Positions 1 through 64,000 of a DNA stretch of 64,000 nucleotides are shown here, in pieces. How positions within the stretch are numbered: position 1 is the first letter of the stretch; each line of letters begins with the position of its first letter. The notes beneath the pieces are model-generated. The model was not told the origin of the DNA. It worked only from the letters and a program-made list of their open reading frames with translations, and searched no databases. The position numbers and the translations under genes were made by a program. Origin of the DNA: an uncultured Alphaproteobacteria bacterium. Lineage in GTDB: Bacteria; Pseudomonadota; Alphaproteobacteria; Rhodobacterales; Rhodobacteraceae. The DNA is taken from the NCBI GenBank assembly GCA_902611605.1, contig CACMAH010000006.1:1-64000 (forward strand), written 5' to 3'.

Positions 1-2
1 GA

Positions 3-71
3 ATAAATCTTAAACAAAAAATTGATGATACACTGATTAAACTTTCATCACCTGATTTCTCTAGATACTAA
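3..71 (+). CDS. C-terminal fragment of an upstream gene (truncated by window edge)
   Basis: Open frame 3 reads INLKQKIDDTLIKLSSPDFSRY* into the next gene; too short to identify. Confidence 0.35.
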   Translation: MNLKQKIDDTLIKLSSPDFSRY

Positions 72-129
72 AATAAATTTCTGATATTGATAACTTTAAT
101 AACTAGTTACATATTAGGAATATCAAAAT

Positions 130-990
130 TTGATCTATAAAAATAAAAAAGACTGGGAGACTAGTACCAATAAAAGAGTTTCTTTACTTGGAATGTCTGG
201 TCTTGGAAAAACAAAATTATCAAACATGTTACAATCAACATTTAGTTGGTTTCATTACTCTGTTGATTACAGAATCGGAACTAGATATCTTGATGAGCAT
301 ATTGTTGATAATTTCAAACAAGAGGCTATGAAAAACGTTTTTTTGAGAGATTTACTTCTCTCCGACAGTATTTATATATCCTCAAACTTAAATTTTAACA
401 ATCTTTCACCTCTTTCTACATATTTAGGAAAACCTGGAAGCGAAGATCTTGGTGGAATTGATTTTAACCTTTATAAAAAGAGACAAAAACAACATAGAGA
501 AGCTGAAATTTTATCCGTAATGGATACCAATAAATTTATTGAAAAATCAAATAATATTTATGCTTACAAGAACTTCGTATGTGATACTTCAGGATCAATT
601 TGTGAAGTGGTTAATCCAGAAGATCCAAATGACCCTCTATTAACTCACTTGTATAAAAATACGTTAATTATTCTTATAAAAGGAGATAAAAAACATAAAG
701 ATCAACTCATAAAAAGATTTAAAGCCAATCCTAAACCAATTTACTATAATGAAAACTTCCTTAATGAAAAGTGGTCTAATTTTAAAAATATTAATAATGT
801 CAATAATAAAAATGTTGATCCCAATAAGTTTATTTTATATTGCTTCGAAGATTTATTAGATCACAGGATACCAATTTATGATTCAATTGCAAAAAATTGG
901 GGTATCACTATTAATGCTGATGATATTTCAAAGGTCAAAAATGAAAAAGATTTCATCAATTTAGTCTCAAATTATCTAAATATTTTATAA
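130..990 (+). CDS. P-loop ATPase/kinase-like protein of unknown function
   Basis: Walker A GMSGLGKTKL near the N-terminus; TTG start; lies 11 bp upstream of metA. Confidence 0.75.
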   Translation: MIYKNKKDWETSTNKRVSLLGMSGLGKTKLSNMLQSTFSWFHYSVDYRIGTRYLDEHIVDNFKQEAMKNVFLRDLLLSDSIYISSNLNFNNLSPLSTYLGKPGSEDLGGIDFNLYKKRQKQHREAEILSVMDTNKFIEKSNNIYAYKNFVCDTSGSICEVVNPEDPNDPLLTHLYKNTLIILIKGDKKHKDQLIKRFKANPKPIYYNENFLNEKWSNFKNINNVNNKNVDPNKFILYCFEDLLDHRIPIYDSIAKNWGITINADDISKVKNEKDFINLVSNYLNIL

Positions 991-1001
991 GAGTAAGAAA
1001 T

Positions 1002-1928
1002 TTGCCCATTAGATTACCAGCCAATTTACCAGCTTTTAAAATACTTTCTGAAGAAGGTGTTATGATGATGTCTGAAGATAGTGCTGAAAGACAAGATATT
1101 AGACCACTTGAAATAGCATTATTAAATTTAATGCCCGAAAAAGAAAAAACAGAGAGACAATTTGCAAGATTAATTGGATCTACCCCACTACAAGTAAAAC
1201 TTACTTTAGTTAAAATAACAAATCATAAACCCAAAAATACTTCTCCAGAATATCTTACGAAATTTTATAAAGCATTTAAGGATATAAAAAATAAGAAGTT
1301 TGATGGTTTTATAATTACAGGAGCACCTATTGAAAAACTTGATTTTAACGATGTAATTTATTGGGAAGAGCTATGTCAAATTATGGATTGGACAATAACT
1401 AATGTACATTCTGTATTTTCTATTTGTTGGGGTGCAATGGCAATGCTTTATCACCGATTTGGTATAAATAAAGAAATCCTAACAGAGAAAGCGTCTGGTT
1501 GTTTTAGACATGAGAATTTAAAACCTAATTCTCCATATTTAAGAGGAGTTTCAGATGATATAATTATACCAACAAGCCGATGGACTAAAATAAATTCATC
1601 AGACCTTTTAAGTAAATCTGAACTAAAAATTTTACTTGATTCAAAAAAAATGGGCGCATGTCTAATTGAAGAAAATAGTAATAAAACTTTATATATGTTA
1701 AATCATATTGAATATGAAACAAATTCATTAAAAGAAGAATACTTAAGAGATTTAAAAAACAATGAAAATACTCAAATACCATATAATTATTTTGAAGATA
1801 ATAATCCAAAATTTCGACCTATAAATAAATGGAGGAGCCATGCACACCTATTATTTGGCAACTGGGTTAATCAAATTTATCAGGAAACGCCTTTCAATAT
1901 AGAAAAAATTGGAATAAATAAATTTTAA
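1002..1928 (+). CDS. metA: Homoserine O-acyltransferase (MetA family)
   Basis: MPIRLPANLPAFKILSEEGV, IRPLEIALLNLMPEKEKTERQFARLIG, FSICWGAMAMLYHRFGI typical of MetA. Confidence 0.95.
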   Translation: MPIRLPANLPAFKILSEEGVMMMSEDSAERQDIRPLEIALLNLMPEKEKTERQFARLIGSTPLQVKLTLVKITNHKPKNTSPEYLTKFYKAFKDIKNKKFDGFIITGAPIEKLDFNDVIYWEELCQIMDWTITNVHSVFSICWGAMAMLYHRFGINKEILTEKASGCFRHENLKPNSPYLRGVSDDIIIPTSRWTKINSSDLLSKSELKILLDSKKMGACLIEENSNKTLYMLNHIEYETNSLKEEYLRDLKNNENTQIPYNYFEDNNPKFRPINKWRSHAHLLFGNWVNQIYQETPFNIEKIGINKF

Positions 1929-2045
1929 ATCTAGCCTATTTACAATTATAAAACTCTAATATTTTTGTTTTTTGGGTCGATTAGTTATAGAGAAATATAA
2001 TATTAATTAGATTAAACTATTTTTAAAAAAATATGAGACCACTAA

Positions 2046-2891
2046 ATGCGTTATGAACTTAATAGAATACCTCAATTTTATGTGACCGCACCACAAAAGT
2101 GTCCATATATTAAAGGTAAGATTGAAAGGAAATTATTTACCGCATTATATGGAAGAAATTCTGTTAATTTAAATGATGAACTATCATTACAAGGATTTAG
2201 AAGATCTCAAAAAGTTTTATACCGCCCTTTATGTTCTAATTGTTCAGCATGTCTTTCAATAAGAATTAAAGTTAATGAATTTTACTACTCTAAATCTCAA
2301 AAAAGAGTTTTAAATAAAAACAAAAAGCTTATACGTGTTAAAAAAAAACCAGAAGCTACCGATGAACAATATGAAATTTTTAAAAAATATCTTAACTGCA
2401 GGCACCTAAATGGTGGAATGAGTGATATGGATGCCCATGAATTTTCTTCAATGATTGAAGAAACAAATGTCGATAGCGAAATATTTGAATATTGGGAACT
2501 TAAAAAAGATAAAAAAAAACAACTTGTTGCAGTATGCTTAACAGATAAAAATAAGGATGGATTATCAATGGTCTATTCTTTTTATGATCCAAAGTATAAC
2601 TCACAAAGTCTAGGAAAATTTATGATATTAGATCACATAAATTTAACAATAAGTAGTAATTTAGATTATTTATATTTAGGCTATTGGATTAAAGATAACT
2701 CTAAAATGGGATATAAATCTAATTATTTTCCAGCAGAGGTTTTTTATAAAAATCAGTGGAAAGAAATAAATGAAAAAAATATTAATTCTTTTGATTTAAA
2801 TTCTAGCCAAAAATTTCCTAAATTACACAAAGATAACTCAAATCTCGAGAGTATCATTCAACTTCCACGTTTTTCTCAGGATCCAGACTAG
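2046..2891 (+). CDS. bpt: Aspartate/glutamate leucyl/arginyltransferase (Bpt/Ate family)
   Basis: CPYIKGKIERKLFT...GFRRSQKVLYRPLCSNCSACLSIRI and YLGYWIKDNSKMGYKSNYFPAEVF motifs. Confidence 0.9.
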   Translation: MRYELNRIPQFYVTAPQKCPYIKGKIERKLFTALYGRNSVNLNDELSLQGFRRSQKVLYRPLCSNCSACLSIRIKVNEFYYSKSQKRVLNKNKKLIRVKKKPEATDEQYEIFKKYLNCRHLNGGMSDMDAHEFSSMIEETNVDSEIFEYWELKKDKKKQLVAVCLTDKNKDGLSMVYSFYDPKYNSQSLGKFMILDHINLTISSNLDYLYLGYWIKDNSKMGYKSNYFPAEVFYKNQWKEINEKNINSFDLNSSQKFPKLHKDNSNLESIIQLPRFSQDPD

Positions 2892-2901
2892 AAATAATGA
2901 A

Positions 2902-5900
2902 CTAGTTATCTGGTAAAAGATCTGGTAAAAAAGTAACGATTTGAGGAAAAAACCACAGTATAGTAAGTCCAATAATTTGTATTATAACAAAAGGAAATAT
3001 TCCTCTATATATATCCAAAGTAGATATATTTTTTGGTGCAACACCTCTTAAATAAAATAAAGCAAAACCAAAAGGTGGAGTTATAAAAGATGTTTGTAAA
3101 TTTACTGCGATTAAAATAGTAATCCATTCTGGAGGCATTATAGCTGGATCTGCTGCATAAACTACGGGGCCAACTATTGGAATGACTATAAAAATTATTT
3201 CAATAAAGTCTAAAACAAATCCTAAAAAAAATAATACAACCATTACTACTAATAAAAGTACTCTGGGATCTTCAAAACTTCGTAAAAAATGTTCAATATA
3301 TTCTTCACCACCAAAAGAACGTAAAGTAAGTGCTAATAACTGAGACCCAATTAAAATAGCAAAAACCATTACAGAAACTTTAGCAGTTTCTTGTAAAATA
3401 CTAGGTAAAAGACGGTCCTTAGAAAGCAACCATGACTTTACACTACTGTATAAACCGTCTGGAGTTTTTTCAAGAACTCCATCTGATCTTGCAGTTAATA
3501 AAATAATTAATGCATAAAATATCCCCAACATTGAAATTATATAGGTTATTACAGCTATATTTGTAGCAACCGTTCTACCAAACCCTATTAATTCGTCATC
3601 ATCTAAAAAATTCCATTTTATTGTTAACATTAAAATTATTGATAATGTTGTTAAAAGCAAAAATTGACGACCAGATTTGTTATTTAATGGTCCTAGTTGA
3701 GTTTCAGTACTAAGAAGTTTTATCGCTGCAAGTAGTAATGCTCCTCCTGCACCAAGGGCAGCAGCTGGTGTAGGATTAGTAACTCCTCCAAAAATAGAAC
3801 CTAATACAGCAATTATTAATACCACAGGTGGCACAACTACCCTAATTACTTCAATTTTTAGTAGAAAATGAATTGATTGCTTTAAACCATAGAACAGAAA
3901 AATGAATGGAAAAAAATAATAGAATACTCTTGTCCATGGTGGTGTTTCAGCACCAACATAAAAAATAGCCATAAACAGAGTAAATAAAACTCCAAAAATA
4001 CCAATATATATTGATATTTTTGATCTTATGTCAGCTAGAGGAAGAGAGCCAATAAGTGCTAAGGAACAAATTAAACAAAATACTGCTAATGAAGTACTTA
4101 TAAGGGGTGTTTTATAATTATCAAGACTTGAATTTAGATAAGAACCCAATTCTTTTAAAGCTATCCCATCCCCTAAATCTTTATATGCTAACCTTATAAG
4201 ATTTGCTGCTTCATCTTCAACTGGCAAACTTATATCAAAATTTACTTCTCCATTAGATACTGCTCGTACAGCCCTTTCGTAACTAAAAGAAGATGCCATT
4301 AGGGCATCTTTATCTAAAATTTGCTTTGCTGGTTCTAAAGCTCTTTTTAATTTTGACCCTGTAGGCATTTTTCTTATGTTTTTTACTAAATCTTTTAAAT
4401 CAATAGAATTTTTTATATTTAACAAGTTTTCATTAAATGAAGTTATGAAATCATTTGGTAAAAAATCAGCATAATATGAAGTTAACTCCTCTGAAACTCT
4501 TATTACATCTTTCTTTCTTGTTTCGAATTCTTGAAATTTTTGATCATCATCAAAGGACTTAAAATTTTTCCTTCTTGATTTTGATAAAACTTCATTATAA
4601 TTATTTTCGGCAATTAAGAATGGAGAAAAATCAAAAGTTTCTAAGGCAGTTCTTGCTAATTTTTGTATTTCAGTTCCAGTTGGTGCATTTGATACTGCTT
4701 CTGCTAATTCTGATACAGAATTTGCATTTTCAGCAACTGAAAGCATTAAGAGAAATTCGCTTGCTCTCTCTTCTCCTAACATTGCCTTTATTGCATTAGA
4801 AAATCTACTTAAGCCAACCAGCAGATCATTTTTCCTTGTTTCAAATTCATTAGTTCTTAATGTTTTAATAATATCATCTGAATTTGTTTCATTTAAAATT
4901 ACTTCCCAATCTTCTCTTAACCGAGAAGGTACATCTTTATTTCTTGATTTTAAAAGAACGAATTCTCTTAAGGTTTCAAAATCATCCTGATTAATAGATT
5001 TATTTGGCTTTGCATCTTGGATACGTTCAAAAAGTGCTTGAAAACTAGAAAATTTGAGCGCATCTTCAGGTTTTTGTTGCGTCCCGATTATATTCAAAGA
5101 GGTTGAAAGAAAAAAGATTATAAACAAACTTAAAATTGATAATGTGACAAAATTAAAAAGTTTTTTCAAAGAAGACTTATTTTTTTTATTTTCATTATTA
5201 TTATCTTTTCCTATTGGGGGAGCCAGTTTTGGATTATAAAGTGCAATTCCAAATGCATAAGCTGCATATAATAGCGCTAAAACAATACCGGGAATAAAAG
5301 CTGCTTTAAAAAGTGTCCCTGTTGAAATCGCAATATCGCTCCCCAATAATTCAGGCAAAGGTATATTTAGAGCTTCAGACCTTGCTTTCTGAGCTTTTGA
5401 ATAAATATCACCTACCATTGCACCCAATAAAACTAGAACAATAGAAGGTGGAATAACTTGGCCAAGTGTGCCCGAAGTTGCTATTACACCTGTAGCAAGT
5501 GGTTTAGAATATCCAGCTTTTAACATAGTCGGCAAAGATATTAACCCCATTGTCACAACAGTTGCGCCAACTATACCGGTAGAAGCTGCTAATAATGCCC
5601 CTACAGCAACTACTGAAACAGCTAAACCACCAGGTGCACCACCAAAAAGCTTACCCATTGAGGTTAGTAGTTCTTCAGCAATTTTGGACCTTTCTAGAGC
5701 AATTCCCATTAATACAAATAATGGCACTGCTAAAAGTGTATCATTTTGATTTTCACCAAATGCCCTGATATAGGTATTAGAACCCCACTGTGCCAGTGTT
5801 CTCGTACCTTCTATCCAGGCATTAACATCTTCAATAGCTAGGCCTATATGATTATTTAATACAGGTACAAACTGCCCTTGTTCATTTTCTACTAAAAGTA

Positions 5901-6054
5901 ATCCCCATTCATTTAATAATGCAATTATAGCAAAACTAACAACTGCAGCTCCAGAAAGACCAAATGCTACAGGATAGCCGGAGAGAATTGATAAAAATAA
6001 AGTCGAAAAAACTATAATTAGACTTAATTCAACACCATCTAAACCAAAAAGCAT
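2902..6054 (-). CDS. TRAP transporter large permease (DctM-like) with large soluble insertion
   Basis: DctM motifs (VPLFVLMG, GATVVTMGLISLPTMLKAGYSKPLATGVIATSGTLGQVIPPS, LDFIEIIFIVIPIVGPV); 1050 aa versus ~430 aa for a typical DctM. Confidence 0.92.
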   Translation of the reverse strand: MLFGLDGVELSLIIVFSTLFLSILSGYPVAFGLSGAAVVSFAIIALLNEWGLLLVENEQGQFVPVLNNHIGLAIEDVNAWIEGTRTLAQWGSNTYIRAFGENQNDTLLAVPLFVLMGIALERSKIAEELLTSMGKLFGGAPGGLAVSVVAVGALLAASTGIVGATVVTMGLISLPTMLKAGYSKPLATGVIATSGTLGQVIPPSIVLVLLGAMVGDIYSKAQKARSEALNIPLPELLGSDIAISTGTLFKAAFIPGIVLALLYAAYAFGIALYNPKLAPPIGKDNNNENKKNKSSLKKLFNFVTLSILSLFIIFFLSTSLNIIGTQQKPEDALKFSSFQALFERIQDAKPNKSINQDDFETLREFVLLKSRNKDVPSRLREDWEVILNETNSDDIIKTLRTNEFETRKNDLLVGLSRFSNAIKAMLGEERASEFLLMLSVAENANSVSELAEAVSNAPTGTEIQKLARTALETFDFSPFLIAENNYNEVLSKSRRKNFKSFDDDQKFQEFETRKKDVIRVSEELTSYYADFLPNDFITSFNENLLNIKNSIDLKDLVKNIRKMPTGSKLKRALEPAKQILDKDALMASSFSYERAVRAVSNGEVNFDISLPVEDEAANLIRLAYKDLGDGIALKELGSYLNSSLDNYKTPLISTSLAVFCLICSLALIGSLPLADIRSKISIYIGIFGVLFTLFMAIFYVGAETPPWTRVFYYFFPFIFLFYGLKQSIHFLLKIEVIRVVVPPVVLIIAVLGSIFGGVTNPTPAAALGAGGALLLAAIKLLSTETQLGPLNNKSGRQFLLLTTLSIILMLTIKWNFLDDDELIGFGRTVATNIAVITYIISMLGIFYALIILLTARSDGVLEKTPDGLYSSVKSWLLSKDRLLPSILQETAKVSVMVFAILIGSQLLALTLRSFGGEEYIEHFLRSFEDPRVLLLVVMVVLFFLGFVLDFIEIIFIVIPIVGPVVYAADPAIMPPEWITILIAVNLQTSFITPPFGFALFYLRGVAPKNISTLDIYRGIFPFVIIQIIGLTILWFFPQIVTFLPDLLPDN

Positions 6055-6096
6055 TTTTCACCTAATTATTCAAAATATTAAATTTATAAACCATGA

Positions 6097-7191
6097 CTAC
6101 TTGTCCTTACTGTCTCTAGAAGTGAATTTATCAGTACTTTCCAATAAAAAGCTTACTCCCTGTAAAAACATGAGGGCAGCTAATACCAAAAGTAAAAAGA
6201 AATACAATGGGACGCCTGTAAATGTTTCACCAGTAGATACTGTCCAATTCCAACCCTTAAAACTAGAGGCACCAGAAATTCTACCTATTACATCTCTACC
6301 AGTCATCAAAGTGGTAAGGTGATTGAAATTTGTTACTGTCATTATTTTATTTATAGCTAAATGCCAACTTAACCACCATAATGCTGCCATAGATGGTAAT
6401 AAAAAAACAACAGTACCAATAATATCTAATAGGGCTTTTTTCTTTTTTCCTAATGCACTGTAAACTAGATCAACTCTTACATGACCACCTTCAACAAAAG
6501 TAAAAGCACATGCAAAAGCTATAATTATGGCATTAAAAAACATCAATTCAGTAGCAAACCAAGGCATAGTTATTACATCAGAATCTGGCAGGATATTTAT
6601 CCCAAAAAATGCCAACGGAAATCCGTTAGCTCTAAATACTTGCTGTAGAAAAATTATCATTATTTGCATGATGGCCATAATCAATGCAAACCATGAAGCT
6701 ATCTTTCCTAAATTAGTATTAAATTGATTAATTGCCTTATAGCTATATCGCCAAACAGATTTAAAAAAAAATCCACCTATCCAAACTACCAAAACTGCAG
6801 CAAGCACCATAAACAAAAATTCAGAAGATTTTCCAAACATTGCAAAATCTATACTAAATCGGTCTAAAGGATAATCAGGTGAAGCGGCTTTAGCTGAAAC
6901 ATAATCTAAAAAGAGATCTTTATTATTTAAAACATTATCATTTTTTGAATTTTCTAAGATAATTGGGGCTTCAAGTTTTATATTAGCTACCCCTTTAAGC
7001 TCATTATTAAAATCTTTTAATAAACCATTATTTTTCAACTCTGCTTCTATTGAAACTAACGTAGGCCTTGCAATTTCAGCTTTAGAAGTTGCAGAAAACA
7101 ATTCAAACAACCACAATAATAGTCTTGGAATAGCCAAGATTATGTCAAGAAGACCATTAAGTAAGGAAACTAGTATTTGAATAAAACTCAT
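6097..7191 (-). CDS. TRAP transporter small permease (DctQ-like) with extended N-terminal region
   Basis: Adjacent to dctM/dctP; TM-rich with FVEGGHVRVDLVYSAL motif typical of DctQ; 364 aa. Confidence 0.88.
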   Translation of the reverse strand: MSFIQILVSLLNGLLDIILAIPRLLLWLFELFSATSKAEIARPTLVSIEAELKNNGLLKDFNNELKGVANIKLEAPIILENSKNDNVLNNKDLFLDYVSAKAASPDYPLDRFSIDFAMFGKSSEFLFMVLAAVLVVWIGGFFFKSVWRYSYKAINQFNTNLGKIASWFALIMAIMQIMIIFLQQVFRANGFPLAFFGINILPDSDVITMPWFATELMFFNAIIIAFACAFTFVEGGHVRVDLVYSALGKKKKALLDIIGTVVFLLPSMAALWWLSWHLAINKIMTVTNFNHLTTLMTGRDVIGRISGASSFKGWNWTVSTGETFTGVPLYFFLLLVLAALMFLQGVSFLLESTDKFTSRDSKDK

Positions 7192-7245
7192 AAGGTTGTT
7201 TACCTAAAATTGATATTACTTGAGAAAATTCAAAATTATAATACG

Positions 7246-7278
7246 AAGCTCAGCAAAATAATATATTTTGCTGAGCTT
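7246..7278 (-). promoter_or_regulatory. Strong intercistronic hairpin between dctP and dctQ
   Basis: AAGCTCAGCAAAATA-ata-TATTTTGCTGAGCTT: perfect 15-bp arms, 3-nt loop. Confidence 0.85.
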
Positions 7279-7304
7279 TACAATTTATTTGTTGCTATTG
7301 TGGC

Positions 7305-8390
7305 TTAACCACCCATAACTCTGTCACGCTGTGTCATGTAGGCACCTGCAGATTTTGATATCCATCCAGAAGAAGCACGCATTGACTTCATAGCTGATTC
7401 ATATGTTCTTTTAAACAAATCATCATCCATGTTTTCTTCAAAAACTTCCATTGCACCCTTACCAAAAGCATCCCACACATCATTAGGAAATTCTAAAGCT
7501 CTAGTACCACCAGCTATAAGTCTTTCTAAAGCAGCACCGTTGTTCGCCAGATATTGTGAGTGAGACCATCTATTAGCTTCACCAGCAGAGACCCTAATCA
7601 TTTCTTTATGACCATCAGATAATCCATCCCAACGATCAAGGTTAACACAGACAGATAAACCTGCTCCAGGCTCATGAAAACCAGCTGTATAATAGATATT
7701 AGTTGCTTCATGAAGTCCCAAGGATTCATCAGATGCTGGACCAATCCATTCGGCACCATCAATAGCTCCTGATTGTAAAGCCTGATAGATTTCTCCACCT
7801 GCCATAGTGATTGATGAAGCACCCATTTTGGAAATAACTTTACCACCAAGACCAGGCATTCTGTATTTAAGACCTTCAAAGTCAGCTGCCGAATTGATTT
7901 CTTTTCCAAACCAACCACCTGCTTGAGTTCCAGTATTCCCAGCTAAAAAGCCTTTAAAACCCATTTCTTCTCCGAGTTCATCCCATAATTCTCTTCCACC
8001 ATTATGAAGAATCCAGTCATCAAGTTCTTGACAAGTCATTCCAAAAGGTACTGCTGTGAAAAAAGCAGTTGTTGGGTTCTGTCCAATGTAATAGTACATA
8101 GCAAAGTGAGCAGCATCAGCAGTCCCTGAAGTCATAGCGTCGAAAGCAGCAGCTGTTCCAGAAACTAGTTCGCCATTAGCTTTAAGATCAATTTCTAAAG
8201 TGCCACCAGAGATAGCATTACAATTATCAGCAAATCGTTGAGCCGCATCATGTACACCAAATGAACCACGTCCCCATGTTGTAACCATTGTTAACTTCTC
8301 TCTACCTTGAGATAAAGATGGTGTAGCCAAAGCTGCGCCACCAGCAATACCAGCCAGTGTAGAGTTAGTTATAAATTTTCTTCTATCCAT
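7305..8390 (-). CDS. TRAP transporter substrate-binding protein (DctP/TakP-like), Tat-type signal
   Basis: MDRRKFITNSTLAGIAGGAALATPSL twin-arginine signal; GGEIYQALQSGAIDGAEWIGP typical of the TakP-like 2-oxoacid/mannitol-chloroaromatic subfamily. Confidence 0.92.
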   Translation of the reverse strand: MDRRKFITNSTLAGIAGGAALATPSLSQGREKLTMVTTWGRGSFGVHDAAQRFADNCNAISGGTLEIDLKANGELVSGTAAAFDAMTSGTADAAHFAMYYYIGQNPTTAFFTAVPFGMTCQELDDWILHNGGRELWDELGEEMGFKGFLAGNTGTQAGGWFGKEINSAADFEGLKYRMPGLGGKVISKMGASSITMAGGEIYQALQSGAIDGAEWIGPASDESLGLHEATNIYYTAGFHEPGAGLSVCVNLDRWDGLSDGHKEMIRVSAGEANRWSHSQYLANNGAALERLIAGGTRALEFPNDVWDAFGKGAMEVFEENMDDDLFKRTYESAMKSMRASSGWISKSAGAYMTQRDRVMGG

Positions 8391-8420
8391 TTTAAATTTC
8401 CCTCTCTAAAATTTATAGCA

Positions 8421-8448
8421 TTGTATACTAAGAAAACATCGTATACAT
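8421..8448. promoter_or_regulatory. Pair of GTATAC-centred sites upstream of dctP (GntR/FadR-type operator candidate)
   Basis: ttGTATACta (8421-8430) and tcGTATACat (8439-8448), centres 18 bp apart. Confidence 0.4.
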
Positions 8449-8696
8449 TATTTACTATACTTATTTCAAGCTAAAATTGTTTATTATACATTTTAATTGA
8501 AAATATTTGAAATTAAATCCCTTTTATTTTTTAAAATTTTCTTAAAAATTGCTCAATATATAGTTATTTGAAATTATTCGGTGATTTTTTTAGAAAGATT
8601 AATAAAATTTTAATAATAACAACTATTTCAATACTTTAATTAATTATTATTAATGCTATTATATAAAAAACTTTAAAATAAAAATTAGGTATTGAT

Positions 8697-10445
8697 ATGA
8701 ATAATATTATGTCGGGAGCTCAAATTGTAGTAGAAGCATTACTTGAACAAAAAGTTGATACAGTTTTCGGATATCCAGGCGGTGCCGTTCTTCCTATATA
8801 TGATGAAATTTTTAAACAAAGTAAAATAAAGCATGTTCTTGTAAGACATGAGCAAGGAGCAATTCATGCAGCAGAAGGATATTCTCGATCAACAGGAAAA
8901 CCTGGCGTTGCCCTTGTTACATCAGGACCAGGAGCAACTAATTCAGTTACTGGCTTAACAGATGCACTTATGGATAGTATCCCAATAATTGTATTAACAG
9001 GACAAGTGCCTACATTCATGATAGGTAATGATGCTTTCCAAGAAGCTGACACAGTTGGAATTACAAGGCCTTGCACTAAGCATAATTGGCTTGTAAAGGA
9101 CACAAATATTCTTGGTAAAACAATACACGAAGCTTTCTATGTTTCAACAAACGGTCGTCCTGGTCCAGTTTTAGTTGATATCCCAAAAGATGTACAATTT
9201 GCTACTGGATCTTACCTGAAGAAAACAGATTTTACACCAAAAAGATATAAACCGAAAATAAAACCAAATAGTGATTTAATTTTAAAAGCAGTAAAAGCTT
9301 TTGAAAATGCAAAAAATCCCATAATTTACTCAGGTGGCGGAGTTATTAATTCTGGAGATAATGCTTCAAAACTTCTCAGAGAACTAGTTCATGAGAGTGA
9401 CTTTCCAATAACTTCTACTTTAATGGGACTGGGTTGCTATCCTGCATCTAAAAAAAATTGGATGGGTATGTTAGGAATGCATGGAACTTACGAAGCAAAT
9501 ATGGCTATGCATGATTGTGATTTTATGTTTTGTATAGGAGCTAGATTCGATGACCGCATTACTGGCAAAACTGATGAATTTAGTCCAAATTCCACTAAAA
9601 TTCATATAGATATTGATCCTTCATCTATAAATAAAAATATTTTAGTTGATATTGGAATTGTTGGGGATATTAAAACCACTCTTCAGGCATTCTTAAAATT
9701 ATGGAGAAAAAGAGGATCTAAGTCTTCCATGAGTAAATCGTGGTGGAAAACAATTCAAGATTGGAGAGCAGTAAATTGCTTAAAATATAATAAATCAAAG
9801 TCATCTATTAAACCACAATACGCTCTTCAAAGACTTGAAGAATTAACTAAAAATACTGACAGATATGTTACTACTGAAGTGGGGCAACATCAAATGTGGG
9901 CTGCTCAGTTTATGGGGTTTGAAGAGCCAAAACGGTGGATGACTTCAGGTGGTCTAGGGACTATGGGATATGGTTTCCCTGCTTCCATTGGAGTACAACT
10001 TGCACATCCAAAATCTCTTGTTATTAATGTTGCTGGTGAAGCTAGCTGGCTAATGAATATGCAAGAGTTAGGGACAGCAGTACAATATAACCTCCCTGTT
10101 AAACAGTTTATTCTAAATAATGAAAGACTAGGTATGGTTAGACAATGGCAAGAATTATTACACGGTGGAAGATATTCACACAGTTGGTCTGACGCACTAC
10201 CAGACTTCGTTAAACTTGCAGAAGCATATGGGATAAAAGGAATTTGTTGCAGTGATCCCAACAAGCTTGATGACGCAATTTTAGAAATGATAAATTATGA
10301 TGGACCAGTAATTTTTGATTGTTTAGTTGAAAAACATGAAAATTGCTTTCCTATGATACCATCTGGAAAAGCTCATAACGAAATGATCTTAAGTGCTGAA
10401 GAGCCGGAACAAGAAATTGGCAAATCAGGTGCAGTGTTAGTTTAG
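8697..10445 (+). CDS. ilvB: Acetolactate synthase large subunit
   Basis: MSGAQIVVEALLEQKVDTVFGYPGGAVLPIYDEI...GPGATNSVTGLTDALMDSIPI. Confidence 0.97.
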   Translation: MNNIMSGAQIVVEALLEQKVDTVFGYPGGAVLPIYDEIFKQSKIKHVLVRHEQGAIHAAEGYSRSTGKPGVALVTSGPGATNSVTGLTDALMDSIPIIVLTGQVPTFMIGNDAFQEADTVGITRPCTKHNWLVKDTNILGKTIHEAFYVSTNGRPGPVLVDIPKDVQFATGSYLKKTDFTPKRYKPKIKPNSDLILKAVKAFENAKNPIIYSGGGVINSGDNASKLLRELVHESDFPITSTLMGLGCYPASKKNWMGMLGMHGTYEANMAMHDCDFMFCIGARFDDRITGKTDEFSPNSTKIHIDIDPSSINKNILVDIGIVGDIKTTLQAFLKLWRKRGSKSSMSKSWWKTIQDWRAVNCLKYNKSKSSIKPQYALQRLEELTKNTDRYVTTEVGQHQMWAAQFMGFEEPKRWMTSGGLGTMGYGFPASIGVQLAHPKSLVINVAGEASWLMNMQELGTAVQYNLPVKQFILNNERLGMVRQWQELLHGGRYSHSWSDALPDFVKLAEAYGIKGICCSDPNKLDDAILEMINYDGPVIFDCLVEKHENCFPMIPSGKAHNEMILSAEEPEQEIGKSGAVLV

Positions 10446-10462
10446 AAAAGAAAGAAAAAACT

Positions 10463-11020
10463 GTGCAAAAATTATTTTTAAAAAAGGGTGTTTCAAAAAA
10501 AAGTGCTTATAACTTAAGAAACCCAAAAGACGATAAATTTGAAAGACACACTCTTGCAATTTTAGTAGATAATGAGGCTGGTGTTTTGGCAAGAGTTATC
10601 GGCTTATTTTCTGGAAGAGGCTATAATATTGATAGCTTGACGGTTGCTGAGGTTGACCATACTGGTAATTTATCAAGAATTACTATCGTCACTTCTGGTA
10701 CTCCATCTGTTATAGAACAGATAAAAGCTCAATTAGAAAGGATGATACCTGTACATGATGTGCATGACCTAACAACAGAAGGTGCTTCAGTGGAGAGAGA
10801 ACTTGCACTGTTTAAAGTTTTTGCTAAAGGTGAAAAAAGAGTTGAATCTCTGAGATTAGCAGATGTATTTAGAGCTAAAGTAGTTGATAGTACATTAGTT
10901 AGCTTCACATTTGAACTTACGGGAACACCAGAAAAAATTGATGCATTTGCTGACCTTATGGTTCCTCTAGGTCTTGAAGAGATTGCTAGAACTGGTGTTG
11001 CAGCACTTTCTAGAGGATGA
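10463..11020 (+). CDS. ilvH: Acetolactate synthase small subunit
   Basis: HTLAILVDNEAGVLARVIGLFSGRGYNIDSLTVAEVD ACT-domain signature; follows ilvB. Confidence 0.96.
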   Translation: MQKLFLKKGVSKKSAYNLRNPKDDKFERHTLAILVDNEAGVLARVIGLFSGRGYNIDSLTVAEVDHTGNLSRITIVTSGTPSVIEQIKAQLERMIPVHDVHDLTTEGASVERELALFKVFAKGEKRVESLRLADVFRAKVVDSTLVSFTFELTGTPEKIDAFADLMVPLGLEEIARTGVAALSRG

Positions 11021-11051
11021 AAAACTTTGAAATGTTGTTCTAAAAGTTTTT
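11020..11051. terminator. Possible bidirectional terminator between convergent ilvH and nrdJ
   Basis: AAAAACTTT...AAAGTTTTT inverted repeat between convergent gene ends. Confidence 0.4.
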
Positions 11052-11068
11052 AAAATTGACCAATTTTA

Positions 11069-14000
11069 CTAACTACATCCAGTTGTGCTTCCACAATTGT
11101 TACATTTCAAGCATGTACCATTTCTCACCAAAGTGAAACTTCCACACTCGTTACAGGGATCACCTTCAAAACCTTTTAATTTTGCAATTTGTCTTTCATC
11201 AATTTTCATCCCTGCTTTTTGATTTTTGCTTTCCAACTCTTCTTCAGCATTTAAATCAACAGTTTCATCATAAAGTAGACTACTTTCATTTGCCACACCA
11301 GTTGAAATTATGGATTTAGTTTCTTCAACTAGTTTCTTTGGTAATCTTTTTCGAAGATATCCAGTTGATGTAAATTGCTTGATTAATTCAATGTTTTCTT
11401 CAGGAGCAGAAGATTTCGTATGATTATTTTCAGTATTCACATTATTGGTGCTTTTTGCTGATGAGCCAAAATCATCAAAAACCTCACCAATTGGTTTTAC
11501 GTGTGCTAAATCAGTTCTATCTAAATAGGATATTGCTAGTTCGCGGAATATATAATCAATTATTGATGTAGCACTTTTAATACTGTCATTGCCTTGAACC
11601 ATGCCGGCGGGTTCAAATCTAGTGAATGTAAAGGCTTCAACATATTCTTCAAGAGGTACCCCATATTGCAAACCTACGGAAACTGCAATTGCAAAATTAT
11701 TCATCATTGCTCTAAACGCAGCTCCTTCTTTATGCATATCAATAAATATTTCACCTAATTTACCGTCTGTATATTCACCAGTTCGCAAATAAACCTTATG
11801 ACCACCCACGATAGCTTTTTGAGTATAGCCCTTTCTTCTTTCTGGTAGCTTGTTTCTTTCTTTTAGTGCCTCTTTGTAAACTATTTTCTCAATTATTTTT
11901 TCTGCAACTACTTCACTTTTTGTGAGATGATCTTCAGTATCAGAATTGTCTTCATCAATCAGACTTGATGAAAGAGGTTGAGAAAGCTTTGATCCATCTC
12001 TATACAAAGCATTAGCTTTTACTCCTAATGACCAACTTAACTCATATGCTTTTTTGCAATCCTCTATAGTTGCAGAAGCTGGCATGTTGATAGTCTTGGA
12101 AATTGCTCCAGATATAAAACTTTGGGCAGCAGCCATCATATATATGTGACTTTCAACTGATAGAAATCTTTTACCTGTTTTACCGCAAGGATTTGCACAA
12201 TCAAAGACTGCATAGTGGTTTTCAGACAGCAATGGAGCGCCCTCAATTGTCATAGTTCCACAAGCGTAAGTATTTGCTTCCTCAATTTCATTAGGACTAA
12301 ACCCAAGATGTTGCAATAGACTAAAGGTAGGATCATTAAGTTTTGTTTCAGGTATACCAAGAGTTTCTTTACAAAAGGTTTCACCAAGCGTCCATTGATT
12401 AAAAACATATCTTATATCGAAACTAGTAGGCAACGCATTTTCGATTTTGCTAATTTCTTCCTTACCAAAACCATGACCAATAAGCGAGCTATGGTTAATA
12501 TGTGGGGCATTTCCTAATGTTCCATGCCCAACCGCATATCCAATAATTTCCTGTCTTTCATTATCATTGTAACCCAGTCTCTCCAATGCAGTAGGAACTG
12601 ACTGATTAATAATTTTAAAATAACCACCACCGGCCAATTTCTTAAATTTAACAAGTGCAAAATCAGGTTCTATGCCTGTTGTATCACAATCCATTATCAA
12701 ACCTATTGTCCCAGTTGGTGCAATAACTGTTACTTGTGCGTTTCTAAAGCCAAACTGTTCCCCAATTTTAAGAGCTTCATCCCAAATTTCTCTTGATAAT
12801 ACTGGTAAAGTTCCATCTGGACAGTTTTTAAAATCTAATGAGATGGGTTCAATTGGAAGACTTTCATATTCTTTTTCTTTACCTATGGCTGCATTTCGAT
12901 GGTTTCTGATTACACGCAACATCTCGTTTTTATTGTTTTTATAACCTGGGAAAGCCCCTTGTTCTCTAGCCATTTCAGCAGAAGTTTTGTAGGACATACC
13001 AGTCATAATTGATGTAATAGCTCCACAAAGGGCTCTTGCCTCAACACTATCATAGCTTAGGCCCATATTCATAAAAAGGCCTCCGATATTAGCATAACCT
13101 AACCCTAAGGTTCTATAATCGTATGATCTCTGAGCTATTTCTTTAGATGGAAATTGTGCCATCATTACTGAAATTTCTAAGGTTATTGTCCATAGTTTTG
13201 TAGCATAACAAAATGAAGATGAATTAAATTCACCATCCTCTAGAAACTTAAGTAAATTAATTGATGCTAAGTTACATGCAGTGTCATCTAAAAACATGTA
13301 CTCTGAACAAGGGTTTGATGCTCTAATTTCTCCATTATTTGGACATGTATGCCAGGAATTAATTGTATCATGAAATTGTATACCTGGATCTGCACAAGCC
13401 CATGCAGCATGACCAATATTTTCCCATAAGTCACTAGCCTTAATAGTTTTTGAAATTTTGCCATTTGTTCTATTGATTAAATTCCAGTCTTGATTACCTT
13501 CAACAGCACTTAGAAAATCATTAGTGACTCTTACTGAATTATTTGAGTTCTGGCCTGAAACGGTTAAATAAGCCTCTGAATCCCAATCCACATCATAAGT
13601 TGGGAACTCGATAGAATTATACCCTTGTTTTGAATATTGCAAAATTCTTTGGATGTAGCTTTCAGGTATCATAGATTTTTTAGCTTCAGCTATACTAATA
13701 TGAAGATTTTTATTTTTCTTTGGATCATATGCATTTTCTTCCAATCCATCCCAATTATTGATTGCATTGAAAATTTTATTCAATTTCTCTTCATGCAACT
13801 TCGAACCTGCAACTAAAGCTGCAACCTTCTGTTCTTCAACAACTTTCCAATTTATAAATTCTTCAATATCGGGGTGATCCATGTCACAAATAACCATTTT
13901 AGCAGCACGCCTTGTTGTTCCGCCCGATTTAATGGCACCAGCCGCTCTATCTCCAATTTTTAGAAATGACATCATTCCAGAAGAATACCCACCACCTGCC

Positions 14001-14734
14001 AAAGATTCATTAAAGCCTCTTAAATTTGAAAAATTTGTTCCCGTTCCAGACCCATATTTAAAAAGTCTAGCTTCTCTAGTCCAAAGATCCATAATTCCAT
14101 TTTCATTTACTAAATCATCCTTAACTGATTGAATAAAACAGGCGTGCGGTTGAGGATGTTCGTAAGCTGATTTGGATTTAACAAGTTTTTGATCCTGATA
14201 ATCTACATAATAATGCCCTTGGCTTGGCCCATCTATCCCATAAGCCCAATGCAAACCTGTATTAAACCACTGGGGTGAATTTGGAGCACCTTGCTGATTT
14301 GCTAAAATATATCTCATTTCATCGTAATACGCTTTAACATCTTTTTCAGAATCAAAATAACCACCTTTAAATCCCCAATAAGCCCAAGCACCAGCAATTC
14401 TATCAAAAACCTCCTTACATGACTTTTCACCTGAAAATCTTTCTTCTAATGGTAAAGTTGATAATTTCTTTTCATCTGGAATTGATCTCCAAAGAAATTT
14501 AGGAACATCTTCTTCAGGAACCCTTTTTAAATATTTTGCAATACCAGCTTTTCTAAAATATTTTTGTGCAAGTACATCTGCTGCAACTTGACTCCAACTT
14601 TCAGGAACTTCAACATTTGATTGAGAGAAAACGATAGTTCCATCAGGATTCCTAATTTCTGATGATGTTATTTTAAATTTTATTATAGAGTACGGGTCAT
14701 TGTTATTTTTTGTGTTAAATCTATCGACTTTCAT
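11069..14734 (-). CDS. nrdJ: Adenosylcobalamin-dependent (class II) ribonucleoside-diphosphate reductase
   Basis: 1221 aa; [26 protein letters not shown]-terminal CNECGS...[14 protein letters not shown]. Confidence 0.97.
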
Positions 14735-14889
14735 TATGATTCCTTATTATAACTTTATTTTTTTTGTGCTCGATTAAATTCATAATTCTATATTTTACAA
14801 ATAGTTCTTCAAACCAAAAACACTCTGGTAAAATACCATATTTAGTAATTTTAAATTTGATAGGATACTAATTGATGATTTTTCGAGCC

Positions 14890-14953
14890 AAAGGTCAATA
14901 AAAATTTTTATATTTTTTTTTAATTTTTTAATTGACCTTTTTTATTTTTTTTG
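14890..14953 (+). terminator. Long A/T hairpin plus T-run (terminator-like on + strand)
   Basis: AAAGGTCAAT (14890-14899) pairs with ATTGACCTTT (14931-14940), followed by TTTATTTTTTTT. Confidence 0.5.
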
Positions 14954-15212
14954 AGAACAAAAAAAAATTGATTCATAAACGTTCATTTTTAATCAAAAAA
15001 TAGAGCTTATCAAGAAACAATAAAAGAAAAGTTTATTTAATATTAGATTGTTATACAATTTTCCTTAAATACAAAAAAAAATAAATCAAAAAAATTAAGT
15101 TAAATGAACAAAAAAAAAATTATATAAAAAAAATAAAATTGAACAAAAATATTACACTAATTTAATTAAAATTTAACTATGAGACATATCTAATAGACTC
15201 GAAAAAGTAACA

Positions 15213-17564
15213 TCATGTGAAAATTTTTAAAATCGCAATCAATGAAATAGAAAGAATCACTACAGATATCATTTTGGATAGTTTATTTTTTTTTGGTTGG
15301 TTTATTTTTTGATTTTCATATTGCTTTTTTACTTTTGACAAAAGTTTGTCATTTTGAGCAATATTGACATTCAAGGAATGGTTTTGAAAGATTTCAATAA
15401 GTTCTTTTTCGCTCAGTATTCTATTGCCTAAACATTTAATTAAATCGTTAATCTCACGTATTTGATTACTAATTTTCAATTCTAACTTATTGTTTTCATT
15501 GTTTAATTGATTTTGAATATTTTTTTTAAGTGTTGGCAAGGTGACCATCATTTTTTCTATTTGATTTATTTTTTCTAAATTCTTCTTATCAGTATTTCTG
15601 AATATTGAAAATTCTCCCCATATCTGACTTTTTAAGGTCTTATATTTGTCTTTAAACATTCCTAAAATATTTTTTTGTGCTTCAACAAATTTAGTTTCTA
15701 ATATTTTTTGATTATCAGTATTCTCTTTTTTATAATTGATGATGAGATCATTCATATTAGATAATTTTATACTTAGTTCTGAAAAATTAGATTCTGTTCT
15801 AGATTTTATTTCTGATAAAATTTGATTTAATTTTTCAATATTTTGTTTATTGGATTCATCATTTTGCATTATTTTAACGTCAAAGATATTAGCGTAGTCT
15901 TTTATTTTTAAGTCATAAGCTTTTTTAATTTCAATAAAAGAATTGTTGAAGTTCTTATTTGTTTCGTCTAATCCTTTTTTAAAACTTTCTTTCAAGTCAT
16001 TATTTTTTCTTAAAACTTCTGTTAATAGATTTTTCTTTCCATCTTCTATTTCTTTTTTAAGGCCGCTAATTGATATATTTGTATTTTGAAGGAAATCATT
16101 TGATTTGATATTTGATTTATTTATCTCCTCATTGAGTTCATCATATAATGACAAACTATATGTTTTTAATTCTTTATTAAAAACATCAAGCTTTTCTGCA
16201 ATATTTTTATCCACTAGCTGAATTTTGTCTAATGACTGCTTTTTATTTTCATCAATTATTTTTTCCAAACCAGATTTAATCGTATCAATTGCTTTTTCAT
16301 TAGTATCAAGATTTTTATTAAGTTCATTTTCTAAATAATCTATTTGTTTAGTTGAATTATTTTCTAAAAAATTGACCCGTTTATCTAAATCAGATTTTAA
16401 TTCTTGATTATCTTTATGAATTTGAGAAGCTATGGAGGAAACTGTTTCATGCAAATTTTCAATTTTTACGTCAAATTTGCCAATAATACTTTTATTATCA
16501 GTATTGAAATTATCTATTGCACTTTCTAATTCTTGGTTAACAACGTTTAATTTCTTGTTAAATTCAGTATTTAAATCATCTATTTGAAATGAAATTTCTG
16601 ATACTAAAGCATCACTTTTTAATCCAGCAGAGTCTCTAAAATCATCAAAATCTCTTTTTAAAGAATTATGAGAACCGGTAACTAAACTGAATTGATTTAT
16701 ACTTTCAGATTTTTCAGTTTCAAAATCATTACTCAAAGTATTTATTTTTTCATCTGTCTTACGATCAAGTTCTTCTAAATTTTCAGTAATTTTAGTAAAA
16801 TCATTTTTAAACATTTCATTGATTAAAGTGACTTTATCAGTTTCTACTTTAATCTTAGAGCTAAATTCATCTACTAAATGATTTATGTCAGAGTAAATTT
16901 TTTCTTCTAATTTTTTTGTAGTTTCTGAAAATTTATTGTCGTATAAATTTAGTCTATCAGAAAAAAGATTTATATTCTCTTTTGTAGTATTAAGTAACTC
17001 TAAAGATTTTTTGTTTATCAAATTATTTAATTCTTTATCACTTTGGTCAGTTTGCTTACGGATTTCTATAATTTTTTCGTTTAACTTTTCTGTAATATGC
17101 GTAATGCTGACTTCTAATTGTTCAGCAATACGATTTCTGAAATCATCAAAATTATCTGTATTTACAATCTTACTTTTAAGATCCTCTATTTTTTCATTAA
17201 ACAAATCAATTATTAGCTTTGAATTATTTGTAATTCTATTATCAATTTCACTTTGAACAGTGGATTGAGAGAACATATTACTGTTCAAATTCTTAGTATC
17301 ATTTTGATCTTGAAATTTTTTTGACTTTTTTTGACTTAAAGAGACAAGTGCCTTTTCTACATTTTCCTTAATGAAGTTATTTTTTTTTATTTTATTTTGT
17401 TCGTCATTTTCAGAACCTGTTGTATCATTCCATCCCGTGGTGATTTTGGTACTTTCGGGAATATTTTCTTTAAAATTGTCTTCAACCACAGGATCTATTG
17501 GTCCAGAAACAACTTTCAGTCTTAGTTTCCTAATTCTTTCTTTTGTATCTTCAGCATTAAGCAT
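15213..17564 (-). CDS. Large coiled-coil protein with C-terminal transmembrane anchor
   Basis: 783 aa, K/E/N-rich heptad-like sequence; C-terminal MISVVILSISLIAILKIFT hydrophobic tail. Confidence 0.8.
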   Translation of the reverse strand: MLNAEDTKERIRKLRLKVVSGPIDPVVEDNFKENIPESTKITTGWNDTTGSENDEQNKIKKNNFIKENVEKALVSLSQKKSKKFQDQNDTKNLNSNMFSQSTVQSEIDNRITNNSKLIIDLFNEKIEDLKSKIVNTDNFDDFRNRIAEQLEVSITHITEKLNEKIIEIRKQTDQSDKELNNLINKKSLELLNTTKENINLFSDRLNLYDNKFSETTKKLEEKIYSDINHLVDEFSSKIKVETDKVTLINEMFKNDFTKITENLEELDRKTDEKINTLSNDFETEKSESINQFSLVTGSHNSLKRDFDDFRDSAGLKSDALVSEISFQIDDLNTEFNKKLNVVNQELESAIDNFNTDNKSIIGKFDVKIENLHETVSSIASQIHKDNQELKSDLDKRVNFLENNSTKQIDYLENELNKNLDTNEKAIDTIKSGLEKIIDENKKQSLDKIQLVDKNIAEKLDVFNKELKTYSLSLYDELNEEINKSNIKSNDFLQNTNISISGLKKEIEDGKKNLLTEVLRKNNDLKESFKKGLDETNKNFNNSFIEIKKAYDLKIKDYANIFDVKIMQNDESNKQNIEKLNQILSEIKSRTESNFSELSIKLSNMNDLIINYKKENTDNQKILETKFVEAQKNILGMFKDKYKTLKSQIWGEFSIFRNTDKKNLEKINQIEKMMVTLPTLKKNIQNQLNNENNKLELKISNQIREINDLIKCLGNRILSEKELIEIFQNHSLNVNIAQNDKLLSKVKKQYENQKINQPKKNKLSKMISVVILSISLIAILKIFT

Positions 17565-17660
17565 AATAATTTTCTCTTTTTACAATTGATGCAAAAAGCG
17601 TGCAAAATGCTAATTATTAAACAATAAAAAATTAAAGACCAATTATTAATATTGAAAAAT

Positions 17661-19079
17661 CTAACTTCCCATAATGGCTTTTATCTCGAGGAATTCATCT
17701 AAACCCCACTCTGCTTTTTCTCTACCATTGCCTGATTGCTTATATCCACCAAATGGAGCGGAAGGACCACTAGACCCATAATTTAAGCTTATTTGACCAG
17801 CTCTTAATTCTCTTGCGACTTCTAAACATTTTTTTTGATCTTCACCAGTTACATATGCAGCTAATCCATATACTGTATCGTTTGCTATAGAAACTGCATG
17901 CTCAATATCATCATAAGGAATAATAGATAAAACTGGTCCAAAAATTTCTTCTTTTGCTATAATCATATTATTAGAAACGTTACCAAAAATTGTTGGTTTT
18001 ACATAATAACCTTTTTCAAAACCATCAGGTTTACCTTTCCCACCTGAAACCAACTGTGCTCCCTCTTCTATTCCCTTTTCAATTAAATTTTGTACTTTAT
18101 TATATTGAGTAATACTTACTAATGGTCCTATATCAGTATTTATATCATCAGGTTTACCAACTTTAATATTTTCTACAGCATTTTTTGCAATATCTAATGC
18201 TTCGTCATGTCGAGATAGAGGTACTAGCATTCTAGTTGGAGCATTACATGATTGACCTGTATTACTCATAACATGAGTAACACCATTAGTGATAGATTTA
18301 GTAAAGGAATCATCATCAAGTATAATGTTTGCAGATTTACCTCCTAATTCTTGTGAAACTCTTTTTACAGTAGCTGCAGATGCTGTAGCTACTGCTACTC
18401 CACCTCTTGTAGATCCTGTAAATGACATCATATCAATATCTTTATGAGCGGACATAGCTTCACCAACAATATTGCCTAATCCGTTTATAAGATTAAACAT
18501 TCCTGCTGGAATTTTGGATTCATGCATTATTTCAGCAATTATCATTGCCGAAAGAGGTGCAATCTCACTAGGTTTCAAAATAACAGTACAACCAGCAGCA
18601 AAAGCGGGTGCAACTTTTGAAACAATTTGATTTATTGGCCAATTCCAAGGTGTTATTAAACCACAAACACCTATTGGTTCTTCACGAACTATATAATCAC
18701 CATGTTTATATTCAAACTCATGGTTTTCAAGCACCCGTATAGCAGTTTTTAAATGTCCTAAGCCTGTTGCTGCTTGGGCTCCTTCGGCAAGTTTAATGGG
18801 AGCTCCCATCTCAAGTCTTATAGCTTCTGAAAGATCATTAAAGCGCTTTTTATAATTTTCTCTTACTGTTTCAAGAATATCTAACCGATCTGCCTTGGAT
18901 AATTTAGAGGAAACACTAAAAGCTTTTCTTGCTGAATAAACTGCTGTATCAACATCTTCGATAGAACCAAGAGCAACGATTCCTACTTCTTCTTCAGTAG
19001 CAGGATTAATTATTCCTAATATTTCATTAGAAGACGGATCTGTAAATTCACCGTTTATGTAAAATTTTGTTAAATTCAC
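17661..19079 (-). CDS. Aldehyde dehydrogenase family protein
   Basis: EEPIGVCGLITPWNWPINQIVSKVAPAFAAGCTVILKPSE, FTGSTRGG, ELGGKSANIILDD, GQSCNAPTRMLVP. Confidence 0.95.
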   Translation of the reverse strand: MNLTKFYINGEFTDPSSNEILGIINPATEEEVGIVALGSIEDVDTAVYSARKAFSVSSKLSKADRLDILETVRENYKKRFNDLSEAIRLEMGAPIKLAEGAQAATGLGHLKTAIRVLENHEFEYKHGDYIVREEPIGVCGLITPWNWPINQIVSKVAPAFAAGCTVILKPSEIAPLSAMIIAEIMHESKIPAGMFNLINGLGNIVGEAMSAHKDIDMMSFTGSTRGGVAVATASAATVKRVSQELGGKSANIILDDDSFTKSITNGVTHVMSNTGQSCNAPTRMLVPLSRHDEALDIAKNAVENIKVGKPDDINTDIGPLVSITQYNKVQNLIEKGIEEGAQLVSGGKGKPDGFEKGYYVKPTIFGNVSNNMIIAKEEIFGPVLSIIPYDDIEHAVSIANDTVYGLAAYVTGEDQKKCLEVARELRAGQISLNYGSSGPSAPFGGYKQSGNGREKAEWGLDEFLEIKAIMGS

Positions 19080-19154
19080 TTAAATTCCTTCCATATTTAC
19101 ATTTTTAGTAAAATACGTGATCAATATAAAAATTCATGTTGTTAAAACTTATAA

Positions 19155-20171
19155 ATGTCATATTATCAATATTTTGTTTTTAATATGCTAGAGAACCCAC
19201 TTTTTATAGATAACCTTCAATATTCTAACTGGTCATTAGAAGTATTTGAACAAATGCGAGAGGCTAATCTAACTGCAGTTCATGTAACGATTTGCTACCA
19301 TGAAAATTTCAGACAAACAATCGAAAATATTATAAGTTGGAATAAATTTATTGAACTACATCCTGATCTTTTAATGTTGGCAAGAAATGCTGATGATGTA
19401 AGAAATGCTTATAAAAAAAATAAGACTGCAATAATTTTTGGTTTTCAAAATTGTTCGCCAATTGAAGAAAATATTGGGCTTATCGAAGTTTTTCATAAGT
19501 TAGGTGTAAGATTTATGCAGTTAAGCTATAATAACCAATCATTGCTTGCAACTGGATGTTATGAGGAAACAGATCCTGGAGTGACTAGATTCGGCAAACA
19601 AGCTATCAGAGAAATGAATAGGGTTGGATTAGTTATAGATCTGAGTCATACCTCAGAAAAGTCAAGCTTTGATGCTATTAAATATTCGGAAAGGCCAATT
19701 ATTATTTCACATGCAAATCCTAACTGGTGGCATGAATCAAAAAGAAATAAATCAGATGCCCTTATACGAGAGGTTACTTCAAATGGTGGAATGATTGGTT
19801 TTTCTACATATCCTCATCACCTCAAGAATGGAACTAATTGTACATTAGAGAGTTTTTCAACTATGATAGCTCATTCTGCAGAAAAATATGGCGTTAATAA
19901 CCTTGGAATCGGATCAGATTTATGTCAAAATCAACCTGATAGTGTCGTAGAATGGATGAGAAATGGAACATGGTCAAAAGAAATGGATTATGGTGAAGGT
20001 ACAAAAGATTCTGCTGGATTTCCTATTCAACCTGAATGGTTTAAAAAAACCAGTGATTTCCCTAATTTACTAGTTGGACTAAAAAAAGTTGGTTTCAACA
20101 AAGAAGAAACATCTAAAATAATGGGATTAAATTGGTTAAATTTTTACGAAGAGAATTTTCATGCTTTGTAA
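19155..20171 (+). CDS. Membrane dipeptidase, peptidase M19 family
   Basis: GVRFMQLSYNNQS, GLVIDLSHTSEKSSFDAIKYSERPIIISHANP, LGIGSDLCQ. Confidence 0.9.
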   Translation: MSYYQYFVFNMLENPLFIDNLQYSNWSLEVFEQMREANLTAVHVTICYHENFRQTIENIISWNKFIELHPDLLMLARNADDVRNAYKKNKTAIIFGFQNCSPIEENIGLIEVFHKLGVRFMQLSYNNQSLLATGCYEETDPGVTRFGKQAIREMNRVGLVIDLSHTSEKSSFDAIKYSERPIIISHANPNWWHESKRNKSDALIREVTSNGGMIGFSTYPHHLKNGTNCTLESFSTMIAHSAEKYGVNNLGIGSDLCQNQPDSVVEWMRNGTWSKEMDYGEGTKDSAGFPIQPEWFKKTSDFPNLLVGLKKVGFNKEETSKIMGLNWLNFYEENFHAL

Positions 20172-21876
20172 TTCCAAATTAGAAAATACACAAAAGTGTA
20201 TAAATTTACCACCAAACGTTAGAAATCCAAAGACTGTTATGAATCTAGAAAGACTTGGGTCATTATTTCCTCAGAAATTTAGCTTCATGAGAATACTTAT
20301 AAGAAATTTGTTTAAAAAAGATCCGAATTTCCAAATAAATAAAAATAAATTGAATTCAGATGGAAAAGGGCATTGTGTCTTATCAGTGGAACTCGGCAAA
20401 CAAGTATATTCATTAGTGTGTTTTACTGAAAAATTAAATCCCCAAGAACGGTCAGATAGAGTAATTGCAACAAAATGGGATGCTAGTTTCTGCCTTTATG
20501 CAGGAATTCCAAGTGATAAACAAATAGAAAAACTAGAGTCTCAAGTAAAAATACAAGAAAAAGGTCGTTTTGATAAAAACGTTCTTGTTTTATCACGTGC
20601 AAATAAATCTGTGACTCTTTTTGAGAATGTAGTTAATTGCTTATCTAAGGGTGAGCAACCATCAAAAAATAAAATTAAAAAAACAAGTTATTTGATGAGA
20701 ACTACTGCAGTATATGGAAATGGAAAATTTGGAATTGCTGATAGAGACTTAATATCAAAAATAAAAGAATTAACCCCCCCCTTTCAAGTAGAAATGTTAA
20801 CGGTTTTCTTAATTAGAGAATTTTCCTTTTTATATGTTGAGCACTGTGCAAAATTAAAAGGTGGAAAAAATGCAGTTGCTTTAGATTATAATTTAAAAAA
20901 ATATTTTGGTATTGGTAATTCTACTGGTCTTGGCATGGCCCCTTTCTTGGTTAATCACCCCGCTTTACTTCATAGTTGGATATTGGCTAAAGAATTAATA
21001 TTAGCCGAAGTATTAAATTTTAAAAATATTAATAATTCCCAAAACAATAGATTTTTTGAGTTATTAAAAAGAGCTAATAACCATATAAATGAATGGGATG
21101 TTGATGATAAAATTCAATCAAAAAGAATAAAAATTTTACGAGCTGAAATAAATTCACTTTTAAACAACCTAACTAAAAAAAAACCTCCAAATCAATACCC
21201 ATTTAAATATATCTTCAATAAAACACACAATTTATCAATTGAATCACAAGAGTTAATAGCTTCGATACTCATTGAGTTTGCACCAGATAATTTTAATGGA
21301 ATAGAGGAATGCTTAGCAAATCCAAATGAACCTAAAATAGATGGTTCTATGTTAGTTTCAGAATTATCGCAAATTATTAAAAAAAATTATGATTGGGTTT
21401 TGAAACTAAATCTAAAACAAGAAAGTTCCAATACATACTTCTGGTATGTATCACAAGAAAAATTGGAACCTCGTTTAGGAAATAGATATAAAGAGGAAGG
21501 TTCTGAATTAGAAATGCCGTTTAATATACCTATGTATGTTCAAAAGTTAAAAAAGTTACTAGATAAATATCCTTATAAAAATGAAACAACCGCAAGTTTT
21601 TTACTAAAAAATCCATCCCAGAGATATATTATAAGAAGAATTCAAAATACTTCTAAATATCCCTACTCAGAAATCAGAAACAATTTAGTTGATAAAAATT
21701 GCAGACCTATAGATATGCTAAGATGCAAACTGGCTTTTTTTGGAGCCAGTAAATTTGATCCAAAGTCCGATAGATGGACACGAATTACTTTATTTCAAGG
21801 GGCACCAATTGCTTCAGAATTTATTTCAGGTGATAAAAATTATGACGATTGGTCATTTTCAACACTCCCAAATTAA
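20161..21876 (+). CDS. Uncharacterised protein
   Basis: 571-aa ORF overlapping the M19 dipeptidase stop; co-directional with the DUF3726-like gene; no family recognised. Confidence 0.8.
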   Translation: MLCNSKLENTQKCINLPPNVRNPKTVMNLERLGSLFPQKFSFMRILIRNLFKKDPNFQINKNKLNSDGKGHCVLSVELGKQVYSLVCFTEKLNPQERSDRVIATKWDASFCLYAGIPSDKQIEKLESQVKIQEKGRFDKNVLVLSRANKSVTLFENVVNCLSKGEQPSKNKIKKTSYLMRTTAVYGNGKFGIADRDLISKIKELTPPFQVEMLTVFLIREFSFLYVEHCAKLKGGKNAVALDYNLKKYFGIGNSTGLGMAPFLVNHPALLHSWILAKELILAEVLNFKNINNSQNNRFFELLKRANNHINEWDVDDKIQSKRIKILRAEINSLLNNLTKKKPPNQYPFKYIFNKTHNLSIESQELIASILIEFAPDNFNGIEECLANPNEPKIDGSMLVSELSQIIKKNYDWVLKLNLKQESSNTYFWYVSQEKLEPRLGNRYKEEGSELEMPFNIPMYVQKLKKLLDKYPYKNETTASFLLKNPSQRYIIRRIQNTSKYPYSEIRNNLVDKNCRPIDMLRCKLAFFGASKFDPKSDRWTRITLFQGAPIASEFISGDKNYDDWSFSTLPN

Positions 21877-21888
21877 TTTTAATTTTAA

Positions 21889-22521
21889 ATGATTGTATCA
21901 GAAAATGAAGTTTACCAAATTGTAAAAAAATCATGTGTTTCAGAAAAAATTTATGAAGATTGGGCAGATGATATTGGCAAAGCTATTGCCTTTTTACAGA
22001 AGAATAATATAGATGGTTGTGAAGAGTTTAAGAACTTAATGTATGCGACTGTTTCTAAAGATTATACAACCATAAAACAAGAAAGAAATCAGTTAACTGT
22101 TGAAGACTTGAATCCAATTCAGAATGCTATTCCAATTATTGACTGGTTAATTTCTGGACAAAATAAAAAAAATACTATTACCAACCAAATTATATCACCA
22201 CTAATATTTTTCTCATTATTAGCAAAGACAAGTGAAAACTATGGAGGTACTTTCAAAATATCTAATGAAAAAAAAGAAATACTTTATGAAATAAATACAA
22301 ATTTTGAATTCTTTAAAATTAATAAATTAAAAGGTTATTTCATAATAGAATGGTTTAAATCTAAAAAATTTATAAACCCAAATAATGCAAAAAAACATCT
22401 TCATAGTGTAAAAAAAGAAACTTGGGAATATTTATCACAAAAAGCTTATAATACATATGTACCAGAAACTACAGTATCACGAAACTCTGGTGCAGGTGCA
22501 GGACTATTAGATAATGACTAA
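21889..22521 (+). CDS. DUF3726-like protein
   Basis: N-terminal NEVYQIVKKSCVSEKIYEDWADDIGKAIAFL and C-terminal TYVPETTVSRNSGAGAGLLDND match my memory of DUF3726. Confidence 0.65.
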   Translation: MIVSENEVYQIVKKSCVSEKIYEDWADDIGKAIAFLQKNNIDGCEEFKNLMYATVSKDYTTIKQERNQLTVEDLNPIQNAIPIIDWLISGQNKKNTITNQIISPLIFFSLLAKTSENYGGTFKISNEKKEILYEINTNFEFFKINKLKGYFIIEWFKSKKFINPNNAKKHLHSVKKETWEYLSQKAYNTYVPETTVSRNSGAGAGLLDND

Positions 22522-22597
22522 TTAAATCTATTTGTGTAATATATAATTCATAACACGTATAAAATCAAACTTACAAAAATTTTTAGCAAGGGAAAAA

Positions 22598-23602
22598 ATG
22601 TCTGAGATTGAAACTGAGGGATTAAGTTTAAGTGATATTTACAACCTATCACTTAAAGTCTTCACCAAAAATGGTTGCAACGAAAATAACGCAACTGCAC
22701 TTTCAAAAATTGTACATGATGCTGAAAGAGATGGTTCATTGTCTCACGGTTTATTTAGAATACCTGGTTATGTAGCCTCATTAAGATCTGGCAAAGTAAA
22801 AGGAGATGCAGAACCTGTAATTGACAATAGCTTACCCTCAGTCATTTCTGTTGATGGGAATTATGGTTTTGCACCCTATGCCCTTGAGAAAGGACTTCCC
22901 TACTTATCGAATAGTGCTGAACAACTAGGCATTGCAATCATGAAAATCACAAATACATTTCATTTCGCTGCTTTATGGCCTGAAACCGAATTTTTAGCAA
23001 ATAAAGGTTTAGTTGGAATAGCATGTACTGCTGCAAAACCTATGGTAGCACCAGCAGGTGCACAAAAAGCTTTTTTTGGTACTAACCCAATTTCTTTTGC
23101 ATGGCCAAGAATTGGGGAACCACCTATCGTATTTGATATGGCAACCTCGAGGCTTGCAATGGGCGATGTACAAATTGCTGCAAGAGATGGGCACCAATTA
23201 CCTGATGGAACAGGTTTAGGACCTAATGGTCAACCTACAAATAACCCAAAAGATGTACTTAAAGGTGTTCTTTTGCCGTTTGGTGGGTATAAAGGTTCTG
23301 CTATTTCTTTAATGGTAGAATTACTATCAGCGGGACTTACTGGAGATAATTTTTCCTATGAAGCCGGAGAAAAGGATAATAATGATGGTGGACCGCCTAA
23401 AGGTGGGGAACTAGTGATTGCTATTAGTCCAAAACTAGTTGCAGGAAATAATTGGGAAAAACATACTTTAGATTTTATAAAAAAACTTAAAGAATTAGAA
23501 GGAATTAGAATACCAGGTGAAAGACGTCATAGAAATAGATTGAATACTGGTTTAAGGAAAATTAACAAAGAAATGCTACAAAAGGTTAGAAACCTTTTAT
23601 AA
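22598..23602 (+). CDS. Ldh-family NAD(P)H oxidoreductase (malate/lactate dehydrogenase or pyrroline/piperideine-2-carboxylate reductase type)
   Basis: DAERDGSLSHGLFRIPGYV, FFGTNPISFAWP, PIVFDMATSRLAMGDVQIAARDG, LLPFGGYKGSAISLMVELLS. Confidence 0.9.
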   Translation: MSEIETEGLSLSDIYNLSLKVFTKNGCNENNATALSKIVHDAERDGSLSHGLFRIPGYVASLRSGKVKGDAEPVIDNSLPSVISVDGNYGFAPYALEKGLPYLSNSAEQLGIAIMKITNTFHFAALWPETEFLANKGLVGIACTAAKPMVAPAGAQKAFFGTNPISFAWPRIGEPPIVFDMATSRLAMGDVQIAARDGHQLPDGTGLGPNGQPTNNPKDVLKGVLLPFGGYKGSAISLMVELLSAGLTGDNFSYEAGEKDNNDGGPPKGGELVIAISPKLVAGNNWEKHTLDFIKKLKELEGIRIPGERRHRNRLNTGLRKINKEMLQKVRNLL

Positions 23603-23659
23603 AATAAAAATTTTTCTGCAATTTAATTAGGATATTCCTAATAAATAGAGGATAAAGTT

Positions 23660-24826
23660 TTGAAAAAAACACTTATAAGACCGACAAGTTTATCTCCTAA
23701 CTCTTCGACACCACTTGTTTCGCCTATTATACAATCAAATGTTTATGTTACAAAAGACCCTAGCACTCTCGATAAAATATATAATGGAGAGCTAAATGGA
23801 TATACATACGCACGAGAAAAACATCCTAATGCTGAGATTTTGGCAAGAAGAATAAATATATTAGAAAACTCTAAAAATGGTTTTATTACCTCCTCTGGAA
23901 TGTCTGCCATTTCTGCAGTTCTTTTAAGTTTATGCAGGTCTGGTGAACATGTAATTGCAGGAGATCAGCTATACGGAAGAACATCTAGATTACTCCAAGA
24001 GGATTTACCTAGGCTTGGAATAAAAACTACATTTGTTGATACAACAGATTACAAAAAAGTCCAAGAATCTATTACAAAAAAAACAAGAATAGTAATAATT
24101 GAACTGATTTCAAATCCAACGCTTAGGATTTCTGATATAATAAAAATCTCGAAAATCTGTAAAAAAAATAAAATAATGTTAGTTGTTGATAATACGTTTA
24201 CAACACCATTATCAATCAAACCTCTGGATTTAGGGGCAGATATTATAATACACTCAATTACAAAGCTTTTGTCAGGCCATTCTGACGTCACATTAGGTTA
24301 TTTTTCAACAAATCATTCGAAAATTTTTAATAGAATTTATGACTTTGCTGTAACAACTGGTCTTACACCCAGCCCTTTTGAATGCTGGCTAGCAGAAAGA
24401 GGACTTAACACATTCGAAATAAGATTTCATAAATGTCAAGAAAATGCAGAAAAGTTAGCAGTTTGGCTGCAAAAAAGACCTGAAGTTATAAATGTTATTT
24501 ATCCAAAACTTAATAATCACCCTGATAAAAAGATATTCAAAACACTATTTAATGGTAATAGCTGTAACATGGTCAGTTTTGAACTAAGGGGAAATCGATC
24601 TGTGGCAAATAAATTTGCTAAAAATGCAAATCAAATTTCTTTTGCTCCAACATTAGGAGATGTAGGAACCACTCTTTCACATCCAGCTTCAAGCTCACAT
24701 CGAAGCCTTTCAAAAGCTCAAAGAAAAAAAATGGGTATAACAGAAGGTTTTTTTAGAGTTTCAGTTGGATTGGAAGATATAGAAGACTTAAAAAATGAAT
24801 TCAAAAAAGGGCTAAAAGATTTGTAA
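23660..24826 (+). CDS. Cys/Met metabolism PLP-dependent enzyme (cystathionine beta-lyase/gamma-synthase family)
   Basis: YTYAREKHPNAEILARRI, VDNTFTTPLSIKPLDLGADIIIHSITKLLSGHSDVTLG. Confidence 0.93.
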   Translation: MKKTLIRPTSLSPNSSTPLVSPIIQSNVYVTKDPSTLDKIYNGELNGYTYAREKHPNAEILARRINILENSKNGFITSSGMSAISAVLLSLCRSGEHVIAGDQLYGRTSRLLQEDLPRLGIKTTFVDTTDYKKVQESITKKTRIVIIELISNPTLRISDIIKISKICKKNKIMLVVDNTFTTPLSIKPLDLGADIIIHSITKLLSGHSDVTLGYFSTNHSKIFNRIYDFAVTTGLTPSPFECWLAERGLNTFEIRFHKCQENAEKLAVWLQKRPEVINVIYPKLNNHPDKKIFKTLFNGNSCNMVSFELRGNRSVANKFAKNANQISFAPTLGDVGTTLSHPASSSHRSLSKAQRKKMGITEGFFRVSVGLEDIEDLKNEFKKGLKDL

Positions 24827-24855
24827 TAAATAAGATAAAGAAATTTTTAAAAATC

Positions 24856-25053
24856 TCACTTTTTAATAAGCCTTCTTCTATTTTTTCTTTTTCCGTAACC
24901 CAATCTTTTCATAATTTTCATTCTCTCAGTATGGCTTAATTTTATCCATTTTGATATTTCATTTCTAGTTCTACCACATCCTATGCAATTTTGAGTATCT
25001 TTATCAATAGAACATATACCTATACACGGGCTTATAAATAAGTTTTCATTCAT
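24856..25053 (-). CDS. DUF1289 family protein
   Basis: SPCIGICSIDKDTQNCIGCGRTRNEISKWIKLSHTERMKIMKRL. Confidence 0.88.
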   Translation of the reverse strand: MNENLFISPCIGICSIDKDTQNCIGCGRTRNEISKWIKLSHTERMKIMKRLGYGKRKNRRRLIKK

Positions 25054-25062
25054 TCTTTGACT

Positions 25063-25968
25063 TTAACTATTTTTTTCTTTTAAACAATAAAGACTTGAAA
25101 TTAACACAATAGATCCACCAAATATGTACGAAATAAAAAATTGTTCTTTAAAAAATAAGATAATCCAAATTAAAGATAAAACTGGTGTAAAAAAAACTAA
25201 AATTGCAGAATTAGTAACTGATATTGATTTTAGAGCCTTAAGCCAAAAAATGTAAGATACTCCATTGATAAATATTCCATTTATTATAATTGGTAATAAT
25301 TCTTTTTTGCTTGGCAATTGAAAAGTAGAAAAAAATCCTAAAGCTAATGTTGAAGTAATTGTTCCACCAACGAATATGAGAAATGAAAATTGAAAAACCT
25401 CAACTTCAGATTTTTTACTTAAAATTGAAAATAAAGCAAAACAAAATGCGCCAAGCAAAACTGAAAGACTTACATTTATTCCAGTAAACCTTATTTGATT
25501 AATATCACCTGTTGTTATAATGATTAATATTCCCGTAAATCCAAAAAATACAGCTATAATTTTAAAAGGATCTAATTTTTCTTTCATGAATATTGAACCT
25601 AATAAAATCATTTGTAATGGCCATGAGTATTGAAGGATTAGTACTTCAATACTGTTCCCCTCATAATATCCATAATACAAAAATAAATAGTATAATGCAC
25701 AACCAAGTGACCCTAAAAATAAATTATACAAATAATAATTATTTTTTAGTGGCGCATCGAATTTTAGTCCTTTTGAAAGATATAATATTAATCCCAAACA
25801 AAATAAAGAAATTATATTCGACCAAAAAAGTAGTTGATAAAAATCTAAAGTTATCTGCCCAAACCTTGATATTACTGGAATAAAGCTCCATGCGAATATG
25901 CAGAAAAAAGCATAAATATAGCCAACTTTATTTTTTTTTATATTCAAAAAATTATTCTTACTTTTCAT
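25063..25968 (-). CDS. DMT (EamA) family transporter
   Basis: ~10 TM segments; LQYSWPLQMILLGSIFMKEKLDPFKIIAVFFGFTGILII. Confidence 0.9.
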   Translation of the reverse strand: MKSKNNFLNIKKNKVGYIYAFFCIFAWSFIPVISRFGQITLDFYQLLFWSNIISLFCLGLILYLSKGLKFDAPLKNNYYLYNLFLGSLGCALYYLFLYYGYYEGNSIEVLILQYSWPLQMILLGSIFMKEKLDPFKIIAVFFGFTGILIIITTGDINQIRFTGINVSLSVLLGAFCFALFSILSKKSEVEVFQFSFLIFVGGTITSTLALGFFSTFQLPSKKELLPIIINGIFINGVSYIFWLKALKSISVTNSAILVFFTPVLSLIWIILFFKEQFFISYIFGGSIVLISSLYCLKEKNS

Positions 25969-26220
25969 TGATTTTCTATTAAATAATTCTTTAAATAAGT
26001 AAATACATAAATTTTTGATACAAAATACAATTTATCCCTTCAAAGCTGAATAGTTTAAAAATTTTATTAATGTTAGAGGAGTAAATATAAAGATTTCCAT
26101 AATTATGAGAAAAATTAATTTAAATAAATGATCAAAAGTATCATAGGAACTTTTTTAAAGTATCCCATCAAAACTAAAGACTTGAAATACTTATCTGTTT
26201 TTTAGTTAAAAATTTTAAGA

Positions 26221-26315
26221 AAAAAAAGAAGCCCCGTTGATCAAATGGAGCTTCTATTAGCAAGTTGGAGGAAAGCAGACATACCTTTTACAAACAGGGC
26301 TGAGCTTTCAACCAT
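26221..26315 (-). ncRNA. Candidate small RNA with Rho-independent terminator
   Basis: Minus strand: GAAAGC...GCTTTC stem, then CTCCAACTTGCT, then GAAGCTCCATTTGATCAACGGGGCTTC hairpin (26228-26254) followed by TTTTTTT; no minus-strand CDS upstream that it would terminate. Confidence 0.5.
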
Positions 26316-26374
26316 ATTTATTCTTGCAAATTTAATACCATTATTGTCTATTTTTTATAAAGTAAGGATTTAAA

Positions 26375-27436
26375 ATGACAGAAAACAAACTTTCAATAGA
26401 AAAATTGAAAAACCTTCAATGGAAAATAATGCAAGACGTATCAGCTTCTGCGCTAATTCCTCTTATGAGGATTGGAGACGAGCTGGGACTATTTATCGTA
26501 TTAGGTAAGCAAGGACCCTGTACAGAAAGTGAGTTTTCCAATTTTGCAAAAATTGACCAAAGATATGCTAAAGAATGGCTGCTAGCAATGTGTGCTGCAG
26601 GCTATGTATCGCATAGCGATGAAGTCTCAAAATTTTATATGTCAGAAGAACAAAAAGCAGTTTTTTCATTTGAAGAAAGTTCGGCTTTTATGTTGGGGGC
26701 ATTCGATATTTTAAGTGGTAATATTCATAATATTGAGAAAGTAAAAAAGGCTTTTAAAACTGGTCAAGGTGTTAATTATGATGATTCTCATCCTTGTATT
26801 TTCTCAGGTACAGCAAGATTTTTTAGGCCTTCATATTCTTTAAATTTACTAAAAAAGTGGATTCCAGCTATACCTGATGTAGAAAGAAAACTAAAAAATG
26901 GATGTAATTTTGCTGATATCGGTTGCGGATTTGGCATCTCTTCTATGATGATTGCTGATGCTTTTCAAAATTCTAAAATCTTTGGTTTTGATATGCATAA
27001 ACCCTCAATTAAAATTGCAATTAAAGATGCAAAAAAACAGAATTTGAATAATGCCAAATTTGAAGTAGCTGATGCTGAAAGTTATTGTGGGAAATATGAT
27101 GTTATCACATTTTTTGATTGTTTACATGATATGGGAGATCCCTTAGCAGCATCAAAATACGCATTCAATCATTTAAATGAAGATGGAACATTGATTTTAA
27201 TAGAACCATCTGCATCAGACTCACCAAAGGAGAACTTTAATACAATTGGCCAAATGTATTATTCATTCTCTACAATGGGATGTATTCCCACATCTAAATC
27301 ACAAAAAAAAGGATTAGCACTGGGAGCACAAGCAGGACCAAAGAAGTTAATTAAAATTTTAGAAGAATCTGGATTTAGTAAGTGTGAAATAGTAAAAAAG
27401 AATGCAACAAATATGATAATAACAGCAAAAAAGTAA
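26375..27436 (+). CDS. SAM-dependent methyltransferase with N-terminal winged-helix-like domain
   Basis: FADIGCGFGISSMMIADAFQNSKIFGFDMH SAM motif; N-terminal ALIPLMRIGDELGLFIVLGKQGPCTESEFSNFAKIDQRYAKEWLLAMCAAGYV. Confidence 0.88.
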   Translation: MTENKLSIEKLKNLQWKIMQDVSASALIPLMRIGDELGLFIVLGKQGPCTESEFSNFAKIDQRYAKEWLLAMCAAGYVSHSDEVSKFYMSEEQKAVFSFEESSAFMLGAFDILSGNIHNIEKVKKAFKTGQGVNYDDSHPCIFSGTARFFRPSYSLNLLKKWIPAIPDVERKLKNGCNFADIGCGFGISSMMIADAFQNSKIFGFDMHKPSIKIAIKDAKKQNLNNAKFEVADAESYCGKYDVITFFDCLHDMGDPLAASKYAFNHLNEDGTLILIEPSASDSPKENFNTIGQMYYSFSTMGCIPTSKSQKKGLALGAQAGPKKLIKILEESGFSKCEIVKKNATNMIITAKK

Positions 27437-27613
27437 AATTCGTTCATATAAACAAATAAAAAAGAAATAATTCAAAACTTTCTACTAATTAGTTTAATTT
27501 AAAATTATATCACTGGTTATAAACAAATCAGCTTTGTAAAACCTCAATTTCTTTGTTTAAAACAAACATGGTAAATTTAAAATTTTATTAATTATAATAA
27601 TCTTTTTAATTTG

Positions 27614-28033
27614 CTATTTAAAGATTTCCTGATGTATCTCAACTACGTTGCCTTCAGGGTCCTGAAAAAAAATCTGATGCCATTCTTTTGAAAAAGTACA
27701 ACCATAATCTGCATAATTTATGTTATTTTTTTTTAAAATCTTTTTTACGTATTCAATATTGTCGGTTCTAAATGCAATATGTCCCTTTTCAACAGGATTT
27801 AAAAATTGTTTATTTTTTGCAGCAACACCTAAATCTTTTTCTGCTAAATGCATCTGTACGTTACCATCGCTTACAAACTTAATTGTACCTTCATAACCTT
27901 CATTTCCAGAAGATTTTGTTCTTTTAAAATTATCTTGTGGTAAGGATTTTAATCCTAAAATATTTTGGTAAAAATCATTTAATTCATCCACATTTTTTGA
28001 AACTAAATTAACATGATGAAACTTTAAATTCAT
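27614..28033 (-). CDS. VOC (glyoxalase/dioxygenase superfamily) protein
   Basis: FHHVNLVSKNVDELNDFYQNILGLK...HQIFFQDPEGNVVEIHQ. Confidence 0.9.
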   Translation of the reverse strand: MNLKFHHVNLVSKNVDELNDFYQNILGLKSLPQDNFKRTKSSGNEGYEGTIKFVSDGNVQMHLAEKDLGVAAKNKQFLNPVEKGHIAFRTDNIEYVKKILKKNNINYADYGCTFSKEWHQIFFQDPEGNVVEIHQEIFK

Positions 28034-28186
28034 TATTTACTCCAATCATTAAATACACAAAATTAATTTACAAAATACCTAATTTTATTTTTTTTTATAC
28101 TAAAATATTTTCATTTTACTTGAAAAATAAAAGGATAAATGTAACGATATTTCATAATCCATTATAATTTAACAATAAAAGGAATA

Positions 28187-28558
28187 ATGATGCCAAATTT
28201 ATTTGTAAAATCTTTTAAAGATGCTGATGAAGTTAAAACTCCGGATAAAACTCATGCAGCAGTGGTTAAGCTCGGTAATGTAAATGCTACAAAAGTAGTC
28301 CTTCAACCAGGCTGGAAATGGTCTGAATGCGTAAAACCAGTCGTGGGAGGAGATAGTTGTCAAGCTGGCCATGTTGGAGTAATAATTCAAGGATCAATGA
28401 AATGTACGCATGATGATGGATCAGAAATAGTTGCATCATCTGGAGATGCCTATTATTTTGCTCCTGGACATGATGGATGGGTTTTGGGAGATGAACCTGT
28501 TATTATGTATGAATTTGCAGAAACTGGGAAAGATTTTGGGCCTTGGAAAAAAGCCTGA
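28187..28558 (+). CDS. Cupin-domain protein
   Basis: VVLQPGWKWSECVKP...HVGVIIQGSMKCTHDDGSE...DAYYFAPGHDGWVLGDEP. Confidence 0.85.
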   Translation: MMPNLFVKSFKDADEVKTPDKTHAAVVKLGNVNATKVVLQPGWKWSECVKPVVGGDSCQAGHVGVIIQGSMKCTHDDGSEIVASSGDAYYFAPGHDGWVLGDEPVIMYEFAETGKDFGPWKKA

Positions 28559-28620
28559 CGTTTAAATCGTAAATAAAAATTTTCTTTTAATATATAGAAA
28601 TTAAGGAATGTTAATTTAAA

Positions 28621-28815
28621 ATGAAAAAATTGTTTATATTACCTACATTATTACTTGTTTTAACATCTTGCCAGGCCAAATATCTAACATCTGAAGGTGA
28701 AAGACTAGTTAAAAATGTTGCAGCAGGTTGTGTATTTGGTGAAATATTTTTTGAAGATTGCAAAGCAGGTGCAGCAGTTACTGGAGCTGCAACAATTATA
28801 GATGGTCAGAATTAA
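28621..28815 (+). CDS. Small putative lipoprotein
   Basis: MKKLFILPTLLLVLTSCQAK lipobox (LTSC). Confidence 0.65.
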   Translation: MKKLFILPTLLLVLTSCQAKYLTSEGERLVKNVAAGCVFGEIFFEDCKAGAAVTGAATIIDGQN

Positions 28816-29440
28816 TTGCTTTCCTAAAAATAGCAATTATTGTTTTGTCCTTAAGTTTTTCTTGTTTATTTATCTTCCCATAGATATTAACTTTGTGAAA
28901 AGTTAAACTCTCAATCTTTTTTGCTAAATTTTCAATTGCTTTTTTAAATCCATTTTTAAAAAAAACTTCTTCATGAATAGTAATCACAAATAGTCCCCCA
29001 GGTTTGACAATTCTTAATAATTCTCCAAAAACATTGGGTCCCAAGTGACCATGTGTAAATGTACCAGCGCTTAAAATTGCTCCGTATATATCATTAGCAA
29101 TTTTTAGCTTCTGATTTAAATCAGCAACTATAATTTTTTCATAATTTTTTTTTTGTTCTGCTTGATCCAGCATTTCTTTAGAAATATCAATTGCGTGTAT
29201 TTTTGATGATGAATATTTCTTCAAATATTTGGAAATTAAACCAGTTCCAGCTCCAACATCAAGTATTGGACTATCACCTTTTCTAGAATATTTTAAAAAA
29301 TATTTAACAACATTTTGAGGTGATTTATAATTATTTTTATGTGCAAAATCTCTATCGTAGTCCTTAGACCATGCTTTATATAAATTAATTGTATCTTCTA
29401 CTGAACCAAGTGAATATGCATCTTGTAATTTTTTACTCAT
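28796..29440 (-). CDS. Class I SAM-dependent methyltransferase
   Basis: ILDVGAGTGLISKYLKKYSSSKIHAIDISKEMLDQA. Confidence 0.9.
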   Translation of the reverse strand: MSKKLQDAYSLGSVEDTINLYKAWSKDYDRDFAHKNNYKSPQNVVKYFLKYSRKGDSPILDVGAGTGLISKYLKKYSSSKIHAIDISKEMLDQAEQKKNYEKIIVADLNQKLKIANDIYGAILSAGTFTHGHLGPNVFGELLRIVKPGGLFVITIHEEVFFKNGFKKAIENLAKKIESLTFHKVNIYGKINKQEKLKDKTIIAIFRKAINSDHL

Positions 29441-29559
29441 TTTTAAAGGTAAACTATGTTGTAGTTAGTAATTAAAAAAATAAAATAAGAATATCTATTT
29501 TTAAAATAATATATTAATATAATCAAATAATTTGAAATAGTTCTGCAGCTATTGATCTG

Positions 29560-30714
29560 ATGATGATTAAACAAGAATTAAAATCGGTATTAAAAGGGAT
29601 TGATCAGTCAAATGGACTGCCAAATAGAAACTATACTGACAACATTCAGTATAATATAGAGAAAAAATTATTAATTTTTGACCAATGGGCCGGTGTCGCT
29701 GTATCAGAGGATATTCCAAATGTTGGAGATGCTATACCAATTACTTTTGTAGGAGTTCCCCTTCTTCTTTTAAGAAACGAAAAAAGAGAACTAAAAGTTT
29801 TTCTAAATGTATGTAGACATCGTGGTATGATATTAATAAATAAACCAAAAAATGTTAGTGGTGCTATAAGATGCCCATATCATAGTTGGTGCTATTCTAA
29901 AAATGGAAATTTAATTAGTACACCACACGTTGGTGGACCAGGAAAGAATATACATAAAGGAATTAATAAGGAAAAATTAGGTCTATTAGAAATTAAAAGT
30001 CATATCTGGCAAAATATAATTTGGATTAATATTAATGGAAATGCTCCTGCTTTTGAGAATTATATGACAGATGCAATGAAACGATGGTCTGATTTTAATC
30101 AGGAACAATTTCATGGTGGAGAAGATAGTAAATTTCAACTAAAAGTAAAATGTAATTGGAAGTTAGCAGTTGAAAACTATTGTGAAAGTTATCATCTGCC
30201 ATGGGTTCACCCTGACCTAAATTCTTATTCAAGATTACAAGATCATTACAATATAGAAAATCCAGGATATTACTCTGGGCAAGGGACTTTACTTTATAAA
30301 CAAATAAAAGGTCCAAAAAATGTTAAATTTCCAAATTTTAAAAATTTATCAGAAAAATGGAAAAAATCTGCAGAATATTTGGCTATTTATCCAAATGTCT
30401 TATTAGGTGTTCATAAAGATCATACTTATTCAATAATTTTAATTCCTAAAGGACCAAATAAGACCATAGAAAAAGTTGATATATATTACTCAAAGAAAAT
30501 TACTGATACCAATCTCAGAAAAAGAAATACAAAACAATGGAAAAAAGTATTTAAAGAAGATATCTCTGTAGTGGAAGGCATGCAAAAAGGAAGAAAAGGC
30601 ATTCATTTTGATGGAGGAAAATTTTCACCAGTTATGGATGGGCCAACTCATTGTTTTCACAAGTGGGTTGCTTCAAATTTATTAACTGAAGAAAATAATC
30701 TACATGAAAAATAG
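29560..30714 (+). CDS. Rieske non-heme iron aromatic ring-hydroxylating oxygenase, alpha subunit
   Basis: CRHRGMILINKPKNVSGAIRCPYHSWCYSKNG Rieske motif; NWKLAVENYCESYHLPWVHPDL. Confidence 0.93.
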   Translation: MMIKQELKSVLKGIDQSNGLPNRNYTDNIQYNIEKKLLIFDQWAGVAVSEDIPNVGDAIPITFVGVPLLLLRNEKRELKVFLNVCRHRGMILINKPKNVSGAIRCPYHSWCYSKNGNLISTPHVGGPGKNIHKGINKEKLGLLEIKSHIWQNIIWININGNAPAFENYMTDAMKRWSDFNQEQFHGGEDSKFQLKVKCNWKLAVENYCESYHLPWVHPDLNSYSRLQDHYNIENPGYYSGQGTLLYKQIKGPKNVKFPNFKNLSEKWKKSAEYLAIYPNVLLGVHKDHTYSIILIPKGPNKTIEKVDIYYSKKITDTNLRKRNTKQWKKVFKEDISVVEGMQKGRKGIHFDGGKFSPVMDGPTHCFHKWVASNLLTEENNLHEK

Positions 30715-30922
30715 TAGAATAAATAAAAAAATTGCACTATATTTTAAGAAAAGAAGATATAACTACCTAGTAAAAATATTCGTAAGAAAATCAAAAAAAA
30801 CTAAAGATTTAGACAATGCTTGTTTTTTAGCTACACAGGCATACGTCTTGTCACTCGAGAGCAATAATCCTTTATCAAAAGGTTTATTAAATTTTTTAAA
30901 AAAATATAATAGAGAGAATTAA
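30704..30922 (+). CDS. Small basic hypothetical protein
   Basis: 72-aa ORF overlapping the Rieske gene stop; K-rich. Confidence 0.45.
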   Translation: MKNSRINKKIALYFKKRRYNYLVKIFVRKSKKTKDLDNACFLATQAYVLSLESNNPLSKGLLNFLKKYNREN

Positions 30923-30953
30923 TCTATAGAATTAGAAAAAATTATAGTTTGAA

Positions 30954-31916
30954 ATGGAATTAACTAAAAATAAAATAACTGAAATAGCTAAAGATGTAAT
31001 TGAAGTTGAATCAAACGCATTAAAAACTTTATCAGAAAATTTACCAAGTTGTTTCGAAAAATTTATTAATTCAGTATATAACTGTTCAGGTCGATTAGTT
31101 ATTTCTGGGATTGGCAAATCAGGTCATATTGCAAAAAAAATTTCTGCTACGTTTGCTAGCACTGGTACTCCTTCTTATTTCATTCACGCTGCAGAGGCAA
31201 GCCATGGAGACTTAGGAATGATAATGGAAGGTGATATTTGTATACTTATTTCTAATTCAGGCGAGACAATAGAGTTGAAAGACATATTAAATCATCTAAA
31301 GAGATTCTCTATACCTTTTGCCGTGATTTCGTCAAATCCTGAAAGTACATTAATGAAATCTGCTAATTTCCCACTAAATCTGCCATCTCAACCGGAAGTT
31401 TGCCCAATTGGTATGGCTCCTACTACATCTACAACCATGATGCTAGCTCTTGGAGATGCAATTGCGGTTAGTTTAATGCATAAAAGAAATTTTGATGTGA
31501 ATCAATTTAAGGTATTTCATCCTGGAGGAAAATTAGGAACACAAATGTTAAAAATTAAGGATTTAATGCATGGTAAAAATAAAATACCCACTGTAACTCC
31601 AGAAATGACTATGCAAGAATCCTTGCTAAAAATGACATCTAAAGGCTTTGGGTATGCAGTTGTAGTCAAAGAGAATAAAGTTAAGGGTGTAATATCAGAT
31701 GGAGATTTAAGAAGGAATATTAATCAATTATTTGACAAAAAAGCTGGTCAAATTGCTACAAAAAATCCAATTACTGTTAAAGAAGACATATTTGTTGCTG
31801 AAGCAATTAAGATAATGAATGATAATAAAATTGGTGTACTTGTAATAACGAATAATAAAAATGAACCAATAGGTATAACGCATATACAAGACTTACTAAA
31901 AGCTGGAGCAGTATAA
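30954..31916 (+). CDS. kdsD: Arabinose-5-phosphate isomerase (KpsF/GutQ family; SIS + CBS domains)
   Basis: GRLVISGIGKSGHIAKKISATFASTGTPSYFIHAAEASHGDLGMI. Confidence 0.96.
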   Translation: MELTKNKITEIAKDVIEVESNALKTLSENLPSCFEKFINSVYNCSGRLVISGIGKSGHIAKKISATFASTGTPSYFIHAAEASHGDLGMIMEGDICILISNSGETIELKDILNHLKRFSIPFAVISSNPESTLMKSANFPLNLPSQPEVCPIGMAPTTSTTMMLALGDAIAVSLMHKRNFDVNQFKVFHPGGKLGTQMLKIKDLMHGKNKIPTVTPEMTMQESLLKMTSKGFGYAVVVKENKVKGVISDGDLRRNINQLFDKKAGQIATKNPITVKEDIFVAEAIKIMNDNKIGVLVITNNKNEPIGITHIQDLLKAGAV

Positions 31917-31935
31917 ATTTTATTATAAAATTGAA

Positions 31936-31965
31936 GAGCCAGCAATACAATTGCATTACTGGCTC
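31936..31965 (-). terminator. Terminator-like hairpin on minus strand
   Basis: Minus strand GAGCCAGTAATGCAATTGTATTGCTGGCTC followed by TTCAATTTTAT. Confidence 0.5.
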
Positions 31966-32109
31966 AGAAGGGAGAATAGATGTCAAGGTATGATAATGTG
32001 AAACCTCCATCTTCTTCTCACAGAATTTATAGCAAAATTTATGCCAATATATTAAAATTTAGAAATTTGATAGCTTATCAATAACTATAAAGTTATTCTG
32101 TGGTCAAAG

Positions 32110-32148
32110 AAAAGCTTTCTATAAAGAAAGCTTTTCCTCCAACTTGCT
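32110..32148 (+). ncRNA. Candidate structured element sharing a motif with the 26221-26315 RNA
   Basis: AAAAGCTTTC-tataaa-GAAAGCTTTT stem followed by CCTCCAACTTGCT; GCTTTTCCTCCAACTTGCT (32130-32148) differs by one extra T from the minus strand of 26259-26276. Confidence 0.35.
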
Positions 32149-32208
32149 TATACCTATAATTGGTACATAATATAAAACGACCTGAAATAAAAAATATTAG
32201 AAATAAAT

Positions 32209-33129
32209 TTATTTATTTTTTACATTTTCAGTCAAAGGTATAGATGAAGTTAAACAAGAGTATCCTAATCCCCTATGAGCACTAGGATTTTCTCCAGAAA
32301 ATCTGTGATCCATAGGTTCTGAATATGGTTGAAAACGAGTATCGCAAGATAACCTTATTTTACCAGTTGTAGTATTGTTATCAAAAGAACCATGAACCGT
32401 AAACATGCCAAAAATCAAACAATCACCTGGTTCAAAATCACTAGTTAAAAAAAATGATTTTTTTCTAAAAACCAAATCAAGGGTGTTTTCTAAAATATGT
32501 CCTGGTTTGTTTTGGTTCAGATCAATATCATGATCTAAAAAATTTTCTTTTATATCTTGCCAATTATGTGAGTTTTTTAATATAAATAGTGTACCCTCAT
32601 TTTTTTTTATACTACTTAATGGTGTCCAACAGGATAATAATTTATCTGTACCCCTATTCATATAAGGATGATCAATATGTAAAGGGCTAGCTTTTCCTTT
32701 TATCACTGCTCGTAGCCAAGCAAAGGAAAAATGAGCAACTTTTTCCTTGAAAATATTTTCAAACAAATTGGTTATCTCTTTTCCATTAATTACTTTTCGA
32801 AGTTGATTTGATTCACTTATTTTTTGCCAAAATTTTCCTAATTCAAATTTAGTTGGATAAATTTTTCTACGAAAAGATAAACCTGAAAAAATACCGTTAT
32901 AATAAGGATCCTTTACTTCACCTACTTTATGTAGGTGTTTTAAAATAAAATCCTTAGCATTTTTTATATCTTCTTTACTGTATATATTTCGAATAAATAA
33001 ATAACCATCTTTTAATAAATTATGTTTTAAATCATCCGACATTTTACTAACATTTAATTCTTTAATAAGATAATTTGGAATTAATTGCTTATTAATAGAG
33101 TAAGAACTTATGGTTTTGGTCAAAATCAA
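32209..33129 (-). CDS. Phytanoyl-CoA dioxygenase family protein (Fe/2OG oxygenase)
   Basis: LLKDGYLFIRNIYS; PLHIDHPYMNRG; GDCLIFGMFTVHGSFDN; KIRLSCDTRFQ. Confidence 0.85.
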   Translation of the reverse strand: MILTKTISSYSINKQLIPNYLIKELNVSKMSDDLKHNLLKDGYLFIRNIYSKEDIKNAKDFILKHLHKVGEVKDPYYNGIFSGLSFRRKIYPTKFELGKFWQKISESNQLRKVINGKEITNLFENIFKEKVAHFSFAWLRAVIKGKASPLHIDHPYMNRGTDKLLSCWTPLSSIKKNEGTLFILKNSHNWQDIKENFLDHDIDLNQNKPGHILENTLDLVFRKKSFFLTSDFEPGDCLIFGMFTVHGSFDNNTTTGKIRLSCDTRFQPYSEPMDHRFSGENPSAHRGLGYSCLTSSIPLTENVKNK

Positions 33130-33167
33130 CCTTTCAAATATTACAAATAAGTATTTTAAAGATTAAT

Positions 33168-34493
33168 TCATTGTAGGTTTTTTTCTAGCCAATTACTAGG
33201 CAATGAATTATCAAAATAACTATCATACCATAATTTTTTAGAAATTCGTTTACCTAATAAGCTTTTGGATTTAAAAAATAGTTTTTTCTCTAAAGTAGAG
33301 AACTTTAATTTATCTGAGATATCATACTTTTTTCTTATAGTTCTACCGTCTTTAAGGATTACCATAACTTCTGACTCAGTTTCCAAGATTTTATCATCTG
33401 CTACAATTTTTACTTTGTTACAAGTTTTCAAAAGTTTTTTATTATGACAATTCGCATCAGAAAAGGTATCTAGCCTTGTGGTATTAAATTTATTCACAAG
33501 TAATGCTATAATCATTTTAAAACTAAATTTAATCTCAATCCCATTTTTTGGCTTTTCTATATTACATATCTTTAAATATTGTGGATTAATAAATACCTTT
33601 ATCCTATTGATTAAACTATCTTTTAGTTGATAATTACCTATTAAATAAATCAAACTCTCTATAACAGAATGTGTTCCATGACAACATGCATGAAACTTAA
33701 ATTTCACATCATTAATAAAATATTTTTTTCCTAAATTCATAAAGGCACAATCTTTGAATTCAGCGGAATAAGTTGTTCCATACCCATCTAATTTATCAAA
33801 AATATTAGTATCTGCTTTAATCCCTTTTTCTGCCATAAAGGCTGACTCTACACCTCTAGTTGCCGCAAAACCTACTTGTAATGGTTTTACCATGGATCCA
33901 AACTGGGCTTTTATTCCGCTTGAACTCGCTGAAGCAATTCCAATTGCATTCATTGTTTTCTTTTTTGATAATCCTAAAATATGTGCTGCAGCTACTGTTG
34001 ATCCAAAAATACCAGCAGTTGATGTTATATGGAATCCTTTATGGTAGTGTTTTCTTCCTAGCCAAATACCTATTCTGATCGCTGTTTCTATACCCACCAA
34101 TACTCCCTCCTTAAATAATTTTGCATTACTTTTCTTCTTATCCGATACGGCTAAAGCAGCAGAAATTACTATTGAAGATGTATGACCTAAGCTTCCAAAA
34201 TGTGTATCATCATAATCTAATGCATGACTTGTCACTGCATTTATTAATGTTGCTGATTTAATGGGTAAGCGATCTATCGATCCTATGACAAAAGCTTCTT
34301 TTTTTCCTCCATTACTTTTTTCTAAATTCTTTATAATTTTTGATACAGATTCATTTTGACCAGCTAATGCTACTGCTAACCAGTCCAATATTAGTAGCCT
34401 TAGAGTTTTTTTTGTCTTTTTTGGTATATTATCTAGAGTCTGTGAGCGAGTAAATTTTGCTATTTTTTTTATTATATTTACTTTTTTTTCCAA
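33168..34493 (-). CDS. MmgE/PrpD family protein
   Basis: NAVTSHALDYDDTHFGSLGHTSSIVISAALAVSD; GIASASSSGIKAQFGSMVKPLQVGFAATRGVESAFMAEKG. Confidence 0.93.
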   Translation of the reverse strand: MEKKVNIIKKIAKFTRSQTLDNIPKKTKKTLRLLILDWLAVALAGQNESVSKIIKNLEKSNGGKKEAFVIGSIDRLPIKSATLINAVTSHALDYDDTHFGSLGHTSSIVISAALAVSDKKKSNAKLFKEGVLVGIETAIRIGIWLGRKHYHKGFHITSTAGIFGSTVAAAHILGLSKKKTMNAIGIASASSSGIKAQFGSMVKPLQVGFAATRGVESAFMAEKGIKADTNIFDKLDGYGTTYSAEFKDCAFMNLGKKYFINDVKFKFHACCHGTHSVIESLIYLIGNYQLKDSLINRIKVFINPQYLKICNIEKPKNGIEIKFSFKMIIALLVNKFNTTRLDTFSDANCHNKKLLKTCNKVKIVADDKILETESEVMVILKDGRTIRKKYDISDKLKFSTLEKKLFFKSKSLLGKRISKKLWYDSYFDNSLPSNWLEKNLQ

Positions 34494-34622
34494 CTTTTAC
34501 TCCTGTATGACTTAAGTTGAAATTAATAATAACTCTAATTTGACCATAAGTTAGATATCAATATTGATAATCATTTTTATATATCAAAACAACTAGAAAA
34601 GTTTCGATTGATCTTATTTTTT

Positions 34623-34640
34623 GAATAGTGTACAGTATTC
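34623..34640. promoter_or_regulatory. 18-bp near-perfect palindrome upstream of umuDC (candidate SOS operator)
   Basis: GAATA-g-TGTACA-g-TATTC, 27 bp before the TTG start of umuD. Confidence 0.5.
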
Positions 34641-34666
34641 TAAAAACAGAAGAAGAGGAATAAATA

Positions 34667-35182
34667 TTGGGAAGCGGTGGTGCAAGAAAAGGAGCAGGAA
34701 GACCTAAGGGACAAGGAAAATATAAAGAACCTACAAAACCTGTTAGAATACCTGAGAGCATGATTACCGATGTAATGAAATATTTATCTGTCAAGGGATA
34801 TAGACTACCACTATATGCTTCAACAGTACAAGCAGGATTCCCATCCCCGGCAGATGACTATATTGAAGAGCAACTTGATTTGAACAAACACTTAATTAAA
34901 CATCCAACAGCAACTTTTTTTGTGCGAGCAGCTGGAGACTCTATGGTCGGAGCAGGAATTCATTCTGGTGATATATTAGTTGTTGATAGAAGTTTAGAAC
35001 CAAAACCAGGTAAAGTTGTAATTGCAGCAATAGACGGTCAATTAACAGTAAAGCGGCTATCTCAAACATCAAAAGGTTTATACTTAAAAGCAGAAAATGA
35101 CCAATATAAACCAATAAAAATTAATGAAATCAACGATATAATTATCTGGGGTGTAGTTACCAGTGTCGTTCATAAAGTTTGA
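34667..35182 (+). CDS. umuD: UmuD-like translesion polymerase V autoproteolytic subunit (S24/LexA family)
   Basis: GFPSPADDYIEEQLDLNKHLIKHPTATFFVRAAGDSMVGAGIHSGDILVVDRS; TTG start. Confidence 0.93.
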   Translation: MGSGGARKGAGRPKGQGKYKEPTKPVRIPESMITDVMKYLSVKGYRLPLYASTVQAGFPSPADDYIEEQLDLNKHLIKHPTATFFVRAAGDSMVGAGIHSGDILVVDRSLEPKPGKVVIAAIDGQLTVKRLSQTSKGLYLKAENDQYKPIKINEINDIIIWGVVTSVVHKV

Positions 35183-35188
35183 CAATTA

Positions 35189-36451
35189 ATGCCTATAATT
35201 TTTTCATTAGTTGACTGCAATAATTTTTATGCTTCATGCGAGAGAATCTTTAATCCTAACTTATCCAATAAGCCAATAGTTGTTTTATCCAATAATGATG
35301 GTTGCATTATTGCACGCTCAAATGAGGCAAAAGAACTAGGGATACCTATGGGTGCACCTTATCATCAAACCAAATATTTACTTAAAAAAAATAAAGTATC
35401 TGTATTTTCATCAAACTATCAACTATATGGCGATATCTCTCGAAGAGTAATGAGTAGTCTTTCTATGTTTGTACCAGAAATGGAAGTATATTCTATTGAT
35501 GAAGCTTTTTTAAGATTAGATAAATACTATGGAAAAGATCCCTACTCTCTTGCTTCAGACATACAATTAAAAGTTCTTAAATGGACGGGAATTCCAACAT
35601 CCCATGGAATAGCACCAACAAAAACATTAGCCAAAGTTGCAAATAAAATTGCCAAAAGATCCAATGGTAAAAATATATTTGATCTAACCAATCTTGATAC
35701 TCAAACCAAAATTTTAGCAAGATTACCAATAGAAGATATTTGGGGGATATCAAGTGGGTGGAGTAAAAAACTGCACAATATCGGGATTAAAAATGCGCTG
35801 CAATTGAGAGAAACTGACCCAAGCTTTATACGTAACCATTTAAGCGTAATAGGAGAAAGAATTGTATACGAACTTCGTGGTATTTCTTGCATTGGTTTAG
35901 ATAAAATAATGCCTAAAAAGAATATTTTATCTTCAAAGTCATTTGGGAAATTAATAACTGAATTAGAAGAAATAGAAGAGGCTTTAGCTAATTATACTTT
36001 TCGTGCCTGCCAAAAGTTAAGAAATCAAAATAGCAAAGCTCAAGGTATTTATGTTTTTATTAAAACCAATAAACATAGAATGAATGATCCCCAATACCGC
36101 AACTCAGCAACAAAAGAACTCCCCTACCCCTCGTCAGATTCAAGCTTAATTATTAAAACAGCAAAGCTATTACTACGAGAAATCTATCGACAAGGATTTA
36201 AGTATCAAAAATGCGGTATAATGCTTCTCGACCTTGTAGACTCTGATTATATACAAAATAATTTATTTGAAAAAATACCTCCTCAGAAAAAAGAAAACTT
36301 ATCAAGTATAATCGACGCGATTAATCAAAGTACTGGAAATGAAAGTATCTTCTACGCTTCTCAAGGTATTAAAAGGAGTTGGAAAATGCGTTGTAGCAAA
36401 AGGTCCCAGCGATATACAACGCAATGGAGAGAATTAGTAAAAGCATATTAA
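35189..36451 (+). CDS. umuC: UmuC-like Y-family DNA polymerase
   Basis: FSLVDCNNFYASCERIFNPNLSNKPIVVLSNNDGCIIARSNEAKELGI. Confidence 0.96.
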   Translation: MPIIFSLVDCNNFYASCERIFNPNLSNKPIVVLSNNDGCIIARSNEAKELGIPMGAPYHQTKYLLKKNKVSVFSSNYQLYGDISRRVMSSLSMFVPEMEVYSIDEAFLRLDKYYGKDPYSLASDIQLKVLKWTGIPTSHGIAPTKTLAKVANKIAKRSNGKNIFDLTNLDTQTKILARLPIEDIWGISSGWSKKLHNIGIKNALQLRETDPSFIRNHLSVIGERIVYELRGISCIGLDKIMPKKNILSSKSFGKLITELEEIEEALANYTFRACQKLRNQNSKAQGIYVFIKTNKHRMNDPQYRNSATKELPYPSSDSSLIIKTAKLLLREIYRQGFKYQKCGIMLLDLVDSDYIQNNLFEKIPPQKKENLSSIIDAINQSTGNESIFYASQGIKRSWKMRCSKRSQRYTTQWRELVKAY

Positions 36452-36497
36452 TAGAAAAAAAAATATTTCTTTGACTAACATGAAATTCAATATAAAG

Positions 36498-38348
36498 TCA
36501 CATCTCTGACTTTAGTTCTTCCAATTCTAGCCATCTTAACTCGTATTTATCTAACTTAGATCTTGCATCAGCAAGATTTTTAGAAGTTAAAAGAAACCCT
36601 TCGGGATCATTTAAATAAAAATTGGAATCTGAAAGATCTTTAGAAAAATTTTCAATTTCTTTTTCTTTTTCTTTAATTTTTAATGGCAGATTTTTTAATT
36701 CAAATTCTAATTTGAAAGAAAGCTTCTTAATACTTTTATTATCACTACCTTTTTCTTCTATTTTTTTAGATGATGAATTTTGTGTAGAACTATGATTAGT
36801 ACTCGATTCTTGTTTTTTGGATTTTTGATAATGAGAAAAATAATCAGAATATCCTCCGATATGCTGTTCAATATCACCATTTCCTTCAAAAGAAAGGATC
36901 TTTGTAACTGTTTGGTCAAGAAAATCTCTATCATGAGAAACTAATAATAAAGTTCCTGCGTAATTTATAAGAATTTCTTCCAACATATCCAATGTTTCCA
37001 TATCAAGGTCATTTGTAGGCTCATCTAAAATAAGACAAGATTTAGGATTAGCTAATATTTTAGAGAGTTGAAGCCTATTTTTTTGACCTCCTGACAAAGT
37101 AGAAACTTTGTCTAAAATTATACTCGATTCAAACATAAAATCTTTAAGATAACCATAAACATGTCGCATCTTGCCTCTAACATTTACATAATCACCACCA
37201 TTTGGAGCAAGTGTATCCTTTAAACTATAGTTATCATTTATATCACTCCTATTTTGGTCAAAATAGGAGTATTCAAAATCTTTTTTAATTTTTATACTTC
37301 CACTATCAACTTTTAATTCTTTTAATAAAAGTTTTAAAAAAGTTGTTTTGCCAGAACCATTCTGACCAATAATTCCAATACGGTCTCCTTTTTTAATGCG
37401 AAAATTAAATCCATTAAGGATTTTTAGTTTTTGTCCATCACTGTAAAATTCCTTATTTACATTATAAAACTCAGCAATTATTTTTGAATGACTATCAAAG
37501 TCTTTTATTGGTTCAATATGTATTTTCTTTGTTGTATGCCTAAAAGAACTTTCATCTTTTTTAAGCTTATCACGCATTTCCTTAACCTTATTAAGCCTTC
37601 TTACATTGCGTTTAACACGTGCCTTTACTCCTCTAGAAGCCCATTCAGCTTCTTGAGCTAATATCTGCTTTCTTCTAGCCAATTCTCGAGCTTCTTGTTC
37701 TAAAAGCATAGAAGACCATTCATCAAAAAATTTAAATCCACGTGAACAAACTCTTAACTTTCCTCGATCAATCCAAAATATTTGGTTCGAAATATTTTCG
37801 AGAAACCTTTTATCATGGGAAATGCAGATTAAAGATCCTCTATAACTATTAAGATAATTCTCTAACCAACTAATAGCATTAAGATCTAAATGATTCGTTG
37901 GTTCATCCAGTAATAATATTTCAGGCTCCTCTACTAAAGCCCTAGCTAAACCTGCTCTCCTAATTTGCCCTCCTGAAAGCATTTTCATTTTTGAAGAAAC
38001 ATTTAATTTTAAAGAATCTGCAATAATATCGACTTTATATTTATAAAGTTCTCTTTCTTCACCTAAAATATTGCTAAAGATAAAATCAAATACTGTTATT
38101 TCTTCATTAAAATTTATCTCCTGACCTAAGTACCCAATAGAAATACATGGTTCAACCCACTTCTCACCTTCATCCAAGCCCTTAACTCCTGAAATAACTT
38201 TCATGATTGTTGACTTACCTGCACCATTTTTACCAATCAAGGCAGTTCTTAAACCCTGATGAATGTTCAAGTCTAAATTCTCAAAAATTGGTGTCTCTTT
38301 ATAGATCACCATTGCATCTCTAATTGAAAGGAGTAGCTGTTGCGACAT
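36498..38348 (-). CDS. ABC-F family ATP-binding protein (Uup-like)
   Basis: Two ABC domains: GKNGAGKST...LSGGQIRRAGLARALVEEPEILLLDEPTNHLD and GQNGSGKTT...LSGGQKNRLQLSKIL. Confidence 0.95.
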   Translation of the reverse strand: MSQQLLLSIRDAMVIYKETPIFENLDLNIHQGLRTALIGKNGAGKSTIMKVISGVKGLDEGEKWVEPCISIGYLGQEINFNEEITVFDFIFSNILGEERELYKYKVDIIADSLKLNVSSKMKMLSGGQIRRAGLARALVEEPEILLLDEPTNHLDLNAISWLENYLNSYRGSLICISHDKRFLENISNQIFWIDRGKLRVCSRGFKFFDEWSSMLLEQEARELARRKQILAQEAEWASRGVKARVKRNVRRLNKVKEMRDKLKKDESSFRHTTKKIHIEPIKDFDSHSKIIAEFYNVNKEFYSDGQKLKILNGFNFRIKKGDRIGIIGQNGSGKTTFLKLLLKELKVDSGSIKIKKDFEYSYFDQNRSDINDNYSLKDTLAPNGGDYVNVRGKMRHVYGYLKDFMFESSIILDKVSTLSGGQKNRLQLSKILANPKSCLILDEPTNDLDMETLDMLEEILINYAGTLLLVSHDRDFLDQTVTKILSFEGNGDIEQHIGGYSDYFSHYQKSKKQESSTNHSSTQNSSSKKIEEKGSDNKSIKKLSFKLEFELKNLPLKIKEKEKEIENFSKDLSDSNFYLNDPEGFLLTSKNLADARSKLDKYELRWLELEELKSEM

Positions 38349-38419
38349 TATAAACCTTGTTCAAATTCTCGAATTTTTTTAATTGATTTATATTTCTTAA
38401 ATAGCCTATAAATCTTCTT

Positions 38420-39607
38420 TTGAATAAACACATTAATTATATTAATTTTGCGGCAAGTCAAACTATGAATTTCTATGAAAAAGCCATAATAAAAAGTGAG
38501 TTTTTTATTAAAGATAGTATTCTAAAATATGATCAGCTTAGGAATTATGATTTTGGACCAAATAAAAGAGATAATGTTTCTGGTCTATCTCCATTTTTCA
38601 GCCATAGAATTTTATTTGAATATCATTTGATTGATAAAATACTCCAAATGCACCAATATTCTAGAGTTGAAAAATTTATCCAAGAGATTTTTTGGAGAAT
38701 CTACTGGAAGGGCTGGATGGAAATTAGGCCCTCTGTTTGGGATAATTTCCTTGAAGGTTTAAATAGAATAAAATTCAACAAAAAAGACTACGAAAATGCA
38801 ATTAATGCTAAAACAAAACTCTCATGTTTTAATGACTGGGTTATTGAATTAAAAGAATATAATTATCTTCATAATCATACAAGAATGTGGTTTGCTAGTA
38901 TATGGATATTTACACTTAAACTGCCTTGGCAATTAGGTGCAAAATTTTTTTTAGAAAATTTAAAAGATGGGGATGCATCTTCTAACACATTAAGTTGGAA
39001 GTGGGTTGCAGGTTTACAAACTAAAGGTAAAAATTATTTAGCTAATTCAAGAAATATAGAAAAGTTTACAAATAATAGATATGCAAATATTCCATTAATT
39101 GATACTGCTTTTCCAAAAACCGAACTTTTTTTTCCTTTAATTCAAAAATTACCCAAAAATCATAATGAGAAAAAATATCCTAATTTAGTTATTCTTGATA
39201 CGGATCTATTTATTTATGATCGTTTAGATCTAATGAAAAAATATGAAAAAATTTATTTTATTTTGTTAGATAATGAAGATCGAACAATACAGATTAGTAA
39301 AAATGTATACAATTTTAAGAAAGAAATAATGAATGATGTGAGTCAGTCGCTCCCTAACTCTTACTTAATATCTAGTCAAAATTTCAAAAATCAAATAAAT
39401 AAACTAGAAGGTATTGATATCATTTACCCAAATGTAGGAGAAAACTTAGATTTTATGGCTATAATAAGTAAGGAAAATCAACTAAAAACTAATTACCTAT
39501 ATAGGGAAATCGATCTTTTTTGTTGGCAGTACTGCCAAAAAGGATTTTTTAATTTTAAAAAAAATATTCCTTTTATCTTAAATGAAATACGTAACAAACA
39601 TTTATAA
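38420..39607 (+). CDS. Photolyase/cryptochrome-family protein with FAD domain N-terminal (apparent domain permutation)
   Basis: FAD-domain motifs SGLSPFFSHRIL, IQEIFWRIYWKGWME, NYLHNHTRMWFASIWIFTLKLPWQLGAKFFLENLKDGDASSNTLSWKWVAGLQ at the N-terminus, then an alpha/beta-like domain (LVILDTDLFIYDRLDL). Start uncertain (TTG 38420 or ATG 38465). Confidence 0.82.
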   Translation: MNKHINYINFAASQTMNFYEKAIIKSEFFIKDSILKYDQLRNYDFGPNKRDNVSGLSPFFSHRILFEYHLIDKILQMHQYSRVEKFIQEIFWRIYWKGWMEIRPSVWDNFLEGLNRIKFNKKDYENAINAKTKLSCFNDWVIELKEYNYLHNHTRMWFASIWIFTLKLPWQLGAKFFLENLKDGDASSNTLSWKWVAGLQTKGKNYLANSRNIEKFTNNRYANIPLIDTAFPKTELFFPLIQKLPKNHNEKKYPNLVILDTDLFIYDRLDLMKKYEKIYFILLDNEDRTIQISKNVYNFKKEIMNDVSQSLPNSYLISSQNFKNQINKLEGIDIIYPNVGENLDFMAIISKENQLKTNYLYREIDLFCWQYCQKGFFNFKKNIPFILNEIRNKHL

Positions 39608-40564
39608 AAGATTTTTTACAACCTTTTCTCCAGAAATAAATGCATCTTCTATTGTGGGACCTACAGTCCAATCACCAGCAAATCCAATAGACTTATCTTT
39701 ATTCACATTAGGAATAGAAGGAGATAACCAATTTATTACTTGCGAATATCGCCATTTATGACAGTAGGTACTACTAATATTATATTTCTTGAAATGAGTA
39801 ATTTTTTTACTGAGCAGCAATAAACATTTCCTTATTAGTGTCTCTTTATCATATTCAAAATTAATTTCACTCCATTTATTTGACATCCTAACAACAACTG
39901 AATTTGTTTGATTATTACTAAAAGTTATACCACAAAATAATGTGCTTAAATCACCTGCATCATCTTCAAAAAAAGAGTATTTTGGAATATCAACTTTTTG
40001 ATCAAAAGCTATTAAAAAAGCCAAACATTTAGAATACTTTATTTTATTTATTTCATTGACTATTTGAGGATTAATTTTCTTTATCAATTCTGATGCTTGA
40101 GGAGCTGGAACTGATAAAACAATCTTTTTTGTTATTATAAATTTATTATCACTACAATTTACTATAAAAAAATTACCATCTCTTTCAACATTTATAGCCT
40201 TTGTTTTTTGTTTTATAATTAAATTTTTATTAAAGTATTCAAAAAATGATCTCATCATAGGGCTTGGATAATAAACTATTTGAGATTTATTGCGGATATT
40301 TTTAATTACGGTTCTCGAAATATTTTTATTATGTTTCAGTAAGTTGAAAAAAGATAAACTTTTTTTTATTTTGCTTCTGGATATAAATGGGGCTCCATGA
40401 TTAAAATAAATATTATTTAGATTTTTCGAACATATTCTACCGCCAACATGAAAACCTTTATCAATAATTAAAATATTATTAATTTTTTTTTTCTTGGCTT
40501 CCAAATAAACTGATAAACCTGAAATACCAGAACCTATTATTAATAAATCAATGTTTTTTGTCAT
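39602..40564 (-). CDS. FAD-dependent amine-oxidase/renalase-like oxidoreductase
   Basis: LLIIGSGISGLSVYLEAKKKKINNILIIDKGFHVGGRICSK dinucleotide-binding motif; SIGFAGDWTVGPTIEDAFISGEKVV C-terminal FAD motif. Confidence 0.9.
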   Translation of the reverse strand: MTKNIDLLIIGSGISGLSVYLEAKKKKINNILIIDKGFHVGGRICSKNLNNIYFNHGAPFISRSKIKKSLSFFNLLKHNKNISRTVIKNIRNKSQIVYYPSPMMRSFFEYFNKNLIIKQKTKAINVERDGNFFIVNCSDNKFIITKKIVLSVPAPQASELIKKINPQIVNEINKIKYSKCLAFLIAFDQKVDIPKYSFFEDDAGDLSTLFCGITFSNNQTNSVVVRMSNKWSEINFEYDKETLIRKCLLLLSKKITHFKKYNISSTYCHKWRYSQVINWLSPSIPNVNKDKSIGFAGDWTVGPTIEDAFISGEKVVKNLL

Positions 40565-40694
40565 GTAATCAAATTCACCAGTTAAATTATTATTGACTAT
40601 TTGAGAAATAAGTTTGAATAAAATTCAAATGGACATTTTATCGCATTCAAATTGAAAAAAAAATAAACAAATAAAAATAATTATAATTCATGAG

Positions 40695-40955
40695 GTGAAA
40701 AAAATGAAAACGTTATCAATACTAACTCTTTCCATAAGTCTTATTGGTACTCAGATTTTAGCATCTGGTTGCTCTGAAATGGCTGCATTTAATACAAAAG
40801 TCAACAACTTTTTGGAAACAGCAAACCTTAGTAACGAAACCAAAAGTAAAATCAATAAACTATCTAATGATTGTAAAAATATGCATGACATGGGTATGGA
40901 AGTTAGTACCATAGACTCATGCAAAGAAGTAATGAGTATGGTGGAAATATACTAA
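40695..40955 (+). CDS. Small putative exported protein
   Basis: N-terminal hydrophobic signal MKTLSILTLSISLIGTQILASG; 86 aa. Confidence 0.5.
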   Translation: MKKMKTLSILTLSISLIGTQILASGCSEMAAFNTKVNNFLETANLSNETKSKINKLSNDCKNMHDMGMEVSTIDSCKEVMSMVEIY

Positions 40956-41067
40956 TTTTGTATTAAATCAGTATGATTGTTTTGAAGTAATAAGTTTAAT
41001 TTTTGTGTTTTAGAATTCTTTTCAAAAATATAATTTATTATTTGTATACATATACTACTTAATCAGA

Positions 41068-41144
<77 letters not shown>

Positions 41145-41255
41145 TTAAAACTTTATTATTATTTAAAAGCAAGAATGAAAAGCTTTTTTTTGAATTTTTG
41201 CTCTCAATATTGTTTATTACGTCTTATTATAAGTTTAAATATAAATATTTAACCA

Positions 41256-41765
41256 TTAATCTTTTTCTTTAAAAAGTATTTGATCATCCCATGTCAAAAT
41301 AGTATCTGCCATTTTCCCACGTGGACCTTCAGTCACTGTGAGTACTATTGCTTCTCCAGTTTCTAAATCAGAAAGACCTGATCTTTTCAAAGTTTCTATA
41401 TGCAAAAAAATATCATCATTAGATTTAAAAATATTAGCAAATCCAAATCCTTTTGATTTATTAAACCATTTAACTCTCGCTGGATGCAAATCAAAATCAT
41501 TAATTTTATTTACAGAATGATCATTTTCTTTAGGATTTTTTATATCCTCTGAATTCAGGATATTATAAATTTTAGATACTTGTATACCTTTATCAGTTTC
41601 TAAAAATTCAAACTCAATTTTTGTGTCCTCAGATACAGAAGTTCTTCCAAAATTTTTTAAAACATTAGCATGAAGAAGGACATCACCTCCCCCATCCTCT
41701 AGCACAAGGAAGCCAAAGCCTTTATCTATATCAAACCATTTTACATGGCCGAATACTCTTTTCAT
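41256..41765 (-). CDS. Tandem cold-shock domain protein
   Basis: Two CSDs: GHVKWFDIDKGFGFLVLEDGGGDVLLHANVL and ARVKWFNKSKGFGFANIFKSNDDIFLHIETL. Confidence 0.94.
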   Translation of the reverse strand: MKRVFGHVKWFDIDKGFGFLVLEDGGGDVLLHANVLKNFGRTSVSEDTKIEFEFLETDKGIQVSKIYNILNSEDIKNPKENDHSVNKINDFDLHPARVKWFNKSKGFGFANIFKSNDDIFLHIETLKRSGLSDLETGEAIVLTVTEGPRGKMADTILTWDDQILFKEKD

Positions 41766-41866
41766 CGTTCAAGACTCCCTCTATAAACATCTTGAACTTT
41801 TTAAATTGTAAAAAAAAAATTAGAAATAAGCAACTGATTTAGAATTTATACTTATTATAAAAAAAA

Positions 41867-42448
41867 TTATGGATACAAATTATCAATAGACCACTTCTGA
41901 TCTAAGTCTAATCTCTTCCATAACTCTCTTTCATGTAATCGAAATTTTCCTTCCTTCCAAAATTCTATTGATAAAGGACGTATTCTAATACCTCCCCAAA
42001 AAGGTGGCCTAGGTGGATTAGATTTAAATTTTTTTTCCATAAGGGCAATTCTTTCTAGAAGTTCTTCTCTATTCTTTAATTTTGAACTTTGTTTTGAAGC
42101 CCATGCTCCAATTCTTGAACCTAATGCTCTTGAATTGTAATAATCATCTGCAACTATTCCATTTTCTTTTTCTGCAATTCCTCTGATTCGTATTTGCTTT
42201 GCTAATGATTTCCAATGAAAAGAAAAAGCTACATTATTATTATTTTCTATTTCATTGCCTTTTTGTGAATTATAATTTGTGAAGAAAACGAAAGAATCGC
42301 TATCAATTTTTCTTAGTAATACAGTCCTAATATTTGGGAACCCAGTATCATCAACTGTTGCAAGTGTTATTGCATCAGGATCATTGATTTCTGTTTTTTT
42401 TGCTTCATTATACCAATCCACAATTTTTGTAATAGGATTTTTATCCAT
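41867..42448 (-). CDS. pdxH: Pyridoxamine 5'-phosphate oxidase
   Basis: RTVLLRKIDSDSFVFFTNYNSQKGNEIENN...ASKQSS...PPFWGGIRIRPLSIEFW...LHERELW. Confidence 0.95.
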   Translation of the reverse strand: MDKNPITKIVDWYNEAKKTEINDPDAITLATVDDTGFPNIRTVLLRKIDSDSFVFFTNYNSQKGNEIENNNNVAFSFHWKSLAKQIRIRGIAEKENGIVADDYYNSRALGSRIGAWASKQSSKLKNREELLERIALMEKKFKSNPPRPPFWGGIRIRPLSIEFWKEGKFRLHERELWKRLDLDQKWSIDNLYP

Positions 42449-42576
42449 AATTTCTCCATAAAATATTATCTTTGATAAAAAAAGAAATTCATTTAAATAT
42501 ACAGCATGATATAATTACATATACTTTTATTAAAAGGTTTAACAAATATTTAAAGAACAAATTACTCGGGATAATA

Positions 42577-43407
42577 ATGTTTGAGAATTTATTGAAAAAT
42601 AAAAAAGGCCTTATTATGGGCGTAGCTAATAGCAAATCCATTGCTTGGGGTATAGCAGAAGTCTGCAGCCAAGCTGGAGCTAAACTTGCATTCACATATC
42701 AATCTGAAGCTTTATTAAAAAGATTGCAACCATTAGCTAAAAACATCGATAGCACTATGTTAATTGAATGTGATGTAAGCGATCCTAAATCTATAGATCA
42801 AACTTTTAAAAAACTAAAAAATCATTGGGGTAGTATTGATTTCGTTGTCCATGCTATTGGATTTTCTAATAAAGAGGAACTTAGAGGACGATATATAGAG
42901 ACTAGTAAGGAAAACTTTACCAATACACTGGCTATATCGACTTTTTCCTTAACTGAAGTAGCTAAAAAGGCTGAATCAATCCTAAATCAAGGGGGATCGA
43001 TTCTTACTTTAACTTACTATGGTTCTGAAAAAGTACTTCCACACTATAATGTGATGGGTGTTGCGAAAGCAGCACTTGAATCATCAGTAAGATATTTAGC
43101 AATGGATTTGGGCAAAAAAAACATAAGAGTTAATTCATTATCAGCTGGCACTATAAAAACACTCGCAGCATCAGGTATTGGAGATTTTAGATATATCATG
43201 AAATGGAACGAGTTAAATTCACCACTAAAAAGGAATGTAACACAAAATGAAGTTGGCAAAGCAGCACTTTTTTTATTATCAGATATGTCATCAGGTGTTA
43301 CGGGTGAGAACTTACATGTAGATTCAGGTTATCACATCGTTGGTATGAAAGCAGAAGATGCTCCAGATATTGACGTAGTTACGGGTAGAAAGGAAAACGA
43401 TCATTGA
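42577..43407 (+). CDS. fabI: Enoyl-ACP reductase (NADH)
   Basis: [57 protein letters not shown]. Track ORF begins at 42472 but family start fits ATG 42577. Confidence 0.95.
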
Positions 43408-43907
43408 AAGATAAATTACCTTACGAAAAAGGATTTCACGTCTCATGGGACCAAATTCATAGAGACAGTCGTGCTCTAGCTTGGCGATTAGAAAATAAAG
43501 GACCTGAGAATGGTCATTGGAGAGGATTAATTGCAATTACTCGCGGTGGAATGGTGCCAGCTATGATTATTGCTAGAGAATTAGATATAAGGCTTGTAGA
43601 AACTATCTCAATTAAATCTTATGATCATAAAAATCAGTCTGAGGCAAAAATACTAAAGGATCCAAATGCAAATTTAATTTCTGATGGATCAGGGATTGTA
43701 ATTATTGATGATTTAGTTGACAGTGGTAAAACTATGCAATTAGTAAAAGAGATGTATCCAAAAGCTCATTATGCATCAGTTTATGCAAAACCTCATGGTA
43801 AAAAAATTGTTGATACTTTTATAACAGAAGTCAGCCAAGATACTTGGATTTTTTTTCCATGGGATATGGCATTACAGTATGTTGCCCCGTTTCGTGGCGA
43901 TGGTTAA
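43404..43907 (+). CDS. gpt: Xanthine(-guanine) phosphoribosyltransferase
   Basis: [30 protein letters not shown]...[24 protein letters not shown]. Confidence 0.92.
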
Positions 43908-43955
43908 TAGTAAAAATAGAGCTACTTCGTAAATATATGAAGACTGTACATATCT

Positions 43956-44765
43956 ATGAAAAAATCATTTAAAACCAAAGAAATCAATTCTTTAGATGAC
44001 TTATTAAATATTATAAATCATTTAAGAAATCCAAAACATGGATGTGAATGGGATATTAAACAAACTGCTAAGACATTAAGTCCTCACATCATAGAGGAAG
44101 CCTATGAGTTAGTAGAAGCTTTAGAATCTGAAAACACAGAAAACATTATAGATGAACTAGGAGATGTACTTCTGCAAGTAATATTTCAATGCCAAATCGC
44201 TACTGAAAATAAATTGTTTAAATTCAGAGACGTAGTCGATAAGGCCGCAAAAAAAATGATCAGAAGACATCCACATATATTTGGTGAGCAAAAAGAAAAA
44301 AGAAGTATTGAAGAACAAAAAAAATTTTGGGAAGAAATCAAAACAAAGGAAAGAAAAGAAAAAGGAGAAAAAAAATCTACTTTTACTGAGTTTAATAAAT
44401 TTAAACCACCTATCAACCAAGCAATTAAATTACAAAAAACTGCAAGCTCTCTTGGTATGGATTTTTCAAATACTAGTGAAGTTATTTTAAAGATTGAAGA
44501 AGAAACACGTGAAGTTAAGAACACCTTAAAAAATAATAATTTCAAAGAAAAAAAAGAAGAAATTGGGGATTTATTTTTCTCAGTAATTAATTTAACAAGA
44601 TTATTAAATTTTGACCCAGAAATATGTATTTATGAGGCTAATAAAAAATTTGCAAAGCGATGCGAAATTTATTTTTCTCTAAAAGAAAAAAATAACGATT
44701 CCTTAAGTAAAGAAGAGGATTATAAACTATGGCAACTAACAAAAAAATTTGAAAGTGAAGAATGA
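43956..44765 (+). CDS. mazG: Nucleoside triphosphate pyrophosphohydrolase MazG
   Basis: [60 protein letters not shown]. Confidence 0.95.
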
Positions 44766-46048
44766 GTATCATTAAACAAGTAAAGGCAAGAGAAATAATT
44801 GATAGCAGAGGTAATCCTACTTTAGAGGTGGATGTCTTTTTAAATAGTGGTGATTTTGGTAGAGCATCTGTTCCTTCTGGGGCATCAACTGGGAAACATG
44901 AAGCCTTAGAGTTAAGGGACAGTAATTCCAAAATATTCCATGGTAAAGGCGTCACTAAAGCTGTTAATTCAGTTAATAATGAAATAAATTCATTATTAGT
45001 TGGAAAAAATGTACATGAACAAGAACTAATAGACCAATCAATGATAGATATGGATGGAACTTCAAATAAATCTAACTTGGGAGCAAATGCTATTTTAGGA
45101 ACTTCTATCGCGGTTGCTCAAGCTAGTGCATCATTTAATAAAAATCCATTATATCGTAATTTCTGTTCTGTTAGTCAAACTAAATACAAATTACCAATGC
45201 CAATGATGAATATATTAAATGGTGGAATGCACGCAAATAATGATCTTGATATACAAGAATTTATGATAATTCCAACTTCTGCAAATTCATTCTTCAACGC
45301 AGTAAGAATGGGGTGTGAAGTTTTTCATACGCTTAAAAAGATTTTGCACAAAAAAAACTTCTCAACTGCAGTTGGAGATGAAGGTGGTTTTGCACCACAA
45401 TTAGCAAATACGGATTTAGCAATTGAAATGATTTTAATGGCTATTGAAAAATCTGGATATATCCCAGGGAAAGATTTTCTTTTAGCATTAGATTGTGCCT
45501 CAAGCGAGTATTTCAAAGATGGATATTATTGTATGAATGGAGAAAAACTTAAATTAAATTCAAAGGAAAAAGTAAATTTTTTAAAAAATTTAGTTGAGAA
45601 ATATCCTATAATTTCGATTGAAGATGGGATGGCAGAAGATGATTGGGCAGGATGGCAAGAAATATCCCTTCAACTAGCTAATAAATGCCAATTAGTAGGT
45701 GACGATTTATTTGCGACTAATCCAAAAAGATTAGAAAAGGGAATAAAAGAAAACGCTGGAAATGCTATACTCATAAAATATAACCAAATTGGTACTATAT
45801 CAGAAACTCTAAAAGTAATTCTAATGGCGAAATCTAATGATTTTCTAAATATTTTTTCACATAGATCAGGAGAAACCGAAGATGTTTCGATATCAGATTT
45901 ATCTGTTGCCACAGGTGTTGGGCAAATTAAAACTGGTTCTCTAAGTAGAACTGATAGAGTAGCCAAATATAATCAGTTAATAAGAATAGAACAAGAACTT
46001 AAGGAAAATTGTTATATTTCTGAAGATTTAGAAAAATTTTGTAATTAA
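44762..46048 (+). CDS. eno: Enolase
   Basis: [70 protein letters not shown]. Confidence 0.97.
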
Positions 46049-46896
46049 TTATTTGACAGTTGAAATGAAATATATTTTGCAATTGTATTTTCTGCAGCTA
46101 GTGCAATTTCTTTTCTATCATTAAACTCTTCACTATTAAGTGAATCATGAAATTTTAGTTCTACAGAACCAGAGGACAAGCACAAGATTTTTGTAATGTG
46201 TGAAATAATACTCATACTTCCCCACCAACCGTAAAAATCTTTTGATAAATTTTTATTATGTACTTGATAGTATATAGAAAGAGGTTGAACCTTTTTGATA
46301 TATTCATTTTGATTATAAATTCCATCAAATAATAACTGGAAAAATCCAGATTTAAATTTTAACACCCGTAGCCCATCAGTACTAGTACCTTCAGGAAAAA
46401 AACAAATTAATTCACCTTTCTCAATTTTCTTTTTTAATATTAAAGAATCCTTTGAAATTTTTTGAGGATTTCTATCAATGAATACTGTATTGGCTATGCC
46501 GGCAAGAAACCCCAAACCAGGCATTTTCTTAACATCTGATTTTGCAACAAATATTATATCTAAAACACTTTGAATTACTAAAATATCTGTCCATGAAATA
46601 TGATTACTCACAAATATTGTTGAATTATAGGATTGTTTTCCAATAACCTTTAATTTTAAACCAAACAATCTTAGAATTAAAACTGACCATGATTTCCTTA
46701 TTAAAAATACTGGATAATTTAAGTTTAAGGGTTTTAGTATAGCTTTAAATATCAAAAATATTATAACAAGAAAAACTGTTAATGGAAGAAAGACTAATAA
46801 CCTTAATAAACCTTTAAGAACATGAAAAAAACCAATTGGGGGTATTTCATCTACATTTTCTTTTTCCCATGTATATTTTTCTTCAAGATTTTTCAT
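46045..46896 (-). CDS. 1-acyl-sn-glycerol-3-phosphate acyltransferase family (likely OlsA partner of OlsB)
   Basis: [39 protein letters not shown]. Confidence 0.9.
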
Positions 46897-47656
46897 AATA
46901 CATTTTGTATTTGTTTGTCATATTAGAGACATCTATCATTATAAGTATATCTATTGTATTCATCTCTTTATCCACAAATGCCCCCTCTCCTACTTTTGCA
47001 CCCAATCTTAAATAACTTTTTAATAAACTAGGCATTTGTTTTAAAGCGTTTGATTTATTAATTTCATCTTTTGGTATAATGCTCATTTTTATATAACCAT
47101 GTTCTAGCGCCATGGGTCTAATTTTTGGAGGTGCAAGATAATCATTATGAATATGACTAAGTGCCATTTCAATTTTTTTAATATTATTTCCACTAAAAGA
47201 CGCAACGCCAAACAGAATTTCAACACCTCTTTTAGAACAAAAACTACCAAGCTCCATCCATAAATAATGTAAGATCAAAGTATTTCTATACTCATGATCA
47301 ATACATGTTCTCCCTATTTCTAGGCATTCTTTATTTGTTGATGTTATTGGGTTTAAATTAAACTCTTGAGAAGAGTAAAAACCTATACCATTTTTGGAGT
47401 CCTTAGTAAGCATCAATCGAGTTACAGCAATAATTTTACCATTTGGCAATTGTTTAGAATTTTTATGATCAATTATAATTAAATGCCTGCAAAACTCATC
47501 AAATTTGTCTGATTCCAAATTAGAAACTGCTGATAGATTTTTCTTAGACCCTCCCATCTCTTCTACAAAGACTTTATGCCTTAGTTTCTGGGATTCAATA
47601 AGCTCATTTCTATTTTGAGTAAATCTTATCTCAAATCTTTTCTGATATAAATTCAT
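46883..47656 (-). CDS. olsB: GNAT-fold ornithine N-acyltransferase-like (OlsB family)
   Basis: QKLRHKVFVEEMGG...DEFCRHLIIID...EIGRTCIDHEYRN...MALSHIHNDYLAPPKIRP...LRLGAKVGEGAFVDKEMNTIDILIMID. Confidence 0.85.
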   Translation of the reverse strand: MNLYQKRFEIRFTQNRNELIESQKLRHKVFVEEMGGSKKNLSAVSNLESDKFDEFCRHLIIIDHKNSKQLPNGKIIAVTRLMLTKDSKNGIGFYSSQEFNLNPITSTNKECLEIGRTCIDHEYRNTLILHYLWMELGSFCSKRGVEILFGVASFSGNNIKKIEMALSHIHNDYLAPPKIRPMALEHGYIKMSIIPKDEINKSNALKQMPSLLKSYLRLGAKVGEGAFVDKEMNTIDILIMIDVSNMTNKYKMYYEKS

Positions 47657-47673
47657 TTTAAATTATTTTTTTA

Positions 47674-48201
47674 TCAAATTTTCTTAAATTTATCTTGATA
47701 AAGTTTTATTTTTTCAAAATATGTTTTTGAAGATTGTCTAATGGACTTTATTTCCTCTTTGTTAAGCTTTCGCACTATTTTCGCTGGTCTTCCAAGTGCT
47801 AGGGTTCCATCAGGGATAACTTGATTTTGTACAATTAAAGAACCCGCTCCAATTATACAATTTTCTCCAATACTTGAACCATTTAATAATATCGAACCCA
47901 TACCAATAAGAGTATTGTCAGATACTATACAACCATGAAGTAAAGAAGAATGTCCTATTGTACAACCTTCTCCTATTGTTAGGGGATAACCTTTATCTGT
48001 ATGCAGAATTGAGTTTTCTTGTATATTAGATTTACTTTTCAACAAAATTTTCTCATTGTCACCACGTATAGTTGCACCAAACCAAATAGATATACCTGAA
48101 TGGATTACAACATTTCCTATAATATGAGATCCAGGGGCAATCCAAGTATTTCTTGGATCAATTAATCTAGGTTCAAATTTATTTAAATTATAGATAACCA
48201 T
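47674..48201 (-). CDS. Gamma carbonic anhydrase family protein
   Basis: Hexapeptide repeats; SIWFGATIRGDNEKI...NSILHTDKGYPLTIGEGCTIGHSSLLHGC. Confidence 0.93.
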   Translation of the reverse strand: MVIYNLNKFEPRLIDPRNTWIAPGSHIIGNVVIHSGISIWFGATIRGDNEKILLKSKSNIQENSILHTDKGYPLTIGEGCTIGHSSLLHGCIVSDNTLIGMGSILLNGSSIGENCIIGAGSLIVQNQVIPDGTLALGRPAKIVRKLNKEEIKSIRQSSKTYFEKIKLYQDKFKKI

Positions 48202-48205
48202 CGGA

Positions 48206-48865
48206 TTAAGTATTATTTATAAAATCATCAAACTCAGTATTTAATTTAGAAATAAAATCAGGCAGGGTATTTTGTCTATTTCTTTTAATTTTTTCAATTT
48301 CAATAATTTTAATTATATTCTTTTTTACTTTTTCAAAATTATCATTAACCAATATATAATCATACTCAGACCAATGACTAATCTCAGAACGAGCCTCTTT
48401 CATTCTAAGTTTTACCGTTTTATCATCATCTTTATTTCTATTGAGTAATCTTTCCTGTAAGGTTTTAATACTAGGGGGTAAAATAAAAATTGAAACTACT
48501 GAAGGAGCTAAATAAGAATTTCTTATTTTTGTACCCCCCTGCCAATCTACATCAAATATTATATCTTTACCATTAATTAAAAATTCTTCAGTTTTGCCTT
48601 TTGGGGTACCATAATAATTCCCAAAAACTTCAGCATACTCTATAAATTCTCCATTTATTATCATTTCATCAAATTTATTTTTATTAGTAAAAATATATTC
48701 TCTTCCATTTTCTTCACCATCTCTAGGTGGACGAGTGGTAACAGAAGTAGAGAAGTAGATATTTTTATTTTCTTCTACAATAGCATTTGCAAGAGAAGTT
48801 TTACCTGCTCCAGAAGGAGAAGAAATAACAATTAATATACTTTTAAAATTAAATTTATTAACCAT
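48206..48865 (-). CDS. gmk: Guanylate kinase
   Basis: SSPSGAGKTSLANAI...STSVTTRPPRDGEENGREY...DVDWQGGTKI. Confidence 0.96.
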   Translation of the reverse strand: MVNKFNFKSILIVISSPSGAGKTSLANAIVEENKNIYFSTSVTTRPPRDGEENGREYIFTNKNKFDEMIINGEFIEYAEVFGNYYGTPKGKTEEFLINGKDIIFDVDWQGGTKIRNSYLAPSVVSIFILPPSIKTLQERLLNRNKDDDKTVKLRMKEARSEISHWSEYDYILVNDNFEKVKKNIIKIIEIEKIKRNRQNTLPDFISKLNTEFDDFINNT

Positions 48866-48868
48866 GAT

Positions 48869-49735
48869 TTATTTATTTATAAAATATTTTTGTTCTATTC
48901 CTTGCAAAAATAAAAGCGAGGTAAAATCTGAATAATCAATATGTAAGTCTGTATATTTTTTCACAATTTTCTTACTTTTGTAAGCAACTCCGTGCCCAAC
49001 AGATTTCAACATGTTTATATCATTCGCTCCATCACCAGTAGCAATTACATTCTTTAAGTTAAGATTACTTTTTTTACAAATTTTTTTTATTAAATTTAAT
49101 TTTCCAATTTCATCAATAATAGGTTTTTTCACTTTGCCAGAAATCTTTTTATCTTCAATTATAAAATCATTTGAATAATAATCTGTTACATTAAGTAATT
49201 TAGCCACCCTTTCTACAAAAAAATGATAGCCACCAGAAACAATATATGTTCTTGCACCTCTTGAATTCATTGTATCAACAAGTATCTTTGCGCCTTTCGA
49301 AAGATTTATACATTCAATAAAACAATTTTCTAAAATATCTAATTTGACTCCTTCAAATAAAGCAGTTCTTTGAATTAATGAATCTGAGAATGAGATCTTC
49401 CCATTCATTGATCTATTTGTAATTTCTATAATTTTTTCTGATAATCCTGTAATTTTAGCAAGTTCATCAATGCATTCTTCATAAATTAAAGTACTATCCA
49501 TATCAGCTACGAGAATTTGTTTTTCTCTATTAGTTTTTGGAACTATATTTACATCCACTTTCAAACTTCTGGAAGTATCTAGATCGGAAAAGCTCATTTT
49601 ATTTCGAGGAGAGAACTGACACCCTGTTTCTCCTAACCTTATTGGTTTTTTCCCACCAAGTATAAATAAAACATCCTGAATAAGATCATCACTTAAAAAT
49701 TCTTCTTTAGTAATAATCCCAATCAATTCGTTCAT
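48869..49735 (-). CDS. serB: Phosphoserine phosphatase
   Basis: VADMDSTLIYEECIDELAKITG; YIVSGGYHFFVERVA; VIATGDGANDINMLKSVGHGVAY. Confidence 0.95.
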   Translation of the reverse strand: MNELIGIITKEEFLSDDLIQDVLFILGGKKPIRLGETGCQFSPRNKMSFSDLDTSRSLKVDVNIVPKTNREKQILVADMDSTLIYEECIDELAKITGLSEKIIEITNRSMNGKISFSDSLIQRTALFEGVKLDILENCFIECINLSKGAKILVDTMNSRGARTYIVSGGYHFFVERVAKLLNVTDYYSNDFIIEDKKISGKVKKPIIDEIGKLNLIKKICKKSNLNLKNVIATGDGANDINMLKSVGHGVAYKSKKIVKKYTDLHIDYSDFTSLLFLQGIEQKYFINK

Positions 49736-49737
49736 TA

Positions 49738-51096
49738 TTAAGAATTTTGAACAAAAGCTTCCAATTCTTCAGCAATTAAGAAAGCGAGTTCTAAAGATTG
49801 ACTAGCATTTAATCTTGGGTCACATGCTGTATGATATCTTGAATGCAAATCCTCGTCATCTATTGATTTTATTCCACCTGTACATTCAGTGACGTCTTTT
49901 CCTGTCATTTCTACGTGTACACCACCAGGGAAAGTTCCCTCAGCCATATGAATTTTGAAAAAATATTTTACTTCAGCTAGTATTTTTTCAAATGGCCTTG
50001 TTTTATAACCATTAGAAGATTTAATCGTATTACCATGCATTGGATCACAAGACCATACAACTCTCAATTTAGCATTCTTGACTGAATTTATAATTTTAGG
50101 GAGATGATCACTAATTAATTCTGATCCAAATCGCGTAATTAATGTCAACCGACCAGGTTCATTTTCTGGATTCAAAATCTTACACAGTTGAATTAATTCA
50201 TCAGGGTCAGTGGAAGGACCACACTTAAGGCCAATCGGATTTTGTACTCCTTTACAAAATTCAACATGGGCACCATCTATCTGTCTTGTTCTATCACCTA
50301 TCCAAATCATATGACCAGATCCAGCAACAGGTAAACCTGTAGTACTATCTAATCTACATAAAGCTTCTTCATATTCTAATAAAAGTGCTTCATGGCTAGT
50401 ATAAAAATCAACTTTTCTTAAAGAATCTGAATTCTCTGAATTGACACCAGCTGCACTCATAAATTCTAAAGAATTTGTGATCTTAGTAGCTAAATCAAAA
50501 AACTTTTGATATCCAACTTGTCCTTTAGTACTTTCTAGAACCCAAGAATGCACTCTGCTTATGTCTGCAAAACCACCTTGGCTAAATGCCCTTAATAAAT
50601 TAAGTGTTGAAGAAGATTGCGTATAAGCTTTTAGCATTCTTTCTGGTTTAGGTAGTCTATGTTCAATAGTTGGTTCAATATCATTTATAATATCACCTCT
50701 ATAAGAGGGTAGCTTTTGGCCATTAATAATTTCAAAGTCAGAAGACCTAGGTTTAGCAAACTGACCAGCCATTCTTCCAATTTTTATAACAGGCTTTTTT
50801 CCTCCAAAAGTTAAAACCACAGCCATTTTTAGTAAAACCTTAAAAGTATCTCTTATTAAATCAGCAGAAAACTCTTCAAAACTTTCTGCACAATCTCCAC
50901 CTTGTAATAAAAAAGCCTGACCGGATTCAACTTTGGCTAAATCCTTTTTTAAATTCCTAACTTCACCAGCAAATACAAGCGGAGGAAGACTTCTTATAGA
51001 ATTTTCAACCTTATTAAGCTCTTCCAGATCCTTATATTCAGGCATTTGATGCCTTTTTTTAGTTCTCCAAGATGATTTATCCCATGATCCAATCAT
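49738..51096 (-). CDS. Class II 3-deoxy-7-phosphoheptulonate synthase
   Basis: FLLQGGDCAESFEEF; KIGRMAGQFAKPRS; WSCDPMHGNT; GGVHVEMTGKDVTECTGG. Confidence 0.96.
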   Translation of the reverse strand: MIGSWDKSSWRTKKRHQMPEYKDLEELNKVENSIRSLPPLVFAGEVRNLKKDLAKVESGQAFLLQGGDCAESFEEFSADLIRDTFKVLLKMAVVLTFGGKKPVIKIGRMAGQFAKPRSSDFEIINGQKLPSYRGDIINDIEPTIEHRLPKPERMLKAYTQSSSTLNLLRAFSQGGFADISRVHSWVLESTKGQVGYQKFFDLATKITNSLEFMSAAGVNSENSDSLRKVDFYTSHEALLLEYEEALCRLDSTTGLPVAGSGHMIWIGDRTRQIDGAHVEFCKGVQNPIGLKCGPSTDPDELIQLCKILNPENEPGRLTLITRFGSELISDHLPKIINSVKNAKLRVVWSCDPMHGNTIKSSNGYKTRPFEKILAEVKYFFKIHMAEGTFPGGVHVEMTGKDVTECTGGIKSIDDEDLHSRYHTACDPRLNASQSLELAFLIAEELEAFVQNS

Positions 51097-51256
51097 AACT
51101 TCCCAATCATACTATTACATTTTACTACAAACTCATATTAATAGATTAATACTATTTAGTTATTGACGTAAATATTTCTTCAATCAAATATCAAAAAAGT
51201 ATGAATCGTTTTAACCATTAATAATTAGATTATGCAAGAAGCTTGATTAGTTAACT

Positions 51257-52231
51257 ATGAATTATTTAAAAAAATCTAAACTTAAAAGTTTTGTTTTTAT
51301 TCTAATAAATGATTTTTCTCTTATTGCATTTAGTAATGCAATAGAACCATTGAGGTTAGCAAATAGACTAGCTCAAAAGCAATTATATTCATGGAAAATA
51401 ACTTCTGAGACTGGGGAAAAAGTTAAATGTTCTTCTGGATTTTATTTAGATGTAGATAGTTCAATTCATACAATTCAAAATGATGATTATCTAATAATTT
51501 GTAGTGGAGAAAATATAAAAAAAAATATAACCAAAACAATACTTAATTGGATAAGAAAACAAGCTCGAAAACAAATAAATATAGGATCTATATGTACTGG
51601 AACATATATCTTAGCTAAAGCTGGTATAATCAGTGATGTTACATCGACAATACATTGGGAAAATAGAGAAGCCCTAAAAGAAGAGTTTGAAAATTTAAAC
51701 ATTACTGATTCTATTTATACAATTGATAAAAAAAGATTTTCTGCTGCTGGAGGTACGGCATCAATTGATCTCATGCTAAATATTATATCTCAGGATCATG
51801 GTGTAAGTTTTGCAAAAAAAATTGCTGATCAAGTTTTACATGACTCAATAAGAACTGAATTTGACAAACAGTTGCCACTTCTTCCAAATAGAATAGGTGT
51901 AAGAAACCCAAAGATATTAAGTGCTATAAAGATCATGGAAATAAATATAGAAGATCCTTTAAAGCCATCAGAAATAGCTCTTGATTTGAAAATTTCCTTA
52001 AGGCAACTAGAACGACTTTTCCAGCGTTTTTTCAAATTATCACCAAAAAACTATTACATGAAAATTAGACTCCAAAAAGCTAGACAACTTCTTTTACAAA
52101 CTGAAATGAATGTATTACAAATCGCAATGGCTACTGGGTTCACTTCATCATCACATTTTTCAAAATGTTATAAATTAGAATTTAACATTACACCCTTTAA
52201 AGAACGAGGATTTTCTAATAAAGAATTATAG
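51257..52231 (+). CDS. GlxA-type transcriptional regulator (DJ-1/PfpI-like + AraC HTH)
   Basis: GSICTGTYILAKAGIISDVTSTIHWENREALKEEF; AraC HTH LKISLRQLERLFQRFFKLSPKNYYMKIRLQKARQLL. Confidence 0.93.
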   Translation: MNYLKKSKLKSFVFILINDFSLIAFSNAIEPLRLANRLAQKQLYSWKITSETGEKVKCSSGFYLDVDSSIHTIQNDDYLIICSGENIKKNITKTILNWIRKQARKQINIGSICTGTYILAKAGIISDVTSTIHWENREALKEEFENLNITDSIYTIDKKRFSAAGGTASIDLMLNIISQDHGVSFAKKIADQVLHDSIRTEFDKQLPLLPNRIGVRNPKILSAIKIMEINIEDPLKPSEIALDLKISLRQLERLFQRFFKLSPKNYYMKIRLQKARQLLLQTEMNVLQIAMATGFTSSSHFSKCYKLEFNITPFKERGFSNKEL

Positions 52232-52232
52232 T

Positions 52233-55043
52233 TCAATTGGCTTTATAAATTCTAGCAGCAGCATACTTGAATTCTGGTATTTTACCAAATGGATCTAAAT
52301 GTGGATTAGTAAGTTTATTTGCCGGAGATTCTGTGAAACAAAAAGGAATAAAAAGCATTCCCTTACTCACATCTCTGTCTTCTCTCAAAAGAATTTCTAT
52401 TATACCTCTTTGTGTTTCTACTAAAACTTTTTCTCCTCTTTTCAAACCTAAATTTCTAATATCTTTAGGATTCATTGAAACAGTAGGGGTAGGTTCCTGG
52501 GCTTCTAACATAGCCGATCTTCTTGTCATAGCTCCCGTATGCCAGTGCTCTAGTAATCTTCCAGTTGTTAAAATAAAAGGATACTTTTTATTAGGTTTTT
52601 CGTCCGGTGGCATAAGATCCGCTGGAACAATCTTGGCTTTTCCACTAGAAGTTGGAAAACCTTCAGTGAACAAGATTTCGTTTCCAAAACTTGTTTCGTC
52701 ATCTACAGGATAACAAACTGCACCTTCTTTTTCTAATCTTTCCCAAGAGATATTATTTAAACTAGACATCGTAGATGCCATTTCTTTATAAACAGACGAA
52801 ACATTTTTATAGTTCCAGTTAAGTCTACACCTATTTGCTAAATCAACTATAAGTTTCCAATCTTGTTCAGCATCACCTGGAGCTTTTCTAACTGGAAGTC
52901 CAATTTGAACCTGTCGATTTGAGTTTGTATAAGTTCCTGCCTTTTCAGGCTGAGCAGAAGCTGGAAAGATAACGTCAGCAAACCAAGCTGTTTCTGTAAA
53001 GAATATGTCTTGTACAACTAAATGCTGTAATTTCGATAAAGCTGTACGCGCGTGATTTTGATCTGGATCAGACATTGCAGGATTTTCTCCCATAACGTAC
53101 ATTCCAAACATTTGACCACTGACAATACGATTCATAATTTCCACAACAGTCAATCCTTTTGAGGGATCTAAAGAACGACCCCATTTGTCTTCAAAAAAAC
53201 TTCTTATATCAATGTCTTCAACAGACTGATAATTAGGATATACCATCGGAATTAAACCTGCATCAGATGCACCTTGAACATTATTTTGCCCTCTTAGTGG
53301 GTGTAATCCGGTACCAGGTCTTCCTACATGACCTGTTATCAAAGACAAGGCAATCAAACATCTTGAATTGTCTGTTCCATGGACATGCTGAGAAATACCC
53401 ATACCCCAGAAAATTATTGAATTTTCTGAATTAGCATAAACTCTTGAAAATTCACGTACATAATCAGCTGGAACTCCAGAAATCTCTTCCATTGCTTCAG
53501 GTGAAAAGTCCTTTACTTTTTTTTCAAGAGCTTCAAATCCTTCAACATTTGCCTGGATGTATTGCTGATCATAAAGTTTTTCCTCAATAATTACATGTAT
53601 CATTGAATTTAATAGTGCAACATCGCAACCTGGTCTAAAAATTACTGGATGGGAAGCATGACGCATCAAATTTTGTTTTCTAGGGTCAAAGACTAGAAGT
53701 TTAGCACCGCGTTTAGCTGCTTGTTTAAGATAAGTAGCGGCTACAGGGTGATTTTGCTCTGGCCTTGCTCCTATGACCATTATACAGTCACTGTCATCTG
53801 CAGCAGTAAATGGAGCAGACACTGCACCACTTCCAATACCCTCCATTAAAGCTGCTACAGAGGACGCATGACATAACCTTGTACAATGATCAACATTATT
53901 TGTTCCAAAAGCTTGTCTTATAAATTTCTGAAATAAATATGCTTCTTCATTTGTACCTTTAGCAGAACCGAACCCACACAAAAAATTTCCACCATATGTA
54001 TCTAATATTCTTAAAAAACCTTTTGCTGCGACATCTAAGGCTTCTTCCCATGAAGCTTCTCTAAAAGTTTTATGTATTTCATTAAAATTAAGATTAACTT
54101 CTGGATACTTTTTGGCAGATTCCAACCTTATAAGAGGTTTAGTTAATCTTTCCGGAGACATGACATAATCCATTCCAAAACGACCCTTAACGCAGAGCTT
54201 TCCACGATTAGCAGGCCCTTGTCTTCCATCTACTTTGACAATCTCATTTCCTTTTACACTTACTGAAGTTTGACATCCAACGCCACAAAATGGACAAACA
54301 CTATCGACTATTTTGTCTGGATAAATTTCTCTTTTAGTAGCATTCGAATTTAAAAGACTTTTTTCCATTAAAGCACCTGTTGGACATGCTTGCACACATT
54401 CACCACATGCTACACATGAGCTTAGTCCCATAGGATCTTCTAAATCAAAAATAGGCTTTGATTCTTCGCCCCTACTACCCATTCCTATTACATCATTGAC
54501 TTGTATTTCTTTACAAGCTCTCTCACATAAACCACAGGAAATGCATGCATCTAAATTTACCGCAATTGAAGGATGTGAAGCGTCATGAAAAATGCTATCA
54601 ACAGGAATTTCTTTTGAGGCACCAGGCCTAGCACTTGGAAAACGAGGGGTTTCTTCACCTAAAACTTTTCTGGTTTGATCCCAAAAATGCGAGTCCGGGT
54701 CAGGACTTTCTTCACGCTTTGGCATATCAGATTTTAAAAGTTCAAAAACTAACTTTCTATTTTTTTCAACTCTTGAATTAGAAGTAACTACTTTCATACC
54801 AGGAGTTGGTTTTCGCAAACATGAAGCAGCTAATGTCCTTTCGCCTTCTATCTCAACCATACAAGCTCTGCAATTTCCATCAGCACGATAACCAGGACTA
54901 TCTTTCCAACATAAGTGTGGTATCTCGAGATCCATGCGCTTAGCTACTTGCCAAATTGTTTCATCTTTTGTAGCAGAAACAATCTCACCATTTAAACTAA
55001 ATTCTATTGTTTTTATAGTTGTTTCTTTATCGTCTAGTGCCAT
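52233..55043 (-). CDS. fdsA: NAD-linked formate dehydrogenase alpha subunit (molybdopterin/Fe-S)
   Basis: 2Fe-2S N-terminus CWKDSPGYRADGNCRACMVEIEGER; ferredoxin CISCGLCERACKE; FCGVGCQTSV; NVDHCTRLCHASSVAALMEGIGSGA (Cys form, not Sec). Confidence 0.94.
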   Translation of the reverse strand: MALDDKETTIKTIEFSLNGEIVSATKDETIWQVAKRMDLEIPHLCWKDSPGYRADGNCRACMVEIEGERTLAASCLRKPTPGMKVVTSNSRVEKNRKLVFELLKSDMPKREESPDPDSHFWDQTRKVLGEETPRFPSARPGASKEIPVDSIFHDASHPSIAVNLDACISCGLCERACKEIQVNDVIGMGSRGEESKPIFDLEDPMGLSSCVACGECVQACPTGALMEKSLLNSNATKREIYPDKIVDSVCPFCGVGCQTSVSVKGNEIVKVDGRQGPANRGKLCVKGRFGMDYVMSPERLTKPLIRLESAKKYPEVNLNFNEIHKTFREASWEEALDVAAKGFLRILDTYGGNFLCGFGSAKGTNEEAYLFQKFIRQAFGTNNVDHCTRLCHASSVAALMEGIGSGAVSAPFTAADDSDCIMVIGARPEQNHPVAATYLKQAAKRGAKLLVFDPRKQNLMRHASHPVIFRPGCDVALLNSMIHVIIEEKLYDQQYIQANVEGFEALEKKVKDFSPEAMEEISGVPADYVREFSRVYANSENSIIFWGMGISQHVHGTDNSRCLIALSLITGHVGRPGTGLHPLRGQNNVQGASDAGLIPMVYPNYQSVEDIDIRSFFEDKWGRSLDPSKGLTVVEIMNRIVSGQMFGMYVMGENPAMSDPDQNHARTALSKLQHLVVQDIFFTETAWFADVIFPASAQPEKAGTYTNSNRQVQIGLPVRKAPGDAEQDWKLIVDLANRCRLNWNYKNVSSVYKEMASTMSSLNNISWERLEKEGAVCYPVDDETSFGNEILFTEGFPTSSGKAKIVPADLMPPDEKPNKKYPFILTTGRLLEHWHTGAMTRRSAMLEAQEPTPTVSMNPKDIRNLGLKRGEKVLVETQRGIIEILLREDRDVSKGMLFIPFCFTESPANKLTNPHLDPFGKIPEFKYAAARIYKAN

Positions 55044-56718
55044 TTAATTCCTCTGGAAAATACTTTAACAAATGGTTCAAACAATTTGTAGCAGCTTGCC
55101 CTAAACCACAAATTGAACTATCACGCATTACCATCATTAAGTCTTCATAAAGTTCAACTTCTTTGTTACTTTTTGATAGTAATGATATTAATTTTTCTGT
55201 CCCATTTCTACATGGAGTACACTGTCCACAGCTTTCATGCTTAAAAAATTTAATTGTATTAATTACAGCATCTAAAACACTGTCTTGATCAGATAAAATG
55301 ACAACGGCATGAGATCCAACAAATCCTCCAAATGGTTCAAATACACCAAAATCCAAACCCATATCACACATTTTAGCAGGAAAAATACCTCCTGAAGCAC
55401 CTCCAGGAAAAAATGCTTTTAACTTATGGCCCGGTATCATTCCATTACAATACTCATCTATTAGTTTTTTTACAGGTATACCTGCGGGTGCTACTTTGAC
55501 TCCAGGATTTAAAACTCTTCCAGATACACTGTATGAGCGCAAACCCTTATGATTATTATTAAAACCTAAATTTGCAAACCAATCGGCTCCTTTTGATAGA
55601 ATGTCTGGGATCCAAAATAAAGTTTCAATATTATGATTTAAAGTAGGTTTTCCAAATAAACCTTTTTCAGCAATATATGGTGGTCTATGTCTAGGTAAAC
55701 CTCTTTTTCCTTCAATAGATTCTATCATAGCACTTTCTTCACCACATATATATGCCCCTGCACCTCTTCTTATTTCAATTGGAATTAAACAGAAATTAGT
55801 TTTTTGTAACTTCTCAATTTCAGATTTAAGAATTTCTAAAACCGCAGGATACTCATCTCTCATATATAAATAAATTTTACTACAACCTACTAAAAGGGCG
55901 GCTATTTGCGCGCCCTCTAACATTTTATGTGGTTCGCTCTCTAACCAAAATCTATCTTTAAATGTACCAGGCTCTCCTTCATCTCCATTTACAGTCATAT
56001 ACTTAGTACCATCATATGAATTGACAATTTGCCACTTTTTATCTGCTGGAAAACCTGCTCCACCTAATCCTCTCAACCCAGAATTTGATAAAATTGATAT
56101 GGCAGTTTCTAAATTTAATTTATTATCTATTACATTTTTTAAACAGTTATAGCCTCCAGCATTTATGTAATCATTCAAATTTTGATATTCAGGGATTTCT
56201 GGAGTCAACTTTCCCTTTGAAAATTTCACTAATTTCAAAGGAGTGGCATTATCTACAGCTCTTTTACCGACTTGAGCTGCTGGCGCATTATCACAACGAC
56301 CTATACATGGAACTTTTTGTATTCTTATCTTATTTTTGTCTATTAGATCAGCGACATTTTTTATCAAATTTTTAGCTCCAGACATCTCGCAAGAGAGTCC
56401 ATCGCAAATTCTTATAGTTAATTCATGATTGATCGTTTCACCATCTTTTATTATATCAAAATGATGATAAAAAGAAGCAACTTCGAAAACTTCAGCTTGG
56501 CTGATTTTTAACAACTCAGATAGTGCTTTTAAATGCTTTTGGCTCAGGCAATTAAACTCGTCTTGTATTAGATGTAATGCCTCAATCAACTGACTGCGTT
56601 CAAGTGGTAAATCTCCCAAAACTTCTTTAACTTCTTTTTCAGAAATATCATCAGTTTGTCTACCCTTAGGAAGACTGGGATCTCTTTTTATGCCTTTGGT
56701 TAATTTTGAGTTTAACAA
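55027..56718 (-). CDS. Formate dehydrogenase beta/gamma fusion (NuoE-NuoF-like)
   Basis: N-terminal NuoE-like (LSQKHLKALSELLKISQAEVFEVASFYHHF; IRICDGLSCEMSGA), then NuoF-like (LRGLGGAGFPADKKW; VNGDEGEPGTFKDR; ESCGQCTPCRNG); TTG start. Confidence 0.92.
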   Translation of the reverse strand: MLNSKLTKGIKRDPSLPKGRQTDDISEKEVKEVLGDLPLERSQLIEALHLIQDEFNCLSQKHLKALSELLKISQAEVFEVASFYHHFDIIKDGETINHELTIRICDGLSCEMSGAKNLIKNVADLIDKNKIRIQKVPCIGRCDNAPAAQVGKRAVDNATPLKLVKFSKGKLTPEIPEYQNLNDYINAGGYNCLKNVIDNKLNLETAISILSNSGLRGLGGAGFPADKKWQIVNSYDGTKYMTVNGDEGEPGTFKDRFWLESEPHKMLEGAQIAALLVGCSKIYLYMRDEYPAVLEILKSEIEKLQKTNFCLIPIEIRRGAGAYICGEESAMIESIEGKRGLPRHRPPYIAEKGLFGKPTLNHNIETLFWIPDILSKGADWFANLGFNNNHKGLRSYSVSGRVLNPGVKVAPAGIPVKKLIDEYCNGMIPGHKLKAFFPGGASGGIFPAKMCDMGLDFGVFEPFGGFVGSHAVVILSDQDSVLDAVINTIKFFKHESCGQCTPCRNGTEKLISLLSKSNKEVELYEDLMMVMRDSSICGLGQAATNCLNHLLKYFPEELNGTRR

Positions 56719-56904
56719 AATTAATTATCCCCCCCTTATCTGTGATAATAATATAAGCATATTTGAAAATAAAGTGTATAAAAAAAAATCAATTATGTAC
56801 CAAATTTTTACCAAATCTTTTTATTTATAGTAAAAAAAACAAAAATTAAATAATTATAAATTTTAAATTTATAAAAATAATTAAATCAAATAAAAATATA
56901 CTGT

Positions 56905-56990
56905 TGGTGCCCGAGGAGAGACTCGAACTCTCACACCCGTAAAGGCGGCGGATTTTGAATCCGCTGCGTCTACCATTCCGCCACTCGGGC
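56905..56990 (-). tRNA. tRNA-Leu(CAA), CCA encoded
   Basis: Minus strand GCCCGAGTGGCGGAATGGTAGACGCAGCGGATTCAAAATCCGCCGCC...GTTCGAGTCTCTCCTCGGGCACCA. Confidence 0.96.
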
Positions 56991-57046
56991 TAATACCTAT
57001 TGACTTAAAAATGTGCTATAATCATAACAAGTTTCATAATTTAATT

Positions 57047-57277
57047 TCAAGTATTTATTCCTATTTTTGGTTTAGCGATACAAATATATCTAATTTTTAT
57101 TCCAGGATCTAAGCCAATTTCACGATTGTTGGCAGGTGCAGAGTTCATGAACCTAGCAGCGTTAATACACTCATTTTTCGAAATAAAATCGACTCCTAAA
57201 CTTGTAACAGAATGGGAAGTTTCAAATCCTATACCATTAAGCATAGAATAAAAATATAGACCCCATATTATCTTCAT
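57047..57277 (-). CDS. Small hypothetical protein
   Basis: 76-aa ORF in an intergenic gap with ATG start. Confidence 0.4.
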   Translation of the reverse strand: MKIIWGLYFYSMLNGIGFETSHSVTSLGVDFISKNECINAARFMNSAPANNREIGLDPGIKIRYICIAKPKIGINT

Positions 57278-57399
57278 GATTCACCAACTATTTATCTAAC
57301 ATATAAATTAAAATGATATCTTTATAAAAATTGTAACTTAAAAGCTTTATATTATAAAATAAAAATATTAAATCATAATAATATATCTGGTTTTCAATT

Positions 57400-57981
57400 A
57401 TGATTTTAAAAAATACAAAACTTCTTATCTTAAGTTTCTTACAATCTAAATATGCGATATATATTTTATGTTTACTATCTTTTAGTGAAGCAATTTTCTT
57501 TCCAATTCCTCCTGATTTATTGCTAATACCTTTAGCAATAATAAATTACAAAAAAGTCTTTTTACTTGCTTTTCTTACAACACTTTTTTCTGTTTTAGGT
57601 GGTTGCATTGGTTATCTAATTGGATACTTATTTTTTGACCAAATTGGTATCCAAATTTTAAATTGGTTAGATTTGATAAAGCAATTTTCAGTTTTTTCAA
57701 ATAACTATAACGATAATGGAATTCTAGCTGTCTTATTAGGTGGATTTTCACCTATTCCCTACAAGCTAATCGCAATTATTTCGGGAACAACATTTATGCC
57801 ATTTTATAATTTCCTTTGGGCTTCTATTGTTTCAAGAGGATTACGGTTTTTTTTATTAGCTGTATTAATTTATTTTTTTAGAAATACTGCTGAACAACTT
57901 ATTAGAAAATATTTTAATATATTTGTGATTGTTATTACAATAATATTCTTACTGTTAATTATAAGTTTTTATTTTATATGA
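57400..57981 (+). CDS. DedA/YqaA-like membrane protein
   Basis: FSEAIFFPIPPDLLLIPLAI; GGCIGYLIGYLFFDQIG; GGFSPIPYKLIAIISGTTFMPFYNF. Confidence 0.9.
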   Translation: MILKNTKLLILSFLQSKYAIYILCLLSFSEAIFFPIPPDLLLIPLAIINYKKVFLLAFLTTLFSVLGGCIGYLIGYLFFDQIGIQILNWLDLIKQFSVFSNNYNDNGILAVLLGGFSPIPYKLIAIISGTTFMPFYNFLWASIVSRGLRFFLLAVLIYFFRNTAEQLIRKYFNIFVIVITIIFLLLIISFYFI

Positions 57982-58448
57982 GATCGGGTTATTTAATAAG
58001 TATAATTTTTTTCTTTTCTGTTTTTTCATTATTGTTTGTTTTTATACTACAATATGAGTATGGAATACTTCCCTGCAAACTTTGTATTTGGCAGCGCTTA
58101 CCTCATTTTTTAAATATGTTAATAGTTTTAAAAATCCTCTCCTCTGTATTTATTCCTAGTTATTTATTCCTTTTAGGACTACTAAATATGATAGTTGCAT
58201 TTTTTTTGGCAGGATATCACTACGGATTAGAACAAAACTTATGGAATAATGTTTTTTCTTGTGGTGGAAACCTTGATATAAAAGATTTAAGCACAGAAGA
58301 ACTCTTAAAGAATTTAACTAATACACCCATAACCAATTGTGAACTAGAGGCCTGGAATTTTTTAAATCTATCGCTTTCAGGATGGAATATGGTCATAACT
58401 GTATTAATGATCATAGGATGGTTTTACTTAATAAAATCAAGAAGATAA
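57978..58448 (+). CDS. dsbB: Disulfide bond formation protein B family
   Basis: EYGILPCKLCIWQRLPHF CxxC; 4 TM segments. Confidence 0.9.
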   Translation: MRSGYLISIIFFFSVFSLLFVFILQYEYGILPCKLCIWQRLPHFLNMLIVLKILSSVFIPSYLFLLGLLNMIVAFFLAGYHYGLEQNLWNNVFSCGGNLDIKDLSTEELLKNLTNTPITNCELEAWNFLNLSLSGWNMVITVLMIIGWFYLIKSRR

Positions 58449-58450
58449 AT

Positions 58451-59026
58451 TTATGAAGCTAATTTTGCATCCCAATAAAGAAAATCAGTCCAACTATGGT
58501 GCAAATAATTAGGTGGAAATTTTCTTCCTTTATTTAATAATTCCTCGGTTGTCGGTCTAATGGGTTTTTTTAAAAGTTTAAGACTAGACTTACTTATGGT
58601 TTTTGAACCTTTTTTTAAATTACAATCACTACATGCTGCTACAACATTTTCCCAAGTAGTCTTTCCACCTTGAGCACGAGGTAATACATGGTCAAAGGTA
58701 AGTTCATCAATCGATCCACAATACTGACACTTGAATTCATCTCTCAAAAAAAGGTTAAATCTTGTAAAGGCATTTGATTTGATTGGTTTTATATATTCTT
58801 TCAAGACTACGACTGAAGGTATTTTAATTTTTATCGATGGAGAGTTAACGTAAGCATCATATTCTGCAACTACATTTATTCTATCCATAAATACACCTTT
58901 TATTGTATCTTTCCAAGACCATATAGATAAGGGTAAGTAAGACAAAGGTCTATAATCAGCATTTAAAACAAGTGATGGATTTTTCCCAGCTGATTTAAAA
59001 TAATAACTATGAGAACCAGTAGACAT
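58451..59026 (-). CDS. HNH endonuclease family protein
   Basis: FKCQYCGSIDELTFDHVLPRAQGGKTTWENVVAACSDCNLKKG. Confidence 0.94.
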   Translation of the reverse strand: MSTGSHSYYFKSAGKNPSLVLNADYRPLSYLPLSIWSWKDTIKGVFMDRINVVAEYDAYVNSPSIKIKIPSVVVLKEYIKPIKSNAFTRFNLFLRDEFKCQYCGSIDELTFDHVLPRAQGGKTTWENVVAACSDCNLKKGSKTISKSSLKLLKKPIRPTTEELLNKGRKFPPNYLHHSWTDFLYWDAKLAS

Positions 59027-59106
59027 AGGTATATGTTAATTTCTTAAAAATAAAATTAAAGTAAAATATTACTTCAAACAACAAAAAGATTGAAAAAATT
59101 ATCTAA

Positions 59107-59775
59107 TCAAGCTGATTTGATCATTTTCTTTAAGAATTTATTTGCCTCTAATAATCCATCTAAAGAAATTCCATGACCTAAGCCTTTTGAAAAATATTTT
59201 TGAACTTTAAAACCTAAACTTTTAAGGTTATTAAAAGCAATATTTGTCATTTCCATTGGAACAACTTGATCATTATCACCATGAATAAGTAAAATTGGAG
59301 TACATAAATTTTCTTTTGGAATAATTTTTGATATATTAATTAAACCTCCTGAAAAACCAATTAGAGCACTAAATTTTTTTTCTCTTGAAAGTAATGTCTC
59401 TAAAATCATCATCGTCCCCTGAGAAAAACCAACCAATATAAAATCTTCTGTATTAACACCTGATACTTTTTCAATTTCGTCTATATAATCATTAATTAAT
59501 CCAATTGAATTCGTAATTTCTTTTTCAGCATTTAAATCAAGGCTACCATCATTGTTTTGTTTAATAGGGAACCACTGGTAACCCAATCCACCCATTTCAC
59601 ATTTTTCCGGTGCATTAGGGGAATAATAGACAGCATCAGGTAATGTATTAATAAATGAATCGGACAATGAAATTAAATCATTACCATCAGCCCCATAACC
59701 ATGAAAAAAAATTACAACCTTATTTGTTTTGCCTGTTATAGAGTTCTTTACAGGTCCCGATAAACTTTTGCTCAT
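59107..59775 (-). CDS. Phospholipase/carboxylesterase family alpha/beta hydrolase
   Basis: VIFFHGYGADGNDLISL; ILVGFSQGTMMILETLL; PILLIHGDNDQVVP. Confidence 0.92.
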   Translation of the reverse strand: MSKSLSGPVKNSITGKTNKVVIFFHGYGADGNDLISLSDSFINTLPDAVYYSPNAPEKCEMGGLGYQWFPIKQNNDGSLDLNAEKEITNSIGLINDYIDEIEKVSGVNTEDFILVGFSQGTMMILETLLSREKKFSALIGFSGGLINISKIIPKENLCTPILLIHGDNDQVVPMEMTNIAFNNLKSLGFKVQKYFSKGLGHGISLDGLLEANKFLKKMIKSA

Positions 59776-59776
59776 T

Positions 59777-60397
59777 TTATACCTTTTTCTTAATTTTATT
59801 GTAGTAGTCCCAAAGTAAATGTGCAGCTAATGATTTCCATGGGTCCCAGTTTTCAGCTATTTTAATCACTTCTTTTTCTGAAGGTCTTTCTTTTAAACCA
59901 AAAATTATTTTAATTGCCTCTTGTAAAGCTAAGTCTCCAGAAGGGAAAATATTTGCTTTTCCAAGAGAAAACAAACAGTAAATTTGGGCAGTCCACTTTC
60001 CTATACCTTTTATTTGTGTAAGTCTATTTACAATTTCTTCAGAGGATTTTTTTGCTAAGTCACTATAATTTATATCTTCATTTGCCAAAGCTTTTACATA
60101 AATACATTTTTGCCTGGATAGTCCACGAGATAAAAGGGTTTGTTCATTAGCAGCTAAAATATTAGTTCTGGATGTTAGATTACTGTCAATAAACTTATTC
60201 CATATACTATTTGCAGCTGTAGTAGAAAGCTGCTGACTAATAATAATTTTTAATAGAGCTTCAAAACCTGAGCTTCTTTTTGGAAGAGGAAAATCATTTA
60301 TTATACTTATTAAGTTTGCAAGGCATTTTTCTTTTTTTGATAAATAGTTTAAACCTTGATTGACATCTTTTTGGGAATTTAGAGTATTTTCGATCAT
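59777..60397 (-). CDS. DNA-3-methyladenine glycosylase (AlkA/HhH-GPD family)
   Basis: FEALLKIIISQQLSTTAANSIWNKF; LTQIKGIGKWTAQIYCLFSLG. Confidence 0.93.
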   Translation of the reverse strand: MIENTLNSQKDVNQGLNYLSKKEKCLANLISIINDFPLPKRSSGFEALLKIIISQQLSTTAANSIWNKFIDSNLTSRTNILAANEQTLLSRGLSRQKCIYVKALANEDINYSDLAKKSSEEIVNRLTQIKGIGKWTAQIYCLFSLGKANIFPSGDLALQEAIKIIFGLKERPSEKEVIKIAENWDPWKSLAAHLLWDYYNKIKKKV

Positions 60398-60403
60398 AAA
60401 AAA

Positions 60404-62026
60404 CTATTTTACTGGTATTGCTTTTTCTTTTAATAACTTCCAATTTATGGAATCAATAATTGCATCATAACTTGCATCAATTATGTTTGCAGAAACACCG
60501 ATAGTTGACCACCTAACTCCATTTTTATCTTCACTATCTATTAATACTCTAGTTATTGCTTCAGTTCCTCCGTTCATAATTCGTACTTTAAAATCAACCA
60601 ACTTCATATCCTCTATAAATGATTGATATGGACCAAGATCTTTTCTAAGTGCAGCAGATAATGCATGAACAGGCCCCTGATCTTTTCCGTTAATATCTAA
60701 ACTTTCTGCAACAGAAACACGCTCTTGATCTCCCAAATTAATTGATACTACAGCTTCAGAGATTAATGAAAAATGACGCTCTAAATTTTCTCTTTTTTCC
60801 ATTGTAACCTTGTAACGATTAACAGAAAAAAAATGTGGCATTATGCCTAATTTCTTTCTTGCAAAAATTTCAAATGAAGCTCCAGCAACATCGAAAGAGT
60901 AACCATAATCTTCTTTTTCTTTTATTTCTTCAAGAATTTTGTATAGACGATCATCATTTTTTTGAATTTCTACACCCGACTCATTTAAAATTTTTAGAAG
61001 GTTTGATTTACCAGCTTGATTTGAAACAGGTATTACTCTTACATTTCCAACATCGCTTGGATTGACATGCTCATAAGTTTTTGGATCTTTAATGATCGCA
61101 CTAGCATGTAAGCCCGCTTTATGAGAAAATGCTGCAGCCCCGACATAAGGAGAAGCCTTATTAGGTACTCTATTCAATATTTCGTCCAATATTCTGGATA
61201 ACTTTGTAATATCTTTTAATTTCGTCTTATCTATATTTACATCAAACCTTTCATTAAAATGTTTTTTTAGAACAAGAGTCGGTATTATTGATACGAGATT
61301 AGCATTTCCACATCTTTCACCCAAACCATTAATTGTTCCCTGTATTTGTCTAACTCCAGCATCTATTGCTGCAAAAGAATTAGCAACTGCATTTTCAGTG
61401 TCATTATGACAATGTATACCTAATTTGTTACCTGGGATTCCCATATTGATAATATTTTTGACAATCTCATAAATTTCCTTAGGTAATGTACCACCATTTG
61501 TATCACATAAAACAATCCAATCAGCTTTTGACTGATAAGCAGCTAATAAACAGTCAAAAGAATATTTAGGATTGGACTTAAATCCATCAAAAAAATGTTC
61601 GGCATCAAAAATGGCTTCCTTACCTGAATTAACAAGATGTTTTATTGACTCTTCTATATTATTTAAATTGTCATCATTAGAAATACCAAGGACTTTTTGA
61701 ACATGATAATCATTTGATTTCCCTACTAAACAAACAGATTTTGTATTTGAATTAACTACTGACGCTAGAATACTATCGTTATTGGCAGATATACCTATTC
61801 TTTTTGTCATTCCAAAAGCAGTAAAAATTGAATTAAACAATTTAGGTGGATTTTGAAAAAATTCAGTATCAGTTGGATTTGCTCCAGGCCATCCCCCTTC
61901 AATATAATCTAAACCAAGATGATCTAAAGCTTTTACAATTCGGACCTTGTCTTCATACGAAAACTGAACTCCTTGAGTTTGCTGGCCATCCCTCAAGGTC
62001 GTGTCATATAAAAAAATTCGATCCAT
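60404..62026 (-). CDS. cimA: Citramalate synthase
   Basis: YDTTLRDGQQTQGVQFSYEDKVRIVKALD; YIEGGWPGANPTDTEFF; HNDTENAVANSFAAIDAGVRQIQGTINGLGERCGNANL. Confidence 0.95.
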   Translation of the reverse strand: MDRIFLYDTTLRDGQQTQGVQFSYEDKVRIVKALDHLGLDYIEGGWPGANPTDTEFFQNPPKLFNSIFTAFGMTKRIGISANNDSILASVVNSNTKSVCLVGKSNDYHVQKVLGISNDDNLNNIEESIKHLVNSGKEAIFDAEHFFDGFKSNPKYSFDCLLAAYQSKADWIVLCDTNGGTLPKEIYEIVKNIINMGIPGNKLGIHCHNDTENAVANSFAAIDAGVRQIQGTINGLGERCGNANLVSIIPTLVLKKHFNERFDVNIDKTKLKDITKLSRILDEILNRVPNKASPYVGAAAFSHKAGLHASAIIKDPKTYEHVNPSDVGNVRVIPVSNQAGKSNLLKILNESGVEIQKNDDRLYKILEEIKEKEDYGYSFDVAGASFEIFARKKLGIMPHFFSVNRYKVTMEKRENLERHFSLISEAVVSINLGDQERVSVAESLDINGKDQGPVHALSAALRKDLGPYQSFIEDMKLVDFKVRIMNGGTEAITRVLIDSEDKNGVRWSTIGVSANIIDASYDAIIDSINWKLLKEKAIPVK

Positions 62027-63414
62027 CAGTTTTCCTCTAAAAGTTTGTTGGGATTAAAAAATGGTTTAAGTGTCCATTTTGTATTTTCTCCAAGATCATT
62101 AATATTTACTCCTGCTTTTTCAAGCCTATTTCTTATTTCATCAGACTTTCGGTAATCTTTATTATCTCTAGCAGTTTGTCTTGCAAGGATTAAATCATTT
62201 ATCAATTCATGAATATTATTTTCGTCAAATTTATTTTTAATATTACTTTTCTTATTTAACTCATTAGGAGTAAAGCCTAAAAAAACCATGGAATTTATGA
62301 ATCCATCAAAATCTTCAACTTTTAATAAGTTATGCATTTCAGTTAAAACAAGTGGTGAATTTAAATCATCACATAATGCTTCCAAAATTTTCTTTGTGGG
62401 TTTTCCATGAATTTGAACATCTTTTTTATCAAAAAAACTTAACCACCTATTTAAGATATTTTGTGCTTCGGAAACTTTACGATTTGTCCAATCTAATGGT
62501 TGTCTATAATGCGTAGATAATAAAACAAATCGTATCACGGCTCCGTAAATGTCTTTTTTCCTTAAATCCTCGACCGTTAAATAATTCCCTAAGGATTTAG
62601 ACATTTTTTGTCCTTCAATGTTAACAAATCCATTATGTACCCAATAGTTTGCTAATTGCTTTGTATCATTGGCACAAATACTTTGAGCTAATTCATTTTC
62701 ATGATGAGGAAATAAAAGATCAATACCACCACCATGAATATCAAAACTTTCACCAAGTAATTCTTTGCACATCGCAGAGCATTCAATATGCCATCCCGGT
62801 CGACCATAACCCCAAGGGCTATTCCAACCAATATTATTTTTGTCAGCTGGTTTCCAAAGAACAAAATCTAAAGGATTTTTTTTTCTTTTATCTATTTCAA
62901 CTCTATTACCAACATTCATTGAATTTAAATTTTGACGAGACAGAGAACCATAATTATCAAATGAATTTACTGAAAAAAGAACTTCTCCATCATCTAATAC
63001 ATATGCGTTATTTTTTGATACGAGTTTATCAATCATAGAAATCATCTGTGGAATATATTCTGTAGCCTTTGGTTCATGAGTTGGTTTTAATACATTCAAA
63101 TAATCATTATCCTCATTAAACCATCTTATAGTTTCTGAGGTAATTTCATTAACTGGTTTATTTTCATTTATTGATCTATTTATTATTTTATCATCTACAT
63201 CTGTAATGTTTCTTACGTAAGTTATTGATTTATCTTTATAAATTAACCTTAGCAATCTATACAAAAGGTCAAAAACAATAACAGGCCTAGCATTGCCGAT
63301 ATGAGCCCTATCATAAACAGTTGGACCACACACATACATTCTTATTTTATTTTTATCTATAGGGTTAAAATTCTCTTTAAACTTAGATTTAGAATTATAA
63401 ATTTTTAGTTTCAT
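62026..63414 (-). CDS. cysS: Cysteinyl-tRNA synthetase
   Basis: MYVCGPTVYDRAHIGNARPVIVFDLLYRLL; GWHIECSAMC; KMSKSLGN. Confidence 0.97.
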   Translation of the reverse strand: MKLKIYNSKSKFKENFNPIDKNKIRMYVCGPTVYDRAHIGNARPVIVFDLLYRLLRLIYKDKSITYVRNITDVDDKIINRSINENKPVNEITSETIRWFNEDNDYLNVLKPTHEPKATEYIPQMISMIDKLVSKNNAYVLDDGEVLFSVNSFDNYGSLSRQNLNSMNVGNRVEIDKRKKNPLDFVLWKPADKNNIGWNSPWGYGRPGWHIECSAMCKELLGESFDIHGGGIDLLFPHHENELAQSICANDTKQLANYWVHNGFVNIEGQKMSKSLGNYLTVEDLRKKDIYGAVIRFVLLSTHYRQPLDWTNRKVSEAQNILNRWLSFFDKKDVQIHGKPTKKILEALCDDLNSPLVLTEMHNLLKVEDFDGFINSMVFLGFTPNELNKKSNIKNKFDENNIHELINDLILARQTARDNKDYRKSDEIRNRLEKAGVNINDLGENTKWTLKPFFNPNKLLEEN

Positions 63415-63648
63415 TTCAAACCAGCATAATGCTTCTATTACAATATATTAAGTACAATAAATAAGAAAATATAACCAATTTTTAATTTAAAATAATTTTG
63501 TTTTAGATACAAAAAAATTAAACTTAAAAATAATACCATTGCTAAAGGATTTCCTATTACTTAAATTAAGTGTTATATTAGTTTTTTGATTTTATAATAG
63601 ACTAAAATGTATTTAATTTTAAATTTTTATAATTTTTATAATCAGAAA

Positions 63649-64000
63649 ATGCTTCTTAGAAACATATTTATTTCTATTAGTTTACTCACACTTTGTGCAT
63701 GTAACACTACAGAACTTAGAAACTACAGCTCAAATCCAAATGACCCATTCGAAAAAACAAATAGAAAGATTCATGCTTTTAACAAGCATATAGACGAAAC
63801 TACCTTAAAACCAGCCTCAAAAATATATGGAAATGTAATACCTAGACCCATAAGGCTAGGTGCAGCAAATTTTTATGAAAATTTGCAAGAACCTAAAAGA
63901 TTTGTTAATCATCTTGGACAGACGGAATTTATAAAAGCTACTACTGATGTTTCTAGATTTGTTATAAATTCTTCCGTAGGTATATTTGGTATATTTGATG
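63649..64000 (+). CDS. MlaA/VacJ family lipoprotein (truncated at window end)
   Basis: MLLRNIFISISLLTLCACNTTE lipobox; NDPFEKTNRKIHAFNKHIDETTLKPASKIYG...PRPIRLGAANFYENLQEPKRFVNHL... Confidence 0.9.
   Translation, partial: MLLRNIFISISLLTLCACNTTELRNYSSNPNDPFEKTNRKIHAFNKHIDETTLKPASKIYGNVIPRPIRLGAANFYENLQEPKRFVNHLGQTEFIKATTDVSRFVINSSVGIFGIFD

Follow-up and report, generated by a model that had tools for sequence, protein, structure and literature searches.

Results

A TRAP operon whose permease subunit carries an inserted domain

The window analysed here is a 64,000-nt stretch of DNA from an uncultured marine member of the Rhodobacteraceae. Between positions 8390 and 2902, on the minus strand, it holds an operon of three adjacent and co-oriented genes for the DctP, DctQ and DctM subunits of a TRAP transporter, of which dctM is the third (Table 1). 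The 1050-aa DctM scores 195.8 bits against Pfam PF06808 (cut-off 23.8), with matches on either side of a large insertion, and the top Foldseek matches of its model, which is a weak one, are SiaQM/IseQM. Three things together place the protein in the DctM family: its Pfam score, its location in one operon with dctP and dctQ, and these Foldseek matches. Its match to NCBIfam TIGR00786 (dctM) is broken into three stretches and reaches 245 bits, below the curated whole-protein cut-off of 268.45, and for this reason the protein is not filed under that subfamily model. A TAXI-type TRAP system was ruled out: DctQ and DctM are separate proteins, and the receptor belongs to the DctP family PF03480.

The window DctP (361 aa) aligns with TakP (2hzk, 365 aa) at an E value of 1.4e-62, and scores 17.4 against the TAT_signal_seq model (cut-off 16.7). 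In TakP, a helix-swapped dimer, Y100 and R177 contact pyruvate and W215 coordinates the cation (PMC1839085). All three are aligned to the same residues in the window protein which, judged by these keto-acid binding residues, is a TakP-type receptor. Elsewhere in the window, an open reading frame at 130-990, adjoining metA, carries a P-loop-like motif, GMSGLGKTKLSN, and looks like a small ATPase or kinase; it is also found in sister genomes (L026, L027, L071).

Table 1. Features of the TRAP operon, with window positions, strand and the evidence for each
Feature	Position	Strand	Evidence
DctM-like TRAP large permease subunit with insertion, 1050 aa	2902..6054	minus	Pfam DctM and orthologues
DctQ-like small membrane subunit, 364 aa	6097..7191	minus	Pfam DctQ, 34.7 bits vs 28.3
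DctP-like solute-binding protein, TakP type, Tat signal	7305..8390	minus	Pfam DctP, 151 bits
Inserted all-helical domain, DctM residues 324-650, predicted periplasmic	4105..5085	minus	Alignment with 785-aa sisters, AlphaFold2
Repeat unit 1, DctM residues 392-493, five helices	4576..4881	minus	Offset-106 diagonal, hhalign, AlphaFold2
Repeat unit 2, DctM residues 503-600, five helices	4255..4548	minus	Offset-106 diagonal, hhalign, AlphaFold2
Extra TM helix before insertion, DctM residues 290-319	5098..5187	minus	Hydropathy, AlphaFold2, common to 785-aa DctMs
Three extra TM helices after insertion, DctM residues 654-673, 676-698, 706-731	3862..4095	minus	AlphaFold2, 785-aa DctMs
Extra ~70-aa non-membrane DctQ segment, residues 34-104, predicted periplasmic	6880..7092	minus	DctQ alignment

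The insertion contains a diverged tandem repeat

The earlier note had read the insertion as a diverged in-frame tandem duplication from two pairs of landmarks, and both pairs lie where it had placed them: EFETRKND at residues 403-410 (4825-4848) returns as EFETRKKD at 509-516 (4507-4530), and PTGTE at 458-462 (4669-4683) as PTGSK at 564-568 (4351-4365). The duplication itself is supported by the diagonal at offset 106, by a profile match between the units, and by the same AlphaFold helix order occurring twice. The gapless BLOSUM62 diagonal at this offset scores 72 over residues 403-490 versus 509-596 (18 of 88 positions identical), while across 1000 shuffled versions of the insertion the top-scoring diagonal, whatever its offset, reached at most 54 and averaged 33; a chance repeat is excluded. 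When compared with hhalign, the unit 1 and unit 2 profiles aligned without a gap across 89 columns, at E 1.2e-6 and a probability of 91%, with a score of 39 versus at most 17 for column-shuffled and at most 13 for reversed profiles. Offset 109 gave the best or joint-best diagonal in four diverged Geminicoccus-type homologues, only two of which exceed most shuffles on their own; these proteins are 59-60% identical to the window DctM overall and about 40% identical in the insertion. The repeats span about residues 390-600 of the 327-aa block, with ~70 aa of non-repeat sequence before the units and ~45 aa after them, and a third or fourth copy before or after the two units gave no signal beyond segment overlap.

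An AlphaFold2 model of the insertion alone, made from 7 sequences, has a mean pLDDT of 78, rising to about 90 in the units. In insertion numbering (add 323 for DctM residues), the predicted helices are 69-103, 105-119, 124-130, 138-150 and 154-170 in unit 1, and 180-205, 211-225, 230-237, 243-257 and 259-277 in unit 2, so that both units show the same five-helix order, shifted by 105-106 residues. A full-length run gives the same two-unit pattern, the two runs not being independent because they have sequences in common; this full-length model, weak outside the units and with a pLDDT of 60, does not fix how the domain sits on the permease. The domain has no significant match by Pfam, PDB sequence or PDB fold. 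Its best Pfam matches, PolyA_pol_arg_C and DUF7528, are at chance level and were rejected. It contains no cysteine and one tryptophan, with 46 K/R and 55 D/E residues.

Extra membrane helices probably put the domain on the periplasmic side

The block had been described as lying between the canonical membrane halves of DctM. It is indeed a non-membrane block inside the protein, but it does not lie directly between the halves, as extra TM helices flank it, one before and three after. The first two of the three following helices stand out as hydropathy peaks, and a Lys-rich stretch (residues 283-298) precedes the helix at 290-319. The M domain of HiSiaQM is made up of TM2-11 plus two hairpins, and its TM2-6 and TM7-11 form a pseudo-symmetric, two-fold repeat (PMC9352664). 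Going by sequence, the four extra helices of the window DctM are inserted at the TM6-TM7 linker, the junction of the permease's two inverted repeats. If the helices are counted in an unfused M, which begins in the periplasm, this linker should be cytoplasmic. As one extra helix would then carry the chain out of the cytoplasm, the inserted domain probably faces the periplasm, and the Lys-rich stretch on the opposite side agrees with this. Since three helices (654-731) come after the domain and one precedes it, the original topology would be restored, and this count would also bring the DctM C-terminus to the periplasmic side.

The DctQ encoded in the same operon has an extra segment of its own, located after the first hydrophobic helix and before the second, for which hydropathy and parity suggest a periplasmic location. 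This segment is present in all six domain-bearing systems that were read and in none of the five 785-type systems, and is 24-28% identical between the two domain-bearing clades.

The domain is rare and evolves under constraint

The closest relatives of the domain-bearing permeases are ~785-aa DctMs of Rhodobacteraceae type, which align on both sides of the insertion and have the extra TM helices, with a loop of ~65-80 aa between them versus 327 aa in the window DctM. In a permease-core tree from which the insertion was left out, the domain-bearing DctMs group in a single clade with support 98, and the 785-aa proteins make up its sister clade; the ~880-aa DctMs fall outside both. The extra TM helices, being shared by both sister clades, are therefore older than their split, and the domain must have been either gained in the domain-bearing clade or lost in the 785-aa clade. 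The insertion is no common feature of the family: it is absent from the ~785-aa, ~880-aa and ~430-aa DctMs alike.

In profile searches, over samples in which several genomes are incomplete, the insertion found one other strong match among 387 alphaproteobacteria, and its own genome only among 249 genomes of the family and 399 of the phylum. Closer sampling gave 4 carriers among the 11 genomes of the other carrier's order (Geminicoccus-type) and 3 among the 12 of the window's genus. Plasmids gave no match, and one genome (G247) gave a weak, partial match (E 0.005) in a 503-aa frame.

Between the window and same-genus proteins, dN/dS is 0.15-0.19 in the insertion versus 0.03-0.05 in the TM parts. 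The insertion is thus under purifying selection, kept but faster-evolving than the membrane parts. It is the fastest-evolving part of DctM, at about 40% identity between the two clades, as compared with 76% for DctP. Conservation within it is highest in the AP.G turn, in the long helix that opens unit 1, and in the closing helix of unit 2 together with the segment that follows.

The neighbourhoods of related operons hold further genes. Directly downstream of the Geminicoccus-type operons L028-L031 (in part for L028 and L031) lies a second, smaller TRAP set with a DctM of ~520-544 aa; in L028-L030 this set also has a DctP, and these three loci carry a gene resembling an old-yellow-enzyme type reductase. 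Divergent genes resembling a histidine kinase and a response regulator lie beside TakP-type operons with the domain (L029 173-2097, L030 148-2087) and without it (L060 54-2227, L061 1-2029).

A probably related unit at the C-terminus of another DctM type

DctMs of ~880 aa do not have the four additional linker helices; they carry instead a ~330-aa C-terminal extension, which was found in 21 of 290 alphaproteobacterial genomes. Like the window domain, this extension is an accessory domain on the DctM of a TakP-like operon, and would be periplasmic by the topology argument. It differs in being C-terminal and in having cysteines and a coiled-coil-like part, whereas the window domain lies mid-protein and is built from a duplicated unit. 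Two of its cysteines are invariant in 17 sequences, consistent with an oxidising periplasm. No Pfam family fits the extension, which was read at L040:4945-5934 and at 16 further loci (L041-L056).

One unit of the 880-type extension aligns to both window repeats, in the same columns and in consistent register. The two repeats score 24.0 and 25.1 against it, versus null maxima of 18.3 and 17.2, and a merged repeat profile scores 22.7 versus a null of 11.9; across the comparisons the hhalign probabilities are only 8-19% and P ranges from 0.0003 to 0.004. The unit of the 880-type extension is probably homologous to the window repeat, so that the module seems to have two distinct mounting points on the periplasmic side.

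Whole operons replace each other between ilvB and bpt

The slot between ilvB and bpt that holds the window operon is occupied by an 880-type TRAP operon in G092 and three other genomes of the window's genus. The 1050-type and 880-type operons replace each other at this slot, and no genome of the genus has both. In G644 (L070), bpt and ilvB are 94% and 92% identical to those of the window at the DNA level, and the slot between them holds an 880-type operon whose dctM and dctP are only 55% and 59% identical to the window's. The window dctM and dctQ, in turn, are 93.5% and 92% identical to those of L027, where the flanking genes reach only 80-83% (region 2046-10445). On the simplest reading, the window lineage would have received its 1050-type operon from an L027-like relative, replacing an 880-type operon. 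A 785-type operon also occurs in this slot, in L062, with both neighbours seen.

These observations raise the possibility, which we hold loosely, that TRAP systems with TakP-class, DctP-type receptors have a helical periplasmic docking-module family of their own, with two mounts on the M subunit and whole operons swapped at a fixed slot. The mounts would be the TM6-TM7 linker loop, with a duplicated unit, and the C-terminus, with a single unit.

Discussion

What might a helical repeat domain do on what is probably the outer side of a TRAP permease? We propose, as a tentative reading that falls somewhat short of probable, that it serves DctP as a platform for docking or clamping. The domain, probably together with the extra DctQ segment, would hold the TakP-like and presumably dimeric DctP over the permease and so raise the efficiency of substrate hand-over, the role suggested for the claw domain in VcGluQM, here filled by a helical fold unrelated to it. 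This proposal builds on the likely membrane side of the domain and its rare gain beside the receptor docking face, on the probable use of the C-terminal, also periplasmic, end of DctM as a further mount, and on the claw-domain precedent in VcGluPQM (PMC11574862). It also draws on the presence of a TakP-like DctP in the same operon and of an extra DctQ segment only in domain-bearing systems. Against it, the domain diverges fast beside a well-conserved DctP, which is odd for a surface that binds DctP tightly, and because the 785-type systems, which lack the domain, also rely on a TakP-like DctP, it is dispensable in general.

The main rival reading is that the domain braces Q and M: it would bind the extra DctQ segment or another DctM and stabilise the stator or an oligomer, making no contact with DctP. 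We consider this rather unlikely, although several observations fit it. The domain and the DctQ segment co-occur without exception in the systems read (6/6 versus 0/5), both diverge fast between the clades (24-28% identity for the Q segment, about 40% for the M domain), and the additional helices of DctM are located where elevator and stator meet. This co-occurrence, however, comes from one clade and hence possibly from one event, and the 880-type systems have an accessory domain with a differently built DctQ. An improbable view is that the loop is a nearly passive spacer, grown by duplication and tolerated outside the transport core. A domain dN/dS 3-6 times that of the TM parts and closest relatives that do without the domain would suit such a spacer, but the dN/dS is still low, the clades agree in the length and helix pattern of the domain despite about 40% identity in it, and the short motifs AMLG, AP.G, SK.RRK and SF.Y.R persist.

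Some C4-dicarboxylate transporters couple to two-component sensors, and the domain could in principle be a sensory one that links the transporter to such a system. Histidine kinase-like and response regulator-like genes do lie divergently beside the domain-bearing Geminicoccus-type operons L029 and L030; no such genes flank the window operon, however, and domain-free operons of the 785 type (L060, L061) have neighbours of this kind too, so that we regard a sensory role as very unlikely. Still harder to credit is that the permease carries an additional solute-binding domain by fusion, as in SBP-fused ABC importers: a size of 327 aa and a likely periplasmic side would accommodate one, but the predicted fold is an all-helical repeat rather than a two-lobed alpha/beta fold, and no solute-binding protein family was matched significantly by profile or structure.

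The docking proposal bears on the way TRAP receptors engage the permease, whose periplasmic face is relatively flat in HiSiaQM (PMC9352664), and on why TakP-type receptors dimerise. The domain-bearing permeases, their domain-free sisters and the 880-type permeases constitute natural deletion and relocation variants in which the docking step could be tested.

The earlier note knew of no described function for such a domain inside a TRAP permease. This is right for the domain itself, as the open-access literature that could be searched yielded no account of a DctM with a periplasmic domain, but accessory periplasmic domains as such are known, from the claw of VcGluQM and from the maltose ABC importer (PMC11574862). 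The claw is globular and sits in a loop on the periplasmic side that is bounded by additional TM helices, an arrangement also predicted for the window DctM; it is predicted to dock the binding protein, occurs sporadically in its family and, according to its authors, has not been reported in any DctP-type TRAP (PMC11574862). It differs in being mainly beta-sheet, C-terminal and part of a TAXI-type fused QM, whereas the window domain is all-helical, built from a tandem repeat and inserted where TM6 and TM7 are linked in the M subunit of a DctP-type system. Identity with the claw domain (DUF3394) was ruled out by the absence of a match up to E=5, the all-helical model and the mid-protein position. 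The claw has itself been compared with a similar domain in MalEFGK2 (PMC11574862). The P2 loop of MalF in this maltose importer is likewise a large periplasmic permease insertion associated with a binding protein, although it belongs to an ABC system and the resemblance is one of role only. Periplasmic accessory domains on binding-protein-dependent permeases were known already; what appears to be new, going by that literature, is a helical repeat domain in a DctP-type TRAP permease, which suggests that accessory domains are not limited to TAXI-type TRAPs.
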